DNA from: Candidatus Jettenia caeni
GTDB lineage: Bacteria; Planctomycetota; Brocadiia; Brocadiales; Brocadiaceae
NCBI GenBank assembly: GCA_000296795.1
Contig: BAFH01000003.1
Location: forward strand, 401 to 64,400
Direction of reading: 5' to 3'
DNA length: 64,000 nt
Shown here: positions 1 through 64,000 of the stretch, in pieces
How the letters are laid out: every line of letters begins with the position of its first letter
Numbering within the stretch: position 1 is the first letter of the stretch
Made by a program: the position numbers and the translations under genes
Notes under the pieces: generated by a model
The model's database searches: none
The model's input: the letters and a program-made list of their open reading frames with translations, nothing else
What the model was told of the DNA's origin: nothing

Positions 1-480
1 CCAGAAGAAAAGCCCTTGGTAAAGGATAAATTTGTCTATGACAAAGAGCACGACTGTTACTGGTGTCCGGAAGGGCAGAAGCTCGTGTATGAAGGGAAAC
101 ACGAGGGAGACAAAAAGATAGCATACCGGATACCGGATGCTGTCGTGTGTAAGAAGTGCAAGCAGTATGGTCAGTGTACAGATTTCCCGAGGGGGAGAAA
201 GATAGTTCGGTTATCTCAGGAAGAGGTCAAGGAGAAACTGGAGAGGCAGTATGAGCACCCAGAGTCTCAAGAGATCTACAAGAAACGGAAGGCACGGGTT
301 GAACATCCGTTTGGTCATATCAGGAGGAATCTGGGGATGACGAGCTTTCTGGTACGGGGACGAGAAGGAGCACGGGCGGAGATATCAGTCGCAGCAACCT
401 GTTTTAATATCGTACGAATGATTACGTTACTGGGAGGTGTGAGAGAGCTTATAGGAGGATTCATGGCATTGCAGAGCTAA
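1..480 (+). CDS. IS1182-like transposase, C-terminal part (cut by window edge)
   Basis: The reading frame is open from the first base, so the gene starts outside the window and only about 160 C-terminal residues are visible. The protein has a cysteine-containing segment (WCPEGQKL, then CKKCKQYGQC) followed by a basic stretch with ARVEHPFGHIRRNLGM and a C-terminal AATCFNIVRM. This order is typical of the end of IS1182/IS5-type DDE transposases, where the glutamate of the DDE triad lies in the VEHPFG segment. No terminal inverted repeat was recognised downstream of the stop. Whether the full element is intact cannot be judged from here. It lies upstream of the EPS region, in keeping with the other mobile-element remnants that border the EPS blocks. 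Confidence 0.8.
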   Translation, partial: PEEKPLVKDKFVYDKEHDCYWCPEGQKLVYEGKHEGDKKIAYRIPDAVVCKKCKQYGQCTDFPRGRKIVRLSQEEVKEKLERQYEHPESQEIYKKRKARVEHPFGHIRRNLGMTSFLVRGREGARAEISVAATCFNIVRMITLLGGVRELIGGFMALQS

Positions 481-633
481 GAGATTGAGGGAAGATGCCT
501 CATTATCTACAGGGTATGAAAAAAACGATGTCTTTTTGAGACACATATGCAGATCATGTTTCACCGAGAGTATTTTTCTCTCTGATTAAAGAACGAATCC
601 AACCCTTTCTGGGTAATTATGACACAGTCTCTC

Positions 634-703
634 AAGGGAGGGGTTAGGGGAGGGTGGTTGTCCTTTTCCTTCACCCCCACCTAACCTCCCCCACCAAGGG
701 GGA
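634..703. repeat. G-rich/C-rich imperfect palindrome
   Basis: A G-rich arm (AGGGGTTAGGGGAGGGTGG) is followed after a short spacer by a C-rich arm (CACCCCCACCTAACCTCCCCC) that is nearly its reverse complement. The two arms could form a long hairpin. It resembles the dispersed palindromic repeats found elsewhere in this window, and no coding function is seen. The rest of 481-843 holds no gene that I can support. Confidence 0.6.
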
Positions 704-843
704 AGAACTCTTTGTTTGAATTTCCTAAGCATTAAATTAAACTGCCTTTGGCAGTATCAACAAAATTCTTTAGCTCTCTAAAATTAGTATACCCTAATTT
801 TTATTGAGATGCGGAACTCTTCCTTGCTTCATGCACTTCGTGC

Positions 844-1180
844 CTTCTGTGTATGCATTTGTCTACACAGAGTATGTTTTTGCCAATATACAAGCCATAA
901 ATATATCTATATGCAGCATAACTACTTAGCTATAGTATTAATAAATTTTGTATCTATATGCATACAGAGAACAGGATCATGCTTTACCAATAAAAATAAA
1001 ATTATGAATATCGAAGTGTGTGTAACGGCTAGTTATTTATATAGTTATATGTCCGCTTTAGTCTGATAAAAAATTTTTATACACATAACTTCTTTTGCAG
1101 GCATGCTGTTTGTAATCTACGAGAAGAACTTTATTAAGCGTACTTTTCAATAAATTAAAATGTTGAGAATATTACTATAG
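844..1180 (+). promoter_or_regulatory. EPS leader, copy A (homologous to 24957-25325)
   Basis: This non-coding stretch before the first EPS gene aligns block by block with the region upstream of 25326. Shared blocks in order are: a CTGTGTA-N10-TACACAG dyad (847-870); AGAGTATG with CCAATATA; CTTAGCT; TAAATTTTGTAT; a TGTAT-N8-ATACA dyad (949-966); AATAAAAATAAAATTAT; TGTGTAAC; AGTTATTTA; CTGATAAAAAATTTTTATA; and AGGCATGCTGTTTGTA. A small open frame at 809-1066 overlaps it, but substitutions and indels against copy B do not respect codons, so I treat it as non-coding. It is probably a shared promoter and enhancer region for EPS transcription. Confidence 0.75.
1099..1114 (+). promoter_or_regulatory. 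Sigma-54-like promoter box, copy A
   Basis: AGGCATGCTGTTTGTA fits the -24/-12 pattern TGGCAYR-N4-TTGCW with GG and G(T) separated by exactly ten bases. It deviates at the first base and has GT where GC is expected. All 16 bases are identical in the second leader (25215-25230) although the surrounding sequence has diverged. A start about 12 bases downstream would give an mRNA leader of roughly 55 bases before the ATG at 1181. Confidence 0.5.
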
Positions 1181-2845
1181 ATGAATTTAAACTCTTCCAG
1201 AAGCACTCCACGAGATTACCTGAGAATTTTATTCAGACACAAGATCGTTATTATCATTACACTCATTGCTATCACGGTGACTACGTATATCGGGCTTGAA
1301 CTTAAAACCCCGGTTTATGAGGCGCATGTTAAGATGCTCATTTCCGCACAGAAGCAGATAGATTCACCTTATTACAAGGATTTGAGTAGCGCTTATAAGG
1401 ATACCAAAATAGCCCTTACTCAAGCTGAGATTGTAACTTCTACTCATGTATTAGAACGCGCCGTCAAGGCACTTAAACTCCAGGAGCGCCCATTCGATTA
1501 TGAAAAGAATTTCTATACCCCACTAAAAGCGCAGTTAACAGATCTTAAAACTAAATGGCTGGCAAATCTAAAAACGATATGGCCGGTAAATTCAGAACCT
1601 AAAGAATCAGAAATACAGCAAGAACCACAGGATATGGTATCTGAACAAGAACAGGAACAGAAAAGAAAGCAAGAATATCGTTTATGGATAGCAACAGAAA
1701 ATCTAAGAAGGGCTGTAAATGTTGAGCCTATAAGAGACACTGATTTATTTACAATAACCGTTAATGACTTTAGCCCGGACGAAGCGGCGATGATTGCCAA
1801 CGCGGTAAGTCGTTCATATATTATTTGTGATCTTGAACAGCAACTGGCAGAACTTCAACTTCAGTATGAAGATAAACATCAGCTTGTATTACAATTGAAG
1901 GACAATATCGACAAGATGAATGATAATCTTAGCGGCGTGTCACTTTCTTACATTGAATCAATCGGTCCGGCGACAATTAAGATAGTTGAGCAAGCAAAAA
2001 AACCGTTTGTACCAATAGGAATTAATAAACATCTTACTCTTGCTCTGGCATCCTTTATGGGCATATTTTTAGGTATTATGTTTGCCTTTGGACTGGACTA
2101 TATTGACCATACATTTAAGTCATCGCAAGATGTAGAGTTATTTCTCAACTTGCCATTTTTAGGATCAATCCCGAAGGGAAGGTTAAATGGAACGACCTTA
2201 ATTAAAGATATAAACCAGATAAATCCTTATACCCAGTTCTATAAACATCTTGCAGACCAGATATATTTCTCAATGAAAAACAAAAAATTAAAATCCATTA
2301 TGATAACTGCTGCTTCGCCCTTAGAAGGATCTACAGGCATTACTGCCAATCTTTGCCATTATTTATCAAAAAAAGCAGGTCGTAAGGCAATTATTATTGA
2401 TACTAATTTAAAATCCCCGGCAATACATAAAATTTTTAATATCCCGGAAAATCCAGGTCTTTCGAATGTACTGGAAGGCGAAATTTCATTTGAAGAAGCG
2501 GTTCATAACTTAGGTCATAACTTATCCGTATTGCCTGCTGGTAAAACCTCTCTCGACTCGACATTACTTTTAGATTCTACTTCTATGATTAATGTAATCA
2601 GGGCTGCAAAAGAAAGGTACGAATTCGTATTTGTTGACTACGCAGACTTAAAAGATTTTCAGGATGCTTACGTACTTTCTTCATATTTAGATGGAGTTGT
2701 CCTTGTTGTGAATGAGGGTAAAACCCGATGCCATGCTGTGAAGACGTTGATTGCCCCCTTCGAGGAAGGGAAATCCAATATGATTGGCGTTATTTTGAAC
2801 AATCGTACATTTGTGATTCCAAAAATAATCTATAAGAGGATTTAA
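1181..2845 (+). CDS. Wzz-type chain-length regulator fused to a degenerate BY-kinase domain
   Basis: This is a polysaccharide co-polymerase: an inner-membrane protein that controls EPS chain length together with polymerase and export proteins. A first membrane helix lies at about residues 20-40. Periplasmic coiled-coil stretches follow (about 150-175 and 215-245), and a second helix lies at about 285-307, after the typical proline-containing AKKPFVPIG segment. The C-terminal 200 residues have the fold pattern of bacterial tyrosine kinases, but the Walker A region reads AASPLEGSTGITANL and lacks the GK(S/T) lysine. Walker A' (IIIDTNLKSP) has N for the second D, and there is no C-terminal tyrosine cluster. 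ATP-dependent autophosphorylation is therefore unlikely. The family assignment is firm; the loss of kinase activity is inferred. It is the first gene behind the leader. Confidence 0.88.
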   Translation: MNLNSSRSTPRDYLRILFRHKIVIIITLIAITVTTYIGLELKTPVYEAHVKMLISAQKQIDSPYYKDLSSAYKDTKIALTQAEIVTSTHVLERAVKALKLQERPFDYEKNFYTPLKAQLTDLKTKWLANLKTIWPVNSEPKESEIQQEPQDMVSEQEQEQKRKQEYRLWIATENLRRAVNVEPIRDTDLFTITVNDFSPDEAAMIANAVSRSYIICDLEQQLAELQLQYEDKHQLVLQLKDNIDKMNDNLSGVSLSYIESIGPATIKIVEQAKKPFVPIGINKHLTLALASFMGIFLGIMFAFGLDYIDHTFKSSQDVELFLNLPFLGSIPKGRLNGTTLIKDINQINPYTQFYKHLADQIYFSMKNKKLKSIMITAASPLEGSTGITANLCHYLSKKAGRKAIIIDTNLKSPAIHKIFNIPENPGLSNVLEGEISFEEAVHNLGHNLSVLPAGKTSLDSTLLLDSTSMINVIRAAKERYEFVFVDYADLKDFQDAYVLSSYLDGVVLVVNEGKTRCHAVKTLIAPFEEGKSNMIGVILNNRTFVIPKIIYKRI

Positions 2846-2956
2846 TAAGACCAGAAAAGGTGAAGGATAAAGGGGATGTACCTGTTCATTATTCAAACGT
2901 GTAGCAGGCATGAATGTGGTTATATTGATTTTTGTTAAGGTGAATAAGGTTAATAC

Positions 2957-4255
2957 ATGAGTGAATTGCTGAAAAAAATAAAAACAAAGCATGCTAAGGT
3001 AGGTATCGTAGGTCTTGGTTATGTTGGATTACCACTAGCTCTTGAATTTTTAAGAAGCGGGTATTGTGTAACAGGTATTGACAAAAATAGGGAACGTGTT
3101 GAATCTCTTACCAGAGGCAGATCGTATGTGATAGATATAAAGGACGAAGATATCTCAGGGTTTATTCAAAAGGGTCTCTTTCGCGTAACTGATGACGCCG
3201 GCGTCTTATCAGCTCTCGATGCCATAAGCATCTGTGTGCCAACGCCGCTGACTAAGACGAAGGACCCTGATATGTCTTACATCATCAATGTGGGCCAAGA
3301 GATTAAGAAGTATATGCATAATGAACAAATTTTTATTTTAGAAAGCACCACCTATCCGGGAACTACTGAGGAATTGATGCAACCGATATTAGAGGAGAGC
3401 GGGTTAAAGGTGGGGAAAGATTTTTATCTTGCCTTTTCTCCGGAACGTATTGATCCGGGAAATAAGCGGTATTCAGTTAAGAATGTGCCGAAAGTAGTAG
3501 GAGGTGTAACTCAACAATGCACAGAACTGGCATGCTGTTTATACAATCAGATTATTGATACGATTATACCTGTTTCATCTCCAAAAGTAGCTGAGATGGT
3601 AAAACTGCTGGAGAATACATTCCGTAGTATCAATATTGCCTTAGTGAATGAGATTGCCATCGTGGCAGAAAGGCTGGGCATTGATGTGTGGGAAGTTATA
3701 GATGCTGCAAAGACAAAACCCTTTGGTTTTATGTCATTTTATCCTGGGCCCGGTCTGGGAGGACATTGCATTCCCATCGACCCGCTCTATCTTTCCTGGG
3801 TTGCTAAAAAAAATGGATTTGAGTTACGCTTTATTGCCCTTGCAGATCAGATTAATAGCGCTATGCCTGAATTTGTTGTGGAAAAGATCATCGATGTGCT
3901 GAACAATGCTGAAAAAAGCGTAAAAGGCTCAAACATTCATATTCTGGGCGTTGCGTATAAGAAGGATGTCGATGATGTCCGGGAATCGCCTGCACTTGAG
4001 ATTATGAGTATCTTAAAATCGAAAGGCGCAAAGATATCGTATACAGATCCTCATATCCCGGAAGTTAATTGCCACAAGTTGAGTATTAAATCAGAACCGC
4101 TTTCTCAGGAGATCTTATCTAAAGCGGATTGCTCTGTTATCGTGACAGACCATAGTAGCTTTGATTATGGCTTAATTGTGTCCAACTCTAAACTGATCGT
4201 TGATACCCGGAATGCCTTGAAGGGTGTTAAAAAGAAATGTATCGTGCGACTCTAG
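2957..4255 (+). CDS. UDP-N-acetylglucosamine 6-dehydrogenase-type nucleotide-sugar dehydrogenase
   Basis: It oxidises the C6 hydroxyl of a UDP-N-acetylhexosamine to the uronic acid in two NAD-dependent steps, in the cytoplasm, supplying acidic sugars for EPS. The 432-residue length is typical. The Rossmann motif VGIVGLGYVGLPLA sits near the N-terminus. The central domain has the ESTTYPGTTEE and SPERIDPGN segments, and the catalytic cysteine is in GGHCIPIDP (C271). The ERIDPGN and GGHCIP wording fits the WbpA/WecC group better than UDP-glucose dehydrogenase, but UDP-GlcNAc and UDP-ManNAc specificity cannot be separated by eye. The ATG at 2957 follows an AAGGTGAATAAGG stretch. It lies 111 bases after the Wzz gene and is probably co-transcribed with it. 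Confidence 0.9.
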   Translation: MSELLKKIKTKHAKVGIVGLGYVGLPLALEFLRSGYCVTGIDKNRERVESLTRGRSYVIDIKDEDISGFIQKGLFRVTDDAGVLSALDAISICVPTPLTKTKDPDMSYIINVGQEIKKYMHNEQIFILESTTYPGTTEELMQPILEESGLKVGKDFYLAFSPERIDPGNKRYSVKNVPKVVGGVTQQCTELACCLYNQIIDTIIPVSSPKVAEMVKLLENTFRSINIALVNEIAIVAERLGIDVWEVIDAAKTKPFGFMSFYPGPGLGGHCIPIDPLYLSWVAKKNGFELRFIALADQINSAMPEFVVEKIIDVLNNAEKSVKGSNIHILGVAYKKDVDDVRESPALEIMSILKSKGAKISYTDPHIPEVNCHKLSIKSEPLSQEILSKADCSVIVTDHSSFDYGLIVSNSKLIVDTRNALKGVKKKCIVRL

Positions 4256-4317
4256 TGCACTATCAATAGAATTCATGATAATACGGTTTGTATCGGTTCA
4301 ACTGCATGAGGCTGTGT

Positions 4318-4394
4318 CATTGCGAGGGTATTGTCCGAAGCAATCCCCTGGACATTTCAAAAGAGATTGCTTCGGGAAAAAACCCCTCGCAATG
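4318..4394. repeat. Palindromic dispersed repeat (family CATTGCGAGGG), copy 1
   Basis: The arms CATTGCGAGGGTATTGTCC and its near complement, ending CCCCTCGCAATGG, enclose GAAGCAATC/GATTGCTTC inner arms, giving a long hairpin. The reverse complement of this sequence recurs at 24564-24639 with few differences. A further shared string (TTATCCTGACAGTGTAC versus TTATCCTGACACTGTAC) lies downstream of both copies. It lies in the 250-base gap between the dehydrogenase and the FemAB-like gene. A small open frame over it is not credible as a gene. Confidence 0.75.
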
Positions 4395-4505
4395 GCAAAT
4401 ACTCTAAAGCCTATTGTGGTAAATTATCCTGACAGTGTACCAGGTATGGGTAGGGAGTTTTTTGAACTTATGAAAAGCTCTTGTTTTTAATAACGGGAGG
4501 TAGTA

Positions 4506-5495
4506 TTGGTTTCTGTATTTAATAATCCTGTCAAGTGGGATGAAGCTGTAGAAAGTTCTTATTATCCGTATATCTCGTATAAATATGGTTGGCTCGAATC
4601 TATCGGTTCGTGCTTTTTACACATAGAGCCTTTGCCTCTTGCAAAGATTACAGAAGATGGCGATATTGAATATGTTTGCCCGTGTTTTATAGACAGGGAT
4701 AAAAAAGAGATTACGAGTTCCGTATTTCTTGCCCCAGGCTTTATTAATAAAAATGCAGATCCTGTTGAAATGATAGAAGCACTTATTTCTTATGCAAAAA
4801 AAGAAAATTATAAAAAAATCTCGTTACAAATTCCTCCGGGTTTTCTTTATTCCAATATCTTATTAAATGGAAGATTTAAACTCATAAGAAAAATCTGTTT
4901 TTTTAATATAGAGATATGTGCCATGAGCTCTTTCGATTATTACCTGAACAAGTGTGTTTCCAGTGGAAGAAAGAGCGACATGAAGGCTGCGTGGCGAAAA
5001 GGGGTAACGGTGGAAACCCTCTATCCTTCCCGGGAAGCGTTAGAGAGGTTCTATCCTTTTTATCAGGAAATGGTGCAAAGAAATAATGCCCAAATGTTAG
5101 AAAAAACCTTTATGTTGAAATTAAGTCAATCCCTTAACCAGAATACCCGTTACTGGATTGCGATGGTACATGGAAAGGATATCGGGTCTGCACTTACGTA
5201 TGAATTTATGGGACGGCTTTGGGTTTGGTTGCTTCAGGGCGGCGGTGATTTTAGAGATTATAAAACAGATGCTTTTCTGTATGCTGAAATTATTCGGTAC
5301 GGCTTTGAGAGACATTTTAGCGTAATAGATTTAGGGACGTCTCCATTGGATAACTCGCAGGGAGATTTTAAAAAACGATTGGGTGCTGATCCTGTATTCC
5401 ATGAATTGTACGAATTAGATTTGTCGTACTTCGGGAATCTAAGAAGTACCTGTACTGAAATGAAAAAGGTGATTAAAAGACGATGGGCAAACTAA
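4506..5495 (+). CDS. FemAB/GNAT-like transferase of an EPS cluster
   Basis: The 329-residue protein looks like the Acetyltransf_6/FemAB-related group often found in exosortase and EPS clusters. The segment from about residue 150 (SGRKSDMKAAWRKGVTVE, then FYPFYQEMVQRNNAQML) and the end with LWVWLLQGGGDFRDYKTDAFLYAEIIRYG and DLGTSPLDNSQGDFKKRLGA are typical of that fold. The likely role is acyl or aminoacyl transfer to a glycan precursor; the actual substrate is unknown. The TTG start at 4506 is supported by GGGAGG seven bases upstream. The gene overlaps the following deacetylase by 13 bases, which indicates translational coupling. Confidence 0.75.
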   Translation: MVSVFNNPVKWDEAVESSYYPYISYKYGWLESIGSCFLHIEPLPLAKITEDGDIEYVCPCFIDRDKKEITSSVFLAPGFINKNADPVEMIEALISYAKKENYKKISLQIPPGFLYSNILLNGRFKLIRKICFFNIEICAMSSFDYYLNKCVSSGRKSDMKAAWRKGVTVETLYPSREALERFYPFYQEMVQRNNAQMLEKTFMLKLSQSLNQNTRYWIAMVHGKDIGSALTYEFMGRLWVWLLQGGGDFRDYKTDAFLYAEIIRYGFERHFSVIDLGTSPLDNSQGDFKKRLGADPVFHELYELDLSYFGNLRSTCTEMKKVIKRRWAN

Positions 5496-6616
5496 AGAAA
5501 CGTATTATTAATAAACTCCTCAAAGAAACATCTCCTTTCTTTGACTCTTATAGTCTTTATTTCAACATGCCTTCTTCCAAAAAGAAACTCAAACGACTTT
5601 CGGATTTTGCCGAAGTAGGCATCGGAGTCAATATTGAAGGAAAGATTACTACCCTGACGCCCCGCTATTTAGAAATAGGCAAAAACACAACGATACAATC
5701 TATTCATATAGCGCCTGAAAAATTTGTGCTCATCGAAAAGGATGTAATGACAGGGAATATCTCCTGCCGGAAGCACTCGATTATAACCCCTCAAAAGAGC
5801 TATGAGGGTGAAGAAATAGACGAAAAGTGCATAACTATTTCAGTAGATTTTGAGGCTGGTGTCGCTCTTTCACATGCATCAAAAGAAAGGTGGGGCCATT
5901 ACCGAAAGTTTTGGGATAGCAGAAAAGCCGTAGAAAAACTCTCTCAGCTATTTAGGAAATATGAAATACCTGTGACGTGGGCTATATGCGGACACCTCTT
6001 CCTTAGAGAGTGTAATGGTAATCATAACATTATTGAAGATGATTGGGGTGGCCACTGGTTTATGCATGATCCTGCAACGAATTATAAAAATAATTCCGAA
6101 TGGTACATGCCTGAAACAATAAAGGCTTTAGCGAAAGAGTCTCTTTTTGAAATAGGGTACCATTCTTTTGGGCATTTCTTATATCAGCAATGCTCAGAAG
6201 ACACGGTTAAAAAGGATATCCTGATGGCAAAAAAAATACGATCGGAGTGGGGACTTAAGCTCGATAGTTTTGTGTTTCCTTATAATCAGTGTGGTTATTT
6301 TGATTTACTCGTTGAAGAGGGGGGTTTTCGTAATTTCAGAGGCAAAATAGGTGTTATTTGTCCATCATATGGCGCTATCAATTTTAAAGAATTTTGCTAC
6401 ATACATACTACACAAGTATTCTCGCCAAGTACTATGGACAGATGTAATTTACAGATTCAGCAATTAACCAGGCAAAACTTTAACTATTATACACATTGTT
6501 ATCAATGGATTGAGAATGATGGTTGGAAAGAGTTAGAGCAATGGTTGAAAAAGTTAAGCAGATTAATGTCTTTAAACAAAATTAAAATTAAAAAATTTGG
6601 AGAGTTATATGGTTAG
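5483..6616 (+). CDS. Polysaccharide deacetylase (NodB-like) with N-terminal extension
   Basis: It probably removes N- or O-acetyl groups from EPS or a lipid-linked precursor. The catalytic domain starts near residue 115 with ISVDFEAG (metal-binding aspartate motif). It continues with VTWAICGHLF and the H-S-x-x-H motif in GYHSFGHF near residue 226. The final strand region is FVFPYNQCG. The first 100 residues are not part of NodB: AEVGIGVNIEGKI, RYLEIGKNTTI and FVLIEKDVMTGNI have the spacing of left-handed beta-helix turns, as in hexapeptide acyltransferases, although too short for a full domain. The ATG at 5483 lies inside the end of the upstream gene, and the stop overlaps the ATG of the next, so three genes form a coupled run. 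Confidence 0.82.
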   Translation: MGKLKKRIINKLLKETSPFFDSYSLYFNMPSSKKKLKRLSDFAEVGIGVNIEGKITTLTPRYLEIGKNTTIQSIHIAPEKFVLIEKDVMTGNISCRKHSIITPQKSYEGEEIDEKCITISVDFEAGVALSHASKERWGHYRKFWDSRKAVEKLSQLFRKYEIPVTWAICGHLFLRECNGNHNIIEDDWGGHWFMHDPATNYKNNSEWYMPETIKALAKESLFEIGYHSFGHFLYQQCSEDTVKKDILMAKKIRSEWGLKLDSFVFPYNQCGYFDLLVEEGGFRNFRGKIGVICPSYGAINFKEFCYIHTTQVFSPSTMDRCNLQIQQLTRQNFNYYTHCYQWIENDGWKELEQWLKKLSRLMSLNKIKIKKFGELYG

Positions 6617-7487
6617 ATTTTTAAGAAAATTACAGAATTATATATTTTACAAAATATATAAAATAACTTCTAAAGTAGTTCTTTATTGTAAAGCCGTAGT
6701 AAATCTCGCTAACAATAAGTCGATATCCAATAAGAATACTTTTGAATCATATTTTATAGTAAAAAGTTACGGTTACACCAATGATTTAACAACCCCGGAG
6801 AAAACGGTATTGGATATTTTGAAGAATGATTTAAGGAATATGAGGATGCTTGATATTGGTGTTGGCACGGGTCGTACAACCCTCCACTTTGCAGATTTAG
6901 TAAAAGAGTATATAGGCATTGATTATTCAATGAATATGGTGAATGCCTGTAAAACGAGATTTCCTGAAACATCCAGGATGAATTTTTTGAGATGTGATGT
7001 AAGGTCTATGGAAGTATTTGACGATAAATACTTTGATTTTATATTGTTTAGTTTCAATGGTATAGATTGTATTTCTTATAATGATAGATTAATAGCATTT
7101 GAGCAAATCAAACGCATAGGTAAACATAATGCCCTTTTTTGCTTTTCAACACATAATATACAGTTTATCCATAAGCTTTTTATGATTCATTATTCAGCAA
7201 ATTTAATTAAAACAACACAAAATATATTTAAAAGCTTTTTATTGAGGTCTATCAATAAAAATATTAAAGGAGATGAGAAATATGCGGTTATTAATGATGG
7301 TGCGCATATGTTTGGACTGAATTTATTTTACATTAAACCTCATGAACAAATAAGGCAATTATACGAATCCGGATTTAATAATATACGGGTTTTTTCTTCG
7401 GAAAACGGCGAGGAAATAAAGGATTTCTTTGCTTTAGAAAATAATACAGAAATGTATCTTTATTATTTATGTAATATTAACAATTAA
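6609..7487 (+). CDS. Class I SAM-dependent methyltransferase
   Basis: It transfers a methyl group from S-adenosylmethionine, presumably to an EPS sugar. Motif I is MLDIGVGTGRTTLHFA near residue 80. The acidic residue ending motif II is in YIGIDYSMNMV, and the motif IV region is FDFILFSFNGID. I chose the ATG at 6609 over an upstream in-frame TTG at 6597 because it follows GGAGAG at a sensible spacing. It overlaps the stop of the deacetylase gene (ATGGTTAG), a typical coupling arrangement. The C-terminal third carries a basic, hydrophobic stretch (LIKTTQNIFKSFLLRSINKN) that may touch the membrane. The substrate is unknown. Confidence 0.82.
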   Translation: MVRFLRKLQNYIFYKIYKITSKVVLYCKAVVNLANNKSISNKNTFESYFIVKSYGYTNDLTTPEKTVLDILKNDLRNMRMLDIGVGTGRTTLHFADLVKEYIGIDYSMNMVNACKTRFPETSRMNFLRCDVRSMEVFDDKYFDFILFSFNGIDCISYNDRLIAFEQIKRIGKHNALFCFSTHNIQFIHKLFMIHYSANLIKTTQNIFKSFLLRSINKNIKGDEKYAVINDGAHMFGLNLFYIKPHEQIRQLYESGFNNIRVFSSENGEEIKDFFALENNTEMYLYYLCNINN

Positions 7488-7501
7488 AAATAAAACCGAT
7501 A

Positions 7502-9007
7502 ATGAATAACGATAATAAAACAAAAAGCAACGATACTATTTTTAGTTTTACCGTTGACAGGCGAACAATCTTTAAAAGTTCAATAAATAGTTTTTTGATT
7601 CAGATTATTTTCAGGCTTAAAGGTTTTATTACAGCCCCTATTCTTACGTATCTTATGCTTCCCTCTGAAATGGGGGTATTGAATCTCATTGTGGTAACAT
7701 CGTCTGTTTTTGCTCCTTTCGTTAATCTGAATTTACCCGATGGGTCTGCAATATATTTTTCGCGTGAAAGAGCTGTTGAAAAAATTCGCACCATGTATTT
7801 AACCATTGTAAACACTATAGGTATTTCTGCAATACTTGTTACCCTGATTGCCAGTCTGCTGATATATTTCTTAAGGCCTGATCTCTATAAATATGCTTTT
7901 TGGGCGGCTCTTTTGCTGTATGCAAATATTTTTTATCAGATGTCTTCATTTTTACTCAGTACATACCAGAAGACGGGTCTTGTTGTAAAGAACGCTTTTG
8001 TAAGAGATTCAAGCGCTACGGTTATGTCAATATTCTTTGTCTATTTGGGATATTCCTATAAAGGAATGGTTATTGCCAATGTTATTGCGTTTCTCGTTTC
8101 TTCTTTTTTGCTTTTGCGGATCGTTACAAAGAACATGTCTTATGCTTTTACTATCGATACGTCTTACCTCCGGGCTTTTTTAAAACTCTCTATTCCTTTA
8201 CTTCCTGTTTTTTTCTTTTCCTGGATAATCCAGTCATCGGATTCTTATTTTCTTGCATACTATAAAGGCGAGGGGATAGTGGGTAAGTATTCCGTAATTT
8301 ATGGCATTACCAATGTTATTTTAACTATTACGTATGCCTTGAATTTTTTCTGGGTGCCCGTTTCTGCCAGGCTTTGGGTTGAAAACAGGGAAAAATTTAC
8401 TCAGGCATTTCGATTGTTATTTACCCTATTTTTAACAATACTCCTGATGATAGTTCTTCTCTTTGAGCTTAATTCTAAAATGATAATACACCTCCTTATA
8501 AGGCGGGAGGAATATTACGATGCCTATGTAATTATGGGAATACTTGCATTTTCCTTTGCAATGCAAGTGTTAATAACCCTGCTTACCGCTCCTCTTTATT
8601 CTAATAAGAATACCAGAACAATATTCTTTGCCCATTTAATCGGAGGCCTGGTGAATACCATCCTTAATTTTTTGATTATTCCTTCTACCGGGATATTTGG
8701 AGCTGCTATCAGTACTGCTGTTTCATATTTAACAGTCGTTCTCGTTATGTCCTATATGAGTTATAAACTTGCGGATTTTGCATTCCTTAATAAACATCTG
8801 TTTTACATAATAGGTCTTTTTGTCTTTGCATGGGGTGGAATCTTTTCTGCACGGGAATATTTTGAAATGTACCAAAGTATTCTTGCGAGTATTCTGGTGA
8901 TTATCGTAATCGGAGCCATTGTTTATTTTAAGGTTCTGGAAAAAAAAGAGAGAGAATATCTGTTTTTATTTCTTAAAGAATTTAATATAAAAAGAGTAAT
9001 AGCATGA
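7502..9007 (+). CDS. Wzx-like oligosaccharide flippase (MOP/PST family)
   Basis: This 501-residue polytopic membrane protein moves lipid-linked oligosaccharide units across the inner membrane. The N-terminal RRTIFKSSINSFLIQIIFRLKGFITAPILTYLMLPSEMGVLNL pattern is the classic start of polysaccharide biosynthesis flippases. About 12-14 hydrophobic helices follow. A long loop with basic residues precedes the C-terminal helices, and the protein ends in a charged cytoplasmic tail (KVLEKKEREYLF). Together with the Wzz-like protein and the polymerase-like protein at 15104 it makes a Wzx/Wzy-dependent assembly route likely. The stop overlaps the ATG of the next gene by four bases. Confidence 0.88.
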   Translation: MNNDNKTKSNDTIFSFTVDRRTIFKSSINSFLIQIIFRLKGFITAPILTYLMLPSEMGVLNLIVVTSSVFAPFVNLNLPDGSAIYFSRERAVEKIRTMYLTIVNTIGISAILVTLIASLLIYFLRPDLYKYAFWAALLLYANIFYQMSSFLLSTYQKTGLVVKNAFVRDSSATVMSIFFVYLGYSYKGMVIANVIAFLVSSFLLLRIVTKNMSYAFTIDTSYLRAFLKLSIPLLPVFFFSWIIQSSDSYFLAYYKGEGIVGKYSVIYGITNVILTITYALNFFWVPVSARLWVENREKFTQAFRLLFTLFLTILLMIVLLFELNSKMIIHLLIRREEYYDAYVIMGILAFSFAMQVLITLLTAPLYSNKNTRTIFFAHLIGGLVNTILNFLIIPSTGIFGAAISTAVSYLTVVLVMSYMSYKLADFAFLNKHLFYIIGLFVFAWGGIFSAREYFEMYQSILASILVIIVIGAIVYFKVLEKKEREYLFLFLKEFNIKRVIA

Positions 9008-10302
9008 GGAAAACAGTGATCATTGGGGCTGGGCTTGCTGGTTTGAGTGCAGGCTATTATGCCCAAAAGAAAAAAATAGATTATGAAATTTATGAGAAGG
9101 ATGACGGTGTGGGAGGTCTATGCCGAACCCGTAAGAAAGAGCGCTTTTCCTTTGATTATTCAGGACATCTCCTCCACCTGAAAGATCCTTACTCTCAATC
9201 GTTGATTAAAAGCCTTCTTGGCCATAATCTCAACGTCATACAGAGAAATTCCTTCATTTACTCACATAAGGTATTTACCCGTTATCCCTTTCAGGCAAAC
9301 CTCTATGGCCTTCCTCCGGATGTGGTAAAAGAATGTCTCATGGAATTTGTCAGAGCATATTATGAGAATGAAGATTTACCAACAGAAGCATACAAAACAT
9401 TCCATGAATGGATCGTGGGAAAGCTCGGCAAGGGGATAGGAAAATATTTTATGTTCCCCTATAATGAAAAACTTTGGACAATTCCCCCCGGGGAACTCAC
9501 CTGCGGATGGATGTCAGAATACGTACCTAAGCCTACCCTTGAAGATGTCTTTCATGGTACATTCTCTGATCAGAAGAAGGGTTTTGGTTATAATGCAACT
9601 TTCTGGTATCCGAAGAAAGGTGGAATACAGGCTCTTTGTGACGCGCTTGCTGATAAAGTAAGAAATATAAGGCTGCAGGAAAAGGTTGAGAGGATTTTTC
9701 ATAAAAAAAAGATTATCGAATTTGACTCAGGTAAAACTACGGCATATGAAAAGCTTATTTCTACCATGCCTCTTAAAAAACTCGTAGAGAGATTAGACGG
9801 TGATATTCCACAGGAAGTAAAAGATGCTGCCCAGAAACTCAAGCATAATTCAGTCCTTATTATAAACCTGGGAGTAAAAGGTGAAGGTCTTACCGATAAA
9901 CACTGGATTTATCTCCCTGAGAAGAAATACACAGTATACAGAATCGGGGTCTATTCCAATTTTTCAGAGTATATGGCGCCGCCTGGTACAACATCCTACT
10001 ATATAGAGATAGCTTACCAGAAAGACTGGAATATAGATAAAGAAAAAACAGTAGAAAATGCCCTGGATGAAATCGTAGAGATTGGTTTTGTTCCTCACAG
10101 GAAGGATATTCTTGTGAAGGAGATAATGGATATTGAATGCGCATATGTTATTTACGACAGGTATTATTCAGAGAGCAAGAAAATAATCATGGATTACCTG
10201 AATAGTGTTAACATTTATAGTATTGGCAGATACGGTAATTGGGAATATTCAGGCATGGAAGAGGCCATGCATCAGGGAAAGGAGTCGATTGGTGAAAGTT
10301 AG
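9004..10302 (+). CDS. FAD-dependent amine oxidase/UDP-galactopyranose-mutase-like flavoprotein
   Basis: The N-terminus TVIIGAGLAGLSAGYYAQKK, with YEIYEKDDGVGGLCRT, is the dinucleotide-binding motif and the second FAD contact of the protoporphyrinogen oxidase / UDP-galactopyranose mutase fold. The 432-residue length and the WYPKKGGIQALCDALADK segment match the flavoproteins commonly placed in EPS clusters. True UDP-galactopyranose mutases are shorter and have a different central domain, so mutase activity is only one possibility. A sugar oxidation or rearrangement is the likely role. The ATG overlaps the flippase stop, and the 3' end overlaps the start of the next methyltransferase, so it is part of the same operon. 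Confidence 0.78.
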   Translation: MRKTVIIGAGLAGLSAGYYAQKKKIDYEIYEKDDGVGGLCRTRKKERFSFDYSGHLLHLKDPYSQSLIKSLLGHNLNVIQRNSFIYSHKVFTRYPFQANLYGLPPDVVKECLMEFVRAYYENEDLPTEAYKTFHEWIVGKLGKGIGKYFMFPYNEKLWTIPPGELTCGWMSEYVPKPTLEDVFHGTFSDQKKGFGYNATFWYPKKGGIQALCDALADKVRNIRLQEKVERIFHKKKIIEFDSGKTTAYEKLISTMPLKKLVERLDGDIPQEVKDAAQKLKHNSVLIINLGVKGEGLTDKHWIYLPEKKYTVYRIGVYSNFSEYMAPPGTTSYYIEIAYQKDWNIDKEKTVENALDEIVEIGFVPHRKDILVKEIMDIECAYVIYDRYYSESKKIIMDYLNSVNIYSIGRYGNWEYSGMEEAMHQGKESIGES

Positions 10303-11332
10303 GTCGTTAAAAAGCAAAAGAATAGATTTTATTGCGCATGAGTATTCTCATGTGCCTGTTGTGGCCTTTGTAAAAGCAGTGAATGATGGTTACTATAATT
10401 ACAACGCATATGAATACGACTCTACACATCCCGACATCGCTTATGATGCAATTATAGCATGGGACAAGATTATAGACCTTTTAAAGGTAAAAATGACAGA
10501 TTTACAAGAATATACTATCGTGGACATTGGCTCCGGAACCGGGTTTGTTGCAGGGCGATTTCTTGAGAAATGTTTATCCTTTAAAAACTACATCGGTCTC
10601 GAACCTTCTGCTAGTATGAGAAAAGTAGCAACAAAAAAATTCAGAGAATCACGGTTATCTTTTCAATCCATTGACATTTTAAAAAAAGAAGCAGTTTTTG
10701 ACGTTCTGAAAAAAATAGAGGGGAAAAGGATAATTACGCTCAATTCAGTACTCCATCATATCGTTTGGTGGGAAGATTTTTTGACTGTTATCAAAAATGC
10801 TCTTAATACAGGTGATTTTCTTATCCTTTGCCATGAACCTAACAGCCGCTTCTGGGAAAATAATAAGCTCGTGAGCCTTTTTGATAAGATTCAAGAAGAA
10901 AAGGCAAGAATGAACCGAAGGGCCTTTTATTTGGACCCTATCTTCTATATAAAAAAAATTAATAGACTTGCAAGGAAAGACACATATCAGACTCCATCTA
11001 ACTATGATTTAATAAATCAGGAACTCAGAAAATCTGGTGCTATCAAAAATAGCCTTTCTCCTGGTCTGATCGATGCAATAATAGATTACAGTGTGCCTTT
11101 GTGCTGGCGCGGAATTACTATCGGAAAAGACTACAATGAAGGGTTCTTAAACATTGAAGGTTTGATAGAAAACTATTTTAAGGATATGGAACTCTTACTT
11201 TCTTTTACCTATCAACATCTGGCTTTTTCTTCAATGGCTCTATCGACTCCATGGAGACATAAAGAGAAGGCTCTTGAGAAGGAATATCCACTGGATGGAG
11301 CACAATTTTGCTTAATTCTTCAGAGAAATTAA
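10292..11332 (+). CDS. Class I SAM-dependent methyltransferase (about 346 residues)
   Basis: Motif I reads IVDIGSGTGFVAGRFLEK and is followed by YIGLEPSASM. LNSVLHHIVWWEDFLTVIKNAL resembles the post-motif region of UbiE/COQ5-like methyltransferases. I prefer the GTG at 10292 over an upstream ATG at 10205 because GGAG lies eight bases before it and the longer version would overlap the flavoprotein gene by about 100 bases. An extra C-terminal domain of about 150 residues (from NKLVSLFDKIQEEKARM) has no family I recognise and may bind the acceptor. The substrate is unknown and is presumably an EPS intermediate. The gene is coupled to its upstream neighbour by an 11-base overlap. Confidence 0.82.
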   Translation: MKVRSLKSKRIDFIAHEYSHVPVVAFVKAVNDGYYNYNAYEYDSTHPDIAYDAIIAWDKIIDLLKVKMTDLQEYTIVDIGSGTGFVAGRFLEKCLSFKNYIGLEPSASMRKVATKKFRESRLSFQSIDILKKEAVFDVLKKIEGKRIITLNSVLHHIVWWEDFLTVIKNALNTGDFLILCHEPNSRFWENNKLVSLFDKIQEEKARMNRRAFYLDPIFYIKKINRLARKDTYQTPSNYDLINQELRKSGAIKNSLSPGLIDAIIDYSVPLCWRGITIGKDYNEGFLNIEGLIENYFKDMELLLSFTYQHLAFSSMALSTPWRHKEKALEKEYPLDGAQFCLILQRN

Positions 11333-11341
11333 AGGATTTAT

Positions 11342-12085
11342 ATGGTAATTAAATTTTTAAATGCTGATTATTATCACGCAAAAGTAAAATCTAAGCTCGT
11401 AATTGATTTTTTAAAATCGAGACGTGCTGGTGAAAGCATTTTGGATATGGGTGCAGGGGAAATGCCATTCAAGAAATATTGCGGGCATCTTAACTATACG
11501 AGTCAAGACTTCTGTCAATACGAGGGAAAAGGAGATGGCAGAGGACTACAGACTAATACATTTGACGTAAAAGGAATAGATATAGTATGCGATATCAAGC
11601 AAATACCTGTACCTGACGGGAGGTATGATAATATATTATGCTCTGAAGTGTTGGAGCATATAGAAAATCCTCTTGAAGGTATTCAAGAAATGAAGCGAAT
11701 ATTAAAACCCGGCGGCAAGGTTATTATAACAGTACCAGGTACATCTCTTTTGCATTTTTCCCCCTATCATTATTATACCGGATTTAAAGATAATTTTTTT
11801 AATTTGCTCTTAGGGAAGTCGGGGTTTGATATTGATAAGATTACAAGAGTAGGAACAATTTATTCAGTCACAGCTCTTTACCTTTGGTATATTGCTGATA
11901 AGTTCTCAAAAGTAATCTTTCCATGGAGATCTTCACTATTCTTTAAGATGCTTATTCTCGGATTTTCACCATGTATATCTCTGTTTTTGATCCTTGATTC
12001 CATAAGGATATTAGACACCAGGACCATAGAAGCCGGCCTTTTAGTTATAGCAACAAAAAGACATGAGAATTCGCATGGTACGTAA
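11342..12085 (+). CDS. Class I SAM-dependent methyltransferase (Methyltransf_11 type)
   Basis: Motif I is ILDMGAGEMPFKKY. The IVCDIKQIPVPDGRYDNILCSEVLEHIENPLEGIQEMKRILKPGGKVIITVP stretch, described here by its order rather than as one motif, is the textbook motif III-V run of Methyltransf_11 proteins. It is followed by SPYHYYTGFKDNF, typical of EPS-cluster members, and a short hydrophobic segment (SSLFFKMLILGFSPCISLFLIL) that may anchor it in the membrane. The ATG at 11342 follows AAAGGATTTAT. Its last 23 bases overlap the start of a decayed glycosyltransferase copy. The likely role is methylation of a sugar or lipid-linked precursor. Confidence 0.85.
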   Translation: MVIKFLNADYYHAKVKSKLVIDFLKSRRAGESILDMGAGEMPFKKYCGHLNYTSQDFCQYEGKGDGRGLQTNTFDVKGIDIVCDIKQIPVPDGRYDNILCSEVLEHIENPLEGIQEMKRILKPGGKVIITVPGTSLLHFSPYHYYTGFKDNFFNLLLGKSGFDIDKITRVGTIYSVTALYLWYIADKFSKVIFPWRSSLFFKMLILGFSPCISLFLILDSIRILDTRTIEAGLLVIATKRHENSHGT

Positions 12086-12410
12086 CAATTCTTACGATAT
12101 TGGTGGAGTAATAAACTATACTCGTCCCTTGGCAATAAAATTTACTAGACTGGGATATTGCGTATCCTATTTATATTTTGGTGGTACGGCAAAGAGAAAA
12201 TATAACTGATTTTAATACCTTATCTTAGAATTAACAGAAGAGATTTTCCTTTTAAATGTGCAGAACCGATGAATCCTCCTAACTGGATGTATAGGAATTT
12301 CAAACTAATCATGGAGTGGCAAGGCGCGCCTTGCCACTACACGTCGCTAAAGGCATAGTTTATAACTATGGTGCTCCTTTGCTTGATATAAATGCCCATT
12401 AAACATGGGA
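12063..12410 (+). pseudogene. Decayed glycosyltransferase N-terminus, paralogue of the gene at 13682
   Basis: Reading from ATG 12063 gives MRIRMVRNNSYDIGG and then VINYTRPLAIKFTRLGY, matching MRILMVGNDPHDIGG and VVNYTRPLALKFVEMGH of the intact gene downstream. The frame stops at TGA 12207-12209. The homology continues in other frames through PYLRINRRDF, CAEPMNPPNWMY and, after an inserted palindrome, YNYGAPLLDINAH. The match ends near 12410. So this is a remnant of a duplicated glycosyltransferase, inactivated by stop codons and indels and interrupted by a repeat. 12411-12542 shows no recognisable gene. Confidence 0.85.
12315..12338. repeat. Perfect palindrome AGTGGCAAGG-CGCG-CCTTGCCACT inside the pseudogene
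   Basis: The 24-base perfect palindrome plus the flank ACACGTCGC belongs to the same family as 21196-21224, where the order is GCGACGTGTAGTGGCAA. It sits in about 45-55 extra bases (roughly 12303-12357) that break the alignment of the glycosyltransferase remnant with its intact paralogue, so the insertion is directly visible. Confidence 0.8.
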
Positions 12411-12542
12411 TGTACCTTAATGTTGTGAGAGGGCATAATGAAGAGAGAGGAGTAGGAGAATCGCTATTCAATGTGTGAGTATCTCTGGGGCTATTACAGG
12501 TAAGATTCTTGCCCGTTCATATGGAAAGCGAAAGGAAGGAAT

Positions 12543-13625
12543 ATGAAGAAAGTAATAAATATGTGGAAAAGCACGACAAAAGAATTTCTTGAAAGTCAGC
12601 TTCCCATACCTGTAATGGCAATGTTAAAACTCAGAAGTCATCTTAGGCATTATAAACCTTTCACCACACACGTTCGGGAACGGAATTTTATTCTTGCACA
12701 ACAAGATTATATGGCCAATAAGATTTTTGTCAGATCTTTGCCCTATTTAGCATTTGTTGACACAGGAAATATTTGTAATCTTAAATGTCCATTTTGCCCT
12801 ACGAATAATGGTGAATACTCTTTCTCAAGCCCAAAATTTCCAAGCGTACTCAAGAGAGAACGCCGTTTCCTTGATTTGGAAAAATATGCTTTAGTGCTTG
12901 AAGCATTTGGAGAAACTCTTTTTTCTCTGTCTCTCTTTGACTGGGGAGAACCTTTTCTTAATAAAAATATTTTTGAAATGGTATTCATGGCTAAAGAGTT
13001 CAATATAGAGGTTTGTTTGAGCACAAATTTGAATATCAAAGACCCTGACCTTGCACAAAAGATCTGTGAATGTTATCCGGATTCTCTTATTCTTAGCATC
13101 GATGGTATTTGTTCAGAAACCTATCGAAAATACCGCCGTGGTGGAGATTTTGAATTGGTCATGGAAAACGTGCAAAAAATCGCTGCCTATAAGAGAAAAT
13201 ATAGTCTTAAAAAGCCAGAATTAATCTGGCAATTCTTAGTTTTTAAACATAATGAACATGAAATTCCTTTTGTTAACACATTTGCCCGTTCGCATGGCGC
13301 TGACATTGTCAAAATTTCCAATGCATATATTTATCATGAAGATTGGATACCGGTAAACAAGAAATATCATCCTTTAGAAGCTCGTAAGAATAGTTGTGAT
13401 TTTCTTTGGACGACGGCAACAATTGAAGCCACAGGTTCATTAAGCCCGTGTTGTGTTAATCGTGACTCCCGATATGATTTTGGAAAATTTACGACAGCAC
13501 AGGAATTAAGAGATCTCTGGAATTGCGAGAAGATTCGTGCTTCAAGAAGTTTTTTTCATAAGAAGAAGCCTGATAGTGAAATTTTGTGCGATATGTGCAC
13601 ATTAATAAAACAAGATGCTGAATAA
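12543..13625 (+). CDS. Radical SAM protein with SPASM-like C-terminus
   Basis: The CxxxCxxC cluster motif is CNLKCPFC (C78, C82, C85), preceded by FVDTGNI, as in the Fe-S oxidoreductases of EPS clusters. A partial TIM barrel follows: WGEPFLNKNIFEMV, SIDGICSETYRKYRRGG. The C-terminal cysteines (SCDFLW, SPCCVNRDS, LCDMCTL) form a SPASM-like auxiliary cluster region. Such proteins modify peptides or sugars by radical chemistry; here a sugar or aminoglycan modification is a guess from context. The ATG at 12543 follows GGAAGGAAT. It lies between a decayed and an intact copy of the same glycosyltransferase, so it may have been inserted or left behind by a local duplication. Confidence 0.8.
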   Translation: MKKVINMWKSTTKEFLESQLPIPVMAMLKLRSHLRHYKPFTTHVRERNFILAQQDYMANKIFVRSLPYLAFVDTGNICNLKCPFCPTNNGEYSFSSPKFPSVLKRERRFLDLEKYALVLEAFGETLFSLSLFDWGEPFLNKNIFEMVFMAKEFNIEVCLSTNLNIKDPDLAQKICECYPDSLILSIDGICSETYRKYRRGGDFELVMENVQKIAAYKRKYSLKKPELIWQFLVFKHNEHEIPFVNTFARSHGADIVKISNAYIYHEDWIPVNKKYHPLEARKNSCDFLWTTATIEATGSLSPCCVNRDSRYDFGKFTTAQELRDLWNCEKIRASRSFFHKKKPDSEILCDMCTLIKQDAE

Positions 13626-13681
13626 GGATCTGAAATGCTGAGATCAGAGAAAATGGTTTTTTGGCTATAGGTATAAAAGAT

Positions 13682-15097
13682 ATGAGAATTCTCATGGTAG
13701 GTAATGACCCTCATGATATAGGCGGGGTTGTAAATTATACTCGTCCTCTTGCCTTAAAATTTGTTGAAATGGGACATAAGGTTTTTTATTTCTATTCCGG
13801 TGCATGGAATAGAAGGTATAACTATCTCTTCAGGCCATATCTCAGGATTCATAGAAGAGATTTTTCCTTTGAGTGCGCAGAACTGATGAACTCTCCAAAC
13901 TGGACATATAATTACGGTAATCCCTTGCTTGATATACACGCTCATCAAACAGAAAAATTGTTTATAAAATACATGGAAAAAATAAAACCTGATGTAGTAC
14001 ACGTTCATAGCCGCTGTGGGCTTCCGGCATCACTTATTGAGATTGCTTCAAATCATGGATTGAGGGTCTTCACTACTATTCATGTATACGGTTTCTTATG
14101 CCAGAAAAGAGTAATGATTGACCATCATGGAATGCCCTGCAAAGGACCCTCTGATGCAGACAAATGTGCTCAATGCACAGGGTATGTCGATATAAAAAGA
14201 TTAAAGCATACCGTACGACTAGAAAATACCAGCAAACAATTGTTTACATTGGCTAAATCGCTCCTTGGCATACTAAGGAAATGCAGCAGATCCAAAAAAT
14301 CTGATCAGAGAAGTAGTAACGATCCTGCGCCATGTAAAGGTATTGCACATTATGAGAAAATAAAGGCAAAACTGCAGGAAAGACTTGATTATATGATTCA
14401 TGCGATGAATACGTATACGGTTACAAACCTGTGTGTATCTACTGATGTAAAAAGAACCCTTATGAGATATGGTGTTCATGAAGATAAGCTCTTAGTCCAG
14501 CATATAGGTTCATCAATTGCAGAAAACCAGAAGTTAAACAGGAGAACATTACATACGCCTATTGTAATAGGGAATATCGGAGGAGTGCACCATTATAAAG
14601 GAACGCACGTTTTAGTGGAAGCAGTAAAGAATATCAAAAATAAAAATTTCATAGTAAAAATATTCGGCAAATATGATCAGGCCTATGTAGAAAGCGTAAT
14701 GCAGGGAAAAGAAGATTTACCGATAGAGTTTTTGGGAAAATATCAGCCAACTGATTTGTTTGAAATATTAAAGCAGGTAGACATCATGGTGCTTCCTTCT
14801 ATCTGTAATGACACAGCGCCGCAAACTATTTTTGAGAGTTACAGTGCAGGCATCCCGATTGTTGCCTCTGATATAGGCGGGTTTCCGGATTTTATAAAAG
14901 ACGGGGTTAGTGGATGTCTTTTTAGGCCGGGAGATAGTCAGGATCTGGCAGATAAATTGGATAAGGTATTAACAGATCCTCAAAAGATAGAATCATTTTC
15001 ATGGAAGGTTCCAAAACTTAAGACAATTACCGATAATGCTCTGGAGTTAGTAGCCTTGTACAAAAAATGTATTGAGAATAATTCAATAACAACTTAA
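13682..15097 (+). CDS. Glycosyltransferase family 4 (GT-B)
   Basis: The N-terminal domain begins MRILMVGNDPHDIGGVVNYTRPLA, the usual glycine-rich acceptor-site start. An unusual cysteine-rich insert (CQKRVMIDHHGMPCKG, DADKCAQCTGY) around residues 145-175 may bind metal. It is often seen in EPS glycosyltransferases after the VHVHS segment. The C-terminal domain has IGNIGGVHHYKGTHVLVEA and the E-x7-E region FESYSAGIPIVASDIGGFPDFI, which contacts the nucleotide sugar. I chose ATG 13682 over an upstream TTG because it matches the start of the decayed paralogue at 12063. It probably adds one sugar of the EPS repeat unit. Confidence 0.87.
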   Translation: MRILMVGNDPHDIGGVVNYTRPLALKFVEMGHKVFYFYSGAWNRRYNYLFRPYLRIHRRDFSFECAELMNSPNWTYNYGNPLLDIHAHQTEKLFIKYMEKIKPDVVHVHSRCGLPASLIEIASNHGLRVFTTIHVYGFLCQKRVMIDHHGMPCKGPSDADKCAQCTGYVDIKRLKHTVRLENTSKQLFTLAKSLLGILRKCSRSKKSDQRSSNDPAPCKGIAHYEKIKAKLQERLDYMIHAMNTYTVTNLCVSTDVKRTLMRYGVHEDKLLVQHIGSSIAENQKLNRRTLHTPIVIGNIGGVHHYKGTHVLVEAVKNIKNKNFIVKIFGKYDQAYVESVMQGKEDLPIEFLGKYQPTDLFEILKQVDIMVLPSICNDTAPQTIFESYSAGIPIVASDIGGFPDFIKDGVSGCLFRPGDSQDLADKLDKVLTDPQKIESFSWKVPKLKTITDNALELVALYKKCIENNSITT

Positions 15098-15103
15098 TAC
15101 ACT

Positions 15104-16492
15104 ATGCATAAGAATGGACAGATAACACAAATAAAAACTCAGGGCATAAAGAATGCTGCTGCAATCGTATTTGCCCTGGTTTTATCGATGCTGGCGGGAT
15201 ACATTCTTGTTCTTGGTTCTTATAAATTGCTGTTTCCTTTTTTATTTGCAGGGGTAATTCTGGTTTTATATTTTAAACAGTTTGAGATTCTCATAGTACT
15301 TATATTCATCATCAACCATGAATTGTTTTACCTTCTTCCCAGTGGCGCTCTGGGCAGAGATGCTTTTCAGGACTTACTCTTTGTTATTATTTTACTCCTG
15401 TTAGGAGCCAGATATTTTCTGGATAAAAAGGCCCGTAACTACACGAAGAGGCATTTCGGATTATTTATACCCTTTTTTTTGTTTCTTGTTTTTGTAGGTA
15501 TTCTCAAATCATATTATCAGGGACAGCCTTTTATTTACGGGATAAAGGCTGCTAAAGGTTACTATCTCATTCTGTTTTATTTTGTTTTTATGTCAAAAGA
15601 GATTAATACACAAAAACTTTTCCGGTTAATCATAATAGCGGGGATCCTGTTACTCATTCTTAATAATATCAAGTATGCCTTCTTTGATAGCGTAGGTATG
15701 TTCTATATTGATGAGAGTGAGATATCCGAACGGGGAGATAACCTAAGATTCATTGTGGGAGATTTTTTCATTAATTTTGCGCCTATCGTTACCTTTGGGG
15801 AATATCTGAGGACCAGGAAAAAACTGTACCTCCTGATTTTTCTGTACATGATTGCTACGGTTATTATACAAGGACAGACAAGGGCAGTTATAATTGGCAT
15901 TACCGTGAGTGTACTTTTCATGCTGTACTTTTCACGTTGCATAAGCTTCAGTAAGATTGCATGTATAATACCGCTATTGATTATTCTGTCGATATGGGTT
16001 ATCCCCATGCTCGAAGCAACGTTTTTAGGCAGATTATATGAAATTACTAAATCAGAAATAGAAGGAAATACAGGGAATGTCGGAATCAGAGTCGTGGGGT
16101 ATAAATATTATTTCAGCGAGATTGTGAAGTCCCCAATAATAGGTAACGGCATATGGAATGTTCTTCAAACAAAGAATAATCCTGAGGATATGAGATATAC
16201 AAGAATATATCTGGCAGATATAGGATTAACCAAACTCCTATTCCATTTCGGTATATTTGGGGTTGTATGGTTACTTATGTTACTATCAAAGGTTTATAAA
16301 ATATCATTTCAAAGTCTCGGAAGGTTAAAAGAAAATGTGCATTATAGCCTTCTCGGATATTTTATATTCTCAATTGCAACAATGGCAACTTTAGATTGCT
16401 TCGTGGATAGGTTTACTATAATTTATCTGGCGCTCGTGCTCGCCTTGTTAAGTCAATCTGATTATTCAATGAAAGATCAGCAGAGAGGTTGA
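15104..16492 (+). CDS. O-antigen ligase/Wzy-like polymerase, polytopic membrane protein
   Basis: The 462-residue hydrophobic protein has about 11-12 predicted helices. A large periplasmic loop near residues 320-370 contains RVVGYKYYFSEIVKSPIIGNGIWN. The pattern R-x(5-8)-hydrophobic-(I/P)xxGxG is characteristic of the O-antigen ligase/Wzy_C superfamily. It most likely polymerises EPS repeat units in the periplasm, working with the flippase at 7502 and the Wzz-like protein at 1181. It starts six bases after the glycosyltransferase stop, and its own stop precedes or overlaps the start of the next gene, so it is in the same operon. Sequence divergence of this family leaves polymerase versus ligase open. 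Confidence 0.8.
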   Translation: MHKNGQITQIKTQGIKNAAAIVFALVLSMLAGYILVLGSYKLLFPFLFAGVILVLYFKQFEILIVLIFIINHELFYLLPSGALGRDAFQDLLFVIILLLLGARYFLDKKARNYTKRHFGLFIPFFLFLVFVGILKSYYQGQPFIYGIKAAKGYYLILFYFVFMSKEINTQKLFRLIIIAGILLLILNNIKYAFFDSVGMFYIDESEISERGDNLRFIVGDFFINFAPIVTFGEYLRTRKKLYLLIFLYMIATVIIQGQTRAVIIGITVSVLFMLYFSRCISFSKIACIIPLLIILSIWVIPMLEATFLGRLYEITKSEIEGNTGNVGIRVVGYKYYFSEIVKSPIIGNGIWNVLQTKNNPEDMRYTRIYLADIGLTKLLFHFGIFGVVWLLMLLSKVYKISFQSLGRLKENVHYSLLGYFIFSIATMATLDCFVDRFTIIYLALVLALLSQSDYSMKDQQRG

Positions 16493-16500
16493 AATACGGT

Positions 16501-17430
16501 ATGGATGTTACGATTGTAATAGTAAGTTATAATGTGGCTGACTTATTAAATGAATGCATTATCTCAATAAAAAAAGAGACGTCCTGCGAATACGAGATTA
16601 TTGTTGTTGACAATAATTCTGTAGATAATTCCATGGAGTTGCTTAAGGCGAATCACCCTGATGTAAAACGAATACAGAACGTGAGCAATGTAGGTTTTGC
16701 AAAAGCAAATAATCAGGCCTTCGAAAAGGCTCAAGGCAGCTACATTTTTATGCTTAATCCCGACACCGTTGTTTTAGATAGAGCTATTGATAAGCTGGTT
16801 CAGTTTATGGACGAACACCCGGAAGCAGGAGCTTGTGGGCCAAAAGTTTTAAACTATGATATGTCTCTTCAGCCTAGTTGCCATCATTTCCCGACAATTG
16901 CAATGAGATTCATAGAGCATTCTCAACTTGAGAGAGTTTTTCCAAAAAGCAAAATTTTTGGTCGTCACTATATGACTTACTGGAATTATGATGAGGTAAA
17001 AGAGGTGGACTGGATTCGGGGTTGTTCCTTGCTGCTTAGAAAGACAACCTTAGAGCTTGTAGGAACTCTTGATGAGAATTATTTTATGTATACTGAAGAA
17101 ACAGATATTTGTTATCGCATGAATAAGAGTGGATGGAAAGTGCTGTTTTTCCCGGGAGCGGAGATTGTGCATTACTGGGGTAAAAGTTCCGAAGTTTCAA
17201 AGAAGGAAAAAGGATATTCTCCTGCAACGATAAAATACTTATTTAATACGAAATACTATTTTTTTAAAAAACATTACGGCTGTGTTCATTTTGTCTTTAT
17301 AAAAGGAATTGACTTTGTATTTTATTTATTGGTCTTTATAAAAAATATATTTAGAAAGGATGCAGAGGTACGGAGATTAAAACTATCGTATGCTTCTTAT
17401 GTGCTTTCTCTGATCTTGTTTGGCAAGTAG
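16501..17430 (+). CDS. Glycosyltransferase family 2 (rhamnosyltransferase-like)
   Basis: The start MDVTIVIVSYNVADLLNECI, with EIIVVDNNSVDNSMELL, is the GT-A nucleotide-binding half. NVGFAKANNQAF and FMLNPDTVVLDRAI carry the D-x-D-like metal site. The LRKTTLELVGTLDENYFMYTEETDICYRM region supplies the ED catalytic-base motif typical of WbbL-like rhamnosyltransferases. C-terminal hydrophobic stretches suggest membrane association. A TTG at 16489 overlaps the upstream stop, but the ATG at 16501 has a better-placed GAGAGG, so I start there. It adds a sugar to the EPS unit; donor and acceptor are unknown. Confidence 0.87.
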   Translation: MDVTIVIVSYNVADLLNECIISIKKETSCEYEIIVVDNNSVDNSMELLKANHPDVKRIQNVSNVGFAKANNQAFEKAQGSYIFMLNPDTVVLDRAIDKLVQFMDEHPEAGACGPKVLNYDMSLQPSCHHFPTIAMRFIEHSQLERVFPKSKIFGRHYMTYWNYDEVKEVDWIRGCSLLLRKTTLELVGTLDENYFMYTEETDICYRMNKSGWKVLFFPGAEIVHYWGKSSEVSKKEKGYSPATIKYLFNTKYYFFKKHYGCVHFVFIKGIDFVFYLLVFIKNIFRKDAEVRRLKLSYASYVLSLILFGK

Positions 17431-17540
17431 ATGTACCGTAAGGAAAAGCTATAGATACCTTAAAGAGAAACACTCCTGGCTATTGTTCTCTTGCTCTGTA
17501 GTTACAGAGATCATATGCAGGGCGGGGCTTTAGCCTTACC

Positions 17541-17562
17541 GGGCAACCCTAAAGGATTGCCC
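17541..17562. repeat. Palindrome GGGCAA-CCTaaAGG-TTGCCC
   Basis: A near-perfect stem of nine pairs with one mismatch and a two-base loop lies in the gap between two EPS glycosyltransferase genes. It resembles REP-type repeats but has no close second copy that I found in the window. It has no U-run and is not a convincing terminator. Confidence 0.5.
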
Positions 17563-17621
17563 TACGGAATTAAAATTCCTCAACAGGAAACCAGGATAGA
17601 CCATAACTCGTAACACTTTGA

Positions 17622-17662
17622 TTTTTGGAAAATAACCCCGTAGGGGTGAAATGTTTATAGAA
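17622..17662 (+). repeat. 41-base dispersed repeat with CCCCGTAGGGG core, copy 1
   Basis: The 41 bases TTTTTGGAAAATAA + YCCCRTAGGGG + TGAAATGTTTATAGAA recur at 32556-32596 with only two differences, both C/T or G/A in the hairpin core. Copy 1 is intergenic, 28 bases before the GTG of the next glycosyltransferase. Confidence 0.85.
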
Positions 17663-17690
17663 TAATAAAGTTATCTATAGAGGTGTATTT

Positions 17691-18923
17691 GTGAATGCGA
17701 AAAAAATACTCATTCTTTCTCCTTGCCCTCTTTTTCCCACAGTGATGGGAAATCAGGTCAGGATAAAGTTTCTTATAGAAGAGCTAAACAAACGGCATTG
17801 TGTGGACTTGATAACCCTTGAAGATAGAAAAAATTATAGTATGCACGATGCGCATTATAAGAAAATATGCCATAAACATTATCCCATAATAATTCCGAAC
17901 AATAAAGACAATGTAATTGGCAGGGTTTTTTATAGTTTAGGGCGACGGCTTGTGTACTTGCTTTTTGGAATTCCTTCGCAATATTATTATCCTTCATTGC
18001 CACAGATCCAGCGAGAGATACATGGCATAATAAACAGGAATGATTATGATGTTATCCAATTTGAATATTGGTTTATGGGAAAATTTATAAAGAAGTTAAA
18101 ACAGAAATTATATTTAACCGTTGATACTCATGATGTATGTCATGAAAAAACAGAGAAAGAATTTCAAACTATATATGAAAATTCCCGTAAGCAAAGATTT
18201 ATTCGAAGAGAACTTTCAAAGATAAAAGAATTGGAGCATTATTACCTTAATCAATGTGACACGATCATTTCAATCTCCAGTTCCGATTCTATATATTTTG
18301 AAAATAATTTTCCCAGGAAGAAGGTCCTTTATATACCAATTGGAATGGATTTAAAGGATTTCCTCAGTTACCCGACAATCAAAAATAATAAACCAACGGT
18401 TCTTTTTTATGGAAATTTAGGAACACTTCAGAATATACATGCTTTTTTTGAATTATGGAATGAAATCTTCCCACGTATAAAAAAAGAAATCCCTAAGGCA
18501 CAGTTGAAGGTTGTTGGGGCTAATCCTCCCGATACTATCAAAAAGTTGTCAAGTTTGGGGTATGTAGAAGTGACAGGGTTCACGAATTGTTTGCCTGACA
18601 TTTTATCATCATGTCACTTAAAAATATTGCCAATGAAAATCGGAGGTGGTTTCCGTACCCGCCTTATTGAAGTAATGGCTAGTGGAGTGCCAGTTATTGG
18701 TACTTATATTGGGGTGGACAGTTTAGCATTTGAAAATGACGTTCATGGGTATATTAGTGATGACTATAATATATTAACTCATAAAGCTATAGAATTATTA
18801 AGAAATGATGAAAAAAGACAACACATGGGTATCGAATGTAAAAAATTTGTTGAAAGTCACTATACAACGGAAAAGGTTTATGGAAAGCTTTCTCAATATT
18901 ATTTTGATTTAGAATTATCATGA
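17691..18923 (+). CDS. Glycosyltransferase family 4, EPS type
   Basis: A 410-residue GT-B protein. The acceptor domain starts KKILILSPCPLFPTVMGNQVRIKFLIEELNKRH, similar to the glycosyltransferases of exosortase-linked EPS clusters (Glyco_trans_4_4). The donor domain has VLFYGNLGTLQNIHAFFELWNEI and the nucleotide-sugar site KILPMKIGGGFRTRLIEVMASGVPVIGT, with the RTRLIEVM wording typical of that subgroup. The GTG start at 17691 follows AGAGGTGTATTT. The upstream gap contains two repeats, so a new transcript may start here, although no clear promoter is visible. It probably adds one sugar in EPS assembly. Confidence 0.85.
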   Translation: MNAKKILILSPCPLFPTVMGNQVRIKFLIEELNKRHCVDLITLEDRKNYSMHDAHYKKICHKHYPIIIPNNKDNVIGRVFYSLGRRLVYLLFGIPSQYYYPSLPQIQREIHGIINRNDYDVIQFEYWFMGKFIKKLKQKLYLTVDTHDVCHEKTEKEFQTIYENSRKQRFIRRELSKIKELEHYYLNQCDTIISISSSDSIYFENNFPRKKVLYIPIGMDLKDFLSYPTIKNNKPTVLFYGNLGTLQNIHAFFELWNEIFPRIKKEIPKAQLKVVGANPPDTIKKLSSLGYVEVTGFTNCLPDILSSCHLKILPMKIGGGFRTRLIEVMASGVPVIGTYIGVDSLAFENDVHGYISDDYNILTHKAIELLRNDEKRQHMGIECKKFVESHYTTEKVYGKLSQYYFDLELS

Positions 18924-19023
18924 ACAGTAATTGAGATAAGAATAGATTCAAAGTCGTTGGGTTTTGTCTTTTAAAACTCAACCTAATTAATTTATTTTAT
19001 TACACAACTGAGGAAATAGTACA

Positions 19024-20013
19024 TTGTTAATAATTCTTAGGCATCCTGATGGATTAGTCCATATTGAGCAATCACGGAATACAGACAAGAATATAATATC
19101 GGTTGAACTCCATAATAAAAGATTATTTATGCCGATAAGTACATTCGAGACCACGTATCCCTGGGAATTAATAAAAAGTATTTTACAGAGTAAAGGACCA
19201 GCATGCTTATGCGATGAAATAATGAAAGACGAAGATCCTTGTTGTGTTCAGCATCAATTACAATACACTTTGCTGAGTTATGTCAGCGAGAAAGATTTTG
19301 AAAATAGAAGAATACTAGACTTTGGTTGTGGTGCAGGCGCATCCTCAATAGTATTATCGCGCATGTTGCCGAATACGGAGATAGTCGGAATAGAATTAGA
19401 CGAAAAATTGCTATACACAGCCAGATTGAGGGCAGAGCATTATCAAGCTCATAATATACGTTTTATTCCTTCTCCCGACGGCAACAGTATTCCTGATAAG
19501 TTGGGAAAATTTGATTACATAATTTTAAGTGCGGTATATGAACATCTTCTTCCCCATGAGAGAAAAAATTTACTACCTAAATTATGGGCGCATTTAAATT
19601 CTGGAGGTGTTATGTTTATTAACCAGACACCAAACAGGTTATTTCCTATAGAATTGCACACAACACATCTGCCATTGATCAATTACTTACCGGACAAGCT
19701 GGCGTTGCTTTTTGCGAGGATGTTCTCGAAAAGAGTTATCTTTGGTGATGGTTGGGAAACATTATTGCGCAAAGGGATACGGGGAGGGACGGTAAGTGAA
19801 ATAACAGATTTTTTATACGGAGATCAAAAACTATTACTGTTAGAACCTGCGATGGTAGGAGTACATGATAGTATTGATATTTGGTATCGGCTAACAAATA
19901 CCAAAAGATTAACAACTTCCAGGAAATTGTTAAAGTTTGGTATGAAATTTTTTAAATTTGTTACAGGCATACAATTAACACCATGCCTGTCTTTGGCGTT
20001 AAAGAAATTATAG
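19024..20013 (+). CDS. SAM-dependent methyltransferase in the EPS region
   Basis: Motif I reads ILDFGCGAGASSIVLSRML near residue 95, with EIVGIELDEKLL as motif II. The motif IV region is FDYIILSAVYEHLLPHERKNLL, then LWAHLNSGGVMFINQTPNRLFPIELHTTHLP. This PNRLFP.E.HTTHLP pattern is common among methyltransferases of O-antigen and EPS clusters. The first 60 residues (LRHPDGLVHIEQSRNT) are extra and of unknown function. The start is uncertain: the TTG at 19024 has GAGGA about nine bases upstream, but a later ATG at residue 37 is possible. The acceptor is probably a sugar of the EPS unit. Confidence 0.78.
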   Translation: MLIILRHPDGLVHIEQSRNTDKNIISVELHNKRLFMPISTFETTYPWELIKSILQSKGPACLCDEIMKDEDPCCVQHQLQYTLLSYVSEKDFENRRILDFGCGAGASSIVLSRMLPNTEIVGIELDEKLLYTARLRAEHYQAHNIRFIPSPDGNSIPDKLGKFDYIILSAVYEHLLPHERKNLLPKLWAHLNSGGVMFINQTPNRLFPIELHTTHLPLINYLPDKLALLFARMFSKRVIFGDGWETLLRKGIRGGTVSEITDFLYGDQKLLLLEPAMVGVHDSIDIWYRLTNTKRLTTSRKLLKFGMKFFKFVTGIQLTPCLSLALKKL

Positions 20014-20042
20014 GTATTCGATAATTTAAAAGGCTTGTAAAT

Positions 20043-21167
20043 ATGCAGAATATTCTCTATATTATCCCATCCTTAAGACTTGCCGGAGCTGAGAAGCAAA
20101 TCATTGGTTTAGTAAATGGTTTATCAGAAAAAAGATTCAATATCCATCTTTTTACCTTCGAGAGTCCGCTTGATCAGTTGGATAGCCTGAACAAACAGAA
20201 AGTTAAGTTCTATAATTATCCCAGGCGGTATAAGTTTGATTTTTCTCCCTCGAAAAAGATTGCCGAAATAATTAATAGAGAAAATATAGATATTATAGAC
20301 TGCAGATTGCAGATTGCCCTTCTGTATGGATTTCTTGGAAGGATATTGGCAAAAAAGAAGGTAAAATTCACAACCTCGGTACATACAACAATAAATAGAA
20401 ATAGAAAGGATGAACTGTTGGATCGTCTTCTCTATGTTCAATTAATGAAATACTGTGATAGGGTTATAACCGTTTGCGAAAATCAGAGGAAATACTGGAT
20501 AAGAAAATACCCCTTCCTTGAAGAAAAATGTATCACCATACATAACGGTATAGATATTGATGAATTTAAGGATGACGTATCCGAGGATGAAAAGAAGGCT
20601 TTAAGGGCTTCCTTAAAGATAGAAGATGATGAGTTGCTTGTAGGGACGGTTGCAGGCTTCAGGCCGGAAAAAGGTCACGAATATATATTGAGGGCATTAA
20701 AACTTCTTTTGAACTCAGGCGTAAAGATCAAACTCATTCTTATAGGGGATGGGGAGAGAAGAAATTACCTGCAGTCTCTTGCTCATGAACTTGGAATTTG
20801 GAGAAATGTCATCTGGCTGGGTTTGCAGAAAGAACCGAAAAAATATATCAGTATCTTCGATATATTCCTTATGGCATCTTATAGGGTAGAGACATTCTCT
20901 AATGCAATTATTGAGGCACTTTCTATGTCTAAGCCTGTTATCGCAACAGATGTAGGAGGAACCTCTGAGATGGTTAAAGACGGCGTAAATGGCTTTCTTG
21001 TAAGGCCAAAAAATCCGGAAGATATTTCGGAAAAGATTACATATTTCATTAAAAATCCGCAGTGTTTTAGGCGCTTCTCCCAAAACGCAAGACTATGCGC
21101 TGTAGAAGGGTTAAGCAAAGAACGGACGATAATGAAGACAGAAGAACTCCTTATGACATTAGCTTAA
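20043..21167 (+). CDS. Glycosyltransferase family 4
   Basis: The N-terminus MQNILYIIPSLRLAGAEKQIIGLVNGL has the GGAE-like acceptor-domain motif (AGAEKQ). The donor domain contains VGTVAGFRPEKGHEYILRALKLL and the E-x7-E site FSNAIIEALSMSKPVIATDVGGTSEMV. Length (374) and motif order are those of ordinary GT4 enzymes such as WbbK- or PimB-like proteins. An ATG at 20043, after a 29-base gap from the methyltransferase, makes co-transcription likely. This is the last gene of the first EPS block; the heparinase-like gene follows after an intergenic region with several hairpins. Confidence 0.87.
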   Translation: MQNILYIIPSLRLAGAEKQIIGLVNGLSEKRFNIHLFTFESPLDQLDSLNKQKVKFYNYPRRYKFDFSPSKKIAEIINRENIDIIDCRLQIALLYGFLGRILAKKKVKFTTSVHTTINRNRKDELLDRLLYVQLMKYCDRVITVCENQRKYWIRKYPFLEEKCITIHNGIDIDEFKDDVSEDEKKALRASLKIEDDELLVGTVAGFRPEKGHEYILRALKLLLNSGVKIKLILIGDGERRNYLQSLAHELGIWRNVIWLGLQKEPKKYISIFDIFLMASYRVETFSNAIIEALSMSKPVIATDVGGTSEMVKDGVNGFLVRPKNPEDISEKITYFIKNPQCFRRFSQNARLCAVEGLSKERTIMKTEELLMTLA

Positions 21168-21195
21168 AATAGGCATTCGGTGACTTTCGCGACGT

Positions 21196-21224
21196 GTAGT
21201 GGCAAAGGCGTGCTTTGCCACTAC
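21196..21224. repeat. Palindrome GTAGTGGCAAAG-gcgtg-CTTTGCCACTAC
   Basis: A 12-base perfect stem with a five-base loop. With its flank GCGACGT it is a second member of the family that interrupts the pseudogene near 12315, in the opposite orientation. It lies just after the first EPS block and could act as an mRNA 3' end, but it lacks a U-run. Confidence 0.7.
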
Positions 21225-21263
21225 GTAGTTTGTTTTCCCTATGCATTAAATTAAGCGGGCAAT

Positions 21264-21337
21264 ATCTCAAAAAATTTGAGATGCGTAATTATTTTTATAC
21301 ACTCATACCCTTTTCCTGAAGATTGAAAAGGTATGAG
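21264..21337 (+). promoter_or_regulatory. Two hairpins in the leader of the heparinase-like gene
   Basis: ATCTCAAA-aaa-TTTGAGAT (21264-21282) and CTCATACC(c)TTTTC-N9-GAAAAGGTATGAG (21302-21337) are consecutive stems just upstream of the ATG at 21359. The second ends 21 bases before the start codon. They may form a structured mRNA leader or an operator pair; no U-run follows either. Confidence 0.4.
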
Positions 21338-21358
21338 ATTATTTGGGGGGCAAACGAA

Positions 21359-23194
21359 ATGATATCCACGATAAAAATCAGACCTATCCTTTTTCTTTTA
21401 GTATCAATGAGCGTGTTAAATTTTTTTTATGGTAAAAATGGATCATTTATGAAAGAGGTTTTCGCTTTTCCGGGAGGAAACAAACTTTTTCCTAACAGGA
21501 GTGTATCTGCTGAAGCAAAAAAATTTATCACCCGATATGATGAAGAACTGAAGGGGTGGTACAACCCTGTTTATTTTAAAGATTGGTTTGATACCGATCA
21601 ACGTTTTGTAGGAAACATAATCTTAGACTTATCGGTTCTTTGTTGGATAAACAACACCGCGTCCAACCGGGATTATTTAAAAGGATGGTGTAGTCAGGCG
21701 ATGCAGATTCAGCAATGGGGCGATAATAATGATCTTCAGATTTCTCATTTATTATTTGGGCTTTCCACGGTTTACGATTGGCATAGAGATAAGTTTGATA
21801 AAGAATTTCAAAATAAATTAAGAGTATTTATTTATGATCATGTTAGATATCTCTATGAATTTGCAAGAGAAACTCAAGATAGGTTTTGGGGAGGATCTTA
21901 TTGGCAAAATCATAGCTGGGTAAATTATACCGCTATACTTGCTTCAGGCATGGCTCTTTCAGATGACTATGCTCATGAGGCATCGGAATGGACAACTTTA
22001 GCAAGAAATAAGATTGAGATGATAATTTCCCTCTTGCCCGTCGATGGCTCTAACCATGAAGGTTTGAATTATTCCGTTTACGGCAATACGTGGTTAGTAA
22101 GAGGGCTTACTTTGCTTGAAGTATTCGATGAGAATATTTTTAACAAATCTGAGTACCTCAAAAATTATTATAAGTTTTTTAATGCCCTTAATCCCGATAA
22201 CATGCTAAAGATTTTTTCCGATATAGGCGACTCGCCTCAATATTTATGGTTCAACCCTTGCGAATTTTTCTTAAAACTCTACCATGAATACCAATTAGAT
22301 GAATACAGGGATTTGTATCTGTTTTACCTGGATAAATATGAATATATAAAACCAGGCCTTATGTCAACGGTATACGGCTTAATAGAAAACACTTCTTTTG
22401 AAAACATGCCTGTTCCAGTACGATCGTATTTTTCGGAAGATTTGGGCGTTTTTTCTGATAAAATGACTGTGGAGGAAGAATTAGATGTGTCGTTTTTCTT
22501 TAAATCAGGAGTTCCGGGCGGGAGAATGGGCCATGCTATAGCAAACCAGAATCCAACCTATCAGCTAAACCGCAGTCATGAGCACCCTGATCAGAATCAT
22601 TTCGTAATTTGGAATAAGAATGGATTTCTTATTTCAGATACAGGGTATACCAATCTGAAACTTACGGTAGACCACAATAGTTTACTAATCAATGATGTTG
22701 GACAACTGGGAGAAGGAGACTGGTGGTTTAAAGATGCGGATGTAAAGAATAAAGTTTTTAGCGAATCAGCGGGATTAACCGATAGAGGAGTCTATTCGAG
22801 AAAGGATGTATCCGTTATCAGAGCAGACGCTGCTGAGTTTTATCCTCCGGAAGTAGGTCTCAAGAAATTTAACAGGACTATCGTGTGGCTTAAACCAATG
22901 GGTTTTATTATTCATGATTCTATTGAAACAGAAGAACCGGAAGTTTTAAAACTAATATTTCATTCTAGTTTCGATATTGAGAAGTCCGGAGAAAATGAGT
23001 GTGTTTTTAAAGATAAATCATCAATACGTGGTAAGTTTATATCTTTATCTCCTCAAGGGGCAACCATAGATGTCTCAGACCATTATATTATTTCTCACTC
23101 GAACGACGTAGAAATGATTGGAGAAAAAATAACTATAGAAAGACATATGCAGAGTAATCAGGAAGAATTTCTAACTTTAATCCTACCACAATAA
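21359..23194 (+). CDS. Heparinase II/III-like polysaccharide lyase, probably exported
   Basis: The 611-residue protein starts with a short basic region and a hydrophobic signal or anchor helix (PILFLLVSMSVLNFFYG). An alpha/alpha-toroid follows (WYNPVYFKDWFDTDQ, then YWQNHSWVNYTAILASGMAL and VDGSNHEGLNYSVYG). The C-terminal beta-sandwich contains SHEHPDQNHFVIWNKNGFLISDTGYT, the Heparinase_II_III metal/catalytic region. DSIETEEPEVLKLIFHS is also typical of that part. It probably cleaves uronic-acid-containing EPS in the periplasm or outside, for chain trimming or turnover. The ATG at 21359, after GGGGGG at good spacing, is preferred over the TTG at 21323. It stands alone between two intergenic regions. 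Confidence 0.82.
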   Translation: MISTIKIRPILFLLVSMSVLNFFYGKNGSFMKEVFAFPGGNKLFPNRSVSAEAKKFITRYDEELKGWYNPVYFKDWFDTDQRFVGNIILDLSVLCWINNTASNRDYLKGWCSQAMQIQQWGDNNDLQISHLLFGLSTVYDWHRDKFDKEFQNKLRVFIYDHVRYLYEFARETQDRFWGGSYWQNHSWVNYTAILASGMALSDDYAHEASEWTTLARNKIEMIISLLPVDGSNHEGLNYSVYGNTWLVRGLTLLEVFDENIFNKSEYLKNYYKFFNALNPDNMLKIFSDIGDSPQYLWFNPCEFFLKLYHEYQLDEYRDLYLFYLDKYEYIKPGLMSTVYGLIENTSFENMPVPVRSYFSEDLGVFSDKMTVEEELDVSFFFKSGVPGGRMGHAIANQNPTYQLNRSHEHPDQNHFVIWNKNGFLISDTGYTNLKLTVDHNSLLINDVGQLGEGDWWFKDADVKNKVFSESAGLTDRGVYSRKDVSVIRADAAEFYPPEVGLKKFNRTIVWLKPMGFIIHDSIETEEPEVLKLIFHSSFDIEKSGENECVFKDKSSIRGKFISLSPQGATIDVSDHYIISHSNDVEMIGEKITIERHMQSNQEEFLTLILPQ

Positions 23195-23692
23195 CATAGA
23201 GAAATTGTTGAATCATAGGGGGAGAACCTTGTGTTCGCCCACCTTTTATGCAAATCCAAAACGGGGATGTTTTTCCATAACTGGTATACTGTCAACTTAA
23301 TTTCCTATAATATAATAGACTTTCTCTTATTTGTCATCTATGAAAAAGCATGTCAAGAAAAAATAATGTTCCTGTTGACAAAAAAGCAAAGGAACTGTTT
23401 TCTTGCCATGCGTCCTTCCCGCTTAATTGGGGCTAATCAAGCTATTAAAGTATCGAGTGCATGAATGACAAACGGGTTATTATCGTTCTCTTTCTCTTAC
23501 CTTCTCTGAAATACCTTTGGCAATCGGTTTTCAGTCATCTATCGGTGCTCTTTGCTGAGCATGGTAATTTTAGATTTAAACGAGGGCGGATCAACCATTG
23601 CGTTGGACCTCTTTGGGTCAATGACATCTGGATCTCATCCCTCTGTCAAGAAAACAGGTGCGAACCAGCCTTTCATGCCTTCTTACCCTGTT
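23195..23692. other. Intergenic region without a supported gene
   Basis: There are short open frames in several phases, but none has a credible ribosome site or a recognisable protein. A small hairpin (GGGGAGAAC-cttgt-GTTCGCCC, near 23219-23241) lies just after the heparinase-like gene and looks like another REP-type repeat. The part next to the IS110 remnant (23560-23692) may include the 3' end of that element. Confidence 0.5.
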
Positions 23693-24424
23693 TTACTTGA
23701 TGAGATTGCCGGTGATCAGTCTGTCATTATAGTTCTCACTCTTCCTCCATACGCTTAAAGATATTGCCGCTATCTTACGACATACTGCATTATAGGCATT
23801 GTCATGACTGATACCTCTCAACCGCAAGGTATCGTAATAGTTCCTTAAACCGCTCTTACCCTTTAAAACCGAATGTCCTGCCATCTTGTATACGCATTTT
23901 AATATCCGATTTCCCCAAATCTTTTCACTCCCATATCCCCTGCCGTCACTTATCCTCTTATGCCTCACCAACCCACAGTAGCTGTAATATTTGTACTTAC
24001 TGCTAAATCTCTCCGGGTCTATTACCTGGGAGACGATCTTCGCCGCCTGGATACTCCCAATACCGGGAATGCTCTTGAGATATTTTATCTCTTGAAATCC
24101 CTTACTGCATCGAACGATCTCTTTTCCATATTCCTGCCTGCTTTCTTCCATCTTCTCCGTCTTTTTCTTCTTGTAGTCACCATTTGCTACTGGATTGCAT
24201 ACGATCAGCTCATCTACTTCTGGTCTCAATATCTCATAGAGCCAGTTGCTTAATTCACACTCTTCAAAGGTCAGTTTCTTAACACCCTCTATGCCCCTCA
24301 AATACTTCACCAAAAGCCGACCGTTGCTCTCAATCGTAGTGTTGTCTGCTTCCCTCCCTCTTTCATCCGTTACATTGAATGTACAGGTTGACGAATGTGC
24401 ATCCAATCCTATATACTTTATCAT
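23693..24424 (-). pseudogene. IS110-family transposase with internal deletion
   Basis: The 243-residue product begins MIKYIGLDAHSSTCTFNV, the first aspartate motif of the DEDD/RuvC-like domain. It continues to FEECELSNWLYEIL and VCNPVANGDYKKKKTEKMEE. The normal segment after NPV, with the paired K-x-D-x-x-D-A aspartates and the following 70-90 residues, is missing. The C-terminal Transposase_20 domain is present: KSIPGIGSIQAAKIVSQVIDPERF, then YCGLVRHKRISDGRGYGSEKIWGN. Family members are usually about 320-400 residues long. The frame is intact across the deletion, but two catalytic aspartates are gone, so the protein should be inactive. Confidence 0.85.
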
Positions 24425-24545
24425 ACAGCCTCCTTTCCAAGGTTTAAAGTCTTACCACCTTCATTGGTGGTCTCAAGCCTTTATGATATTTAATATCACA
24501 AAAGGTTATTGCCTGTTCAAGGCTTTTTAACCTCCTTGGAAGGAC
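24425..24545 (-). ncRNA. IS110 upstream non-coding end with three hairpins (possible bridge-RNA relict)
   Basis: On the minus strand this is the sequence just before the transposase ATG. Three stems are visible in plus-strand coordinates: ACCACC/GGTGGT (24454-24471), CCTTTaTGATAT/ATATCAcAAAAGG (24478-24505) and CAAGG/CCTTGG (about 24519-24541). In IS110 elements the non-coding end upstream of the transposase encodes the structured bridge RNA that pairs with target and donor DNA. That this copy makes such an RNA is inference. Confidence 0.4.
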
Positions 24546-24563
24546 GCTGCTTTTTCATATTAC

Positions 24564-24639
24564 CATTGCGAGGGGTTTTCTCCCGAAGCATCTCTTCTGA
24601 ACTATTCAAGGGATTGCTTCGGACAATACCCTCGCAATG
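24564..24639. repeat. Palindromic dispersed repeat (family CATTGCGAGGG), copy 2, inverted
   Basis: The reverse complement reads CATTGCGAGGGTATTGTCC and GAAGCAATCCC, and ends in CCCCTCGCAATGG like copy 1 at 4318-4394; the loop region is the most divergent part. It lies directly next to the IS110 non-coding end. The two copies are in opposite orientation about 20 kb apart. Confidence 0.75.
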
Positions 24640-24956
24640 ACAAGATACTATCTGAGAGAAATGCTCAACGTCTCGATTCAATCGTGGAAGATTGAGCCAG
24701 CCGTATAGTATCATGAGTTATCCTGACACTGTACTGTTCGGTTTTATACAGGAGATACTATAATTATGATTGGTTTCACATCTTTAACCCCTTACAAAAG
24801 GCAAAAACCATTTTTTCAGAAAGACGCCTTAATTTAGAGCTGATCTCAACTTCTTCTTCCAGACCATTTCAATCTTAATTATACTATTTCCCTTATATTA
24901 TGTTACTTAGCACACCCTTGTGCCCTTTTCGAACAATATAGTGTAACTCCAGATTT

Positions 24957-25325
24957 CTTCTGTGTATACATTTACCTACACAGAGTATGGTTTTACCAAT
25001 ATATGAACCATAACATATATGTATATAAAGGATAATCACTTAGCTGTGATACTAGTAAATTTTGTATTCATATACATACAAAAGATAAGATCAGATTTTA
25101 TTAATAAAAATAAAATTATTGTATACCGAAAGATGTGTAACAAGTAGTTATTTAAACAGTTACATATTTATTTTATTTCTGATAAAAAATTTTTATAGAA
25201 GTCGTTCTTTTTATAGGCATGCTGTTTGTAGTTTATGTGCTACCGTATTAGACTTTATTGAGTATGCCTTATAAACAAGGGTTTTTCTTCATGTTTAGAC
25301 AGATTTTATTTTTTAATAAATTACT
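24957..25325 (+). promoter_or_regulatory. EPS leader, copy B (homologous to 844-1180)
   Basis: It carries the same ordered blocks as copy A: CTGTGTA-N10-TACACAG (24960-24983), CTTAGCT, TAAATTTTGTAT, TGTAT-N8-ATACA (25063-25080), TTAATAAAAATAAAATTAT, TGTGTAAC, AGTTATTTA, CTGATAAAAAATTTTTATA and AGGCATGCTGTTTGTA. The spacers differ in sequence and by a few bases in length, and the last 60 bases before the start codon are not conserved. 24640-24956 shows no gene. The leader precedes the second EPS block, as copy A precedes the first. Confidence 0.75.
25215..25230 (+). promoter_or_regulatory. Sigma-54-like promoter box, copy B
   Basis: AGGCATGCTGTTTGTA, identical to 1099-1114, with GG-N10-GT spacing. 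A start about 12 bases downstream gives a leader of roughly 80 bases before the ATG at 25326. The match is imperfect (GT instead of GC at -12), but its complete conservation inside a diverged region supports function. Confidence 0.5.
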
Positions 25326-26411
25326 ATGAGAATTTTAATTATTCACCCAGAATTTAAAAATACCGGTGGAGTATCAGGTTATTATTCAGCGCTCAAAGAT
25401 AAGTTTTGTGTTGAAATTAAACATTTTAATATTGGAAAAAGGGCAGAAAGGAAAGGAATTTTTATAAATATTTTCAGGATTTTTAAAGATTATCTTCTCT
25501 TCATAAGAGAGTTAAGGCGGAGTAAGTATGATGTTGTGCATATAAACCCTTCTTTAGATTTTAAGAGTGTTGTGCGCGATGGGGTTTTTATCTTGTTGTC
25601 CAAATGTTACAGAATAAAAGTAATAGTGAATTTTCATGGTTGGTGTAAATCGTTTGAACAAAAAATAAACCGGAGTGCTTTATGGTTATTCTTGAATATT
25701 TATGGGAAAGCAGATGTATTTATTCTCTTAGCTGTGGAATTTAGAAACAAACTCCTTGCTTGGGGATTTAAGCAACCTGTTTATTTAGAAACAACCGCAG
25801 TTGATGATGAGTTAATCAAAGACATCGACATGCAAACAATCATAAGGACGAGGCTGGATAATACTCAATGTAAAGTTCTTTTTCTTTCACGGATTGTAAA
25901 AGAAAAAGGTATATATGAAACAGTAGATGCTGTAAATTTGCTTCATAGGAAATATTCCAATATTGAACTTGTTGTTGCCGGAAACGGAGAAGAAATACAA
26001 CGAGTTAAAGATTATGTGAAAGCAAACGCTATTTCAAATGTTTCTTTTCCCGGGTATGTTAAGGGAGAGTTGAAAAAAAAATCTTTTGAAGGATCTTATA
26101 TGTATTGCTTTCCCACATATTACGGAGAAGGAATTCCCATTTCTGTTCTTGAGGCAATAGCATTTGGTTTACCTGTTATTACAAGGCCAGTAGGAGGCAT
26201 CGCAGATTTTTTTGAACAGGATAATCATGGTTTTATTACTGAAAGTAAAGACCCTCGTGTTATTGCAGGTTATATTGAAAAGCTATACCTGGATAAGGAA
26301 TTATACAAAAAAATTTCCCTCTATAACTACCACTATGCTACAGAATTATTTTTGGCATCAAAGGTTACAAAAAGATTAGAAAAGATATACAGGGAAGTAT
26401 TACAGCTTTGA
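25326..26411 (+). CDS. Glycosyltransferase family 4
   Basis: The start MRILIIHPEFKNTGGVSGYYSALKDKF has the GG acceptor motif. The donor half has VLFLSRIVKEKGIYETVDAVNLL and VAGNGEEIQRVKDYV. The E-x7-E site is FPTYYGEGIPISVLEAIAFGLPVITRPVGGI, with the GEGIP wording common in EPS and capsule glycosyltransferases. Length is 361 residues. It is the first gene of the second EPS block, right behind leader copy B, so it is probably transcribed from the sigma-54-like box. No clear Shine-Dalgarno is seen (AATAAATTACTATG), as for the first gene behind copy A. Confidence 0.87.
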   Translation: MRILIIHPEFKNTGGVSGYYSALKDKFCVEIKHFNIGKRAERKGIFINIFRIFKDYLLFIRELRRSKYDVVHINPSLDFKSVVRDGVFILLSKCYRIKVIVNFHGWCKSFEQKINRSALWLFLNIYGKADVFILLAVEFRNKLLAWGFKQPVYLETTAVDDELIKDIDMQTIIRTRLDNTQCKVLFLSRIVKEKGIYETVDAVNLLHRKYSNIELVVAGNGEEIQRVKDYVKANAISNVSFPGYVKGELKKKSFEGSYMYCFPTYYGEGIPISVLEAIAFGLPVITRPVGGIADFFEQDNHGFITESKDPRVIAGYIEKLYLDKELYKKISLYNYHYATELFLASKVTKRLEKIYREVLQL

Positions 26412-26463
26412 TTTTGGCTATATCATTACAAGGCAAGCAATGCTTCCGGTAGGAGAAAAAGTA

Positions 26464-27417
26464 ATGAAAAAAAGTTTATTAGATATTATATGTTGTCCCG
26501 AATGCCTTGAGACATTTAGCTTATTACATGCTATTGAGAAAGGCAATGAGGTCATTTCCGGATCGCTTTTTTGCCGGAAATGTAATTCTCAATATCCTAT
26601 TTTAGAGGGACTGCCGGTTATTATGAAAAATCCTGGTATAATGAATCGCACTAAAAAATCATTCGGGAAGCAATGGGAATGGCAAAATGAGAATTTTTTC
26701 GAAACTGATACAATCTATGGTTTAGGCGAAAAGGATGAATTACACGATTTTGAGAATATATTTAACATAAAATTACATAACTTACCGGGAAAATTCATTC
26801 TGGATGCCGGCTGTGGTTGCGGCCGATTAACAAAAAATATCGGCAAAGTTGCCAGGAATTCAACTGTTATTGGTGTTGATATTGGTAATGGCGCCAGGAT
26901 CGCCTACAATAAGTGCAAGGATATTGAGAACATTCATATTCTTCAGTGTAGTCTGTTAAATCCTCCCTTCCGGCCTACTTTATTTCATTATATCTGGTCT
27001 GAGGGTGTTATCCACCATACACCGGATAGTTTTTATACTTTTAAAAAACTTGATAGCTTATTGGTAAAAGGGGGGAACCTTTACTTGTGGCTATATCCAA
27101 AATATAAGTTTAGTCCATATCGGTTTGCAAGAGATTTACTTTGGAAACCTTACCTGCTTCCTCTTCCCCTTCTTTACAGTCTATCATGGCTTTTTGCAAT
27201 CTCATCATATGGTGTTTTCAGGGTGCATGAGCTATTGGAAGGGAAAGAACATAGACAAAAACTCAAAACCGTTGTCTTTGGTTTTTTTGATAATCTGAGT
27301 CCAGAATTTCAACACCGCCATTCAAAAGAGGAGGTAGTAAATTGGTTTATTTCACGTAAGTACCATGAGATCAAAATTACCGGTGATTTAGGGATAGTTG
27401 GCAGAAAAGAAGAATAA
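26464..27417 (+). CDS. Methyltransferase with N-terminal Trm112-like zinc ribbon
   Basis: The first 60 residues read LLDIICCPECLETFSLL, then GSLFCRKCNSQYPILEGLPVIM: a four-cysteine Trm112p-like ribbon. A class I methyltransferase follows with FILDAGCGCGRLTKNIGK, VIGVDIGNGARIAY and FHYIWSEGVIHHTPDSFYTFKKLDSLLVKGGNLYLWLYPK. This combination is common in EPS and O-antigen clusters. Two hydrophobic stretches near residue 220 may touch the membrane. The ATG at 26464 is chosen over an upstream ATG at 26440 because GTAGGAG precedes it at good spacing. It probably methylates a sugar or lipid-linked intermediate. Confidence 0.84.
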   Translation: MKKSLLDIICCPECLETFSLLHAIEKGNEVISGSLFCRKCNSQYPILEGLPVIMKNPGIMNRTKKSFGKQWEWQNENFFETDTIYGLGEKDELHDFENIFNIKLHNLPGKFILDAGCGCGRLTKNIGKVARNSTVIGVDIGNGARIAYNKCKDIENIHILQCSLLNPPFRPTLFHYIWSEGVIHHTPDSFYTFKKLDSLLVKGGNLYLWLYPKYKFSPYRFARDLLWKPYLLPLPLLYSLSWLFAISSYGVFRVHELLEGKEHRQKLKTVVFGFFDNLSPEFQHRHSKEEVVNWFISRKYHEIKITGDLGIVGRKEE

Positions 27418-27438
27418 AGGCAAGATGTTTCCTAACTA

Positions 27439-28668
27439 TTGATCGAAAAATATAAAGCAAAGGTATTACATTTTTTAATAAAGATGATAGGTAACTATAA
27501 ATCAATAATTGAAAAGACGCTGAATTTTATAGAGAAAGAAAAGTATTCTTCCTTTGATCCGTTTGATGTTCTCTTAAGTTCCTTTGTTGATAAATTAACA
27601 CAACAAAACATTTTGGCGCGTAGATTGGCTATTCAGATAAATCGTAAACTGCTCTTTAATGTTCGCCCTCTTTTAGGAATTCCAAAGAAGGTACACACGA
27701 AAATACTCTCAGATATGCTTTCTGTTTATTCATTATTGTATAGCCATGATAATCAAAAGATGCATCTGGAAAAAGCCCAGGCTATGTATACCTGGCTAAT
27801 GGAAAGGAAAATAATCCTGGATGAAAGTATAGCATGGGGAGCAGATTTCCCATACACAACACGGTTTACGAATATCGGTTACGAAACGCCTAATTTATTT
27901 AATACCTTGAACTCGGCAAATTCTTTGCTGGATTACTATGATATATCACGAGATGTCTCGATCAAAAAGAACATTGTCAGGATTATAAGTTCTCTGTATA
28001 AAGATTTAGGTATCGTGTATCCAGAAGATAACATTGCATGGATTCGGTACTATCCAAAACAAACTATTCCTGTTTTGAATGTTAATGCTTCGGCGGCAAG
28101 TACCTTTATAAGAGTCAATGAAACTATCAAAGAAGATATTGTTCCTCAGACAGATATAACAAAGATATTAGCTCTCTTGAAGTCACATCAAAATCCCGAT
28201 GGTTCCTGGTATTACACCTCTTCAAAAGATGGACAATGGATTGATGGGTTCCATTCGGGCTATATCATAGAATCTCTTGCCTATATTAAATCAGTATCTC
28301 ATACCTATGATATTGATGAAATGCTAATAAAAGGCGTAAATTTTTATATAAACAATCTGTTTTCTTTTGAAGGGATTCCTAAATATTATCATGATAAGCT
28401 TTACCCGATAGAATCACAAAATTGTGCACAAGCTATACAAACATTGGCAAAACTCTCTTTGTACTTAAAAATAGATACGAAAGATTTATTGAATAAAGTA
28501 ATCTCCCGTACTCTTTATTACTTGTATAACCCTGATGGATATTTTTATTACAAAAGGGAAAAGTATTTTACCAACAAGCAATTTTACATAAGGTGGTCTC
28601 AGACTCCCATGATTTTAGCATTATTGTATGCACAAAAATGTTGTAATACACAATTTACCTGCGTATGA
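27439..28668 (+). CDS. Alpha/alpha-toroid protein of unknown function
   Basis: The 409-residue soluble protein has repeated helical hairpins with aromatic and glycine-rich turns: NPDGSWYYTSSKDGQWIDGFHSGYIIESLAYI, YHDKLYPIESQNCAQAIQTLAKL and NPDGYFYYKREKYFTNKQFYIRWSQTPMILALLYA. These resemble the six-hairpin toroids of glycoside hydrolases, lyases and terpene cyclases. Similar proteins occur in EPS clusters as uncharacterised genes. A catalytic assignment is not possible by eye; a role in glycan trimming or epimerisation is only a guess. The TTG at 27439 has a weak ribosome site, so the start may be later. It is tightly placed after the methyltransferase (21 bases). Confidence 0.7.
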   Translation: MIEKYKAKVLHFLIKMIGNYKSIIEKTLNFIEKEKYSSFDPFDVLLSSFVDKLTQQNILARRLAIQINRKLLFNVRPLLGIPKKVHTKILSDMLSVYSLLYSHDNQKMHLEKAQAMYTWLMERKIILDESIAWGADFPYTTRFTNIGYETPNLFNTLNSANSLLDYYDISRDVSIKKNIVRIISSLYKDLGIVYPEDNIAWIRYYPKQTIPVLNVNASAASTFIRVNETIKEDIVPQTDITKILALLKSHQNPDGSWYYTSSKDGQWIDGFHSGYIIESLAYIKSVSHTYDIDEMLIKGVNFYINNLFSFEGIPKYYHDKLYPIESQNCAQAIQTLAKLSLYLKIDTKDLLNKVISRTLYYLYNPDGYFYYKREKYFTNKQFYIRWSQTPMILALLYAQKCCNTQFTCV

Positions 28669-28988
28669 ATTTTTGGTAAACAAATTACCCGGAGACTACG
28701 AGGACCATAGTAAAACGCTTCTCTGTATTCTCTGTATTTCTGTGTTTAAAAAATGAAGTAAGGTTGCCAGCAGACCGGCAAATAAGTATAGCTGGCAATC
28801 TTAGGGACCTGATAAGGAAGATATACTATCTCTCTTTGCTTAGGCCTTTTTTGTTTTATCAGGTTTATTGTTTCAATCAATTCAGGAGGTATATCGTATT
28901 TTAAAGCTTAACAGGAAAGCAATACGAAAGCTATGTCATAACCATAATCTTAACAAGATAAAATATTTTAAATAACGGAGTGTACTAC
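28669..28988. other. Structured intergenic region before the carbamoyltransferase
   Basis: No gene is seen. Three inverted repeats occur in order: GGTTGCCAGC/GCTGGCAATC (28762-28800, with one G-U pair), ACCTGATAA/TTATCAGGT (28807-28864, enclosing GGCCTTTTTT) and TCGTATT/AATACGA (about 28893-28929). The second, with its T-run, could be a weak terminator for the upstream genes. The group could also be a structured leader of the carbamoyltransferase mRNA. Confidence 0.45.
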
Positions 28989-30695
28989 ATGAAGATATTA
29001 GGAATTCACGATGGCCATAATGCTTCTGTATGTTTATATGAGAAGGGTAAAATATTAGCAGCTCTTCAAGAAGAAAGGATAAAAAGGATAAAAAATTGGT
29101 TTGGAATTCCAACGGAAGCGATTGAATGGGTATTAAAATATGCAAACGTTAAGAAGGACAATATTGACATAGTCGCAGTTCACAGTGAGTATATGCCTTC
29201 TCCAAAGACAAAAGATGAGATGATACATGAATATGAGAATATAGGAGCTTTGAGATATAGGGTGAAAAAGTATTTAAGGCATACTTTTTTAAAAAATATT
29301 GTGGTGAGAAAAAGAAAGATTGAAAGGATGAAAGAAATTAATAATCTGGGTTTTGATAAATCTAAAATTCGTTTTGTAAATCATCATCAATGTCATGCTG
29401 CAGCCGCCTATTATGGTTACGGAAACTTTGATGAACCTATTTTGATATTAACAAATGATGGCGCAGGAGACAACATATGCGCAAGTGTTAATATAGGAGA
29501 AAAAGGGAAAATACGAACCATAGAAACCATTGTTGATTCTGAATCGATAGGCAATCTCTACGCAGTGATTACTTTTATGATGGGGATGGTTCCCCTGGAG
29601 CATGAGTATAAAATAATGGGCATGGCGCCTTATGCTGATGCAAAAGGCGTAGAAAAAGTTTTTACCATGTTAATGGACAGATTTGAGTTTGATAAAAATA
29701 ACCCTTTAAAGTGGCATCGGAAGGGAGATGTTCCTGAGATATTTTTTGCTTATCCCTATCTTAAGAGACTTTTCGAGTTAGAACGATTTGATGGAGTGAT
29801 GGGAGGTATTCAAAAATTTACCGAGGTGATGTTAACACAATGGGTCAAGAACTGTATTATGAAAACCGATTTGCATAAGGTTGTGCTCAGTGGTGGGGTC
29901 TTTATGAATGTAAAAGCGAATAAACTTATCATGGAATTGCCAGAAGTTGATGATTTGTTTATTTATCCATCGTGTGGGGATGAAACGAATGCTATAGGTG
30001 CTTGTTATAAAATGTATGCTGATGAAGTAGGTATCGGGGATATTAAAACCCTCGAAGATTTTTATTTCGGTCCGCGTTATTCTGATTATGAGGTGTTGAA
30101 TACCATCAGTAATTATAAATTCGAAAACTGCCGGATTGTGTTTAAAAAATCAGAGGCTATTGAAAAAGAAGTGGCGACACTTCTCAAAAACGGAGAAGTT
30201 GTTGCGAGGTTTGCCGGAAGAGAAGAATTTGGCGCACGAAGTCTGGGGAATCGGGCAATTTTAGCAGATCCGTCAAGAACGGATATTATAAAAATTATTA
30301 ACGAAATGATAAAAAACCGTGACTTCTGGATGCCATTTGCATGTTCAGTATTAGAAGAATATGCGAGTCATTATGTAATAAACCAAAAAAGTGTTAAGGC
30401 TCCCTATATGATTTTAACATTTGATACTACGGAAAGGGTTGATGATATCAGAGCCGGGACTCATCCGTATGATAATACGATACGTCCACAGATAGTCTCA
30501 AAAATACATAACAAGAGATACCACAGATTAATTAGCGAGTTTAAGGATATGACAGGTATCGGTGCAGTTTTAAATACATCATTCAATCTCCATGGCTATC
30601 CCATTGTGCATAGTCCAAAAGATGCTTTAGAAGTTCTGGATAAATCCGGATTAAAATATCTTGCGATTGAAAATTATCTGATTTGGAAAAAATAA
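28989..30695 (+). CDS. NodU/CmcH-type O-carbamoyltransferase
   Basis: The 568-residue enzyme transfers a carbamoyl group from carbamoyl phosphate, via carbamoyl-adenylate, to a hydroxyl of the glycan. The N-terminal half starts MKILGIHDGHNASVCLYEKGKILAALQEERIKR, the kinase-like ATPase fold of this family. It also has the metal and active-site histidines in FVNHHQCHAAAAYYGYG and the LTNDGAGDNICASV segment. The C-terminal domain has SGGVFMNVKANK and FAGREEFGARSLGNRAILADP, both diagnostic. The ATG at 28989 follows GGAG by eight bases and is preferred to a GTG at 28980. The stop abuts the ATG of the amidotransferase gene, so the two are coupled. Confidence 0.9.
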   Translation: MKILGIHDGHNASVCLYEKGKILAALQEERIKRIKNWFGIPTEAIEWVLKYANVKKDNIDIVAVHSEYMPSPKTKDEMIHEYENIGALRYRVKKYLRHTFLKNIVVRKRKIERMKEINNLGFDKSKIRFVNHHQCHAAAAYYGYGNFDEPILILTNDGAGDNICASVNIGEKGKIRTIETIVDSESIGNLYAVITFMMGMVPLEHEYKIMGMAPYADAKGVEKVFTMLMDRFEFDKNNPLKWHRKGDVPEIFFAYPYLKRLFELERFDGVMGGIQKFTEVMLTQWVKNCIMKTDLHKVVLSGGVFMNVKANKLIMELPEVDDLFIYPSCGDETNAIGACYKMYADEVGIGDIKTLEDFYFGPRYSDYEVLNTISNYKFENCRIVFKKSEAIEKEVATLLKNGEVVARFAGREEFGARSLGNRAILADPSRTDIIKIINEMIKNRDFWMPFACSVLEEYASHYVINQKSVKAPYMILTFDTTERVDDIRAGTHPYDNTIRPQIVSKIHNKRYHRLISEFKDMTGIGAVLNTSFNLHGYPIVHSPKDALEVLDKSGLKYLAIENYLIWKK

Positions 30696-32594
30696 ATGTG
30701 CGGAATTGCAGGTATATTCAACTATAAAAATACCCATTCATTAAATCCCTCACTCCTCAGGCGGATGTGTAAGACTATTGCTCATCGGGGCCCCGATGAC
30801 GAAGGTTTTTATATGAATCAGAGAGACAGATTAGGTATCGGGCACAGGCGATTGAGTATTATTGATCTTAAACTGGGGAAACAGCCCATGTCGAATTTTC
30901 ATGAAAGTATTTGGATTGTGTTTAATGGTGAGATTTATAATTTCATTGAATTGAAGAAAGAATTGCAAGCAAAGGGATATCGTTTTCGCACAACCTCTGA
31001 TACCGAAGTTATCATTTTGCTCTATGAAGAGTATGGAGAAAAAGGATTCGAACGGCTGAATGGAATATTTGCGTTTGCGATTTATGATAAGAATAAACGA
31101 TCTCTCATTCTCGTTCGTGATCATTTTGGGGTGAAGCCACTGTACTATTGGATAAGGAATGGAAGGGTGCTGTTTGCCTCAGAAATGAAAGCCATTTTTC
31201 AGGATGATTCAGTAGAAAAGGAATTAGATTCCGAAGCGCTCAATTCTTTTCTGACATTTCGTTACAATCCCTCGCCGCAGACGTTATTTAAGCATGTTAA
31301 GAAATTGTATCCTGGCCATTATCTGAAGATCACCTTTGAAGGCGGCTGGGAAATGAAAAGCTACTGGGAAAATATTCCCAAAATTAATACCCGCATCACT
31401 GAAAATGATGCTGCTGAAGAGTATCGTCGCTTGCTTACAAATGCTGTTAAACGGCAAATGATGAGCGATGTTCCCGTAGGGTTGCTCTTAAGCGGGGGCG
31501 TAGACTCAGCGGTCCTGGGTTATTTAATGCAAAAGAATTATTCTGAAAAGGTAAAGACTTTCACCGTTGGATTCCCGGGAAGTGGGGATTACAACGAACT
31601 ACATGATGCGCGGTCTTCTGCGCAATTCATCGAGTCAGAACATCACGATATCACTATCTCATATAAGGATTATTTAGATTTTTTCTATAGATCCTTTTCC
31701 ATCATAGAAGAACCAATTGCTGAGACAGCAATTCCCGCTCTTTACTATGTTTCAAAATTCGCTTCAAATCATTTGAAAGTGGTACTGGCAGGGCAGGGGG
31801 CAGATGAACCTATGGCTGGCTATCATCGTTATTTAGGCGCTCATTTCATAAGCAAATATGCAGACATTTTGAGAAATTTACCACTCACGATGATTACAAA
31901 ATTTCTGTCAAGAAACGAGCGATTAAAGAGGGCTGCTTACGTAAGTCAGTTTTCTGGCGAGTTAGAAAGAATATTGGCAGTCTATACAATTTTTACTCCT
32001 GTTCAGCAAGAGCTGCTGTATAACGATTATACGAAATCATTGAATACAAGTATGGATGAAGAATTGATTTACCGCCTGTATTCTCAAACGAAAGAGTTAC
32101 CGGATATGTTATCGAAGATTTTATATATCGATACCAGGATGAGTTTGTCTGATGACCTGTTGCTTTTTAATGACAAAGTTACTATGGCTAATTCTCTTGA
32201 AATGCGTGTTCCTTTTTTAGACATCGAATTAGTTCAGTTTTTAGAATCACTTCCACGGTCGTTGAAACTAAAAGGAACTCAACGCAAATATATTCACAAA
32301 AGGGCTGTAGAATCCTGGCTGCCGAAAGAAATTATTTATCGCAGGAAAAGAGGCTTTATGACACCCATGGATGAATGGCTCCAGGATGACCTGGCAATTA
32401 CCGTAAAAGAAATCCTCATGCATAAGGACTCTGCTTGTAAAAGGTACTTTAATCTGGACTATATTAACCAATTGATCGAACTCCATAAAAGCAGGAGAGA
32501 AAATTATCAGAAGCATATATTTGTGCTTTTATCCTTTGAGATGTGGCACAAAACGTTTTTGGAAAATAATCCCATAGGGGTGAAATGTTTATAG
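30696..32594 (+). CDS. asnB: Asparagine synthase-like amidotransferase (EPS-associated)
   Basis: Class II glutamine amidotransferase domain: the Met is followed by the catalytic cysteine (MCGIAGIFNY), then AHRGPDDEGFY and GHRRLSIIDL. The synthetase domain has the PPi loop LLLSGGVDSAVLGYL near residue 266, LAGQGADEPMAGYHRY and MANSLEMRVPFLDIELVQFL. Length (632) and these motifs match the amidotransferases of exosortase/EPS clusters, which may amidate uronic acids, as well as ordinary AsnB. The position between a carbamoyltransferase and an acyltransferase favours glycan amidation. The last codons (NNPIGVKCL) are supplied by a dispersed repeat also found at 17622. The ATG directly follows the upstream stop. 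Confidence 0.88.
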   Translation: MCGIAGIFNYKNTHSLNPSLLRRMCKTIAHRGPDDEGFYMNQRDRLGIGHRRLSIIDLKLGKQPMSNFHESIWIVFNGEIYNFIELKKELQAKGYRFRTTSDTEVIILLYEEYGEKGFERLNGIFAFAIYDKNKRSLILVRDHFGVKPLYYWIRNGRVLFASEMKAIFQDDSVEKELDSEALNSFLTFRYNPSPQTLFKHVKKLYPGHYLKITFEGGWEMKSYWENIPKINTRITENDAAEEYRRLLTNAVKRQMMSDVPVGLLLSGGVDSAVLGYLMQKNYSEKVKTFTVGFPGSGDYNELHDARSSAQFIESEHHDITISYKDYLDFFYRSFSIIEEPIAETAIPALYYVSKFASNHLKVVLAGQGADEPMAGYHRYLGAHFISKYADILRNLPLTMITKFLSRNERLKRAAYVSQFSGELERILAVYTIFTPVQQELLYNDYTKSLNTSMDEELIYRLYSQTKELPDMLSKILYIDTRMSLSDDLLLFNDKVTMANSLEMRVPFLDIELVQFLESLPRSLKLKGTQRKYIHKRAVESWLPKEIIYRRKRGFMTPMDEWLQDDLAITVKEILMHKDSACKRYFNLDYINQLIELHKSRRENYQKHIFVLLSFEMWHKTFLENNPIGVKCL

Positions 32595-32596
32595 AA
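32556..32596 (+). repeat. 41-base dispersed repeat, copy 2, forming the 3' end of asnB
   Basis: Same 41 bases as 17622-17662 with two differences (ATCCCATAGGGG versus ACCCCGTAGGGG). The asnB reading frame runs into the repeat and uses its internal TAG (32592-32594) as stop, so about the last 12 residues are encoded by repeat sequence. Confidence 0.85.
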
Positions 32597-32619
32597 ACTT
32601 TGATAGAAGGATATTTGGT

Positions 32620-33645
32620 ATGGGCTTAGAAAGAGATTTGGTCTCTTATTTAAAAGGATTCTCTATTATCATAATAATTCTTCATCATTACATAATAAAT
32701 TATTTGCCGGATCATTTTAATTTTTTTGGTAATCATTTTGTCGCTATATTCTTCATCCTGAGTGGCTATGGTATTTATTATTCATTGAATAATAATTCTC
32801 ATAACAATGGAAACTTACTCCCTTTCCTGAGTAAGTTTTATTGGAAAAGGGCAATACGAATATACCCTCTGTATTGGTTATGGTTTTTTCTTGATCAGGC
32901 GGGCGACAAAAATTCCCATGTCAGTTTAAGTTCCTTACTTGATTTTTTCTTACTGAGAATAACCGATCCTCCCGATCATTGGTTTCTGCATGCCCTCATC
33001 CCATGTTACATTATTTCTCCAGTATTTTTTTCCCTGTTGGAAAAATATCATAAAGCTTATCTGCCAATAATTATTGGAACATTTATTTTGCTAAACCCTC
33101 TATTATATTATATAGGTGTTCCTGAAGTCAGAACCTGGAAATATGTAAATTTGTACCTTACCCATGTCTTGCTTTTTTCTTTAGGAATGTATATTCCTTC
33201 ATTTCAATATCTCAAACAGCTTAGACAAAATCGTATCTTTTTATTCGGATTGTTTCTTTGTATGATTTTTTCATTTTTTCAGACATCTTCAAATGCTTTT
33301 TTTTACAGAAGCAAAAACTATGAGTATCTATTTATTATGTTATTTATAGCATCTACATTTAGCTTTACATTCTATTTTATACATTCAAATATTAATCCCC
33401 CGCTCTATAGTTTTATGAAAAAAATCGGTATATATACGTATTCATTATACATATTCCACGGCATGTATTTTACCGTCTTATGCTTTGTGCATATAATAAA
33501 AAACGATAGCTATGCGAGTCTCATGTTGACAATTGTACTATTCCCGCTCTTTTTTGTGTGTTGTGGTTTTCTTGAAGAACTATTTTATAATAGATTAAAA
33601 TTCCGGCAGGCCTACAAAAAATGTAAAAATAAAGTAATGTATTAA
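32620..33645 (+). CDS. Acyltransferase 3 family membrane protein (OafA/WcaH-like)
   Basis: The 341-residue protein has about ten hydrophobic helices. The family signature is at the N-terminus: LVSYLKGFSIIIIILHHYIINYL supplies the catalytic-histidine region, and FFILSGYGIYYSL is the conserved SGF/SGY motif. Later, FYWKRAIRIYPLYWLWFF is the R-x(3)-R-(I/L)-x-P-(L/Y) motif. It probably transfers an acetyl or other acyl group to EPS sugars at the inner membrane. It is the last gene of the second EPS block and starts 25 bases after asnB, next to the repeat. Confidence 0.87.
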   Translation: MGLERDLVSYLKGFSIIIIILHHYIINYLPDHFNFFGNHFVAIFFILSGYGIYYSLNNNSHNNGNLLPFLSKFYWKRAIRIYPLYWLWFFLDQAGDKNSHVSLSSLLDFFLLRITDPPDHWFLHALIPCYIISPVFFSLLEKYHKAYLPIIIGTFILLNPLLYYIGVPEVRTWKYVNLYLTHVLLFSLGMYIPSFQYLKQLRQNRIFLFGLFLCMIFSFFQTSSNAFFYRSKNYEYLFIMLFIASTFSFTFYFIHSNINPPLYSFMKKIGIYTYSLYIFHGMYFTVLCFVHIIKNDSYASLMLTIVLFPLFFVCCGFLEELFYNRLKFRQAYKKCKNKVMY

Positions 33646-33666
33646 AAAAAGAAAAAAAGCAGTCTT

Positions 33667-33695
33667 GGCAAGGTTTATTTATCTTGCCTCTTCCA
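33667..33695 (+). terminator. Possible weak terminator after the second EPS block
   Basis: GGCAAG-N10-CTTGCC forms a six-pair stem about 20 bases after the acyltransferase stop, followed only by TCTTCC rather than a clear T-run. The position suits the end of the EPS transcript; the structure is weak. Confidence 0.3.
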
Positions 33696-33903
33696 CGTTT
33701 TACCCACACTCGCGGTGATTAGTAGCCTTATATACCTGTTTATACTCAGACTCATAAATCATAAGGAATGCTTGCCTGGCATATCCCTGTTTACCTCCAA
33801 GATTTGTGTTCACTTCTTTGGTGTGTATTTTTCGTGTAAGCTTATTTTGAGTAGTTACAAAATTTTAACGTACTTATCGTAATAATTTTGAGGAGTAAAT
33901 CAC

Positions 33904-35730
33904 ATGTGTGGAATTGTTGGATACATTGGGTGTAAAGAAGCAGTCAAGGTTTTATTGGATGGCATCAAAAGACTTGAATATCGTGGTTACGATTCCTCCG
34001 GAATAGCATTTATTGAAGATGGCGCCTTAAAATATGAAAAAACTGTAGGCAGAATTGCTGAGTTAGAAAAGAAACTTCTCGGAAACAATTTCCATCCACA
34101 AGTAGGAATTATTCACACACGATGGGCAACACATGGAGCGCCTACCATAGAGAATGCTCACCCGCATGTTGATTGTAAGAGTGAAATTGCTGTAGTACAC
34201 AATGGAATTATTGAGAATTACGATTATGTAAAATCAAAATTAGAGCAGGAAGGGCATATCTTTAAGAGTGAGACAGATACAGAAGTATTAGCCCATCTCA
34301 TCGAAAAATATTTTCATGGTAATCTGGAGAGTGCTGTTATGGAGGCATTAAAAGAGGTAGGGGGGACATACGGAATCGCAGTTATTTCCATACAAAATCC
34401 CCAAAAAATTGTAGCAGCAAGGAAGGGATCTCCCCTGATATTAGGAATAGGAAATCAGGAATATTTTATAGCCTCTGATGTTTCTGCTTCGCTGGAACAT
34501 ACCCGGGATGTGATATATCTGGATGATAATGAAATAGCCATCCTCACGCCGGACTATTACGAGACAAAGACCATGCAAAATATCAAAACCCGTAAAAGGA
34601 TTGAAGAGGTGCTATGGAATATCGATATGATCGAAAAGGGCGGTTATGAACATTTTATGCTCAAAGAGATTCATGAGCAACCTCAAGCCTTGCGAAATGT
34701 TATGCGTGGAAGGGTAAATGATAATACAGGCTCGGTAAGATTGGGAGGATTAATGAATTGCGAGAAGGACCTTCGGAAGGCAAAACGTATCATAATTGTT
34801 GCGTGTGGCACATCATGGCATGCAGGGCTTGTGGGTGAATACATGTTAGAAGAACTTATACGCATACCCGTTGAAGTTGAATATGCTTCTGAATTTCGGT
34901 ATAGAAATCCCGTGATAGAAAAAGACACGATAGTAATCGCCATAAGTCAATCAGGTGAAACAGCAGACACCCTGGCAGCGATGCGATATGCTAAACAGAA
35001 AAGGGCCAGAACACTCTCTATTTGTAATATCGTTGGCAGCACGATAGCAAGGGAGGCTGATGGTGGAATTTATTTACATATCGGCCCGGAAGTTGGTGTT
35101 GCATCTACGAAGGCCTTCACAGCACAAATTGCTGTGCTTTATTTATTTACCTACTACATGAAAGGCCTTAGGTGTACCTCTCCTTCAATGTATTCGGATG
35201 TGGTTCAGGATATTCAATCCATACCGGAAAAGGTTCAGGCTATCCTGAACAAGGAGGAGCATATCATAGAACTTGCAAAGGTATATAAGGATAGTGAACA
35301 CGTCCTTTATTTGGGGAGAGGATATAACTATCCCGTAGCGCTTGAAGGCGCATTAAAGCTTAAAGAGATATCGTATATCCACGCCGAAGGTTACCCCGCC
35401 GCAGAGATGAAGCATGGGCCTATTGCCCTCGTAAACAAAGACATGCCTGTAGTCTTTATTGCAACAAGAGATAATGTTTACGGTAAGATTTTAAACAATA
35501 TCGAAGAGGTTAAATCCAGAGGTGGAAAAGTAATTGCAATTGTAACGGAGGGAGATGATCAAATTGCAGAAAAGGTAGCTCATACCTTCTCTGTGCCAAA
35601 AATTTCCCCCGCCTTGACGCCGGTCCTATCGGTAATTCCCCTTCAATTATTGGCCTATCATATGGCAGTCATGAGAGGATGCGATGTTGATAAACCGAGA
35701 AATCTTGCAAAGAGTGTAACGGTTGAATAA
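33904..35730 (+). CDS. glmS: Glutamine-fructose-6-phosphate aminotransferase (isomerising)
   Basis: It makes glucosamine 6-phosphate from fructose 6-phosphate and glutamine, the first step to UDP-GlcNAc, in the cytoplasm. The catalytic Cys follows the Met (MCGIVGYIGCKEAVKVLLDGIKRLEYRGYDSSGIAF). The glutaminase domain has HTRWATHGAPTIENAHPH. Two SIS domains follow, with VACGTSWHAGLVGEYMLEEL, ISQSGETADTLAAMRYA and LGRGYNYPVALEGALKLKEISYIHAEGYPAAEMKHGP. It ends DKPRNLAKSVTVE, as is standard. Length 608. The ATG follows GAGGAG. It feeds both peptidoglycan and the aminosugar route used by the dehydrogenase at 2957. No glmS ribozyme-like core was recognised in the leader. Confidence 0.97.
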   Translation: MCGIVGYIGCKEAVKVLLDGIKRLEYRGYDSSGIAFIEDGALKYEKTVGRIAELEKKLLGNNFHPQVGIIHTRWATHGAPTIENAHPHVDCKSEIAVVHNGIIENYDYVKSKLEQEGHIFKSETDTEVLAHLIEKYFHGNLESAVMEALKEVGGTYGIAVISIQNPQKIVAARKGSPLILGIGNQEYFIASDVSASLEHTRDVIYLDDNEIAILTPDYYETKTMQNIKTRKRIEEVLWNIDMIEKGGYEHFMLKEIHEQPQALRNVMRGRVNDNTGSVRLGGLMNCEKDLRKAKRIIIVACGTSWHAGLVGEYMLEELIRIPVEVEYASEFRYRNPVIEKDTIVIAISQSGETADTLAAMRYAKQKRARTLSICNIVGSTIAREADGGIYLHIGPEVGVASTKAFTAQIAVLYLFTYYMKGLRCTSPSMYSDVVQDIQSIPEKVQAILNKEEHIIELAKVYKDSEHVLYLGRGYNYPVALEGALKLKEISYIHAEGYPAAEMKHGPIALVNKDMPVVFIATRDNVYGKILNNIEEVKSRGGKVIAIVTEGDDQIAEKVAHTFSVPKISPALTPVLSVIPLQLLAYHMAVMRGCDVDKPRNLAKSVTVE

Positions 35731-35872
35731 GAGGAGTAAGAAATGCCGTCTTCTCCCGCAATGGCGCTTGCCTGTTACCTTATTTCCGAATCTGTTAGAG
35801 CTTTCTCCGGTGAAAATAAGGAAACAGATTTGTGGTATTAATTATGTTTTGAGTAGTGTGGAGGATTGAATA

Positions 35873-36634
35873 ATGAATACAACGAAAAATCGGATCAATT
35901 TTTTTGATACAAGCATTGATCTTTTAACTATGGATGAGACATTACAGTATATAGAAAAGATTATTGAAGAGCGTATTGTTACTCAACATGTAGTGGTTAA
36001 TGTTGCAAAACTGGTGATGATGCAACGGGATGCTAAATTAAGAAATGTTGTGAACTCATGTGACCTTATTAATGCCGATGGACAGGGTGTTGTTTGGGGG
36101 GCAAGGGTGTTAGGATTGAATATTCCCGAGCGTGTTGCCGGAATTGATCTTTTCCTGAAGGTTGTGGAACTTGCGGCGAAGAAAGGCTACCGATTGTATT
36201 TTTTAGGGGCTAGACAAGAAATTATAGAGAGGGTTGTTATAAGATTTTTATTGAAATACCCGAAATTGCAAATTGCAGGGTATCGGAATGGATACTTTAG
36301 CAAAGCAGAGGAAGCGAAAATTGTAGAAATTATCCAGAATTCACGGCCACATGTGCTGTTTGTTGCCATGAGTAGTCCGCAAAAAGAAATTTTTTTAAAT
36401 CAATATATAGAAAACCTGCAAATTCCCTTTATGATGGGAGTAGGAGGGAGCTTCGATGTTGTTGCTGGATATACAAACCGCGCTCCTCTTTGGGCGCAAA
36501 AAGCAGGTCTCGAATGGTTTTTTCGTCTTATGTGCGAACCACGCCGAATGTGGAAAAGATATCTTATATCAAATACAATTTTTGCCTGGATGATTTTAAA
36601 GGCTTTATTCAGGAAAGTTTTATGGGTCTACTAA
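35873..36634 (+). CDS. WecG/TagA/CpsF family glycosyltransferase (GT26)
   Basis: The 253-residue enzyme has the family core: VVNVAKLVMMQRDAKLRNVVNSCDLINADGQGVVWGARVLGLNIPERVAGIDLF, listed by segment order. NADG supplies the catalytic aspartate and ERVAG the conserved basic residue. YFLGARQEIIERVV, SSPQKEIFLNQY and MGVGGSFDVVAGYTNRAPLWAQKAGLEWFFRL follow. Enzymes of this family add N-acetylmannosamine (uronic acid) or related sugars to lipid-linked acceptors. With glmS and the nucleotide-sugar dehydrogenase it suggests an N-acetylhexosaminuronic acid in the EPS. The ATG at 35873 lies 142 bases after glmS with GGAGG upstream. Confidence 0.9.
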   Translation: MNTTKNRINFFDTSIDLLTMDETLQYIEKIIEERIVTQHVVVNVAKLVMMQRDAKLRNVVNSCDLINADGQGVVWGARVLGLNIPERVAGIDLFLKVVELAAKKGYRLYFLGARQEIIERVVIRFLLKYPKLQIAGYRNGYFSKAEEAKIVEIIQNSRPHVLFVAMSSPQKEIFLNQYIENLQIPFMMGVGGSFDVVAGYTNRAPLWAQKAGLEWFFRLMCEPRRMWKRYLISNTIFAWMILKALFRKVLWVY

Positions 36635-36801
36635 GCTTTGCGTGGATAAAATTTCACAATTCTGGTAAAGATAAGATTCCTTTTTAGTAAAGAACATTCG
36701 GTATTATTGATAGTTTTGCAATCTCGGTGCTTATCAAATGATGCTTTCAAGAGGTAATTTTTGTAGGTATGTTTTTTTGTCTTAAAGAAGAGATGGAAAG
36801 A

Positions 36802-36999
36802 ATGAAAAAGTTAACGATAAAATTGCTCATGATATTTTTGCTATCTACAATGTTTCTCTGTAATGTAGTTGTGGTGTTTAGTGGCAGGGAGCTTCTCTTT
36901 GGTGCTGCAGATCCTCTAAATTATCTGGTTTCTCTTGTGAGCAGTACTACGTATTTAGGTATACGGCTTTGGATATCAAAAAGAGGCTCAAATATTTAG
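36802..36999 (+). CDS. Small putative membrane protein
   Basis: A 65-residue product starts KKLTIKLLMIFLLSTMFLCNVVVVFSG, a basic N-terminus with one strong hydrophobic helix. A second, moderately hydrophobic stretch (PLNYLVSLVSSTTYLGIRLWI) and a basic end follow. I place the start at ATG 36802 (GGAAAG just upstream) rather than 36769. No family is recognised. It could be a small secreted or membrane peptide following the WecG-like gene, but its reality rests only on the ribosome site and the signal-like sequence. Confidence 0.45.
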   Translation: MKKLTIKLLMIFLLSTMFLCNVVVVFSGRELLFGAADPLNYLVSLVSSTTYLGIRLWISKRGSNI

Positions 37000-37040
37000 A
37001 GACTATTTGAAAAGTCTATATTCATGCCCGGTATCCAAGC

Positions 37041-37112
37041 GGTGGATTCAGCGCAAAAGACAGCGCCTTAATCCATCCTACTCATTATAGAATTACCGGC
37101 AGCGAATCCACC
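37041..37112. repeat. Palindromic repeat region GGTGGATTC...GAATCCACC
   Basis: GGTGGATT at 37041 can pair with AATCCATCC (37070-37078) or, perfectly over nine bases, with GAATCCACC (37104-37112). It lies in the gap between the small membrane protein and tRNA-Asn. It resembles the other dispersed palindromes; no coding content is seen. Confidence 0.5.
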
Positions 37113-37155
37113 ATAGCATCTACATCCTTAATGAAGGAGCTGTTTTTGCCTTACA

Positions 37156-37200
37156 TACAGAAAGCCCTTCAACGCGATGATTGTTAAAGGGCTTTCTGTA
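37156..37200 (-). terminator. Strong stem-loop downstream of tRNA-Asn
   Basis: TACAGAAAGCCCTT and AAGGGCTTTCTGTA form a perfect 14-pair stem with a 17-base loop, directly after the 3' end of the tRNA gene on the minus strand. It is also about 155 bases after the small plus-strand gene. Neither side has a clean T-run, so it may be a factor-assisted or bidirectional stop. Confidence 0.5.
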
Positions 37201-37205
37201 TAAGT

Positions 37206-37280
37206 TGGCTCCCCCGGTAGGATTCGAACCTACAACCAACCGGTTAACAGCCGGCTACTCTACCATTGAGCTACAGGGGA
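37206..37280 (-). tRNA. tRNA-Asn (anticodon GTT)
   Basis: The minus strand folds into a full cloverleaf. The acceptor is TCCCCTG/CGGGGGA (with one G-T pair). The D-loop is AGCTCAATGGTAGAG. The anticodon arm is CCGGC-TGTTAAC-C(G)G with anticodon GTT, the T-arm is GTAGG-TTCGAAT-CCTAC, and the discriminator is G. The 3' CCA is encoded (TGG at 37206-37208 on the plus strand). It sits 11 bases after the stop of accD and may be processed from the same transcript. Confidence 0.96.
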
Positions 37281-37291
37281 ACTTTTTTATT

Positions 37292-38104
37292 TTATTGTAA
37301 ATAGCCAATTAATCTCGATAATTCTTTTTTCATATCCTGACGATGGGTAATCAGGTCTAAAAAACCATGTTCTAACAGAAATTCAGCAGTCTGAAAGCCT
37401 TTTGGAAGAGAACGCTTTATGGTTTCCTGTATGACTCTGGGACCTGCAAAACCTATTAATGCCTTTGGCTCTGATAGGGTAATATCTGCAAGGGAGGCAA
37501 AACTCGCCATTACACCACCTAAAGATGGGTCTGTTAAAACCGATATATAAAGACCGCCTGCCTCTTTAAACCGGGCGATGGCAGCGCTTGTCTTTGCCAT
37601 TTGCATTAAGGAGAAAACCCCTTCCTGCATCCGGGCTCCACCTCCTGATCCTGAAATAATTACCAGAGGTAATTTTAATTCCATAGCCTTTTCCGCAAGG
37701 CGGCTAATCTTTTCTCCAACTACAGAACCCATACTTCCCATGATAAAACTGTGATCTGTGACTCCGATCATTACCTCTTTGCCATGGATCTGTCCTTTTC
37801 CTGCAATTATCGCCTCTTTTAATCCTGTTTTTTTCTGTTCCGAGATGATTCTTTCCGGATAGGTTATCCTATCATGAAAATTGAGCGGATCGCAGGGCAA
37901 CATATTACTCCACATTTCTTCGAAACTGTTTTCGTCAAGCAGTAATCTTAGCCTGTCTTTGCCTGATATCCGAAAATGATAATTGCATTCAGGACAAACA
38001 AACATTTTTTCTTCAGCGGTTTTTCTATATACCATGCCCTTACAACCATCACACCGTGTCCATAAACCATCGGGCATATCCTTTTTTTTTCTAAAAAAGA
38101 CCAT
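37292..38104 (-). CDS. accD: Acetyl-CoA carboxylase carboxyltransferase subunit beta
   Basis: The beta half of the carboxyltransferase transfers the carboxyl group from biotin to acetyl-CoA to make malonyl-CoA for fatty acid synthesis; it works with AccA. The N-terminal zinc ribbon is CDGCKGMVY, then FVCPECNYHFRIS. The crotonase-like core has VIISGSGGGARMQEGVFSLMQMAKTSAAI, SVLTDPSLGGVMASFASLADI and PKALIGFAGPRVIQETI. Length 270 is slightly short but complete. It is the last protein gene of the minus-strand group gap-pgk-rpe-accD, separated from rpe by 175 bases, so it may have its own promoter. Confidence 0.95.
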   Translation of the reverse strand: MVFFRKKKDMPDGLWTRCDGCKGMVYRKTAEEKMFVCPECNYHFRISGKDRLRLLLDENSFEEMWSNMLPCDPLNFHDRITYPERIISEQKKTGLKEAIIAGKGQIHGKEVMIGVTDHSFIMGSMGSVVGEKISRLAEKAMELKLPLVIISGSGGGARMQEGVFSLMQMAKTSAAIARFKEAGGLYISVLTDPSLGGVMASFASLADITLSEPKALIGFAGPRVIQETIKRSLPKGFQTAEFLLEHGFLDLITHRQDMKKELSRLIGYLQ

Positions 38105-38279
38105 GTATCGCTATTTCTTTGTTTGTAAATTGTCCGTGTATTCCAGGAAACTGCTGAGTATCAGTAATACGTATCAAATATTTTAAACTTCTCAGTAATT
38201 GAGGTTTATTTTTGTAAATATCAATTTGCAATAAACAAAAAGACTCAAATAGTTTATAATTTTTTAATAAAAAAACAAG

Positions 38280-38975
38280 TTATTTTTTAGATAAAATATA
38301 TTTCTTTCTTGGCGTTTGTTCTGCTATTTGCCGGAGGGTTTTAATTGCATTGTCTGGGTTATCTGTTTTAAAAATTGCAGATGCTGCAACAATTACATTT
38401 GCTCCCTGTTGGACTGCCTGAGAAATTGTTTCTGTTGTAATACCGCCATCTATTTCTATATCCATTTCATCCGGAGAAATAGAGCGTAGTCTTGCAACCT
38501 TGGGCAAAACATCCGATATAAATTTTTGTCCGGCAAAACCGGGATTTACTGACATAACAAGCACCATATCAACTATATCCAGAAAGTTTTCTACCGAATC
38601 AGTTGATGTATTCGGATTCAGCGATATACCAGCCTTTAATCCTGCGTTCTTAATTAATGAAATAACCTCTTTTGGTTTTTTTGTAGCTTCAATGTGAAAT
38701 GTTATGAAATCATTTTTTCCGGCAACTTCCGCAAATGCGGCTATATAACGTTCAGGATATTCAATCATCAGATGAATGTCTAAAGGTACTTTGGCAATAC
38801 GTTTTACTCCTTCTACAATAAATGTTCCCATCGTAATGTTTGGAACAAAATGGCCATCCATAACATCTATATGGATGAGATCAACGCCAGCCTTTTCCAC
38901 CTTTTTGATTTCATCTTCCAGGCGTACCGCATTAGCAGCCAGAATAGATGCTGATATTTTAATTTTTGGTTGCAT
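38280..38975 (-). CDS. rpe: Ribulose-phosphate 3-epimerase
   Basis: It interconverts ribulose 5-phosphate and xylulose 5-phosphate in the pentose phosphate pathway. TIM-barrel motifs are all present: KISASILAANAVRLEDEIKKV, LIHIDVMDGHFVPNITMG with the metal-binding HID and MDG, LDIHLMIEYPERYI, VLVMSVNPGFAGQKFI, and EIDGGITTETI. Length 231 is normal; the C-terminus (QTPRKKYILSKK) is slightly longer and basic. It begins seven bases after the pgk stop, so the two are in one operon. Confidence 0.96.
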   Translation of the reverse strand: MQPKIKISASILAANAVRLEDEIKKVEKAGVDLIHIDVMDGHFVPNITMGTFIVEGVKRIAKVPLDIHLMIEYPERYIAAFAEVAGKNDFITFHIEATKKPKEVISLIKNAGLKAGISLNPNTSTDSVENFLDIVDMVLVMSVNPGFAGQKFISDVLPKVARLRSISPDEMDIEIDGGITTETISQAVQQGANVIVAASAIFKTDNPDNAIKTLRQIAEQTPRKKYILSKK

Positions 38976-38981
38976 ATTCTT

Positions 38982-40181
38982 TTACGCTTTTTTCTTAGAT
39001 GATAATGATGCAACCCCGGGCAATTCGCTTCCTTCTAATAATTTTAGAAATGCTCCACCACCTGTAGAGATAAATGATACTTCATGTGTTTTCCCGGCTT
39101 TATGGAATGCCATATCAGTGTCGCCGCCTCCTACGATTGTTGAGGCATGAGAACTTGTTACTGCATCTATCATGGCATAAGTTCCCCGACTAAAAGCATC
39201 AATCTCGAATGCGCCCATAGGTCCATTCCACACAATCGTTTTTGCATCCTGAAGCGCTTCATAAAATAGTTTTGTAGTAGCCGGACCAATATCCAATGCG
39301 ATCCACCTTTCAGGAATTTCCTGATAAGGAACAACCTTTGTTTCTGCCCGGCCGTCAAATTTTTCTGCTACAACAAAATCAACAGGTAAATAGAGTTTCG
39401 TTCCGTTTTTCCTGGATATATCCATCAGGTCTTTTACCACATCAAGCATGCTATCCTCGACTAAGGATTTCCCGATACCGAAACCCTGTGCCTTAAGGAA
39501 GGTGAATGCCATTGCCCCACCGATGAGGATTTTATCCATTTTTTTAGAAAGGTTTTCAATAATCTTTATCTTATCAGAAACCTTTGCTCCTCCTAATAGA
39601 GCGACAACGGGCCGCATAGGCTGATTGACAGACTTCTCAAAATAATCTATCTCTTTCTTCAGTAAAAATCCTGCCGCTGATGGTATAAAACTATCGATGC
39701 CGACCATTGATGCGTGCTTTCTGTGGCAGTTTCCAAAAGCATCCTGTATAAATACATCACATAAACTGGCTAGCTCTCCTGCAAATGCAGGATCATTTTT
39801 TTCTTCACCAGAATGAAACCTTAAATTTTCCAATACAAGTACGTCGCCGTAGTTCATTTCTTCAATCTGTTTTTTCACCTTGGGTCCAATGCAGTCATCT
39901 GCCATAATTACCCTTACCTTTTCATCGAGGAATCGTTGTAAACGCCTGGCAACGGGCTTTAAGCTGTATTTAGGATTTACTTTACCATCAGGCCTACCCA
40001 AATGTGAGGCAATGATCACCTTTGCTTTCTCATCGAGCAAAAAGTCAATTGTTGGCAGGGTTGCTCTAATCCTGGTGTCATCAGTAATTTTTCCCTCCTC
40101 GTCTAACGGTACGTTATAATCCGTTCGAATCATGACTTTCTTTTTGTGCACATCAAGTTCTTTTATAAATAATTTATCCAT
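38982..40181 (-). CDS. pgk: Phosphoglycerate kinase
   Basis: It transfers phosphate from 1,3-bisphosphoglycerate to ADP in glycolysis, or the reverse in gluconeogenesis. Motifs: KVMIRTDYNVPLDEEGKITDDTRI at the N-terminus, IIASHLGRPDGK, GGAKVSDKIKIIENL, KLYLPVDFVVAEKF, WNGPMGAFEIDAFSRGT and STIVGGGDTDMAFHKAG for nucleotide binding. The length of 399 is typical. I start at the ATG at 40181 rather than a TTG two codons upstream; neither has a strong ribosome site. It lies between gap and rpe in a compact minus-strand operon. Confidence 0.97.
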   Translation of the reverse strand: MDKLFIKELDVHKKKVMIRTDYNVPLDEEGKITDDTRIRATLPTIDFLLDEKAKVIIASHLGRPDGKVNPKYSLKPVARRLQRFLDEKVRVIMADDCIGPKVKKQIEEMNYGDVLVLENLRFHSGEEKNDPAFAGELASLCDVFIQDAFGNCHRKHASMVGIDSFIPSAAGFLLKKEIDYFEKSVNQPMRPVVALLGGAKVSDKIKIIENLSKKMDKILIGGAMAFTFLKAQGFGIGKSLVEDSMLDVVKDLMDISRKNGTKLYLPVDFVVAEKFDGRAETKVVPYQEIPERWIALDIGPATTKLFYEALQDAKTIVWNGPMGAFEIDAFSRGTYAMIDAVTSSHASTIVGGGDTDMAFHKAGKTHEVSFISTGGGAFLKLLEGSELPGVASLSSKKKA

Positions 40182-40215
40182 AATCAATGAAATTAGTTTA
40201 AAAAAGATTTGTGTT

Positions 40216-41250
<1,035 letters not shown>

Positions 41251-41294
41251 TTATACCTCACGAAAGCACATAAGATACATAATGAAGATAAGGT

Positions 41295-41322
41295 ATTTTA
41301 GCAGACAGCGCCAGTTTGTCAA
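41295..41322 (-). promoter_or_regulatory. Sigma-70-type promoter of the gap operon
   Basis: On the minus strand TTGACA (41322-41317) is followed after 16 bases by TAAAAT (41300-41295). The -35 box is a consensus match. Transcription would start near 41288, giving about 70 bases of leader before the gap ATG at 41217. Confidence 0.6.
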
Positions 41323-41522
41323 GCATTTTAATAATCCTTGAATATCTGTGATTTAGAGAAAATCTTTTCTATAACGGTATGATAATTAATACTTGAAAAT
41401 CTGTTGGTAGCTTGTATAATTCAGATAATTTAAATTATTTAAGGCAGTCTATATGGAAAAAATGTAATGAGAAAAATTCAGCATGTAAAGACAGATATTG
41501 TCTTTGTACGAATTAATAATTA

Positions 41523-42626
41523 TTGGTTCAGATATCCGCAGGGGATATTTGCCATTATTTTACAATGGTTTGCACTCGATCTCGAACCTCCGTCGTGGGG
41601 CCGAATAAGGTGCAATACCACAGCAGGAGAGAAACTATTTTACAACTTATAGATGTTAATCTATTAGAGACGCCAAAACGTAATGTTAGTATTGAAGAAA
41701 AATGTAAGTGTTATGGTTTAAATCGATTAAAGATTGAGGATAAAAAGCTTTTTGATAAATATGTAATTCAGGAAAATGTAAACTTATGTGATTATTCTTT
41801 TGCAAACAATTTTATATGGAAGGGTTCGCTGGAGTTACTATGGAAGCTTATTAATGATAATTTTTGTCTCTTTGGAGTAACATCCAAAGGTATGTGCATG
41901 ATGCTTCCCCCGTTAGGGAAAAACAACATTCAAAACACCTTAAATGAATGCTTTTCAATAATGCGGGAAATCAACGATTGCAGTGGCTTCGAATCTTATG
42001 TTAATTATGTTTATGAAGATTTCTTGAGTTTTTTTGACACGAGTTTATACCGTATTGTTGAAAGCTATTCAGACTACATCTACAAAACATCCGACCTCAT
42101 AAAACTTGCCGGTAGAAAATACGAAAAGAAGAGAAACGAGATAAACTTCTTTAAAAAGCATTACATCACCTCCTTTGAAAAATTCAGTTCTAAACATATT
42201 GCAGGTGCCCTTCTTATGATAGATCAGTGGAAGGCAGAAAAGGTTCAAGAGGCAAACCTCCTGAATCATCATGAAATTCATTATCAGTACGGTCTTATTC
42301 ATGAAGCAGAGGCTGCAAAATGTGCGACTATTTTTTCAGAAGAATTAGGATTAACAGGGGCAATTATTGATATAGATGGCCGAATTGAGGGTGTTACCCT
42401 GGGTGAAAAAATCTCAACGCATACCGCTTCTATTCTCATAGAGAAAACCAATAATAATTTTCACGGTATGCCGCAAGCTATCTATCAGCAATTCTGTGCC
42501 AGTGATTTTTCTGATGTGGAATATATCAATGCAGGCGAAGATTGGGGCATCGAAGGCTTGAGAAGGGCGAAGATGTCTTACCACCCTTGTATATTGGCAA
42601 AGAAGTTTCTTGTTTATGAAAAATAA
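41523..42626 (+). CDS. DUF2156-family protein (lysyl-phosphatidylglycerol-synthase-like GNAT fold)
   Basis: From about residue 55 onward the protein follows the DUF2156 pattern: LKIEDKKLFDKYV, CDYSFANNFIWKG, LLWKLINDNFCLFGVTSKG, MMLPPLGK. Later KHYITSFEKF and the C-terminal IIDIDGRIEGVTLGEKIS, ASILIEKTNNNFHGMPQAIYQQF and INAGEDWGIEGLRRAKMSYHP follow. This double-GNAT fold occurs in aminoacyl-phospholipid synthases and in free-standing cytosolic proteins; the substrate here is unknown. The start is uncertain. The first 50 residues look unlike the family, no good ribosome site precedes the TTG at 41523, and the conserved part begins near 41690. It is a single gene divergent from gap. Confidence 0.75.
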   Translation: MVQISAGDICHYFTMVCTRSRTSVVGPNKVQYHSRRETILQLIDVNLLETPKRNVSIEEKCKCYGLNRLKIEDKKLFDKYVIQENVNLCDYSFANNFIWKGSLELLWKLINDNFCLFGVTSKGMCMMLPPLGKNNIQNTLNECFSIMREINDCSGFESYVNYVYEDFLSFFDTSLYRIVESYSDYIYKTSDLIKLAGRKYEKKRNEINFFKKHYITSFEKFSSKHIAGALLMIDQWKAEKVQEANLLNHHEIHYQYGLIHEAEAAKCATIFSEELGLTGAIIDIDGRIEGVTLGEKISTHTASILIEKTNNNFHGMPQAIYQQFCASDFSDVEYINAGEDWGIEGLRRAKMSYHPCILAKKFLVYEK

Positions 42627-43292
42627 TGCCGTTGAACTATGATAAGGCAAATCCTTTGAGTCTTTTTCTATTAAGCGAAGCGATATGAAAAAAAGATTAT
42701 TTTAAACGAGGAGGCATTGGAGTTACCTTAACAAAAGTTTGTTAATTAACCTTCTCATCTCAAGGATATTAAGAGCCTATCAAAAAACAGGGATTGTCCT
42801 TTCCGAAAAAGTGGCGTGCGGAATCTTTGGATCTGTGCACGAAGAGATTCCTTGCCCCTTTATCGCTTGAAATGGCGCTTCGGACTTCCGAATAGGCTCT
42901 TGATTCTCACATGTTTTCATGTCATTATTCCCCCTTTTCCTTATGCGTTCAATTTACTAAAAGACATAAAAATCTTGCTATTTCTTTTCATTTCTGCTTA
43001 AATACTTAGTTACGGTAAAACAATTTTTTTCACCAACCAGCTATGGAAAGAGTTTAGGCTTTTGGTATAATTTTCTCGATTTTAACAGGTATTTTTTATA
43101 ATAAAGCTTTCCTGTAAAAGATAATGACAAGTATCTCTTATTTAGGTATTATATTTTTTTCACCGGAGCAATTACCTCCTGTATCACAGAAAGCAAAGGG
43201 CTTTGCAATATTTGGTGTGCTTTTACTATCTTATCATCAGTTAAAAACTCATTCGATGAATCTGGGTATTTTTTCTCTTAACTACTTAATTA
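42627..43292. other. Intergenic region with a small inverted-repeat element
   Basis: I see no supported gene in this gap. It contains the 131-base inverted-repeat element at 42771-42901 and AT-rich sequence before dabA. A TATAAT box at 43097-43102 lacks a good -35 partner, so no promoter is called. Confidence 0.5.
42771..42901. mobile_element. MITE-like element with terminal repeats AAGAGCCTAT
   Basis: AAGAGCCTAT at 42771-42780 and its exact complement ATAGGCTCTT at 42892-42901 bound a 131-base non-coding segment. The size and terminal repeats suit a miniature element, but no target duplication was identified and no second copy is in the window. Confidence 0.45.
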
Positions 43293-45947
43293 ATGGAAAT
43301 GATGTCTGATAAGATTGAGCACGCTATCGAACATACAAAACATTTAATGCCTGACCAAGGCCCACTCCCATTCTTTGTTCACCACAATACCATTCATCAC
43401 TTTGAAACATACGATTTCTTTGAAGGCGTTAAACAGGCGGGACGTACTTATGGCGCCAAAGCGTTTATGTCCGAAGAAGAGTTTCTCCTGGCGTTTGAGC
43501 GGGGCCGTATTACGGCAGACGTTCTTCAAAAAAAGATCAAAGAATATATCGAACATCATAAGCTTACTATTCAACCGGATCTTCTGTTTAAGCTCATGAC
43601 GGAGAAGCCTCATGTTCGCCCGGCGCCGGATGCGAGAATTCTGCAGTTTGTAAATAACACTGCGTATCAACGCCCAGGTTATTACAAAGAGGCGATTCAG
43701 ATTACCCACAATCGGGACATCGACGAGTTGATACAGCCGGTTCTCTTTAGGTTTTTATCATCCTATTTTGACTTCGGCCTGGCCTATTGGCCCATGCCGA
43801 ACCGGGAGAAAGGGATGTGGCAGTGCTTTTGTGAAATTTACTCGAAAAGCAGTTTCTTCAGCACAAAATTTCTCAAGACCCTGAAACGAATCGTTACCGG
43901 GATGAAACGGTACCGGTACGATGAGGCTATCACACTTCTGCTTCAATATTTGGCTATCCCTGAGAATCACATGGAAGACTATATGTTCCGCACCCTGTAT
44001 CGCTATAAAGGGTGGACAGGAACCATTAAATCTCTGGAAAAGATGCCGGAATGGATTCCAAGTCAGGATATCAAGGCAGTTTATAAAGAGGTCATCCCCG
44101 TTATTCTCATCCTCGAACTCGCGGCTATCAAATCCATATGCGATCTACGAGACTTGAAGATTCCGGTCTATAAATCTGAACCCTTGTATAATCCCTATTT
44201 TATTGCCGCTGTCGTGAGCGCTTTAGGTATCAAAAATGATGCCGAATTTCCCCGAGAGGTTACCCAATTTACCGAAGAAAATCGTCAGGAGATTTGGCAG
44301 CGTGCCTATGAGGATACCTTCTACACTCAATTCCTATCGGCATACCGGCAGTGCGCTATCGAGGAAAAGCCGAAATACGAGCTTCCGTGTTATCAGGTTT
44401 TTTGCTGCATCGACGATCGTGAGGAATCCTTCCGTCGCCATCTGGAACAAATCGACCCCGGCGTAGAAACCTTGGGAGCGGCGGGGCATTTTGCCCTTGA
44501 TATGAGATTTAAGGGCGCACCGGAGAAACATTACCGCAAGATGTGTCCTCATCCTATGGTGACGCCATCAGTGCAAGTCTACGAAGAGGCAGTGAAACTC
44601 GAAGATGCGATGCCCAAAAAACTGCAGCTCTATGGTGAAATACAATGGGCGATTACGCAAGCATCAAAGACCCTTTTCGGAAGCTTTGCCCACACGATTT
44701 TCAGCGGTATTTTGAATCTTTTCCCGTATACCCTGGATGTTCTTTCGCCGAAGTACAGTTCCAAGCTGCGACGCTCTTTGGCAGCCCATGAACCTAAGAC
44801 ACGATTGGTTTACAGGAAAGAAAATCAGGAGAATGAAAAAGGGTGGGATCTGCAAGGTCGGATCACTCGCGCCACGGCGATACTCAAAGGCAGTGGGTTA
44901 TCAGACAACTTTTCTTCCTATATGTTCTTCCTGGGTCACGGATCGAGTAGCCTCAATAATCCTCACGAAGCCGCCCATGATTGTGGGGCGTGCGCAGGGG
45001 GGCGAGGTGCACCTAACGGGCGTCTCTTTGCAACCATTTGCAATGAACCTGAAGTTCGCGCAGGGCTGGCAAAAAATGGTATAATTATCCCTGATTCAAC
45101 CCTGTTCATCGGCGGATATCACAATACCTGCAGCGACGAGGTCATTCTTTTCGACCTTCCTGACCCCATTGAGCCGCGCCTGCAAAAGTATATCGACACC
45201 ATTCGCCGTGCGGCGGCGCTTGATGCAAAAGAGCGCTGCAGACGCTTTGATGAGGTCAAGACTGACCAGTCAGAAAAGGCATTCGCCGATTATGCCCGTG
45301 GCCGTGCAATGGATCTTACCCAGCCGAGACCTGAATACGGCCACTGCACCAATGCAATTGCCATCGTAGGTCCGAGGTATCTAACGCGAAACCTTTTTTT
45401 AGACAGACGAGCGTTTTTGGTTTCCTATAATTATACTGTGGATCCGGAAGGGAAGTTCCTGAGGGCTATCCTCGGTGCAGTTGGACCGGTATGTGCGGGG
45501 ATTAGTCTTGAATACTATTTCAGCTTTATTGACAATGAGCATTACGGCTGCGGTACTAAATTGCCCCACAACGTCACCTCCCTGTTGGGTGTGATGAACG
45601 GCTACATCAGCGATCTGCAATTGGGATTGCCATGGCAAATGGTCGAGGTCCACGAACCCACCCGATTGATTCTGCTCGTTTGCTGTAAGATCGGGACGAT
45701 GGAAACTATCCTCGGCGAGGCCTTCGGATATACCAATCAGCCCGGACACTTTCAGTGTTTGGTAAAGCACAATTGGATTACCCTCGCAGTTCATGATCAG
45801 GATCAGGAAAAGCTCTTTTTGTGGAAAGGCGGGGTAGAAGGCCGGTTTGTACCATTCGAAGACATGGTGGATGTGCCCGAATACAAGGGCAGCGATCCGC
45901 GATTTTTCCTCGAACAAGATCATCTTTTGTTTGGTAAAATTACCTAG
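43293..45947 (+). CDS. dabA: DabA/MpsB-type inorganic carbon transporter subunit (DUF2309)
   Basis: DabA is the carbonic-anhydrase-like cytoplasmic half of the DAB complex, which uses the cation gradient through DabB to trap CO2 as bicarbonate. The 884-residue protein has the N-terminal LPFFVHHNTIHHFETYDFFEGV signature. All four proposed zinc and active-site residues are in place: C372 and D374 in FCCIDDREES, H549 in FLGHGSSS, and C564 in HDCGACAGG. The H-to-C spacing of 15 equals that of the characterised DabA. The reading is richer in G+C than the flanking genes. Three ATGs lie close together at the start (43293, 43299, 43302). dabB follows after nine bases. Confidence 0.93.
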   Translation: MEMMSDKIEHAIEHTKHLMPDQGPLPFFVHHNTIHHFETYDFFEGVKQAGRTYGAKAFMSEEEFLLAFERGRITADVLQKKIKEYIEHHKLTIQPDLLFKLMTEKPHVRPAPDARILQFVNNTAYQRPGYYKEAIQITHNRDIDELIQPVLFRFLSSYFDFGLAYWPMPNREKGMWQCFCEIYSKSSFFSTKFLKTLKRIVTGMKRYRYDEAITLLLQYLAIPENHMEDYMFRTLYRYKGWTGTIKSLEKMPEWIPSQDIKAVYKEVIPVILILELAAIKSICDLRDLKIPVYKSEPLYNPYFIAAVVSALGIKNDAEFPREVTQFTEENRQEIWQRAYEDTFYTQFLSAYRQCAIEEKPKYELPCYQVFCCIDDREESFRRHLEQIDPGVETLGAAGHFALDMRFKGAPEKHYRKMCPHPMVTPSVQVYEEAVKLEDAMPKKLQLYGEIQWAITQASKTLFGSFAHTIFSGILNLFPYTLDVLSPKYSSKLRRSLAAHEPKTRLVYRKENQENEKGWDLQGRITRATAILKGSGLSDNFSSYMFFLGHGSSSLNNPHEAAHDCGACAGGRGAPNGRLFATICNEPEVRAGLAKNGIIIPDSTLFIGGYHNTCSDEVILFDLPDPIEPRLQKYIDTIRRAAALDAKERCRRFDEVKTDQSEKAFADYARGRAMDLTQPRPEYGHCTNAIAIVGPRYLTRNLFLDRRAFLVSYNYTVDPEGKFLRAILGAVGPVCAGISLEYYFSFIDNEHYGCGTKLPHNVTSLLGVMNGYISDLQLGLPWQMVEVHEPTRLILLVCCKIGTMETILGEAFGYTNQPGHFQCLVKHNWITLAVHDQDQEKLFLWKGGVEGRFVPFEDMVDVPEYKGSDPRFFLEQDHLLFGKIT

Positions 45948-45956
45948 GAGTATACG

Positions 45957-47954
45957 GTGGAAAACTCTTTAATTGTCTATCTTGTGCATTATTTCATACT
46001 GTTCCCGATTGCCAAGATACTTTTTGTAAATATCCAGTATTTCACCAGTAAGCAGGAACGTGAAGAGTACATGGTTCGTAAACTGGTCCGATGGGGAAAC
46101 ATCAGTGATTTTATTCACGTTGCAATTGCCTTGTATTTCCTTGGATTTCATGAGATTACCGTGCATATAGAATCTTTTTGCTTTCTTGGCTGGCCATTTA
46201 TTGTGCATTGGAACATCCTTACGTTTACCTTTTTGGCCTTCACGACAATAATCATTGCGATCATCGGTCACTTTTCTCTCTTCTATCTTCACCGGGATGC
46301 GTATTATCATAAATTCTTTTCCCTTTATTTTATCTTTCATTTATCCATAAAGCTTATCATTCTCAGTTCCGGTTCTACCTTTTTCTTCATGGGTTGGGAA
46401 CTATTGGGCTTTTCTTCAGTGCTTCTTATCGCTTTTTATGAGCATCGTCTCAATCCGCTCAAGAACGCTATGCGGGTATTGTTTATTTACGAGCTTGGAG
46501 ATGTCTTCATGTGCGCCCTGATTGTACTGTTGCTCTTCTTCCACACCGAAGACATGACCATGATGGCATCGATTCTGGAGAAACATGGCTGCGAGTGGGC
46601 GATGGTCTTATTGATTTTCTCGTGCTTCTTCAAATCGGGTATTTTCCCATGGATCTGGTTGCCACGGGCAATGGAAGGACCCACGCCATCGAGTGCGGTT
46701 TTCTATGGTTCGTTATCAACGCACATCCCCATTTTTCTTCTCCTGCGCTTCTGGCCTAAGGAGTGGTCACTTCCGGCGTATTGGCCTGAAGTATGGTCGA
46801 TTTCACATCCGGCAAATGCCATTGCCGTTGCGATTGCCATTTGCGTGTTTTCTGCCTTCATCACAACCCATATGAGCCGGCAGGTTTCCGATGCCAAAAA
46901 TACCATTGCGTATGCCACCGTAACGCAGTTAGCCATTATTTATATCGAGATATTTTTCGGATTCCGTACTCTTGCCCTGATTCATGTGGTATCACACGGA
47001 ATCTATCGCACTTTTGAGTTCTTGCGAACGCCGTCTTTACTTCATCTCTACCATACTATGGAGACAAGGCGCCCCAGAACGACAAGCACCGGGCGTCATC
47101 TCAAAGCTATCTTTCCCGCGGGATTAAGAAATTGGCTTTACTCACTCACGATCAATGAGTTTGGTTTTTTCTCCCGCTCATTCGACTTTATTGATCAGTT
47201 TCTCGGTCTGAAATTCCTGCGGTATGATAAGAAAGCGGCGCGCCGCTTTGCCATCATGGTTGCCTCGGTATGGGTAATTTTTAGCATGGTAATTTTCCTT
47301 CTCAACAGGAATTTTTTTACCATGGAATTTACCGGTGATGGCGGTGGGAATACCGTCACGGCTTTCATTATCAACTGGAAATATTTCAACGCCAAAGATG
47401 AGATATTACTGGCTCTGGCGGTGGGTTTCTGTGTACTAACCTTCTATAATATCCGAAAAGTGGGCATGTTTTTCGTAACTCTCGCTTGCTCAGCGGCCAC
47501 GGTAGGAATCGAACATACATTGCTATTGGTAAAGCATATAGACGCATCAAATCAGCTTTACTGGCTTTCTGTAGTTGTCTTTGCCATTGCCTTTGCGGGA
47601 CTTGCCTTCCTCTCGGTGTATACCTTCTCAAATGGAAACGAGAATCATCAAAACTACACCGCGAAGCTCTCTCGTTCTCCCCTGATGAATTTACTGTTGT
47701 TTGCCCTCGGTCTTGCCATTGTTGGAGTGCCGGGTCTCGGCATTGTCTTGGCCTGGGAATATCTCATCCACTATACTGCACAGGTCGCTCCTTATATGGT
47801 CGTAAAGGGATTCTTTATCCTTAAATTGGATACACTGCTAGTGTTCCTGTTTTACTTCAGCAATTTCCTCGGCTTCCCTGAACATAAGGTGCAGGTACTG
47901 CATCATTACAAGCTCGATACCCTGCATCTCCGATGGGTACAGAAGCATGCTTAA
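45957..47954 (+). CDS. dabB: DabB/MpsA-type cation-translocating subunit (NuoL-like)
   Basis: The 665-residue polytopic protein is related to complex I antiporter subunits. HKFFSLYFIFHLSIKLIILSSGSTFFFMGWELLGFSSVLLIAFYEHR carries the conserved glutamate of the proton channel. CCFFKSGIFPWIWLPRAMEGPTPSSAVFYGSLSTHIPIFLLLRF, given here as the second signature region, carries the conserved lysine and the EGPTPSSA motif. It lies directly behind dabA, so it is the membrane partner of the CO2-hydrating complex rather than part of a respiratory complex. The GTG start at 45957 follows TAGGAG. As in dabA, base composition is visibly richer in G+C than in the neighbouring hyf genes. Confidence 0.92.
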   Translation: MENSLIVYLVHYFILFPIAKILFVNIQYFTSKQEREEYMVRKLVRWGNISDFIHVAIALYFLGFHEITVHIESFCFLGWPFIVHWNILTFTFLAFTTIIIAIIGHFSLFYLHRDAYYHKFFSLYFIFHLSIKLIILSSGSTFFFMGWELLGFSSVLLIAFYEHRLNPLKNAMRVLFIYELGDVFMCALIVLLLFFHTEDMTMMASILEKHGCEWAMVLLIFSCFFKSGIFPWIWLPRAMEGPTPSSAVFYGSLSTHIPIFLLLRFWPKEWSLPAYWPEVWSISHPANAIAVAIAICVFSAFITTHMSRQVSDAKNTIAYATVTQLAIIYIEIFFGFRTLALIHVVSHGIYRTFEFLRTPSLLHLYHTMETRRPRTTSTGRHLKAIFPAGLRNWLYSLTINEFGFFSRSFDFIDQFLGLKFLRYDKKAARRFAIMVASVWVIFSMVIFLLNRNFFTMEFTGDGGGNTVTAFIINWKYFNAKDEILLALAVGFCVLTFYNIRKVGMFFVTLACSAATVGIEHTLLLVKHIDASNQLYWLSVVVFAIAFAGLAFLSVYTFSNGNENHQNYTAKLSRSPLMNLLLFALGLAIVGVPGLGIVLAWEYLIHYTAQVAPYMVVKGFFILKLDTLLVFLFYFSNFLGFPEHKVQVLHHYKLDTLHLRWVQKHA

Positions 47955-48093
47955 TCAAAAGGGGGGCACTCTTCCATTTCAATCCTCTTTTCCTTTGGTA
48001 TCTGTGTGTATGCGGTACTTAAAGATTGATCAGATTATCGATAATTTGTTACATAAAGTCTGATATTTTGGTTATACGAGAGAAGGTTTTCAT

Positions 48094-48693
48094 ATGAAAA
48101 AATATTTTATGGTTACCATTCTGATATTTATGGCGGCTAGTTACCAGAAAGGTGGTAACACGATGGAAGAGAAGGTTGCAGGAGCCGGTGCGCCAGAGGA
48201 GAGTGAGATGGAAAGAGCAGATATAAAGAAGAAAGAAGAATATGTAAGACCTGACGAGACAACGTTGAGGAAGATACTAAGTCCTTTACAATACAAAGTA
48301 ACGCAAAAGAATGGCACGGAACCGCCCTTCAAGAATGAGTACTGGGATAATAAGAAGGAGGGTATATACGTCGATATCGTATCCGGAGAGCCACTTTTTA
48401 GCTCACTCGATAAATACAATTCGGGTACCGGATGGCCAAGCTTTATCAAACCTCTTGAGCCTGCCCATATTGTGGAAAAGAATGACTGGCTCTTATTCTC
48501 AAAGCGAACTGAAGTAAGAAGCAAGTATGGCGATTCCCATTTGGGCCATGTATTTCCTGATGGTCCGAAACCCACGGGGCTCCGCTATTGTATTAACTCA
48601 GCAGCGCTACGGTTTATTCCCAAAGAAGATCTTGAACAAGAGGGCTATGGACAGTATTGGAGTCTGTTTGAGAGCAATTCCGGAGGTAGATAA
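48094..48693 (+). CDS. msrB: Peptide-methionine (R)-S-oxide reductase, possibly exported
   Basis: It reduces methionine R-sulfoxide in proteins. The MsrB core is clear: [56 protein letters not shown] by segment. [19 protein letters not shown] and the catalytic cysteine in [13 protein letters not shown] complete it. The two CxxC zinc-binding pairs of the zinc-containing type are absent, as in MsrA-MsrB-type domains. The first ATG gives a hydrophobic N-terminus ([14 protein letters not shown]) that could export the protein. A second in-frame ATG at 48163 has AAAGGTGG just upstream and would give a cytoplasmic form. It is a single gene between dabAB and the hyf cluster. Confidence 0.92.
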
Positions 48694-49018
48694 TTCCACA
48701 ATTCAGGGCATCTGTAAAATCACTTTAACCCTTCGTTCCGCTTTTCAATATTATAAGTGACATACCTTATATTCCAATAAAGCAAGCCTCAAGTGTACGG
48801 GTAGCGTTGTTGAGCATCTTTCATTTCCTGTTTCTTCGCGGGTAATTACCTGGTTTTATTCAAGTTAATAACCTTTATCTGCTTTTTAAAAAAGCTTGCA
48901 TCACAGAACTATTCCAGTAAAATAATACAGCTTTTAGGATGTTTTATTTTTAAATAGCTTAGATAAAGATGGTAATTTCTCATCTGTTTCATATATTTTA
49001 ATGTATACATAAAAAACT
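48694..49018. other. Intergenic region before the hyf operon
   Basis: AT-rich, with no supported gene. TATACA at about 49004-49009 ends nine bases before the hyfB ATG and could be a -10 box. No good -35 element was found at 16-18 bases, so the promoter call is weak. Confidence 0.35.
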
Positions 49019-51043
49019 ATGGCTGGGCAATTCTTTATCATATCAATAATCCTGTATATTGTTGGCGCTTTATTTGCCTTATGTTTTTATGCATGGCAAA
49101 AGGCCGGGAATTTTATTTCACTTGTGTTTGCTGCTATTGCTGCCTCCTTCAGTATTGCGGCAGCCATAACTATGTTATCTCATGGTTCCCGTATTCATCT
49201 TGATTTTCAGTTGTTGCATCCTGTTATTACCTATGACTTTTTGCTGGACCCGCTTTCCTCTTTTTTTGTCCTTGCCATATCGGTTGTTAGTTTTATAGCC
49301 TCTCTTTATTCCCTGGGATATACCAGGTTGTACGTTAATAAACGTGATACCCGGTTCCTTGGGTTTACCTATAATCTCTTTCTCCTATCGATGCTTCTGG
49401 TTGTTACCGCAAATAATGCATTCGTATTTATGATTGTGTGGGAGCTCATGACGTTGGTCTCATTCTTCCTGGTTGTTTTTGAGCATGAAAATCCGGCAGC
49501 AAGAAAGGCAGGTTTTGTTTACATTGTAATGGCTCATATTGGATCAGGGTTACTCGCCGTAGCCTTTTTTATCATGCTCTCTTATGCGGGGTCGTTCAGT
49601 TTTGATGATTTTAGAAATGTTGCTTCGCAGGTGCCTGCCACCTATAAAAATATCGTATTCTTTTTGATACTTATTGGTTTCGGAATAAAAGCGGGTATTT
49701 TCCCATTGCATCTTTGGCTCCCTATGGCACACCCTGCCGCCCCAAGTAATGCCTCAATGGTTATGTCAGGAGTTATGATTAAGACGGCTGTTTATGGTTT
49801 TGTGCGGTTCTATTTTGAATTTCTCACTCCTTGCCCACCCTGGTGGGGGGTTATCATTCTTATTGTAGGCGCCTCTTCAGCTATTCTGGGAATACTGTAT
49901 GCTCTTATGGAACGAGATATCAAGACGCTGCTTGCATACAGCAGTGTGGAAAATATGGGTATTATTCTTATAGGAATCGGTTTGGCTATGATTTTCAAAT
50001 CATACGACTTTGTTTCTTTATCATCCCTTGCAATGATTGCCGGCCTGTACCATTTGATTAATCACGCAGTATTTAAATGCCTGCTTTTTGGCTGTGCCGG
50101 AAATATTTATTATTCAACTCATACAAAAAATATTGAGGAGTTAGGCGGTTTGATAAAACGGTTACGTGTTACCGCCCCTGTATTCCTTGTAGGCGCTTTA
50201 TCTATTTCAGCTCTACCGCCTTTAAACGGGTTTATGAGTGAGTGGCTTATATTTCAGTCGCTTTTAAACGGGTTTAACATTCCATCAGTACTTATTAAGA
50301 TTGAGACCATAATTTGTGGCGCTGTTGTTGCCCTGACGGGGGCCCTTGTTGCTACCTGTTTTATCAAGGCATTTGGGGTTTCCTTTCTTGCTCTGCCCCG
50401 TTCTGAGCATGCGCAAAAAGCAAAAGAAGTACCGGTTGTTATGTATGTCAGCATGGGATTCTTAGCAATGCTTTGTGTATGTATGGGTATTTTCCCTGCT
50501 AAGATTATGACGATAATTAACCATGTTAACACGCATCTTCTCGGTACAAATATTATGCCTGCTATTATATCCTATGATTGGTTACAAACGAGGTCGATTC
50601 ATACGAATTTTACCGGTTTATCTCCGAAAAGTACTACTGTTTTTGGTGTAATACTTTTAGCAGTTACTTTTGCTGTATTGACAATAGTAAGGCCTGGATT
50701 TGCCAGAAGGTCATATGAAACCTGGACATGTGGTATAACTTCCGGGCCAAGACTGGAATATACTGCTACGGCCTTTACAAGGTCTTTCAAAACTATTTTT
50801 AGTAGCTTATACAGGCCAAGAGTAGAGGTGAGTTCTGAGTATTCTGTTCCTCATTACTTTGTGAAGTCTGTAACTTACCTTGGTGAAATAACGCCAATAT
50901 TTGAAAGATATTTATATACACCGATTTCGAATTTCGTGCTGAACAGTTCCGAAAGAGTAAGGTGGATGCATACGGGAAATATTCATCTGTATCTTGCCTA
51001 TATCTTTGTGACTTTACTGATTTTAATTATGTTTTTTCAATAA
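49019..51043 (+). CDS. hyfB: Hydrogenase-4-type membrane subunit HyfB (NuoL/MrpA-like)
   Basis: The 674-residue, largely hydrophobic antiporter-like subunit belongs to the membrane arm of a group 4 [NiFe]-hydrogenase. Signatures: FLLSMLLVVTANNAFVFMIVWELMTLVSFFLVVFEHE with the channel glutamate, and LIGFGIKAGIFPLHLWLPMAHPAAPSNASMVMSGVMIKTAVYGFVRF with the conserved lysine and the HPAAPSNASMVMSG motif. The latter is characteristic of HyfB/HycC rather than NuoL. A soluble loop near residue 560 (RSYETWTCGITSGPRLEYTATAFTRSF) is also typical of HycC/HyfB. There is no Shine-Dalgarno before the ATG. It begins the hyf operon, six bases before hyfC. Confidence 0.92.
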   Translation: MAGQFFIISIILYIVGALFALCFYAWQKAGNFISLVFAAIAASFSIAAAITMLSHGSRIHLDFQLLHPVITYDFLLDPLSSFFVLAISVVSFIASLYSLGYTRLYVNKRDTRFLGFTYNLFLLSMLLVVTANNAFVFMIVWELMTLVSFFLVVFEHENPAARKAGFVYIVMAHIGSGLLAVAFFIMLSYAGSFSFDDFRNVASQVPATYKNIVFFLILIGFGIKAGIFPLHLWLPMAHPAAPSNASMVMSGVMIKTAVYGFVRFYFEFLTPCPPWWGVIILIVGASSAILGILYALMERDIKTLLAYSSVENMGIILIGIGLAMIFKSYDFVSLSSLAMIAGLYHLINHAVFKCLLFGCAGNIYYSTHTKNIEELGGLIKRLRVTAPVFLVGALSISALPPLNGFMSEWLIFQSLLNGFNIPSVLIKIETIICGAVVALTGALVATCFIKAFGVSFLALPRSEHAQKAKEVPVVMYVSMGFLAMLCVCMGIFPAKIMTIINHVNTHLLGTNIMPAIISYDWLQTRSIHTNFTGLSPKSTTVFGVILLAVTFAVLTIVRPGFARRSYETWTCGITSGPRLEYTATAFTRSFKTIFSSLYRPRVEVSSEYSVPHYFVKSVTYLGEITPIFERYLYTPISNFVLNSSERVRWMHTGNIHLYLAYIFVTLLILIMFFQ

Positions 51044-51049
51044 CCGAAT

Positions 51050-52000
51050 ATGAGTTTAGCTTCCAATATAATACTTCCCATATTACAGATTGTCGTCATC
51101 GCTGGATTAGCCCCTCTGGTAAAAGGATTTATCAATAAAATAGAGGCTCGTCTGCAATGCAGAAGAGGGTCGAGTATCTTTCAGCTTTACTACAATCTTG
51201 TGAAGTTACTCCGGAAAGATGCCGTAGTTTCAGAGACTGCATCGTGGATTTTCAGGGCAACCCCCTATATAACATTTGTTTCGATATTGATTATAACGCT
51301 GCTTGTTCCTGTTCTTTCATCTCATGTGCCGGTAAATTTTGCTGGTGATGTAATCCTTATTATCTATCTTTTTGCACTCGGCAGATTTTTCCTGGTCTTG
51401 TCTTCTCTTGATACAGGAAGTGCATTTGGTGGTATGGGTGGAAGCCGCGAGATGATGGTATCTACTATGGCGGAGCCAGCCATGATGCTTTCAATCTTTA
51501 CTGTTTCTTTAGCGGCAGGTTCTACAAACTTAGGTAATATTACAAGTACTATGCTTAATACGAGTATAATCCTGCTGAATCCAGCCCTCTTTCTCGCTTT
51601 TGCCGCCCTTGCTATTGTCATTATCGCAGAAACCGGCAGAATTCCTATTGATAATCCGTATACACATCTGGAGCTGACTATGATTCATGAGGGTATGATT
51701 CTTGAGTTCTCCGGACGTTATTTGGCTTTAATAGAATGGGCATCCTGTATGAAGTTGTTGCTGTTGTTAACTATTTTGGTTAATACCTTTTTACCCTGGG
51801 GGGTAGCTCCAGGCTTAACCTTTTCGGGCTTAATCCTTTCTTTTGCGGTGTATCTTGTTAAAATCGGATTCTTTGCTTCTTTAATTGTTATTTTAGAGAT
51901 GTCGTTTGCCAAGATTCGGCTATTCCGGATACCAAATTTGCTGGGAACAGCGTTTGTTTTATCTCTTTTAGCCATTATTTCACACTATATGGTAAGTTGA
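51050..52000 (+). CDS. hyfC: Hydrogenase-4-type membrane subunit HyfC (NuoH-like)
   Basis: The 316-residue subunit corresponds to NuoH/HycD and connects the hydrogenase module to the membrane arm. It has KGFINKIEARLQCRRGSSIFQLYYNLVKLLRKDAVVSETASWIFRATPYI, the conserved amphipathic N-terminal region. FFLVLSSLDTGSAFGGMGGSREMMVSTMAEPAM and ETGRIPIDNPYTHLELTMIHEGMILEFSGRYLALIEW carry the quinone-site-like loop of this family. About eight helices are expected. The ATG lies six bases after hyfB, and the stop is next to the start of hyfE. Confidence 0.94.
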   Translation: MSLASNIILPILQIVVIAGLAPLVKGFINKIEARLQCRRGSSIFQLYYNLVKLLRKDAVVSETASWIFRATPYITFVSILIITLLVPVLSSHVPVNFAGDVILIIYLFALGRFFLVLSSLDTGSAFGGMGGSREMMVSTMAEPAMMLSIFTVSLAAGSTNLGNITSTMLNTSIILLNPALFLAFAALAIVIIAETGRIPIDNPYTHLELTMIHEGMILEFSGRYLALIEWASCMKLLLLLTILVNTFLPWGVAPGLTFSGLILSFAVYLVKIGFFASLIVILEMSFAKIRLFRIPNLLGTAFVLSLLAIISHYMVS

Positions 52001-52005
52001 TTATT

Positions 52006-52671
52006 ATGGCACATCAAATTATTATAAACTCTAAAACTATTGATATTCTTGCAATTTTAATGCTTATGTCAACGATCATGCTTGTTGGTACGAGTCGTTT
52101 GAAGAATTGTATCTGGGCATATGCATTTCGCTCTTTTATTTTGACATGGGTCAGTGGTCTTATCGCATATTTTTCAGGAATTCATCACATTTATATTGCT
52201 ACAGGAATCTCATTAGTACTCAAGGTAATTATTATTCCTGGCTTCCTTTTTTATATTGTCAATAAAGTTGAAATTAAAAATGAGGTTGAGTCTTTTATTA
52301 GCTATACGTTATCATTGTTACTTTCCTGTGGCATTATTCTTATTGCCTATTACTCTACCCAGTCGATTCTGAAATTTGAAAATGTCTTTATGAGACATTG
52401 CCTGCCTGTTTCGCTTGCTATTACGCTTGTAGGGTTTTTTGTCATGATTACCCGAAAGAAGGCTATTACGCAAATACTTGGGCTTCTTGCTATGGAGGAC
52501 GGACTTTTTTTTGCCGCACTATCTACTTCTTATGGCATGCCTCTCATCGTAGAACTCGGTATGTTTTTTGATATCCTGGTGGGTGTTATTATCATGGGAA
52601 TATACGTGTACAGAATCAAGGAAACGTTTGATACTATTGATACGGATTTCCTCAGGGAGCTCAGGGAATAA
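52006..52671 (+). CDS. hyfE: Hydrogenase-4-type membrane subunit HyfE (NuoK-like with extra helices)
   Basis: The 221-residue protein has about six helices. It matches HyfE in length and in the C-terminal LGLLAMEDGLFFAALSTSYGMPLIVELGMFFDILVGVIIMGIYVYRI. The glutamates there are the NuoK-like proton-channel residues. The ATG at 52006 is preferred over the overlapping TTG at 51997. Its stop codon shares one base with the ATG of hyfF (TAATG), a tight translational coupling. HycA/B-type formate hydrogenlyase 1 lacks this subunit, so its presence argues for a Hyf (hydrogenase-4) type complex. Confidence 0.9.
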   Translation: MAHQIIINSKTIDILAILMLMSTIMLVGTSRLKNCIWAYAFRSFILTWVSGLIAYFSGIHHIYIATGISLVLKVIIIPGFLFYIVNKVEIKNEVESFISYTLSLLLSCGIILIAYYSTQSILKFENVFMRHCLPVSLAITLVGFFVMITRKKAITQILGLLAMEDGLFFAALSTSYGMPLIVELGMFFDILVGVIIMGIYVYRIKETFDTIDTDFLRELRE

Positions 52672-54146
52672 TGGAAATTTTAGGGCTGTTACTGGTACCG
52701 ATAATAACTGCCGGTATATGCGTATTCATTGCAAAGCATAGCATATCAAAATATGTGAGTATTGCCGGTAGTTTTATCACACTCATATACAATCTCATAC
52801 TGAATTGCGCTATTTATAGTAATCAAACATTGGAAGGATTCCATGGTTTCTTCTATCTTGATTCTTTAAGTATTCTTAGTACCCAGATTGTTACCCTTGT
52901 TGGTTTTGCTGCTGCTTTATACTCAGCGGGTTACATGGAAGCAGAGCTTCATGAGGGTGAGTTTCCTGAAAAGAGATTACGGTGGTATTACTTCCTTTTT
53001 CATATGTTTATCTTTACCATGTTATTAGTGTGTGTAACTAATAATTTGGGAATTATGTGGGTAGCAATTGAAGCCACGACGCTTTCTACTACCTTTTTAG
53101 TAGGTTTTTACAATAAAAAATCTCATCAAGAGGCAGCCTGGAAATATATTATCATTTGTACGGTAGGAATTACCCTGGCATTGTTTGGTGTTATATTGAC
53201 TTTTCATTCTGCAAAAAGTGCTCCTGGTGAGATTGGTTATGCGCTAAACTGGTCAAATTTACTAAAGGTTGCAGATGGATTCGAGCCTCATCTCATGAAA
53301 CTCGCCTTCCTTTTTATATTAGTTGGATATGGTACTAAGGCAGGTCTGGCTCCTATGCATACCTGGTTACCGGATGCACATAGCCAAGCACCTTCGCCGA
53401 TTAGTGCCTTATTTTCAGGTGTTTTACTCAATTGTTCGATGTATGGTATTATACGATATCACATACTTACCTCTAAGTGCGTTGGGCCTGCTTACTCTGG
53501 TACACTTCTTATGATATTTGGCCTTATTTCTGTTGTTGTATCAATACCCTTTATTATGATACAAAAGGATTATAAGCGTTTACTTGCTTTTAGCAGCATA
53601 GAGCATATAGGTATTATTGCACTTGGTTTTGGCTTTGGAGGTATGTACGGTATCTATGGTGCAGAGTTGCATGCCTTTAACCATGCAATAGTAAAATCTC
53701 TTTTGTTTTTCTGTGCCGGTAATTTATTCTTAAAATATAAGACAAGGGATATGGGAAATATTACCGGGGCTATGAAAACTCTTCCTGTCACCAGTGTTAT
53801 GCTGATTATCGGAGCCTTTGCTATTACAGGCACACCTCCATTTAATATCTTTACGAGTGAGTTTATGGTCCTGGCAGATGGCTTTTTAAGTGGAAATTTA
53901 TTGTCAATAGTGTTCAGCGCAATACTTTTAGTAAGTATTATTCTTATTTTCATTGGCTTTATTTATAATATGTTTAAGATGATTTTCGGTGTGCCTGCGG
54001 TAATCGCTAAGCAAGGCGAGGCAAATAAATTTACTGTTGCGGCAATGTCATTTTTGCTGTTTTTTATATTAGTAGTAAGCCTGTATGTACCACCTCTTTT
54101 GAGTAAAATACTTCATAATATATATGATATTGTAAGGAATGTGTAA
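52671..54146 (+). CDS. hyfF: Hydrogenase-4-type membrane subunit HyfF (NuoN/MrpD-like)
   Basis: A second antiporter-like subunit with 491 residues and about 14 helices. TMLLVCVTNNLGIMWVAIEATTLSTTFLVGFYNK carries the channel glutamate in the HyfF wording IEATTL. FILVGYGTKAGLAPMHTWLPDAHSQAPSPISALFSGVLLNCSMYGIIRYH carries the key lysine. FSSIEHIGIIALGFGFG and LHAFNHAIVKSLLFFCAG follow. Having two antiporter-like subunits (HyfB, HyfF) plus HyfE predicts a strong coupling of hydrogenase turnover to ion translocation. Both ends overlap neighbouring genes by one base. Confidence 0.93.
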   Translation: MEILGLLLVPIITAGICVFIAKHSISKYVSIAGSFITLIYNLILNCAIYSNQTLEGFHGFFYLDSLSILSTQIVTLVGFAAALYSAGYMEAELHEGEFPEKRLRWYYFLFHMFIFTMLLVCVTNNLGIMWVAIEATTLSTTFLVGFYNKKSHQEAAWKYIIICTVGITLALFGVILTFHSAKSAPGEIGYALNWSNLLKVADGFEPHLMKLAFLFILVGYGTKAGLAPMHTWLPDAHSQAPSPISALFSGVLLNCSMYGIIRYHILTSKCVGPAYSGTLLMIFGLISVVVSIPFIMIQKDYKRLLAFSSIEHIGIIALGFGFGGMYGIYGAELHAFNHAIVKSLLFFCAGNLFLKYKTRDMGNITGAMKTLPVTSVMLIIGAFAITGTPPFNIFTSEFMVLADGFLSGNLLSIVFSAILLVSIILIFIGFIYNMFKMIFGVPAVIAKQGEANKFTVAAMSFLLFFILVVSLYVPPLLSKILHNIYDIVRNV

Positions 54147-55738
54147 TGGATACCAGCAGACAAGTTTATCTCGATACGTTAACGAACCGGTTCTACGGTA
54201 CTATTACCATTACAAAAAGTTTTTTGGAAAATGAAATCTATATTTCCACGAGTAAAGAAAAGCTCATAGATATATGTAGTTATATCAACAGCACATTCCA
54301 GGCGTCTCTTTCATCCATGATTTGCAACGATGAGAGAAGTCTGGATAAATATTTTAAAATTTACTATGTTTTCTCTTTGCCGGAAGAGGACACATTTTTA
54401 ATTGTTAACATCCCTGTTAGTGAGCGAGAACCTGTATTTCCATCAATTACTCCGAAAATTCCTGCAGCTCATTGGTACGAGCGTGAGATTAAGGATATGT
54501 TCGGGCTTGAGCCTGTAGGCCATCCAGACCCCTATACGCTGGTATTACATGGCAACTTCCCCGATAATACGTATCCTTTACGAAAAGATTTTGATGTCCA
54601 GACACGCCTGCCCCATCTTGAGTCTAAGCTGCCATTTAAAAGAGTAGAGGGGGAGGGCGTCTTTGAAATACCGGTAGGTCCTATTCATGCCGGAATTATT
54701 GAACCGGGACATTTTCGGTTTAGCGCTGTGGGTGACAGTATCCTGTATTTAGATGCAAAGCTCTTTTATACCCATAAGGGCACGGAGAAAATTTTTGAGA
54801 CTATGCCGTATACAAAGGCCCTGTTTCTTGCGGAGAGAATTTGTGGTGTTTGTGCAGCATCTCACGCAACGGGTTATTGTCAGGCTATTGAAAAAGTAGC
54901 AGGGGTCGAGATACCACCGCGGGCTAAGCTTATCAGGACTATACTTCTAGAATTGGAAAGACTTTATAACCATATAGGGGATATTGGTAATATCTGTGCT
55001 GGCGCAGCTTTTCATCTGGGTAGTGCCCACGGGTTCAGAATTCGCGAGTATTTACAGCTGCTCAATGAAACGATAACGGGTAATCGGTACCTCAGGGGGA
55101 TGATTACTGTTGGTGGAATAAGATTCGATATCAATGATGATCTAAAGAAATATATCGCAACCTTGCTTACCGATATTAAGAAAGATTTCAAAGAGCTTAC
55201 CGATATCATGTTTGCATCTTCTTCTCTTATAGACAGGCTTGAGACCACAGGAAGGCTTTCTGCTGAAACTGCCAGAGGACTTGGAGTTGTTGGAGTTGCT
55301 GCGCGGGCTTCCGGAATAGGCAGAGATGCTCGGGTTAATCATCCTTATGCTGCGTATCGTGAGGTTGATTTTGATGTCCCCGTTTTTTATAACGATGGGG
55401 ATGTGTATGCGAGGGTAAGAGTAAGAGTTGATGAGGTTTATCAATCTATATATATTATTGAACAATGTTTTGATAAAATGTCAGAAGGTCCTATAAAAAC
55501 TTCCGTTAAGGAGCTTCCTCCATACAGACAAGCTTTAAGTTATGTGGAATCGCCTCGAGGTGAGAATATATATTGGATTATGACAGCCCCAGACAATAGG
55601 TTATTCAGATATAAAGTGCGTTCGCCCTCTTTTTGCAACTGGCCGGCAATTCCTTATACTATTCCGGGGAATATTGTTCCGGATTTCCCTTTAATTAATA
55701 AAAGTTTTGAATTATGTTATTCTTGTACTGACTTGTAA
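54146..55738 (+). CDS. hyfG: Group 4 [NiFe]-hydrogenase large subunit HyfG (NuoC-NuoD fusion)
   Basis: Residues 1-165 are NuoC-like (AAHWYEREIKDMFGLEPVGHPDPYTLVLHG). From 170 on the protein is the catalytic NuoD-like subunit (EIPVGPIHAGIIEPGHFRFSAVGD). Both nickel-binding pairs are present: C233/C236 in ERICGVCAASHATGYCQ and C524/C527 in ELCYSCTDL. The usual DPC before the second pair reads ELC. The protein stops three residues after C527, so the C-terminal extension that HycE/HyfG precursors lose by protease cleavage is not encoded. It is therefore likely to be a genuine hydrogenase rather than a cofactor-free relative. The start overlaps the hyfF stop. Confidence 0.92.
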   Translation: MDTSRQVYLDTLTNRFYGTITITKSFLENEIYISTSKEKLIDICSYINSTFQASLSSMICNDERSLDKYFKIYYVFSLPEEDTFLIVNIPVSEREPVFPSITPKIPAAHWYEREIKDMFGLEPVGHPDPYTLVLHGNFPDNTYPLRKDFDVQTRLPHLESKLPFKRVEGEGVFEIPVGPIHAGIIEPGHFRFSAVGDSILYLDAKLFYTHKGTEKIFETMPYTKALFLAERICGVCAASHATGYCQAIEKVAGVEIPPRAKLIRTILLELERLYNHIGDIGNICAGAAFHLGSAHGFRIREYLQLLNETITGNRYLRGMITVGGIRFDINDDLKKYIATLLTDIKKDFKELTDIMFASSSLIDRLETTGRLSAETARGLGVVGVAARASGIGRDARVNHPYAAYREVDFDVPVFYNDGDVYARVRVRVDEVYQSIYIIEQCFDKMSEGPIKTSVKELPPYRQALSYVESPRGENIYWIMTAPDNRLFRYKVRSPSFCNWPAIPYTIPGNIVPDFPLINKSFELCYSCTDL

Positions 55739-55843
55739 ACGAGACTGTTAATCTATGAGATTTTGTATGTTATGATAAAATACTTTAAAATATTGTGATT
55801 TTATTTGAAATTTTTGCTTTTCGTATATTTCCTGGACTAAAAA

Positions 55844-56635
55844 ATGTTTACAAAATTTCAGAAAAGTTTCCAGACAGGCATAGTTACTTCTTCGTATCCA
55901 TACGAAAAAGAGCCAGCTCCTTTTCGTTTTCGGGGAAGGATTGAAATAGACAATGAGCGGTGCAAGCAGTGCAATGTCTGCGTGGATGTTTGTCCTACAG
56001 GCGCATATACCTGGATAGAACAAGATGGTAAACGGTATCTGCAACTTTCCCATGCAAAATGTGTTTTTTGTGGAATTTGTGAGGAGATGTGCCCCTATAA
56101 GGCTATTACGATTACCAACAATTTTGAGTTAGCGGCGACACATAAGGAAGATCTTCTCGTTAAGGCAGGCTTTGATACAAAAGAATCGGTGGAATCGCTT
56201 GGAAAAAAGCTTAATGAAAAGATCTTTTCTGTATTCAAGCGATCACTGCATGTCAGAGAAGTGGATGCAGGCTCATGTAACGGATGTGAATGGGAGTTTG
56301 TTGCATTATATAACAGTCCAGTTCATGATTTACAGAGATTTGGTATCGATGTAGTCGCTTCTCCGCGTCATGCTGATTGTTTACTGGTAACAGGCCCCCC
56401 CACGAGAAATATGGAAACTGCTCTCATAAAAACGTATCATGCTACGCCAGAACCAAAGATGGTTATTGCCTTAGGTGCCTGTGCGAGCAGTGGAGGTATT
56501 TTTAGTAATTGTTATGCCACAAAAAATGGAATTGATAACGTTGTTCCTGTAGATATTTATATTCCTGGTTGTCCACCCAGACCACAGGCAATTATCTATG
56601 GATTCTTGCTTGCATTGGATAGGGTACGTAAATAA
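55844..56635 (+). CDS. Fused HyfH-HyfI: 2x[4Fe-4S] ferredoxin domain plus NuoB-like small subunit
   Basis: Residues 1-110 are a HyfH/HycF/NuoI-like ferredoxin with two clusters: CKQCNVCVDVCP (C40, C43, C46, C50) and CVFCGICEEMCP (C73, C76, C79, C83). Residues 125-263 are the NuoB-like small subunit that holds the proximal cluster: C145 and C148 in GSCNGCEWE, C213 in GACASSGG and C243 in PGCPPRP. In E. coli these are separate genes (hyfH, hyfI). One chain here carries electrons from the electron partner to the NiFe site in HyfG. It starts 105 bases after hyfG, and glutamate dehydrogenase follows 25 bases later. Confidence 0.92.
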   Translation: MFTKFQKSFQTGIVTSSYPYEKEPAPFRFRGRIEIDNERCKQCNVCVDVCPTGAYTWIEQDGKRYLQLSHAKCVFCGICEEMCPYKAITITNNFELAATHKEDLLVKAGFDTKESVESLGKKLNEKIFSVFKRSLHVREVDAGSCNGCEWEFVALYNSPVHDLQRFGIDVVASPRHADCLLVTGPPTRNMETALIKTYHATPEPKMVIALGACASSGGIFSNCYATKNGIDNVVPVDIYIPGCPPRPQAIIYGFLLALDRVRK

Positions 56636-56660
56636 TGAAGTGTTAGAAAGGGTACCATCT

Positions 56661-57911
56661 ATGATAAGTAATGATATTCTTTATGAAACAGCGCTCAAGC
56701 AGTTTGATACCGTAGCGGAGATACTCAATATAGAAGATGGAATAAGGGAACGCATGAGAAATCCAAAGCGTTCTCTTATTGTTTCAGTGCCTGTTAGAAT
56801 GGATAATGGTAAAACGAAGGTATTTAAGGGCTATCGGGTACAACATGATATTACCTTAGGTCCTTCTAAGGGTGGTATTCGATATCATCCGAATGTAGAC
56901 CTCAAAGAGGTTTCTGCGCTTGCCATGTTAATGACATGGAAATGCGCGCTCATGCATATGCCGTATGGCGGAGCGAAAGGCGGTGTACAATGCAATCCTG
57001 AAGAAATGTCGCAAGACGAGCTGGAGCGCATGACACGCCGTTTTACTACGGAAATTGTTCAAATCATAGGGCCGGATAAAGACATTCCTGCTCCCGACCT
57101 CTACACGAATGCGCAAACTATGGCATGGATGATGGACACTTACAGTATGCAGCAGGGTAACACAATTCCTGGTGTTGTTACCGGTAAGCCGTTACTCCTT
57201 GGTGGTTCGCTGGGAAGGGCGGAAGGCACAGGCCGCGGAGTTGCCTATATGGTCATGGAGGCAGCAAGGGTGTTGTATAAGAACCTCCGTGGTTTGCGTG
57301 TTGCCATTCAAGGTTTGGGAAATGTCGGTTCTGTAGCTGCCAGGCTTTTAAATGATCAGGGCTGTACTATTGTAGCCGTGAGTGATATTAGTGGTGGAGT
57401 GTACAACCCTCAGGGCATTCTTCTTCCTTACCTCTTACATCATATTAAAGAAAACAAACATGTTACCGGTTTGATGGATACAGATGCTATAACAAACGAG
57501 GAACTTTTCGAGCTGGATTGCGATGTCATTGTGCCGGCTGCTATAGAAGGGCAAATTACCGAAAAGAATGCTGATGAGATAAAGGCCAAGATTATCGTGG
57601 AAGGCGCCAATGGTCCGACAACACCTGAAGCTGATAAGATATTACAGGACAAAAAAGTATTTCTTGTACCCGATATCCTTGCGAATGCCGGAGGGGTAAC
57701 CGTATCGTATTTTGAATGGGTGCAGGATATCCAGTACTATTTCTGGAGTGAAGATGATATTCAAAAGAAGTTAAAGGATGTTATGATAGGCGCATTCAAC
57801 AGAATATTAGCACTTTCAAATAAAAAAGGTATTGATATGCGTACCGCTGCATTAATGCTCGGTATCGGTCGTGTTGCAGAAGCTAAAAAGATGCGGGGAT
57901 TATATCCGTAG
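56661..57911 (+). CDS. gdhA: Glutamate dehydrogenase (NAD(P)-dependent)
   Basis: It interconverts glutamate with 2-oxoglutarate and ammonium. The 416-residue length is that of the hexameric small GDHs. The substrate site is GPSKGGIRYHPNVDLKEV and WKCALMHMPYGGAKGGVQC with the catalytic lysine, and PAPDLYTNAQTMAWMMDTYS. The dinucleotide domain has VAIQGLGNVGSVAARLL and VAVSDISGG. NANGPTTPEA-type wording appears as VEGANGPTTPEADKIL. I start at ATG 56661 (AAAGGG upstream); an earlier in-frame ATG at 56598 lies inside hyfHI. It is 25 bases behind hyfHI and probably shares its transcript, which is an unusual pairing. Confidence 0.95.
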   Translation: MISNDILYETALKQFDTVAEILNIEDGIRERMRNPKRSLIVSVPVRMDNGKTKVFKGYRVQHDITLGPSKGGIRYHPNVDLKEVSALAMLMTWKCALMHMPYGGAKGGVQCNPEEMSQDELERMTRRFTTEIVQIIGPDKDIPAPDLYTNAQTMAWMMDTYSMQQGNTIPGVVTGKPLLLGGSLGRAEGTGRGVAYMVMEAARVLYKNLRGLRVAIQGLGNVGSVAARLLNDQGCTIVAVSDISGGVYNPQGILLPYLLHHIKENKHVTGLMDTDAITNEELFELDCDVIVPAAIEGQITEKNADEIKAKIIVEGANGPTTPEADKILQDKKVFLVPDILANAGGVTVSYFEWVQDIQYYFWSEDDIQKKLKDVMIGAFNRILALSNKKGIDMRTAALMLGIGRVAEAKKMRGLYP

Positions 57912-58069
57912 GCAATAATCAAAAGTTCTCATATGCAATTATTATTGCTGTTTAGCCGTTGAGGCACAAAGAACAAGTAACTGAAAAGTGTTTTTAATTC
58001 ATGAGTTTTAATTTTTATTAATCAATCCGTAATTATCAATCCACAATCCAATTATGGATACCCATCTTA

Positions 58070-58109
58070 AGATTTTAGAATTAATTCGGCAATCACACAT
58101 CTAAAATCT
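58070..58109. repeat. Inverted repeat AGATTTTAGA-N20-TCTAAAATCT
   Basis: A perfect ten-base inverted repeat, AT-rich with a 20-base spacer, lies in the 297-base gap between gdhA and the MFS gene. It could be an operator or a weak hairpin. The rest of 57912-58208 is AT-rich with no gene seen. Confidence 0.5.
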
Positions 58110-58208
58110 GGAATTATAAATTTTATCGTTATTGATAAAAAATTCCTCTTGAGTAGATATGTTGTGAAATGTGATATGCTATTGTTCTGACCTTAGGTCT
58201 GAATAGTT

Positions 58209-59453
58209 GTGGACAAACAACAAGAAAAAACTGCTGTTAGAAAAAGCCTTAACCTTTCCATGAAAGATGGTGTTGCGTATGCTGCAACAATTGGATTTGG
58301 GGATAACTATATAAATCCTTTTGCTGTTGCTCTGGGCGCTAGCAATTTTCAAATTGGCTTATTGAGTTCCTTTACCCAATTAATTTCTTCATTGGCACAG
58401 CTTAAGGTTGCCGATATTACCGAGCGGGTAGGAAGCAGGAAAAAAATGATTGTATTCTTTGTTTTCTTTCAGGCGCTCATATTATTCCCTATTGCATTTA
58501 TACCATACCTGCCACAATTTACTCAAATCCATGTGCTTATTTGTTTCTGTACCTTATATTTACTCTTTGCCTCTTTTGCGAATCCTGCCTGGGGGTCGCT
58601 TATGGCAAACCTCGTTCCTGGCAGGAAAAGAGGGTCATTTTTTAGTAAACGTGGAAGACTTGTTGGCATCGTAACGGTAATTAGTGCGTTTCTGGCTGGT
58701 TATATTCTGCATCTCTTTAAAAAGGAATCCTTAACGGGTTTTACTATCATATTTCTTATCGCTATGATTTCAAGATACATCTCATGTTATTTCCTGAGTA
58801 AGATGTACGAGCCGTCCTTAGAGATAAAACAAGAACACTATTTTTCATTTAAAGAATTTGTACAGAGATTAAATATTGGAAATTTTGGGAAATATGTAAT
58901 TTTCCATAGCTCCTTTAATTTTTCAGTATTTATAGCTTCTCCGTTTTTTCCGGTATTTATGCTTCGAGATCTTGGGTTTTCTTACATTACCTATACGTTT
59001 ATTACTACAATTGTGCCCCTCGCCAGCATATTGGCTGTGAGTTATTGGGGGCATCGTGCGGATGCGTTGGGAAATCGAAAAATGATAAGAATATGCAGTC
59101 TGGTTGTATCTGTCCTGCCAGCCATGTGGATTTTTTCAAGAAATATATATTTTCTGATAGGTATTCAAACCTTAGCAGGTATATTCTGGGCAGGATTCAA
59201 TCTGTGTTCTTCTAATTTTATGTATGATTCTGTAATTCCCGAAAAACGGACTCGCGTTATTTCTTATTTTAACACGTTCAACGGCTTTGCGGTCTGTGTT
59301 GGTACTCTCTTAGGTGGGTTTCTCGCTACGCATATACCTCCTCTATTTGGCTATCAATTACTGACACTTTTTGTTATCTCATCATGTTTAAGAATTATAG
59401 TATCTATAACCTTGCTAAGGCGAGTAAAAGAGATTAGAAAAATTGCTTATTAA
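58209..59453 (+). CDS. MFS transporter
   Basis: A 414-residue protein with about 12 helices. The N-terminal half has DGVAYAATIGFGDNYINPFAVALGASNFQIGLLSSFTQLISSLAQ. The conserved loop 2-3 region is VADITERVGSRKKMIVFF, and the second-half repeat is WGHRADALGNRKMIRICSLV. These are the classic G-x-x-x-D-R-x-G-R-(K/R) type loops. The substrate is unknown. The GTG at 58209 is the likely start. The 3' end overlaps the next transporter gene by 11 bases, so the two are coupled and may serve related ions or metabolites. Confidence 0.83.
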   Translation: MDKQQEKTAVRKSLNLSMKDGVAYAATIGFGDNYINPFAVALGASNFQIGLLSSFTQLISSLAQLKVADITERVGSRKKMIVFFVFFQALILFPIAFIPYLPQFTQIHVLICFCTLYLLFASFANPAWGSLMANLVPGRKRGSFFSKRGRLVGIVTVISAFLAGYILHLFKKESLTGFTIIFLIAMISRYISCYFLSKMYEPSLEIKQEHYFSFKEFVQRLNIGNFGKYVIFHSSFNFSVFIASPFFPVFMLRDLGFSYITYTFITTIVPLASILAVSYWGHRADALGNRKMIRICSLVVSVLPAMWIFSRNIYFLIGIQTLAGIFWAGFNLCSSNFMYDSVIPEKRTRVISYFNTFNGFAVCVGTLLGGFLATHIPPLFGYQLLTLFVISSCLRIIVSITLLRRVKEIRKIAY

Positions 59454-60672
59454 ATCGTTACTTATTTTTGCGCTTACCTATAGTATCATCTCTGCCCAAA
59501 AGATGAAATGGCATGCGTTGGACAGGCCTTCAGGCGCATTGCTCGGTGCTGTATTGATGGTATTAACTGGTGTGTTAACACTGGAAGAGGCATATCGGGC
59601 TATCGATTTCAATACTATTTTGCTCTTACTTGGCATGATGCTGCTTATTGCCTATCTTAAGATGGCTAATTGTTTTCATTATCTTTCTTATTTGTTGGTT
59701 ACTCATGCGAGAAATTCTTTCCTTTTGCTCTGTTTCGTATCCTTTTCCAGCGGTATTCTATCCGCTCTCTTTGTCAATGATACTATTTGTTTGATGTTTA
59801 CTCCTCTTTTGGTCCTTGCTTTACATCAAATAAGGCTTAATCCCATTCCCTACCTCATAGCGCTGGCTACTTCATCTAACATTGGAAGTGTGGTTACTCT
59901 TACCGGTAACCCGCAAAATATGTTAATAGGTGTTTTTTCGCATATATCTTATGGAGAGTTTACTTTACATCTTCTGCCTATAGGGATAGTAAGCCTTATT
60001 GCTAATATACTGATCATTTATGCAATATTCAGAAAGGATATTAACTTTAAAAAATTGGATTCGATTGTACTGGTAAAGCCCGAACTTGATGTAAGACTTA
60101 CCATACATTCTCTCCTGGTACTTTTCTTTATTTTTTTAGGGTTCATTTTTACCGGTAACCTTCCCCTTTCTGCAATAACAGGCGGACTCGCCTTAATTGT
60201 CCTATCAAGAATGAAACCTCAACACGCCATGGAAAAGGTTGATTGGACGTTATTATTGTTTTTCTGTGGATTGTTTATTGTTATAGGTGGTATTAATAAG
60301 GCTGGTCTTTTAGCGCTGACACACAATGCCGTTATACCTTATCTGGGAGATACAGTACCGGGTCAAATCGTTCACTTCAGTATTTTCTCAATCGTTGCTT
60401 CCAACCTTGTATCAAATGTGCCTTTTGTATTATTATCAGCAACGTGGATTGATAAGCTTATTGACCCAAAGAGTATGTGGTATGTACTGGCCATGAGCAG
60501 TACCTTTGCCGGTAATTTAACGATAGTCGGCTCTGTGGCTAATATGATTGTCTTAGAGCTCTCGAAGGACTATGTTCATATCGGATTTTGGGATTTTTTC
60601 AAGGTAGGATTTATAACTACCGTAACGTCTACTGGTATTGGGATATGTATTCTGATTTTATACTGCACATGA
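59443..60672 (+). CDS. ArsB/NhaD (ion transporter superfamily) membrane protein
   Basis: A 409-residue protein with 10-12 helices. LDRPSGALLGAVLMVLTGVLTLEEAYRAIDFNTILLLLGMMLLIAYL is the standard N-terminal repeat, VNDTICLMFTPLLVLAL the first re-entrant signature, and TSSNIGSVVTLTGNPQNMLIG the conserved substrate and sodium site (ATSSNIGS-x-T-x-x-GNPQN). The second half has SNLVSNVPFVLLSATWI and STFAGNLTIVGSVANMIVLE. These are CitMHS/ArsB/NhaD features; whether it moves arsenite, sodium/proton or a dicarboxylate cannot be decided. It overlaps the MFS gene at its start, and the convergent radical SAM gene at its end by 44 bases. Confidence 0.87.
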   Translation: MLIKSLLIFALTYSIISAQKMKWHALDRPSGALLGAVLMVLTGVLTLEEAYRAIDFNTILLLLGMMLLIAYLKMANCFHYLSYLLVTHARNSFLLLCFVSFSSGILSALFVNDTICLMFTPLLVLALHQIRLNPIPYLIALATSSNIGSVVTLTGNPQNMLIGVFSHISYGEFTLHLLPIGIVSLIANILIIYAIFRKDINFKKLDSIVLVKPELDVRLTIHSLLVLFFIFLGFIFTGNLPLSAITGGLALIVLSRMKPQHAMEKVDWTLLLFFCGLFIVIGGINKAGLLALTHNAVIPYLGDTVPGQIVHFSIFSIVASNLVSNVPFVLLSATWIDKLIDPKSMWYVLAMSSTFAGNLTIVGSVANMIVLELSKDYVHIGFWDFFKVGFITTVTSTGIGICILILYCT

Positions 60673-63586
60673 GACAGTGGTGTTCTATGAACGGCTGTCC
60701 TGCAAGAAATGTTTCCTGAATGTAATCACCACATGATATACATCGTATACTCTTTTGTAAGTCAGGATATTTCCCATAGTATCCTAAAGCTTCTATCTTT
60801 GTACGAATAAGCTCTCGCCTTCTTCCAAATCCATAGAAAGTCTCCAGAAATGTTTGGATATCGAAGCGTTTCGCTACAATCATGAAAACAGAGAACTCCG
60901 CATCTGATTTCTCTAACGGGCTTGTTGTATTAATTTCTGTATAAAGCACTACGGCATTCTTTTTGTTTTTTGCATTTACTTTGAATATTGTACGATCTTT
61001 CCTTTTTAGTAATGTGTGCTTAACATAATGAGCATGAAGATATTCTCCCATTTTTTGTTCTATAAAAGATCGTGTAAAATCTGTGTTCCAATGCACCCTG
61101 TAGAGGATATATTTTACATCCAGAATATTCCCGCGATTGAGAACAAATTCTTTTATTCTGAACCCGCGGCAATGTTGTTGTATATCAGCAAGTTTTTGAG
61201 AGAGCGATTCATAGTTTAATAATTCTCCTATTCTCTCTTTTGAGAGAAACGCAAGGTCATAGACATTGATGCCATACGTAAAATCTGTAGTTGCTTTATC
61301 CCCGTCGAAATCTCTCAAATGCCCGGACAGTGAGTGATAATACGGTACAACGTCAGGTATCGTAAGCATGAGTGCACGAGCGACAGCTATTCCGATAAAT
61401 CTTTTTGGAACCAATCGCATGGATGGTTCTATCTCAGCAATTAATCGCACTATAATTCTGTTCCGTTTGCTTTCTGAAATCCGGTGAAGTTCTTCTAAAA
61501 GAAAAGGTTGAGAAGCTTTATGGCGGGTAATTTTTTTTATCTGTGCACCGGTTGGGCAAGCGCCACAGCCGAGGCATTGTGCCTCCACCTGAGGACGGCC
61601 CAGGCAATAGTCACGTTCTCTGAAGTGAATTGAGCGCTCATATTCTTCCCACAAAAATTTCTTTGAGACGCCCAAGTCAATATCATCCCAGGGAAAGATG
61701 TGGTCCTTTCCCTTTGCGCGAAAGTAATGCCCTTCTGATAATCCCAATTCTGTTAAATAAGTACGCCAGGTTTTGATTATTTGATTTGGTATGTTGTTAT
61801 AATAGGTGAAGCCATCTGTAATCGATGAACGGACAAGGGCTGGTGTTAATCGTCTGTCGCCCATAGCTAGTAATTGTGTAAGCCATGATTCCTCATGTGA
61901 AGCGCTTTCCCGGAATTCCATACCGTGTAGCTTGCATATATGTTCAACCTTCTTTCGTATCTTCTTTGTATCTTCAAGAACTGTTATGCACGTATGAAAT
62001 TCTAAAGGGGTATGGGGTGAATAATACAGAGGGGTTAGGCTGAAAATACTACGCACGTTGCTCCTACACATGCTTTTTAAATCTGCCAGGCGTTTTACAA
62101 ATTTTTCAAACTCTAAGAAATCTTCCTCTTGTTCCAGTCCGGTACTAATTAAAAAAATCTTTAGTTCTCTGATGCCTCTCTCAAATAAGAATTCACATGC
62201 CTTGTAGACTTGTTCCTCGGTAAGGTTCTTGTGCAGATAGCGCCGTAATCGTTCGCTGATACCTTCCATTCCGCAGCTAACCGTTGTCTTTCCAATTATC
62301 TGTAACACCTCTACAAGGAAGCGGTCTGTGGATAGCAAATCGAATCGTTGGCTTTTCAGGCTAATATTGGCTGTTTCCTCATAAAAAGATAAAACCATGG
62401 GATACAATTCTTCATGGGTATTAAAATTAAAGCTCAGGAGGTTAACGGTATCGAGTCCTTGATGTGCTTTTGCAGACCGCAATCCTTCTAAAAGTTTTGG
62501 TAGAGATCGTTCACGATATGGTTTTCTCTCCCAACTTTCAGCGCAAAAGGCACAAAAGCATGGGCATCCGTTGCTAATTTGCAGGCTTCCCGTGCCCAAA
62601 CTTTCCGGATCATACCATAGAGGGCATGATTCCATCGTTTTTGTCTGATCAAGGTTATATACAATTGCGCCTTTTACAGGATATGATACATACGGCTCTC
62701 TCGGTACGATTCCCACTAAACCTTTTTCATTCGAAAGGGGAATTTTTGTCTCCTTTTCGCAAAGAGAGGATGAGGGGGATGGTTTTTCAACTTGCTCACT
62801 GCCCGTTTTTTCTCCTAGTTCTTGTTCTGAATAATTTTGTACAATCATCGTATATTGATGTTCGTATTTATCGGGTTCGTAGAATCCATCTACCTTTCCA
62901 TGACAGGAATTCAGAATTTCTGCTTTACTTAAACCCAAGGACTTTCCTTCTTTTACTATCTCCAGAAATTGTTTTATGGCATGTTCCCCTTCGCCAATAA
63001 TTACCGCATCTACAAGTCCATAGTTATTCTCAAATCCCTGATCCTTTATGGGTCCGTGTAACACTGATGTAACTGCCGCATTGGCGCCACCAAGGATAAT
63101 CAGTGGAATATCAGGCCGGATCATGCGTTTATTTTTGAAGATTGGGATACCTGAAAAATGTAAGAGTCCTGGCAAATTCAATAGCTCGAGTACAAATGAA
63201 TTACTGATACCAAGTATATCAAATGCACAGGCTGGTTCTTTGGTAGTTATGCCTAACCAAAGCGGGATTTTTGAATCGTTCATTATCTCCATGTCCTTTG
63301 GTGGTGGAAGGAAGGCAAAATCTACAAAAACCCCTTTAACCTCTTGGGCAATTTGAGCTATCAGGGAATGAGAGATAGAGACTGATACATCGCGATAGGT
63401 TGATAATCGGCAGACGAGAAATCTCAGTTCTGCCTGAGTAAACAAGGCAGCATCCATGGTATTAGGTTCTCCACCTTTTAACCAGAGTCCACTGAGTGAG
63501 AGTAAATGATAGTTCTCCTCATACCACTTTTTGATATCTTGTGAGGATTTTAAACAAGGATAAGGTTTAATGTCTAACAGAGTCAT
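60629..63586 (-). CDS. Large B12-binding-type radical SAM protein (about 985 residues)
   Basis: The N-terminal 220 residues form a B12-binding-like Rossmann domain: FDILGISNSFVLELLNLPGLLHFSGIPIF, DIPLIILGGANAAVTSVLHG, VDAVIIGEGEHAIKQFLE. A radical SAM domain starts near residue 340 with SNGCPCFCAFCAESWERKPYRER, where CxxxCxxC is satisfied. The layout resembles TIGR03960-type proteins. After the barrel comes a [4Fe-4S]-like CLGCGACPTG, and then a region of about 270 residues ending in a zinc-ribbon-like CISCGDY and HHCLMC. That last part I do not recognise, and it makes the protein about 300 residues longer than the usual family member. The substrate is unknown. Transcription is convergent with the transporter genes. 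Confidence 0.83.
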   Translation of the reverse strand: MTLLDIKPYPCLKSSQDIKKWYEENYHLLSLSGLWLKGGEPNTMDAALFTQAELRFLVCRLSTYRDVSVSISHSLIAQIAQEVKGVFVDFAFLPPPKDMEIMNDSKIPLWLGITTKEPACAFDILGISNSFVLELLNLPGLLHFSGIPIFKNKRMIRPDIPLIILGGANAAVTSVLHGPIKDQGFENNYGLVDAVIIGEGEHAIKQFLEIVKEGKSLGLSKAEILNSCHGKVDGFYEPDKYEHQYTMIVQNYSEQELGEKTGSEQVEKPSPSSSLCEKETKIPLSNEKGLVGIVPREPYVSYPVKGAIVYNLDQTKTMESCPLWYDPESLGTGSLQISNGCPCFCAFCAESWERKPYRERSLPKLLEGLRSAKAHQGLDTVNLLSFNFNTHEELYPMVLSFYEETANISLKSQRFDLLSTDRFLVEVLQIIGKTTVSCGMEGISERLRRYLHKNLTEEQVYKACEFLFERGIRELKIFLISTGLEQEEDFLEFEKFVKRLADLKSMCRSNVRSIFSLTPLYYSPHTPLEFHTCITVLEDTKKIRKKVEHICKLHGMEFRESASHEESWLTQLLAMGDRRLTPALVRSSITDGFTYYNNIPNQIIKTWRTYLTELGLSEGHYFRAKGKDHIFPWDDIDLGVSKKFLWEEYERSIHFRERDYCLGRPQVEAQCLGCGACPTGAQIKKITRHKASQPFLLEELHRISESKRNRIIVRLIAEIEPSMRLVPKRFIGIAVARALMLTIPDVVPYYHSLSGHLRDFDGDKATTDFTYGINVYDLAFLSKERIGELLNYESLSQKLADIQQHCRGFRIKEFVLNRGNILDVKYILYRVHWNTDFTRSFIEQKMGEYLHAHYVKHTLLKRKDRTIFKVNAKNKKNAVVLYTEINTTSPLEKSDAEFSVFMIVAKRFDIQTFLETFYGFGRRRELIRTKIEALGYYGKYPDLQKSIRCISCGDYIQETFLAGQPFIEHHCLMCSIKSEYISQYQ

Positions 63587-63681
63587 AATAAAACAATTAT
63601 ATCAGTTAAACGACAATATGAAAAGATGTTGGGAAAAGTTATTATATTTTATGGATAACAGGAAAAGGATATTTCCTTAAT

Positions 63682-64000
63682 TCAGGTGTTTATTCTATTC
63701 CTGTCTGGATTTGAGCTTCTTTTAGCGGTTAGTAATTTCTCTTTCGTTTGCCGCTTAGGCGCTAGCAATTGCCATAAAAAACCAGCAGTGATGGCGCCGG
63801 CGGTGTCTGCTAACCAATCAGAGATATTTACAGAACGATGGGGGGTGAAGTATTGATGGAATTCATCTGACATACCATAAAGAGAGGTGATGCCAATTGC
63901 CAGAATAGTCTTATATATCATCTTAGTTCCCATGAGAACAGGGGAAAATGACCAGCATATCATAAAGCATAATAAACCAAATTCTACAAAATGAATGAGC
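63682..64000 (-). CDS. VanZ-like membrane protein, partial (cut by window edge)
   Basis: The minus-strand frame remains open to the window end, where the upstream residues read LIHFVEFGLLCF before an internal ATG. This matches the H-F-x-E-(Y/F)-G-x-L motif of VanZ-like proteins. The visible part continues with MIYKTILAIGITSLYGMSDEFHQYFTPHRSVNISDWLADTAGAITAGFLWQL, the classic VanZ end with SDEFHQ, P.R. and DW.AD..GA. The N-terminus lies outside the window. The role is unknown; a link to teicoplanin resistance is a family name only. Confidence 0.85.
   Translation of the reverse strand, partial: LIHFVEFGLLCFMICWSFSPVLMGTKMIYKTILAIGITSLYGMSDEFHQYFTPHRSVNISDWLADTAGAITAGFLWQLLAPKRQTKEKLLTAKRSSNPDRNRINT

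What the first reader, a model, noticed from the sequence alone, without database searches (positions are those of the whole stretch)
32556..32596. A dispersed repeat has become the C-terminus of the amidotransferase
The 41-base repeat at 17622-17662 (39 of 41 identical) recurs at the end of asnB, and the gene uses the repeat's TAG as its stop, so NNPIGVKCL is repeat-encoded. This is a clear case of a repeat altering a protein end without killing the gene.
Basis: seen in the sequence. Interest (0 to 1): 0.5.

Follow-up and report, generated by a model that had tools for sequence, protein, structure and literature searches.

The report
Mobile repeat fragment ends an enzyme
In this anammox-type bacterium a fragment of a small mobile DNA repeat has replaced the last few amino acids and the stop signal of a working enzyme gene; a close relative still has a different ending, and similar cases are already known from other bacteria.

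Summary
In detail: window 32556-32596 matches 17622-17662 at 39 of 41 bases, and asnB (30696-32594) stops at the repeat's TAG. A sister species (G017, AsnB 98% identical) is colinear up to 32567 and again from 32598; in between it has 71 unrelated bases instead of 30 repeat bases, so it ends FLEN-QEMDRGTGKIADNH where ours ends FLEN-NPIGVKCL. None of 35 other homologues whose C-terminus was read ends in NPIGVKCL; the conserved core stops at about FLEN. One correction: the first 12 bases of the '41-mer' also occur in the repeat-free allele, so 8 residues plus the stop are repeat-encoded, not 9. The 41-mer is the left end of a ~216-base palindromic, MITE/BIME-like element found in Brocadiaceae. 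In 18 of 49 copies examined the element breaks off just after TTTATAGAA. Best mechanism: capture of such a left end through the 12-base homology, with loss of native bases (inferred). The enzyme was not killed: domain complete, dN/dS 0.065. Which allele is ancestral is not strictly shown (no outgroup allele). The kind of event is known (RU-1 in enterobacteria; REPs that supply stop codons), so interest is modest.

The parts
30696..32594 (+). asnB-type glutamine amidotransferase / asparagine synthase-like gene, 632 aa
   Evidence: ORF; TIGR01536 510.4 bits over cut-off 267.1, TIGR03108 510.6 bits below its cut-off 816.9; Pfam GATase_7 and Asn_synthase, the latter 242-619
32556..32567 (+). TTTTTGGAAAAT, codons for FLEN (621-624): matches the repeat's left end but also present in the repeat-free G017 allele and aligned with conserved core; proposed homology junction
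32568..32597 (+). 30-base repeat module that stands in place of 71 bases of G017; encodes NPIGVKCL and the stop
32571..32579 (+). CCC-ATA-GGG mini-hairpin, the hairpin of the repeat unit (CCCC-RTA-GGGG in most copies)
   Evidence: consensus and fold
32592..32594 (+). TAG stop codon supplied by the repeat
17622..17662 (+). second window copy (39 of 41 identical), intergenic; preceded at 17610-17621 by GTAACACTTTGA, the outer part of the element's terminal repeat; its site also carries a copy in G017 (C1:2617446)
28980..30695 (+). upstream neighbour: carbamoyltransferase (Carbam_trans_N and _C)
32620..33645 (+). downstream neighbour: Acyl_transf_3 acyltransferase; GATAGAAGGATATTTGGT before its ATG identical in both alleles

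Best explanation
A solo left end of a Brocadiaceae palindromic mobile element replaced the non-conserved 3' end of asnB. The left junction lies in a 12-base stretch (TTTTTGGAAAAT) that asnB has because it encodes its conserved FLEN end and that happens to resemble the element's terminal sequence (TTTTTTGAAAAAT); recombination or template switching through this short homology copied 30 bases of repeat (to TTTATAGAAA) and resumed at CTTTGATAG upstream of the next gene. The native 14-residue tail (as kept in G017) was replaced by NPIGVKCL and the repeat's TAG became the stop. Shown: the two alleles, their boundaries, the repeat's spread, the variable tails of homologues, and that the gene body is under purifying selection. 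Inferred: that G000 is the changed allele, and the homology-driven route. I expect no functional consequence for the enzyme.
For: Clean replacement of 71 by 30 bases between colinear flanks of 97% and 95% identity. G017's 71 bases have no second copy in G017 and none in G000 or G016; in the 33 family genomes the only other match is a weak 36-base one in G024. The repeat has 13 matches in G000, matches in 19 of 33 family genomes, and in 84,980 species genomes the exact 27-base core was found in 21 stretches, 20 titled Brocadiaceae, Brocadia or Jettenia and one 'Planctomycetes bacterium'. Core ends near FLEN in 36 aligned C-termini and tails vary; the paralogue in the same genome ends FFEGR. TTTTTGGAAAAT or TTTTTGAAAAAT with at most 1 mismatch occurs only 6 or 8 times in 128,000 positions of the window, repeat copies included, so meeting it at the junction by chance is unlikely. 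dN/dS 0.065 over codons 1-624.
Against: Only two alleles are known: G016 lacks the orthologue (best match 38%), so the direction of change rests on the homologue comparison, not on an outgroup allele. The right junction has only a shared C or CT, so homology explains one side only. The recurrent break after TTTATAGAA (18 of 49 copies) and the frequent ACT after it (7 of 17, against 0 of 30 non-truncated copies) hint at a specific cleavage rather than random repair.
Confidence: 0.6

Rival explanations
1. A whole ~216-base element inserted at the end of asnB (before or after the species split) and later lost its centre and right arm together with native sequence, leaving a solo left end.
For: The solo break is recurrent (18 of 49 copies). 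At two sites with both flanks shared, G000 has a solo left end where G016 has the whole element (L131 against L138, L157 against L176).
Against: The asnB copy also lacks the element's outermost 12 bases (GTAACACnnTAG), so its left border is not the usual element end; G017 shows no remnant of the element.
Confidence: 0.25
2. An IS200/IS605-like Y1 transposase joined the single-stranded unit at this site, cutting after TTTATAGAA and rejoining at (A)CT.
For: 9 Y1_Tnp matches in G000; two apparently intact ones (L072, L073) have variant units of similar design close by. ACT follows the break in 7 of 17 truncated copies and 0 of 30 others. TnpAREP enzymes cleave at CT or CA (PMC8266576, passages).
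Against: Simple insertion would not remove about 71 bases; G017 has TCT, not ACT, at the joint; 7 of 9 Y1 loci have no convincing unit nearby; no call shows activity.
Confidence: 0.12
3. The coding sequence came first: NPIGVKCL is an old asnB tail and the repeats derive from it.
For: None found.
Against: 0 of 35 other C-termini carry it; the repeat exists as a longer non-coding palindrome in many species; 48 of 49 copies examined are not entered by an open frame of 80 or more codons.
Confidence: 0.01
4. Assembly artefact joining asnB to a repeat.
For: The genome is a draft of 4 contigs and contains a 23.4-kb near-identical duplicated block close by.
Against: Both flanks of the repeat are colinear with G017, and a 30-base repeat is far shorter than what usually misleads assembly.
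Confidence: 0.02

Closest known systems
RU-1 small mobile sequence at the 3' end of enterobacterial genes (Delihas 2007, PMC2759123; passages seen)
   Same: A small non-autonomous repeat fused to the 3' end of an enzyme gene beyond the conserved domain, removing the normal stop; in ECA0168 only 13 residues come from the repeat.
   Different: Unrelated 127-base repeat, other phylum; here the repeat-free sister allele shows the exact replacement (30 for 71 bases) and a 12-base homology at the left junction.
REP/BIME repeats (GTAG- and CGTC-tagged families, PMC3733652; passages seen)
   Same: Short palindromes, single or in inverted composites; that paper says REP termini often provide TAG stop codons to flanking ORFs, and lists REPs inside ORFs.
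   Different: No clear GTAG guide 5' of the hairpin here; the full element has long terminal inverted repeats; the nearby Y1 enzymes score as IS200-type, below the REP-associated cut-off.
Bacterial MITEs, including those of Coxiella (PMC5896051, only its search listing and start of abstract seen) and Rickettsia palindromic elements (recalled)
   Same: Short non-coding palindromic elements with terminal inverted repeats that can end up in coding sequence.
   Different: No parent transposon with the same terminal repeats was found; the unit in asnB is a fragment, not a whole in-frame insertion.
Class B asparagine synthetase / XrtA-PEP-CTERM amidotransferase family
   Same: Complete N-terminal glutaminase and Asn_synthase domains.
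   Different: Below the TIGR03108 cut-off; its exact substrate is unknown; the tail is repeat-encoded.

Membership tests
MITE | Short (< ~600 bases), non-coding, many copies | tested here: met
   Consensus 216 bases; 56, 151 and 58 matches to the left-end model in G000, G016, G017 at E <= 0.01, partial ones included and only 150 first-look candidates scored per genome
MITE | Terminal inverted repeats | tested here: met
   GTAACACnnTAGTTTTTTGAAAAA pairs with the right end; the 216-base consensus folds end to end, -62.8 kcal/mol with DNA parameters
MITE | Target-site duplication | not tested
   No empty/filled pair of a full-length copy was analysed for it
MITE | Parent transposon with the same ends | tested here: inconclusive
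   9 Y1_Tnp loci of G000 scanned; 2 have variant hairpin units, none showed the terminal repeat; other transposase families were not searched
REP/RAYT system | GTAG-type guide 5' of the hairpin | tested here: inconclusive
   TAG is conserved about 15 bases before the hairpin but the preceding G varies
REP/RAYT system | Cognate REP-associated tyrosine transposase | tested here: not met
   The two intact Y1 proteins tested score 27.5 and 35.7 bits against NF047646 (cut-off 80) but pass the IS200/IS605 model NF033573 (60.9, 64.3; cut-off 55); the other 7 Y1 loci were not scored there
Asparagine synthase, glutamine-hydrolysing (TIGR01536) | Score over the curated cut-off | tested here: met
   510.4 bits, cut-off 267.1
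XrtA/PEP-CTERM amidotransferase (TIGR03108) | Score over the curated cut-off | tested here: not met
   510.6 bits, cut-off 816.9

The most novel reading that the evidence does not exclude
The left end of this palindromic element is a recombination-active module in its own right: it is cut reproducibly after TTTATAGAA, joined one-sidedly to targets (often at ACT), and so repeatedly makes new junctions, including new gene ends such as asnB's, by a specific single-strand (Y1-type) reaction rather than by random repair.
Probability: 0.15. Interest if true: 0.45.

Novelty: new member of a known kind. Interest (0 to 1): 0.22.

Why it matters
It is a clean before/after pair, at two-species resolution, of a gene taking its last residues and stop codon from a mobile repeat, with the junctions placed to the base. 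It illustrates how the unconstrained ends of proteins can be rewritten by repeats without loss of function, and it warns annotators that C-terminal tails such as NPIGVKCL in Brocadiaceae proteins may be repeat sequence. It does not open a new class of phenomenon.

Tried and rejected
Looking for close AsnB relatives in the named genome collection with six peptide patterns gave no relative; the unnamed-genome searches did. Rfam found nothing at 32400-32750. Reading the 41-mer as a complete repeat was rejected after the flank comparison. Reading the whole 41 bases as foreign was rejected because G017 has the first 12. The idea that solo copies are precise excision products was dropped: in the pairs aligned, bases beyond the element's right end are missing too (L131 against L138). 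Of five pairs aligned, only two (L131/L138, L157/L176) share both flanks next to the repeat; in L148/L130 and L150/L140 only the right flank is shared, and in L167/L141 the left flanks are displaced, with L141 resuming in the element's right arm, so it is an internal deletion and not a true solo although it is among the 18. The 49 copies were picked by hand from the strongest model matches; at least one full-length match (G016:C26:8711) was left out, and L143/L145 are one copy duplicated. One homologue (L103) gave no frame and was dropped from the C-terminus table; several of the 35 are close relatives of each other. The weak G024 match to G017's 71 bases (L159) was not looked at. The fetched loci L191-L195 were not analysed further. 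An AlphaFold model was not made.

Full report
What is there. The gene at 30696-32594 is a 632-residue glutamine amidotransferase of the asparagine synthase type (Pfam Asn_synthase complete at residues 242-619), between a carbamoyltransferase (28980-30695) and an acyltransferase (32620-33645). Its last bases match the intergenic copy at 17622-17662 in 39 of 41 positions. The genome (G000, 4 contigs, 4.09 Mb) holds 13 matches to the asnB end, itself included.

The decisive comparison. In a species of the same genus (G017, one contig) the orthologue is 98% identical in protein over residues 1-626. DNA is colinear at 97% up to window 32567 and at 95% from 32598; between them the window has 30 bases (AATCCCATAGGGGTGAAATGTTTATAGAAA) and G017 has 71 other bases. 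The proteins therefore end FLEN-NPIGVKCL (window) and FLEN-QEMDRGTGKIADNH (G017). G017's 71 bases have no other match in G017, G000 or G016; across the 33 family genomes searched only G024 gave another, weak, match (E 4.4e-4, 36 bases; not examined). The third species of the genus, G016, lacks this orthologue (best match 38%). Contig lengths identify G016 as Candidatus Jettenia ecosi J2; that G000 is Ca. Jettenia caeni and G017 Ca. Jettenia asiatica is a guess from recall.

Homologues. Of 392 genomes of the phylum, 108 have a match at E <= 1e-100. I read 36 C-termini, window included (one further locus, L103, gave no frame; some of the 36 are near-duplicates). The alignable core ends at F-[LIVF]-[ED]-[NG]-like positions, residue 624 here; tails beyond vary from none to about 18 residues, and none of the 35 others is NPIGVKCL. 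The paralogue in the same genome (66% identical) ends FFEGR. The other matches were seen only as alignment ranges; a few run to 629-631, mostly by reading through stops.

Consequence. Codons 1-624 differ from G017 by 48.0 synonymous and 13.0 non-synonymous changes, dN/dS 0.065: the gene is constrained. This is a pairwise figure and does not date the tail change relative to the constraint. The 18 bases before the next ATG are unchanged; the gap between the genes is 25 bases here and 48 in G017. In the other two frames the unit and the following bases would give tails of 2 and 19 residues, so a short tail was to be expected whatever the frame; the use of the TAG needs no special explanation.

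What the repeat is. Aligning 18 longer copies shows a ~216-base imperfect palindrome: terminal repeats GTAACACnnTAGTTTTTTGAAAAA, then the hairpin CCCC-RTA-GGGG with TGAAATGTTTATAGAAA, a central palindrome around AGCTCCATCGGAGCGGCATG, and an inverted counterpart of the first half; the consensus folds end to end. The 41-mer is its left end. DNA matches occur in 19 of 33 family genomes; the exact 27-base core occurs in 21 stretches among 84,980 species genomes, 20 titled Brocadiaceae, Brocadia or Jettenia and one Planctomycetes bacterium (where the window's own genome may be left out).

Solo ends. In 18 of 49 hand-picked strong copies (12 G000, 17 G017, 20 G016) similarity to the element stops at consensus positions 52-64, 17 of them at 52-59, just after TTTATAGAA; one of the 18 (L141) resumes in the right arm. 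In G000 it is 9 of 12, of which two (L143, L145) are one duplicated copy. At two sites with both flanks shared, G000 has the solo end where G016 has the whole element. At G000:C3:644551 both sisters lack the repeat and share the right flank from ACTATGAAC on, while the G000 left flank is different DNA: the unit sits at a rearrangement joint. Three solo sites are shared by G000 and G017 (L137/L162, L145/L154, L149/L152), so units are of mixed age. Only the asnB copy, 1 of 49, is entered on either strand by a frame with 80 or more open codons (flanks of about 1.5 kb, less at contig ends).

Mechanism. The 12 bases TTTTTGGAAAAT are in the repeat-free allele, encode FLEN at the end of the conserved core and differ from the element's usual TTTTTGAAAAAT by one base. 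Such 12-mers with at most one mismatch occur 6 to 8 times in 128,000 window positions. The simplest account is that this resemblance guided recombination or template switching from another copy, which carried over 30 bases and came back at CTTTGATAG. The right joint shares only C or CT. Since the homologues show the core without the repeat, the gene came first under any timing; whether G017 later lost the unit cannot be excluded without an outgroup allele. The alternative, whole-element insertion and later deletion, is plausible because solo ends recur, but the asnB copy lacks the outer terminal repeat as well.

Possible mobiliser. G000 has 9 Y1_Tnp matches. Two (L072, L073) have variant hairpin units nearby, against 4 hits of the same loose pattern, none with the hairpin by eye, in 233,570 control bases. 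These two proteins pass the IS200/IS605 model and fail the REP-associated one. ACT follows TTTATAGAA in 7 of 17 truncated copies and 0 of 30 others (not all sites independent, two copies without a clear motif not listed). This is a lead only.

Known context. Delihas 2007 (PMC2759123, passages) describes RU-1 fused to the 3' end of an amidase gene beyond the conserved domain with loss of the normal stop. PMC3733652 (passages) states that REP termini often provide TAG stops to flanking ORFs. The event is therefore a new member of a known kind. Two literature searches that combined anammox or planctomycete names with palindromic-repeat or MITE terms listed no paper whose title or abstract start describes this element, and passages of one Kuenenia comparison (PMC7709395) mention only CRISPR repeats; that is a limited search.

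Noticed in passing
window 2988-26404 and G000:C2:822000-845416: A block of at least 23,417 bases is 99.996% identical between contigs C3 (this window) and C2; it ends at window 26404 and its left end was not reached. Recent duplication or assembly effect; it duplicates the 17622 repeat copy.
   Followed up: partly
17 truncated copies in G000, G016, G017: Truncated copies break after TTTATAGAA and often continue with ACT (7 of 17, against 0 of 30 others); in four comparisons the ACT belongs to the flank as found in a sister species.
   Followed up: partly
L134 (G000:C3:644551): A solo repeat end sits exactly at a rearrangement joint: right flank as in both sister species, left flank different DNA.
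   Followed up: partly
L072 (G000:C3:1292857) and L073 (G000:C4:188616): Two IS200-like Y1 transposase genes with variant hairpin units nearby (two direct copies of a AATCCC..GGGATGACATGATTATAGGA type, and inverted GCTCCGTAGGAGC units, respectively).
   Followed up: partly
window 4315-4398 and 24560-24642: Another dispersed repeat (CATTGCGAGGGGTTTTCTCCCGAAGCAA type) in inverted orientation; a similar sequence lies downstream of the asnB paralogue in L068 and in L186.
   Followed up: no
window 844-1119 and 24957-25235; 12056-12405 and 13675-13951: Two pairs of diverged direct duplications (73-86% identical pieces).
   Followed up: no
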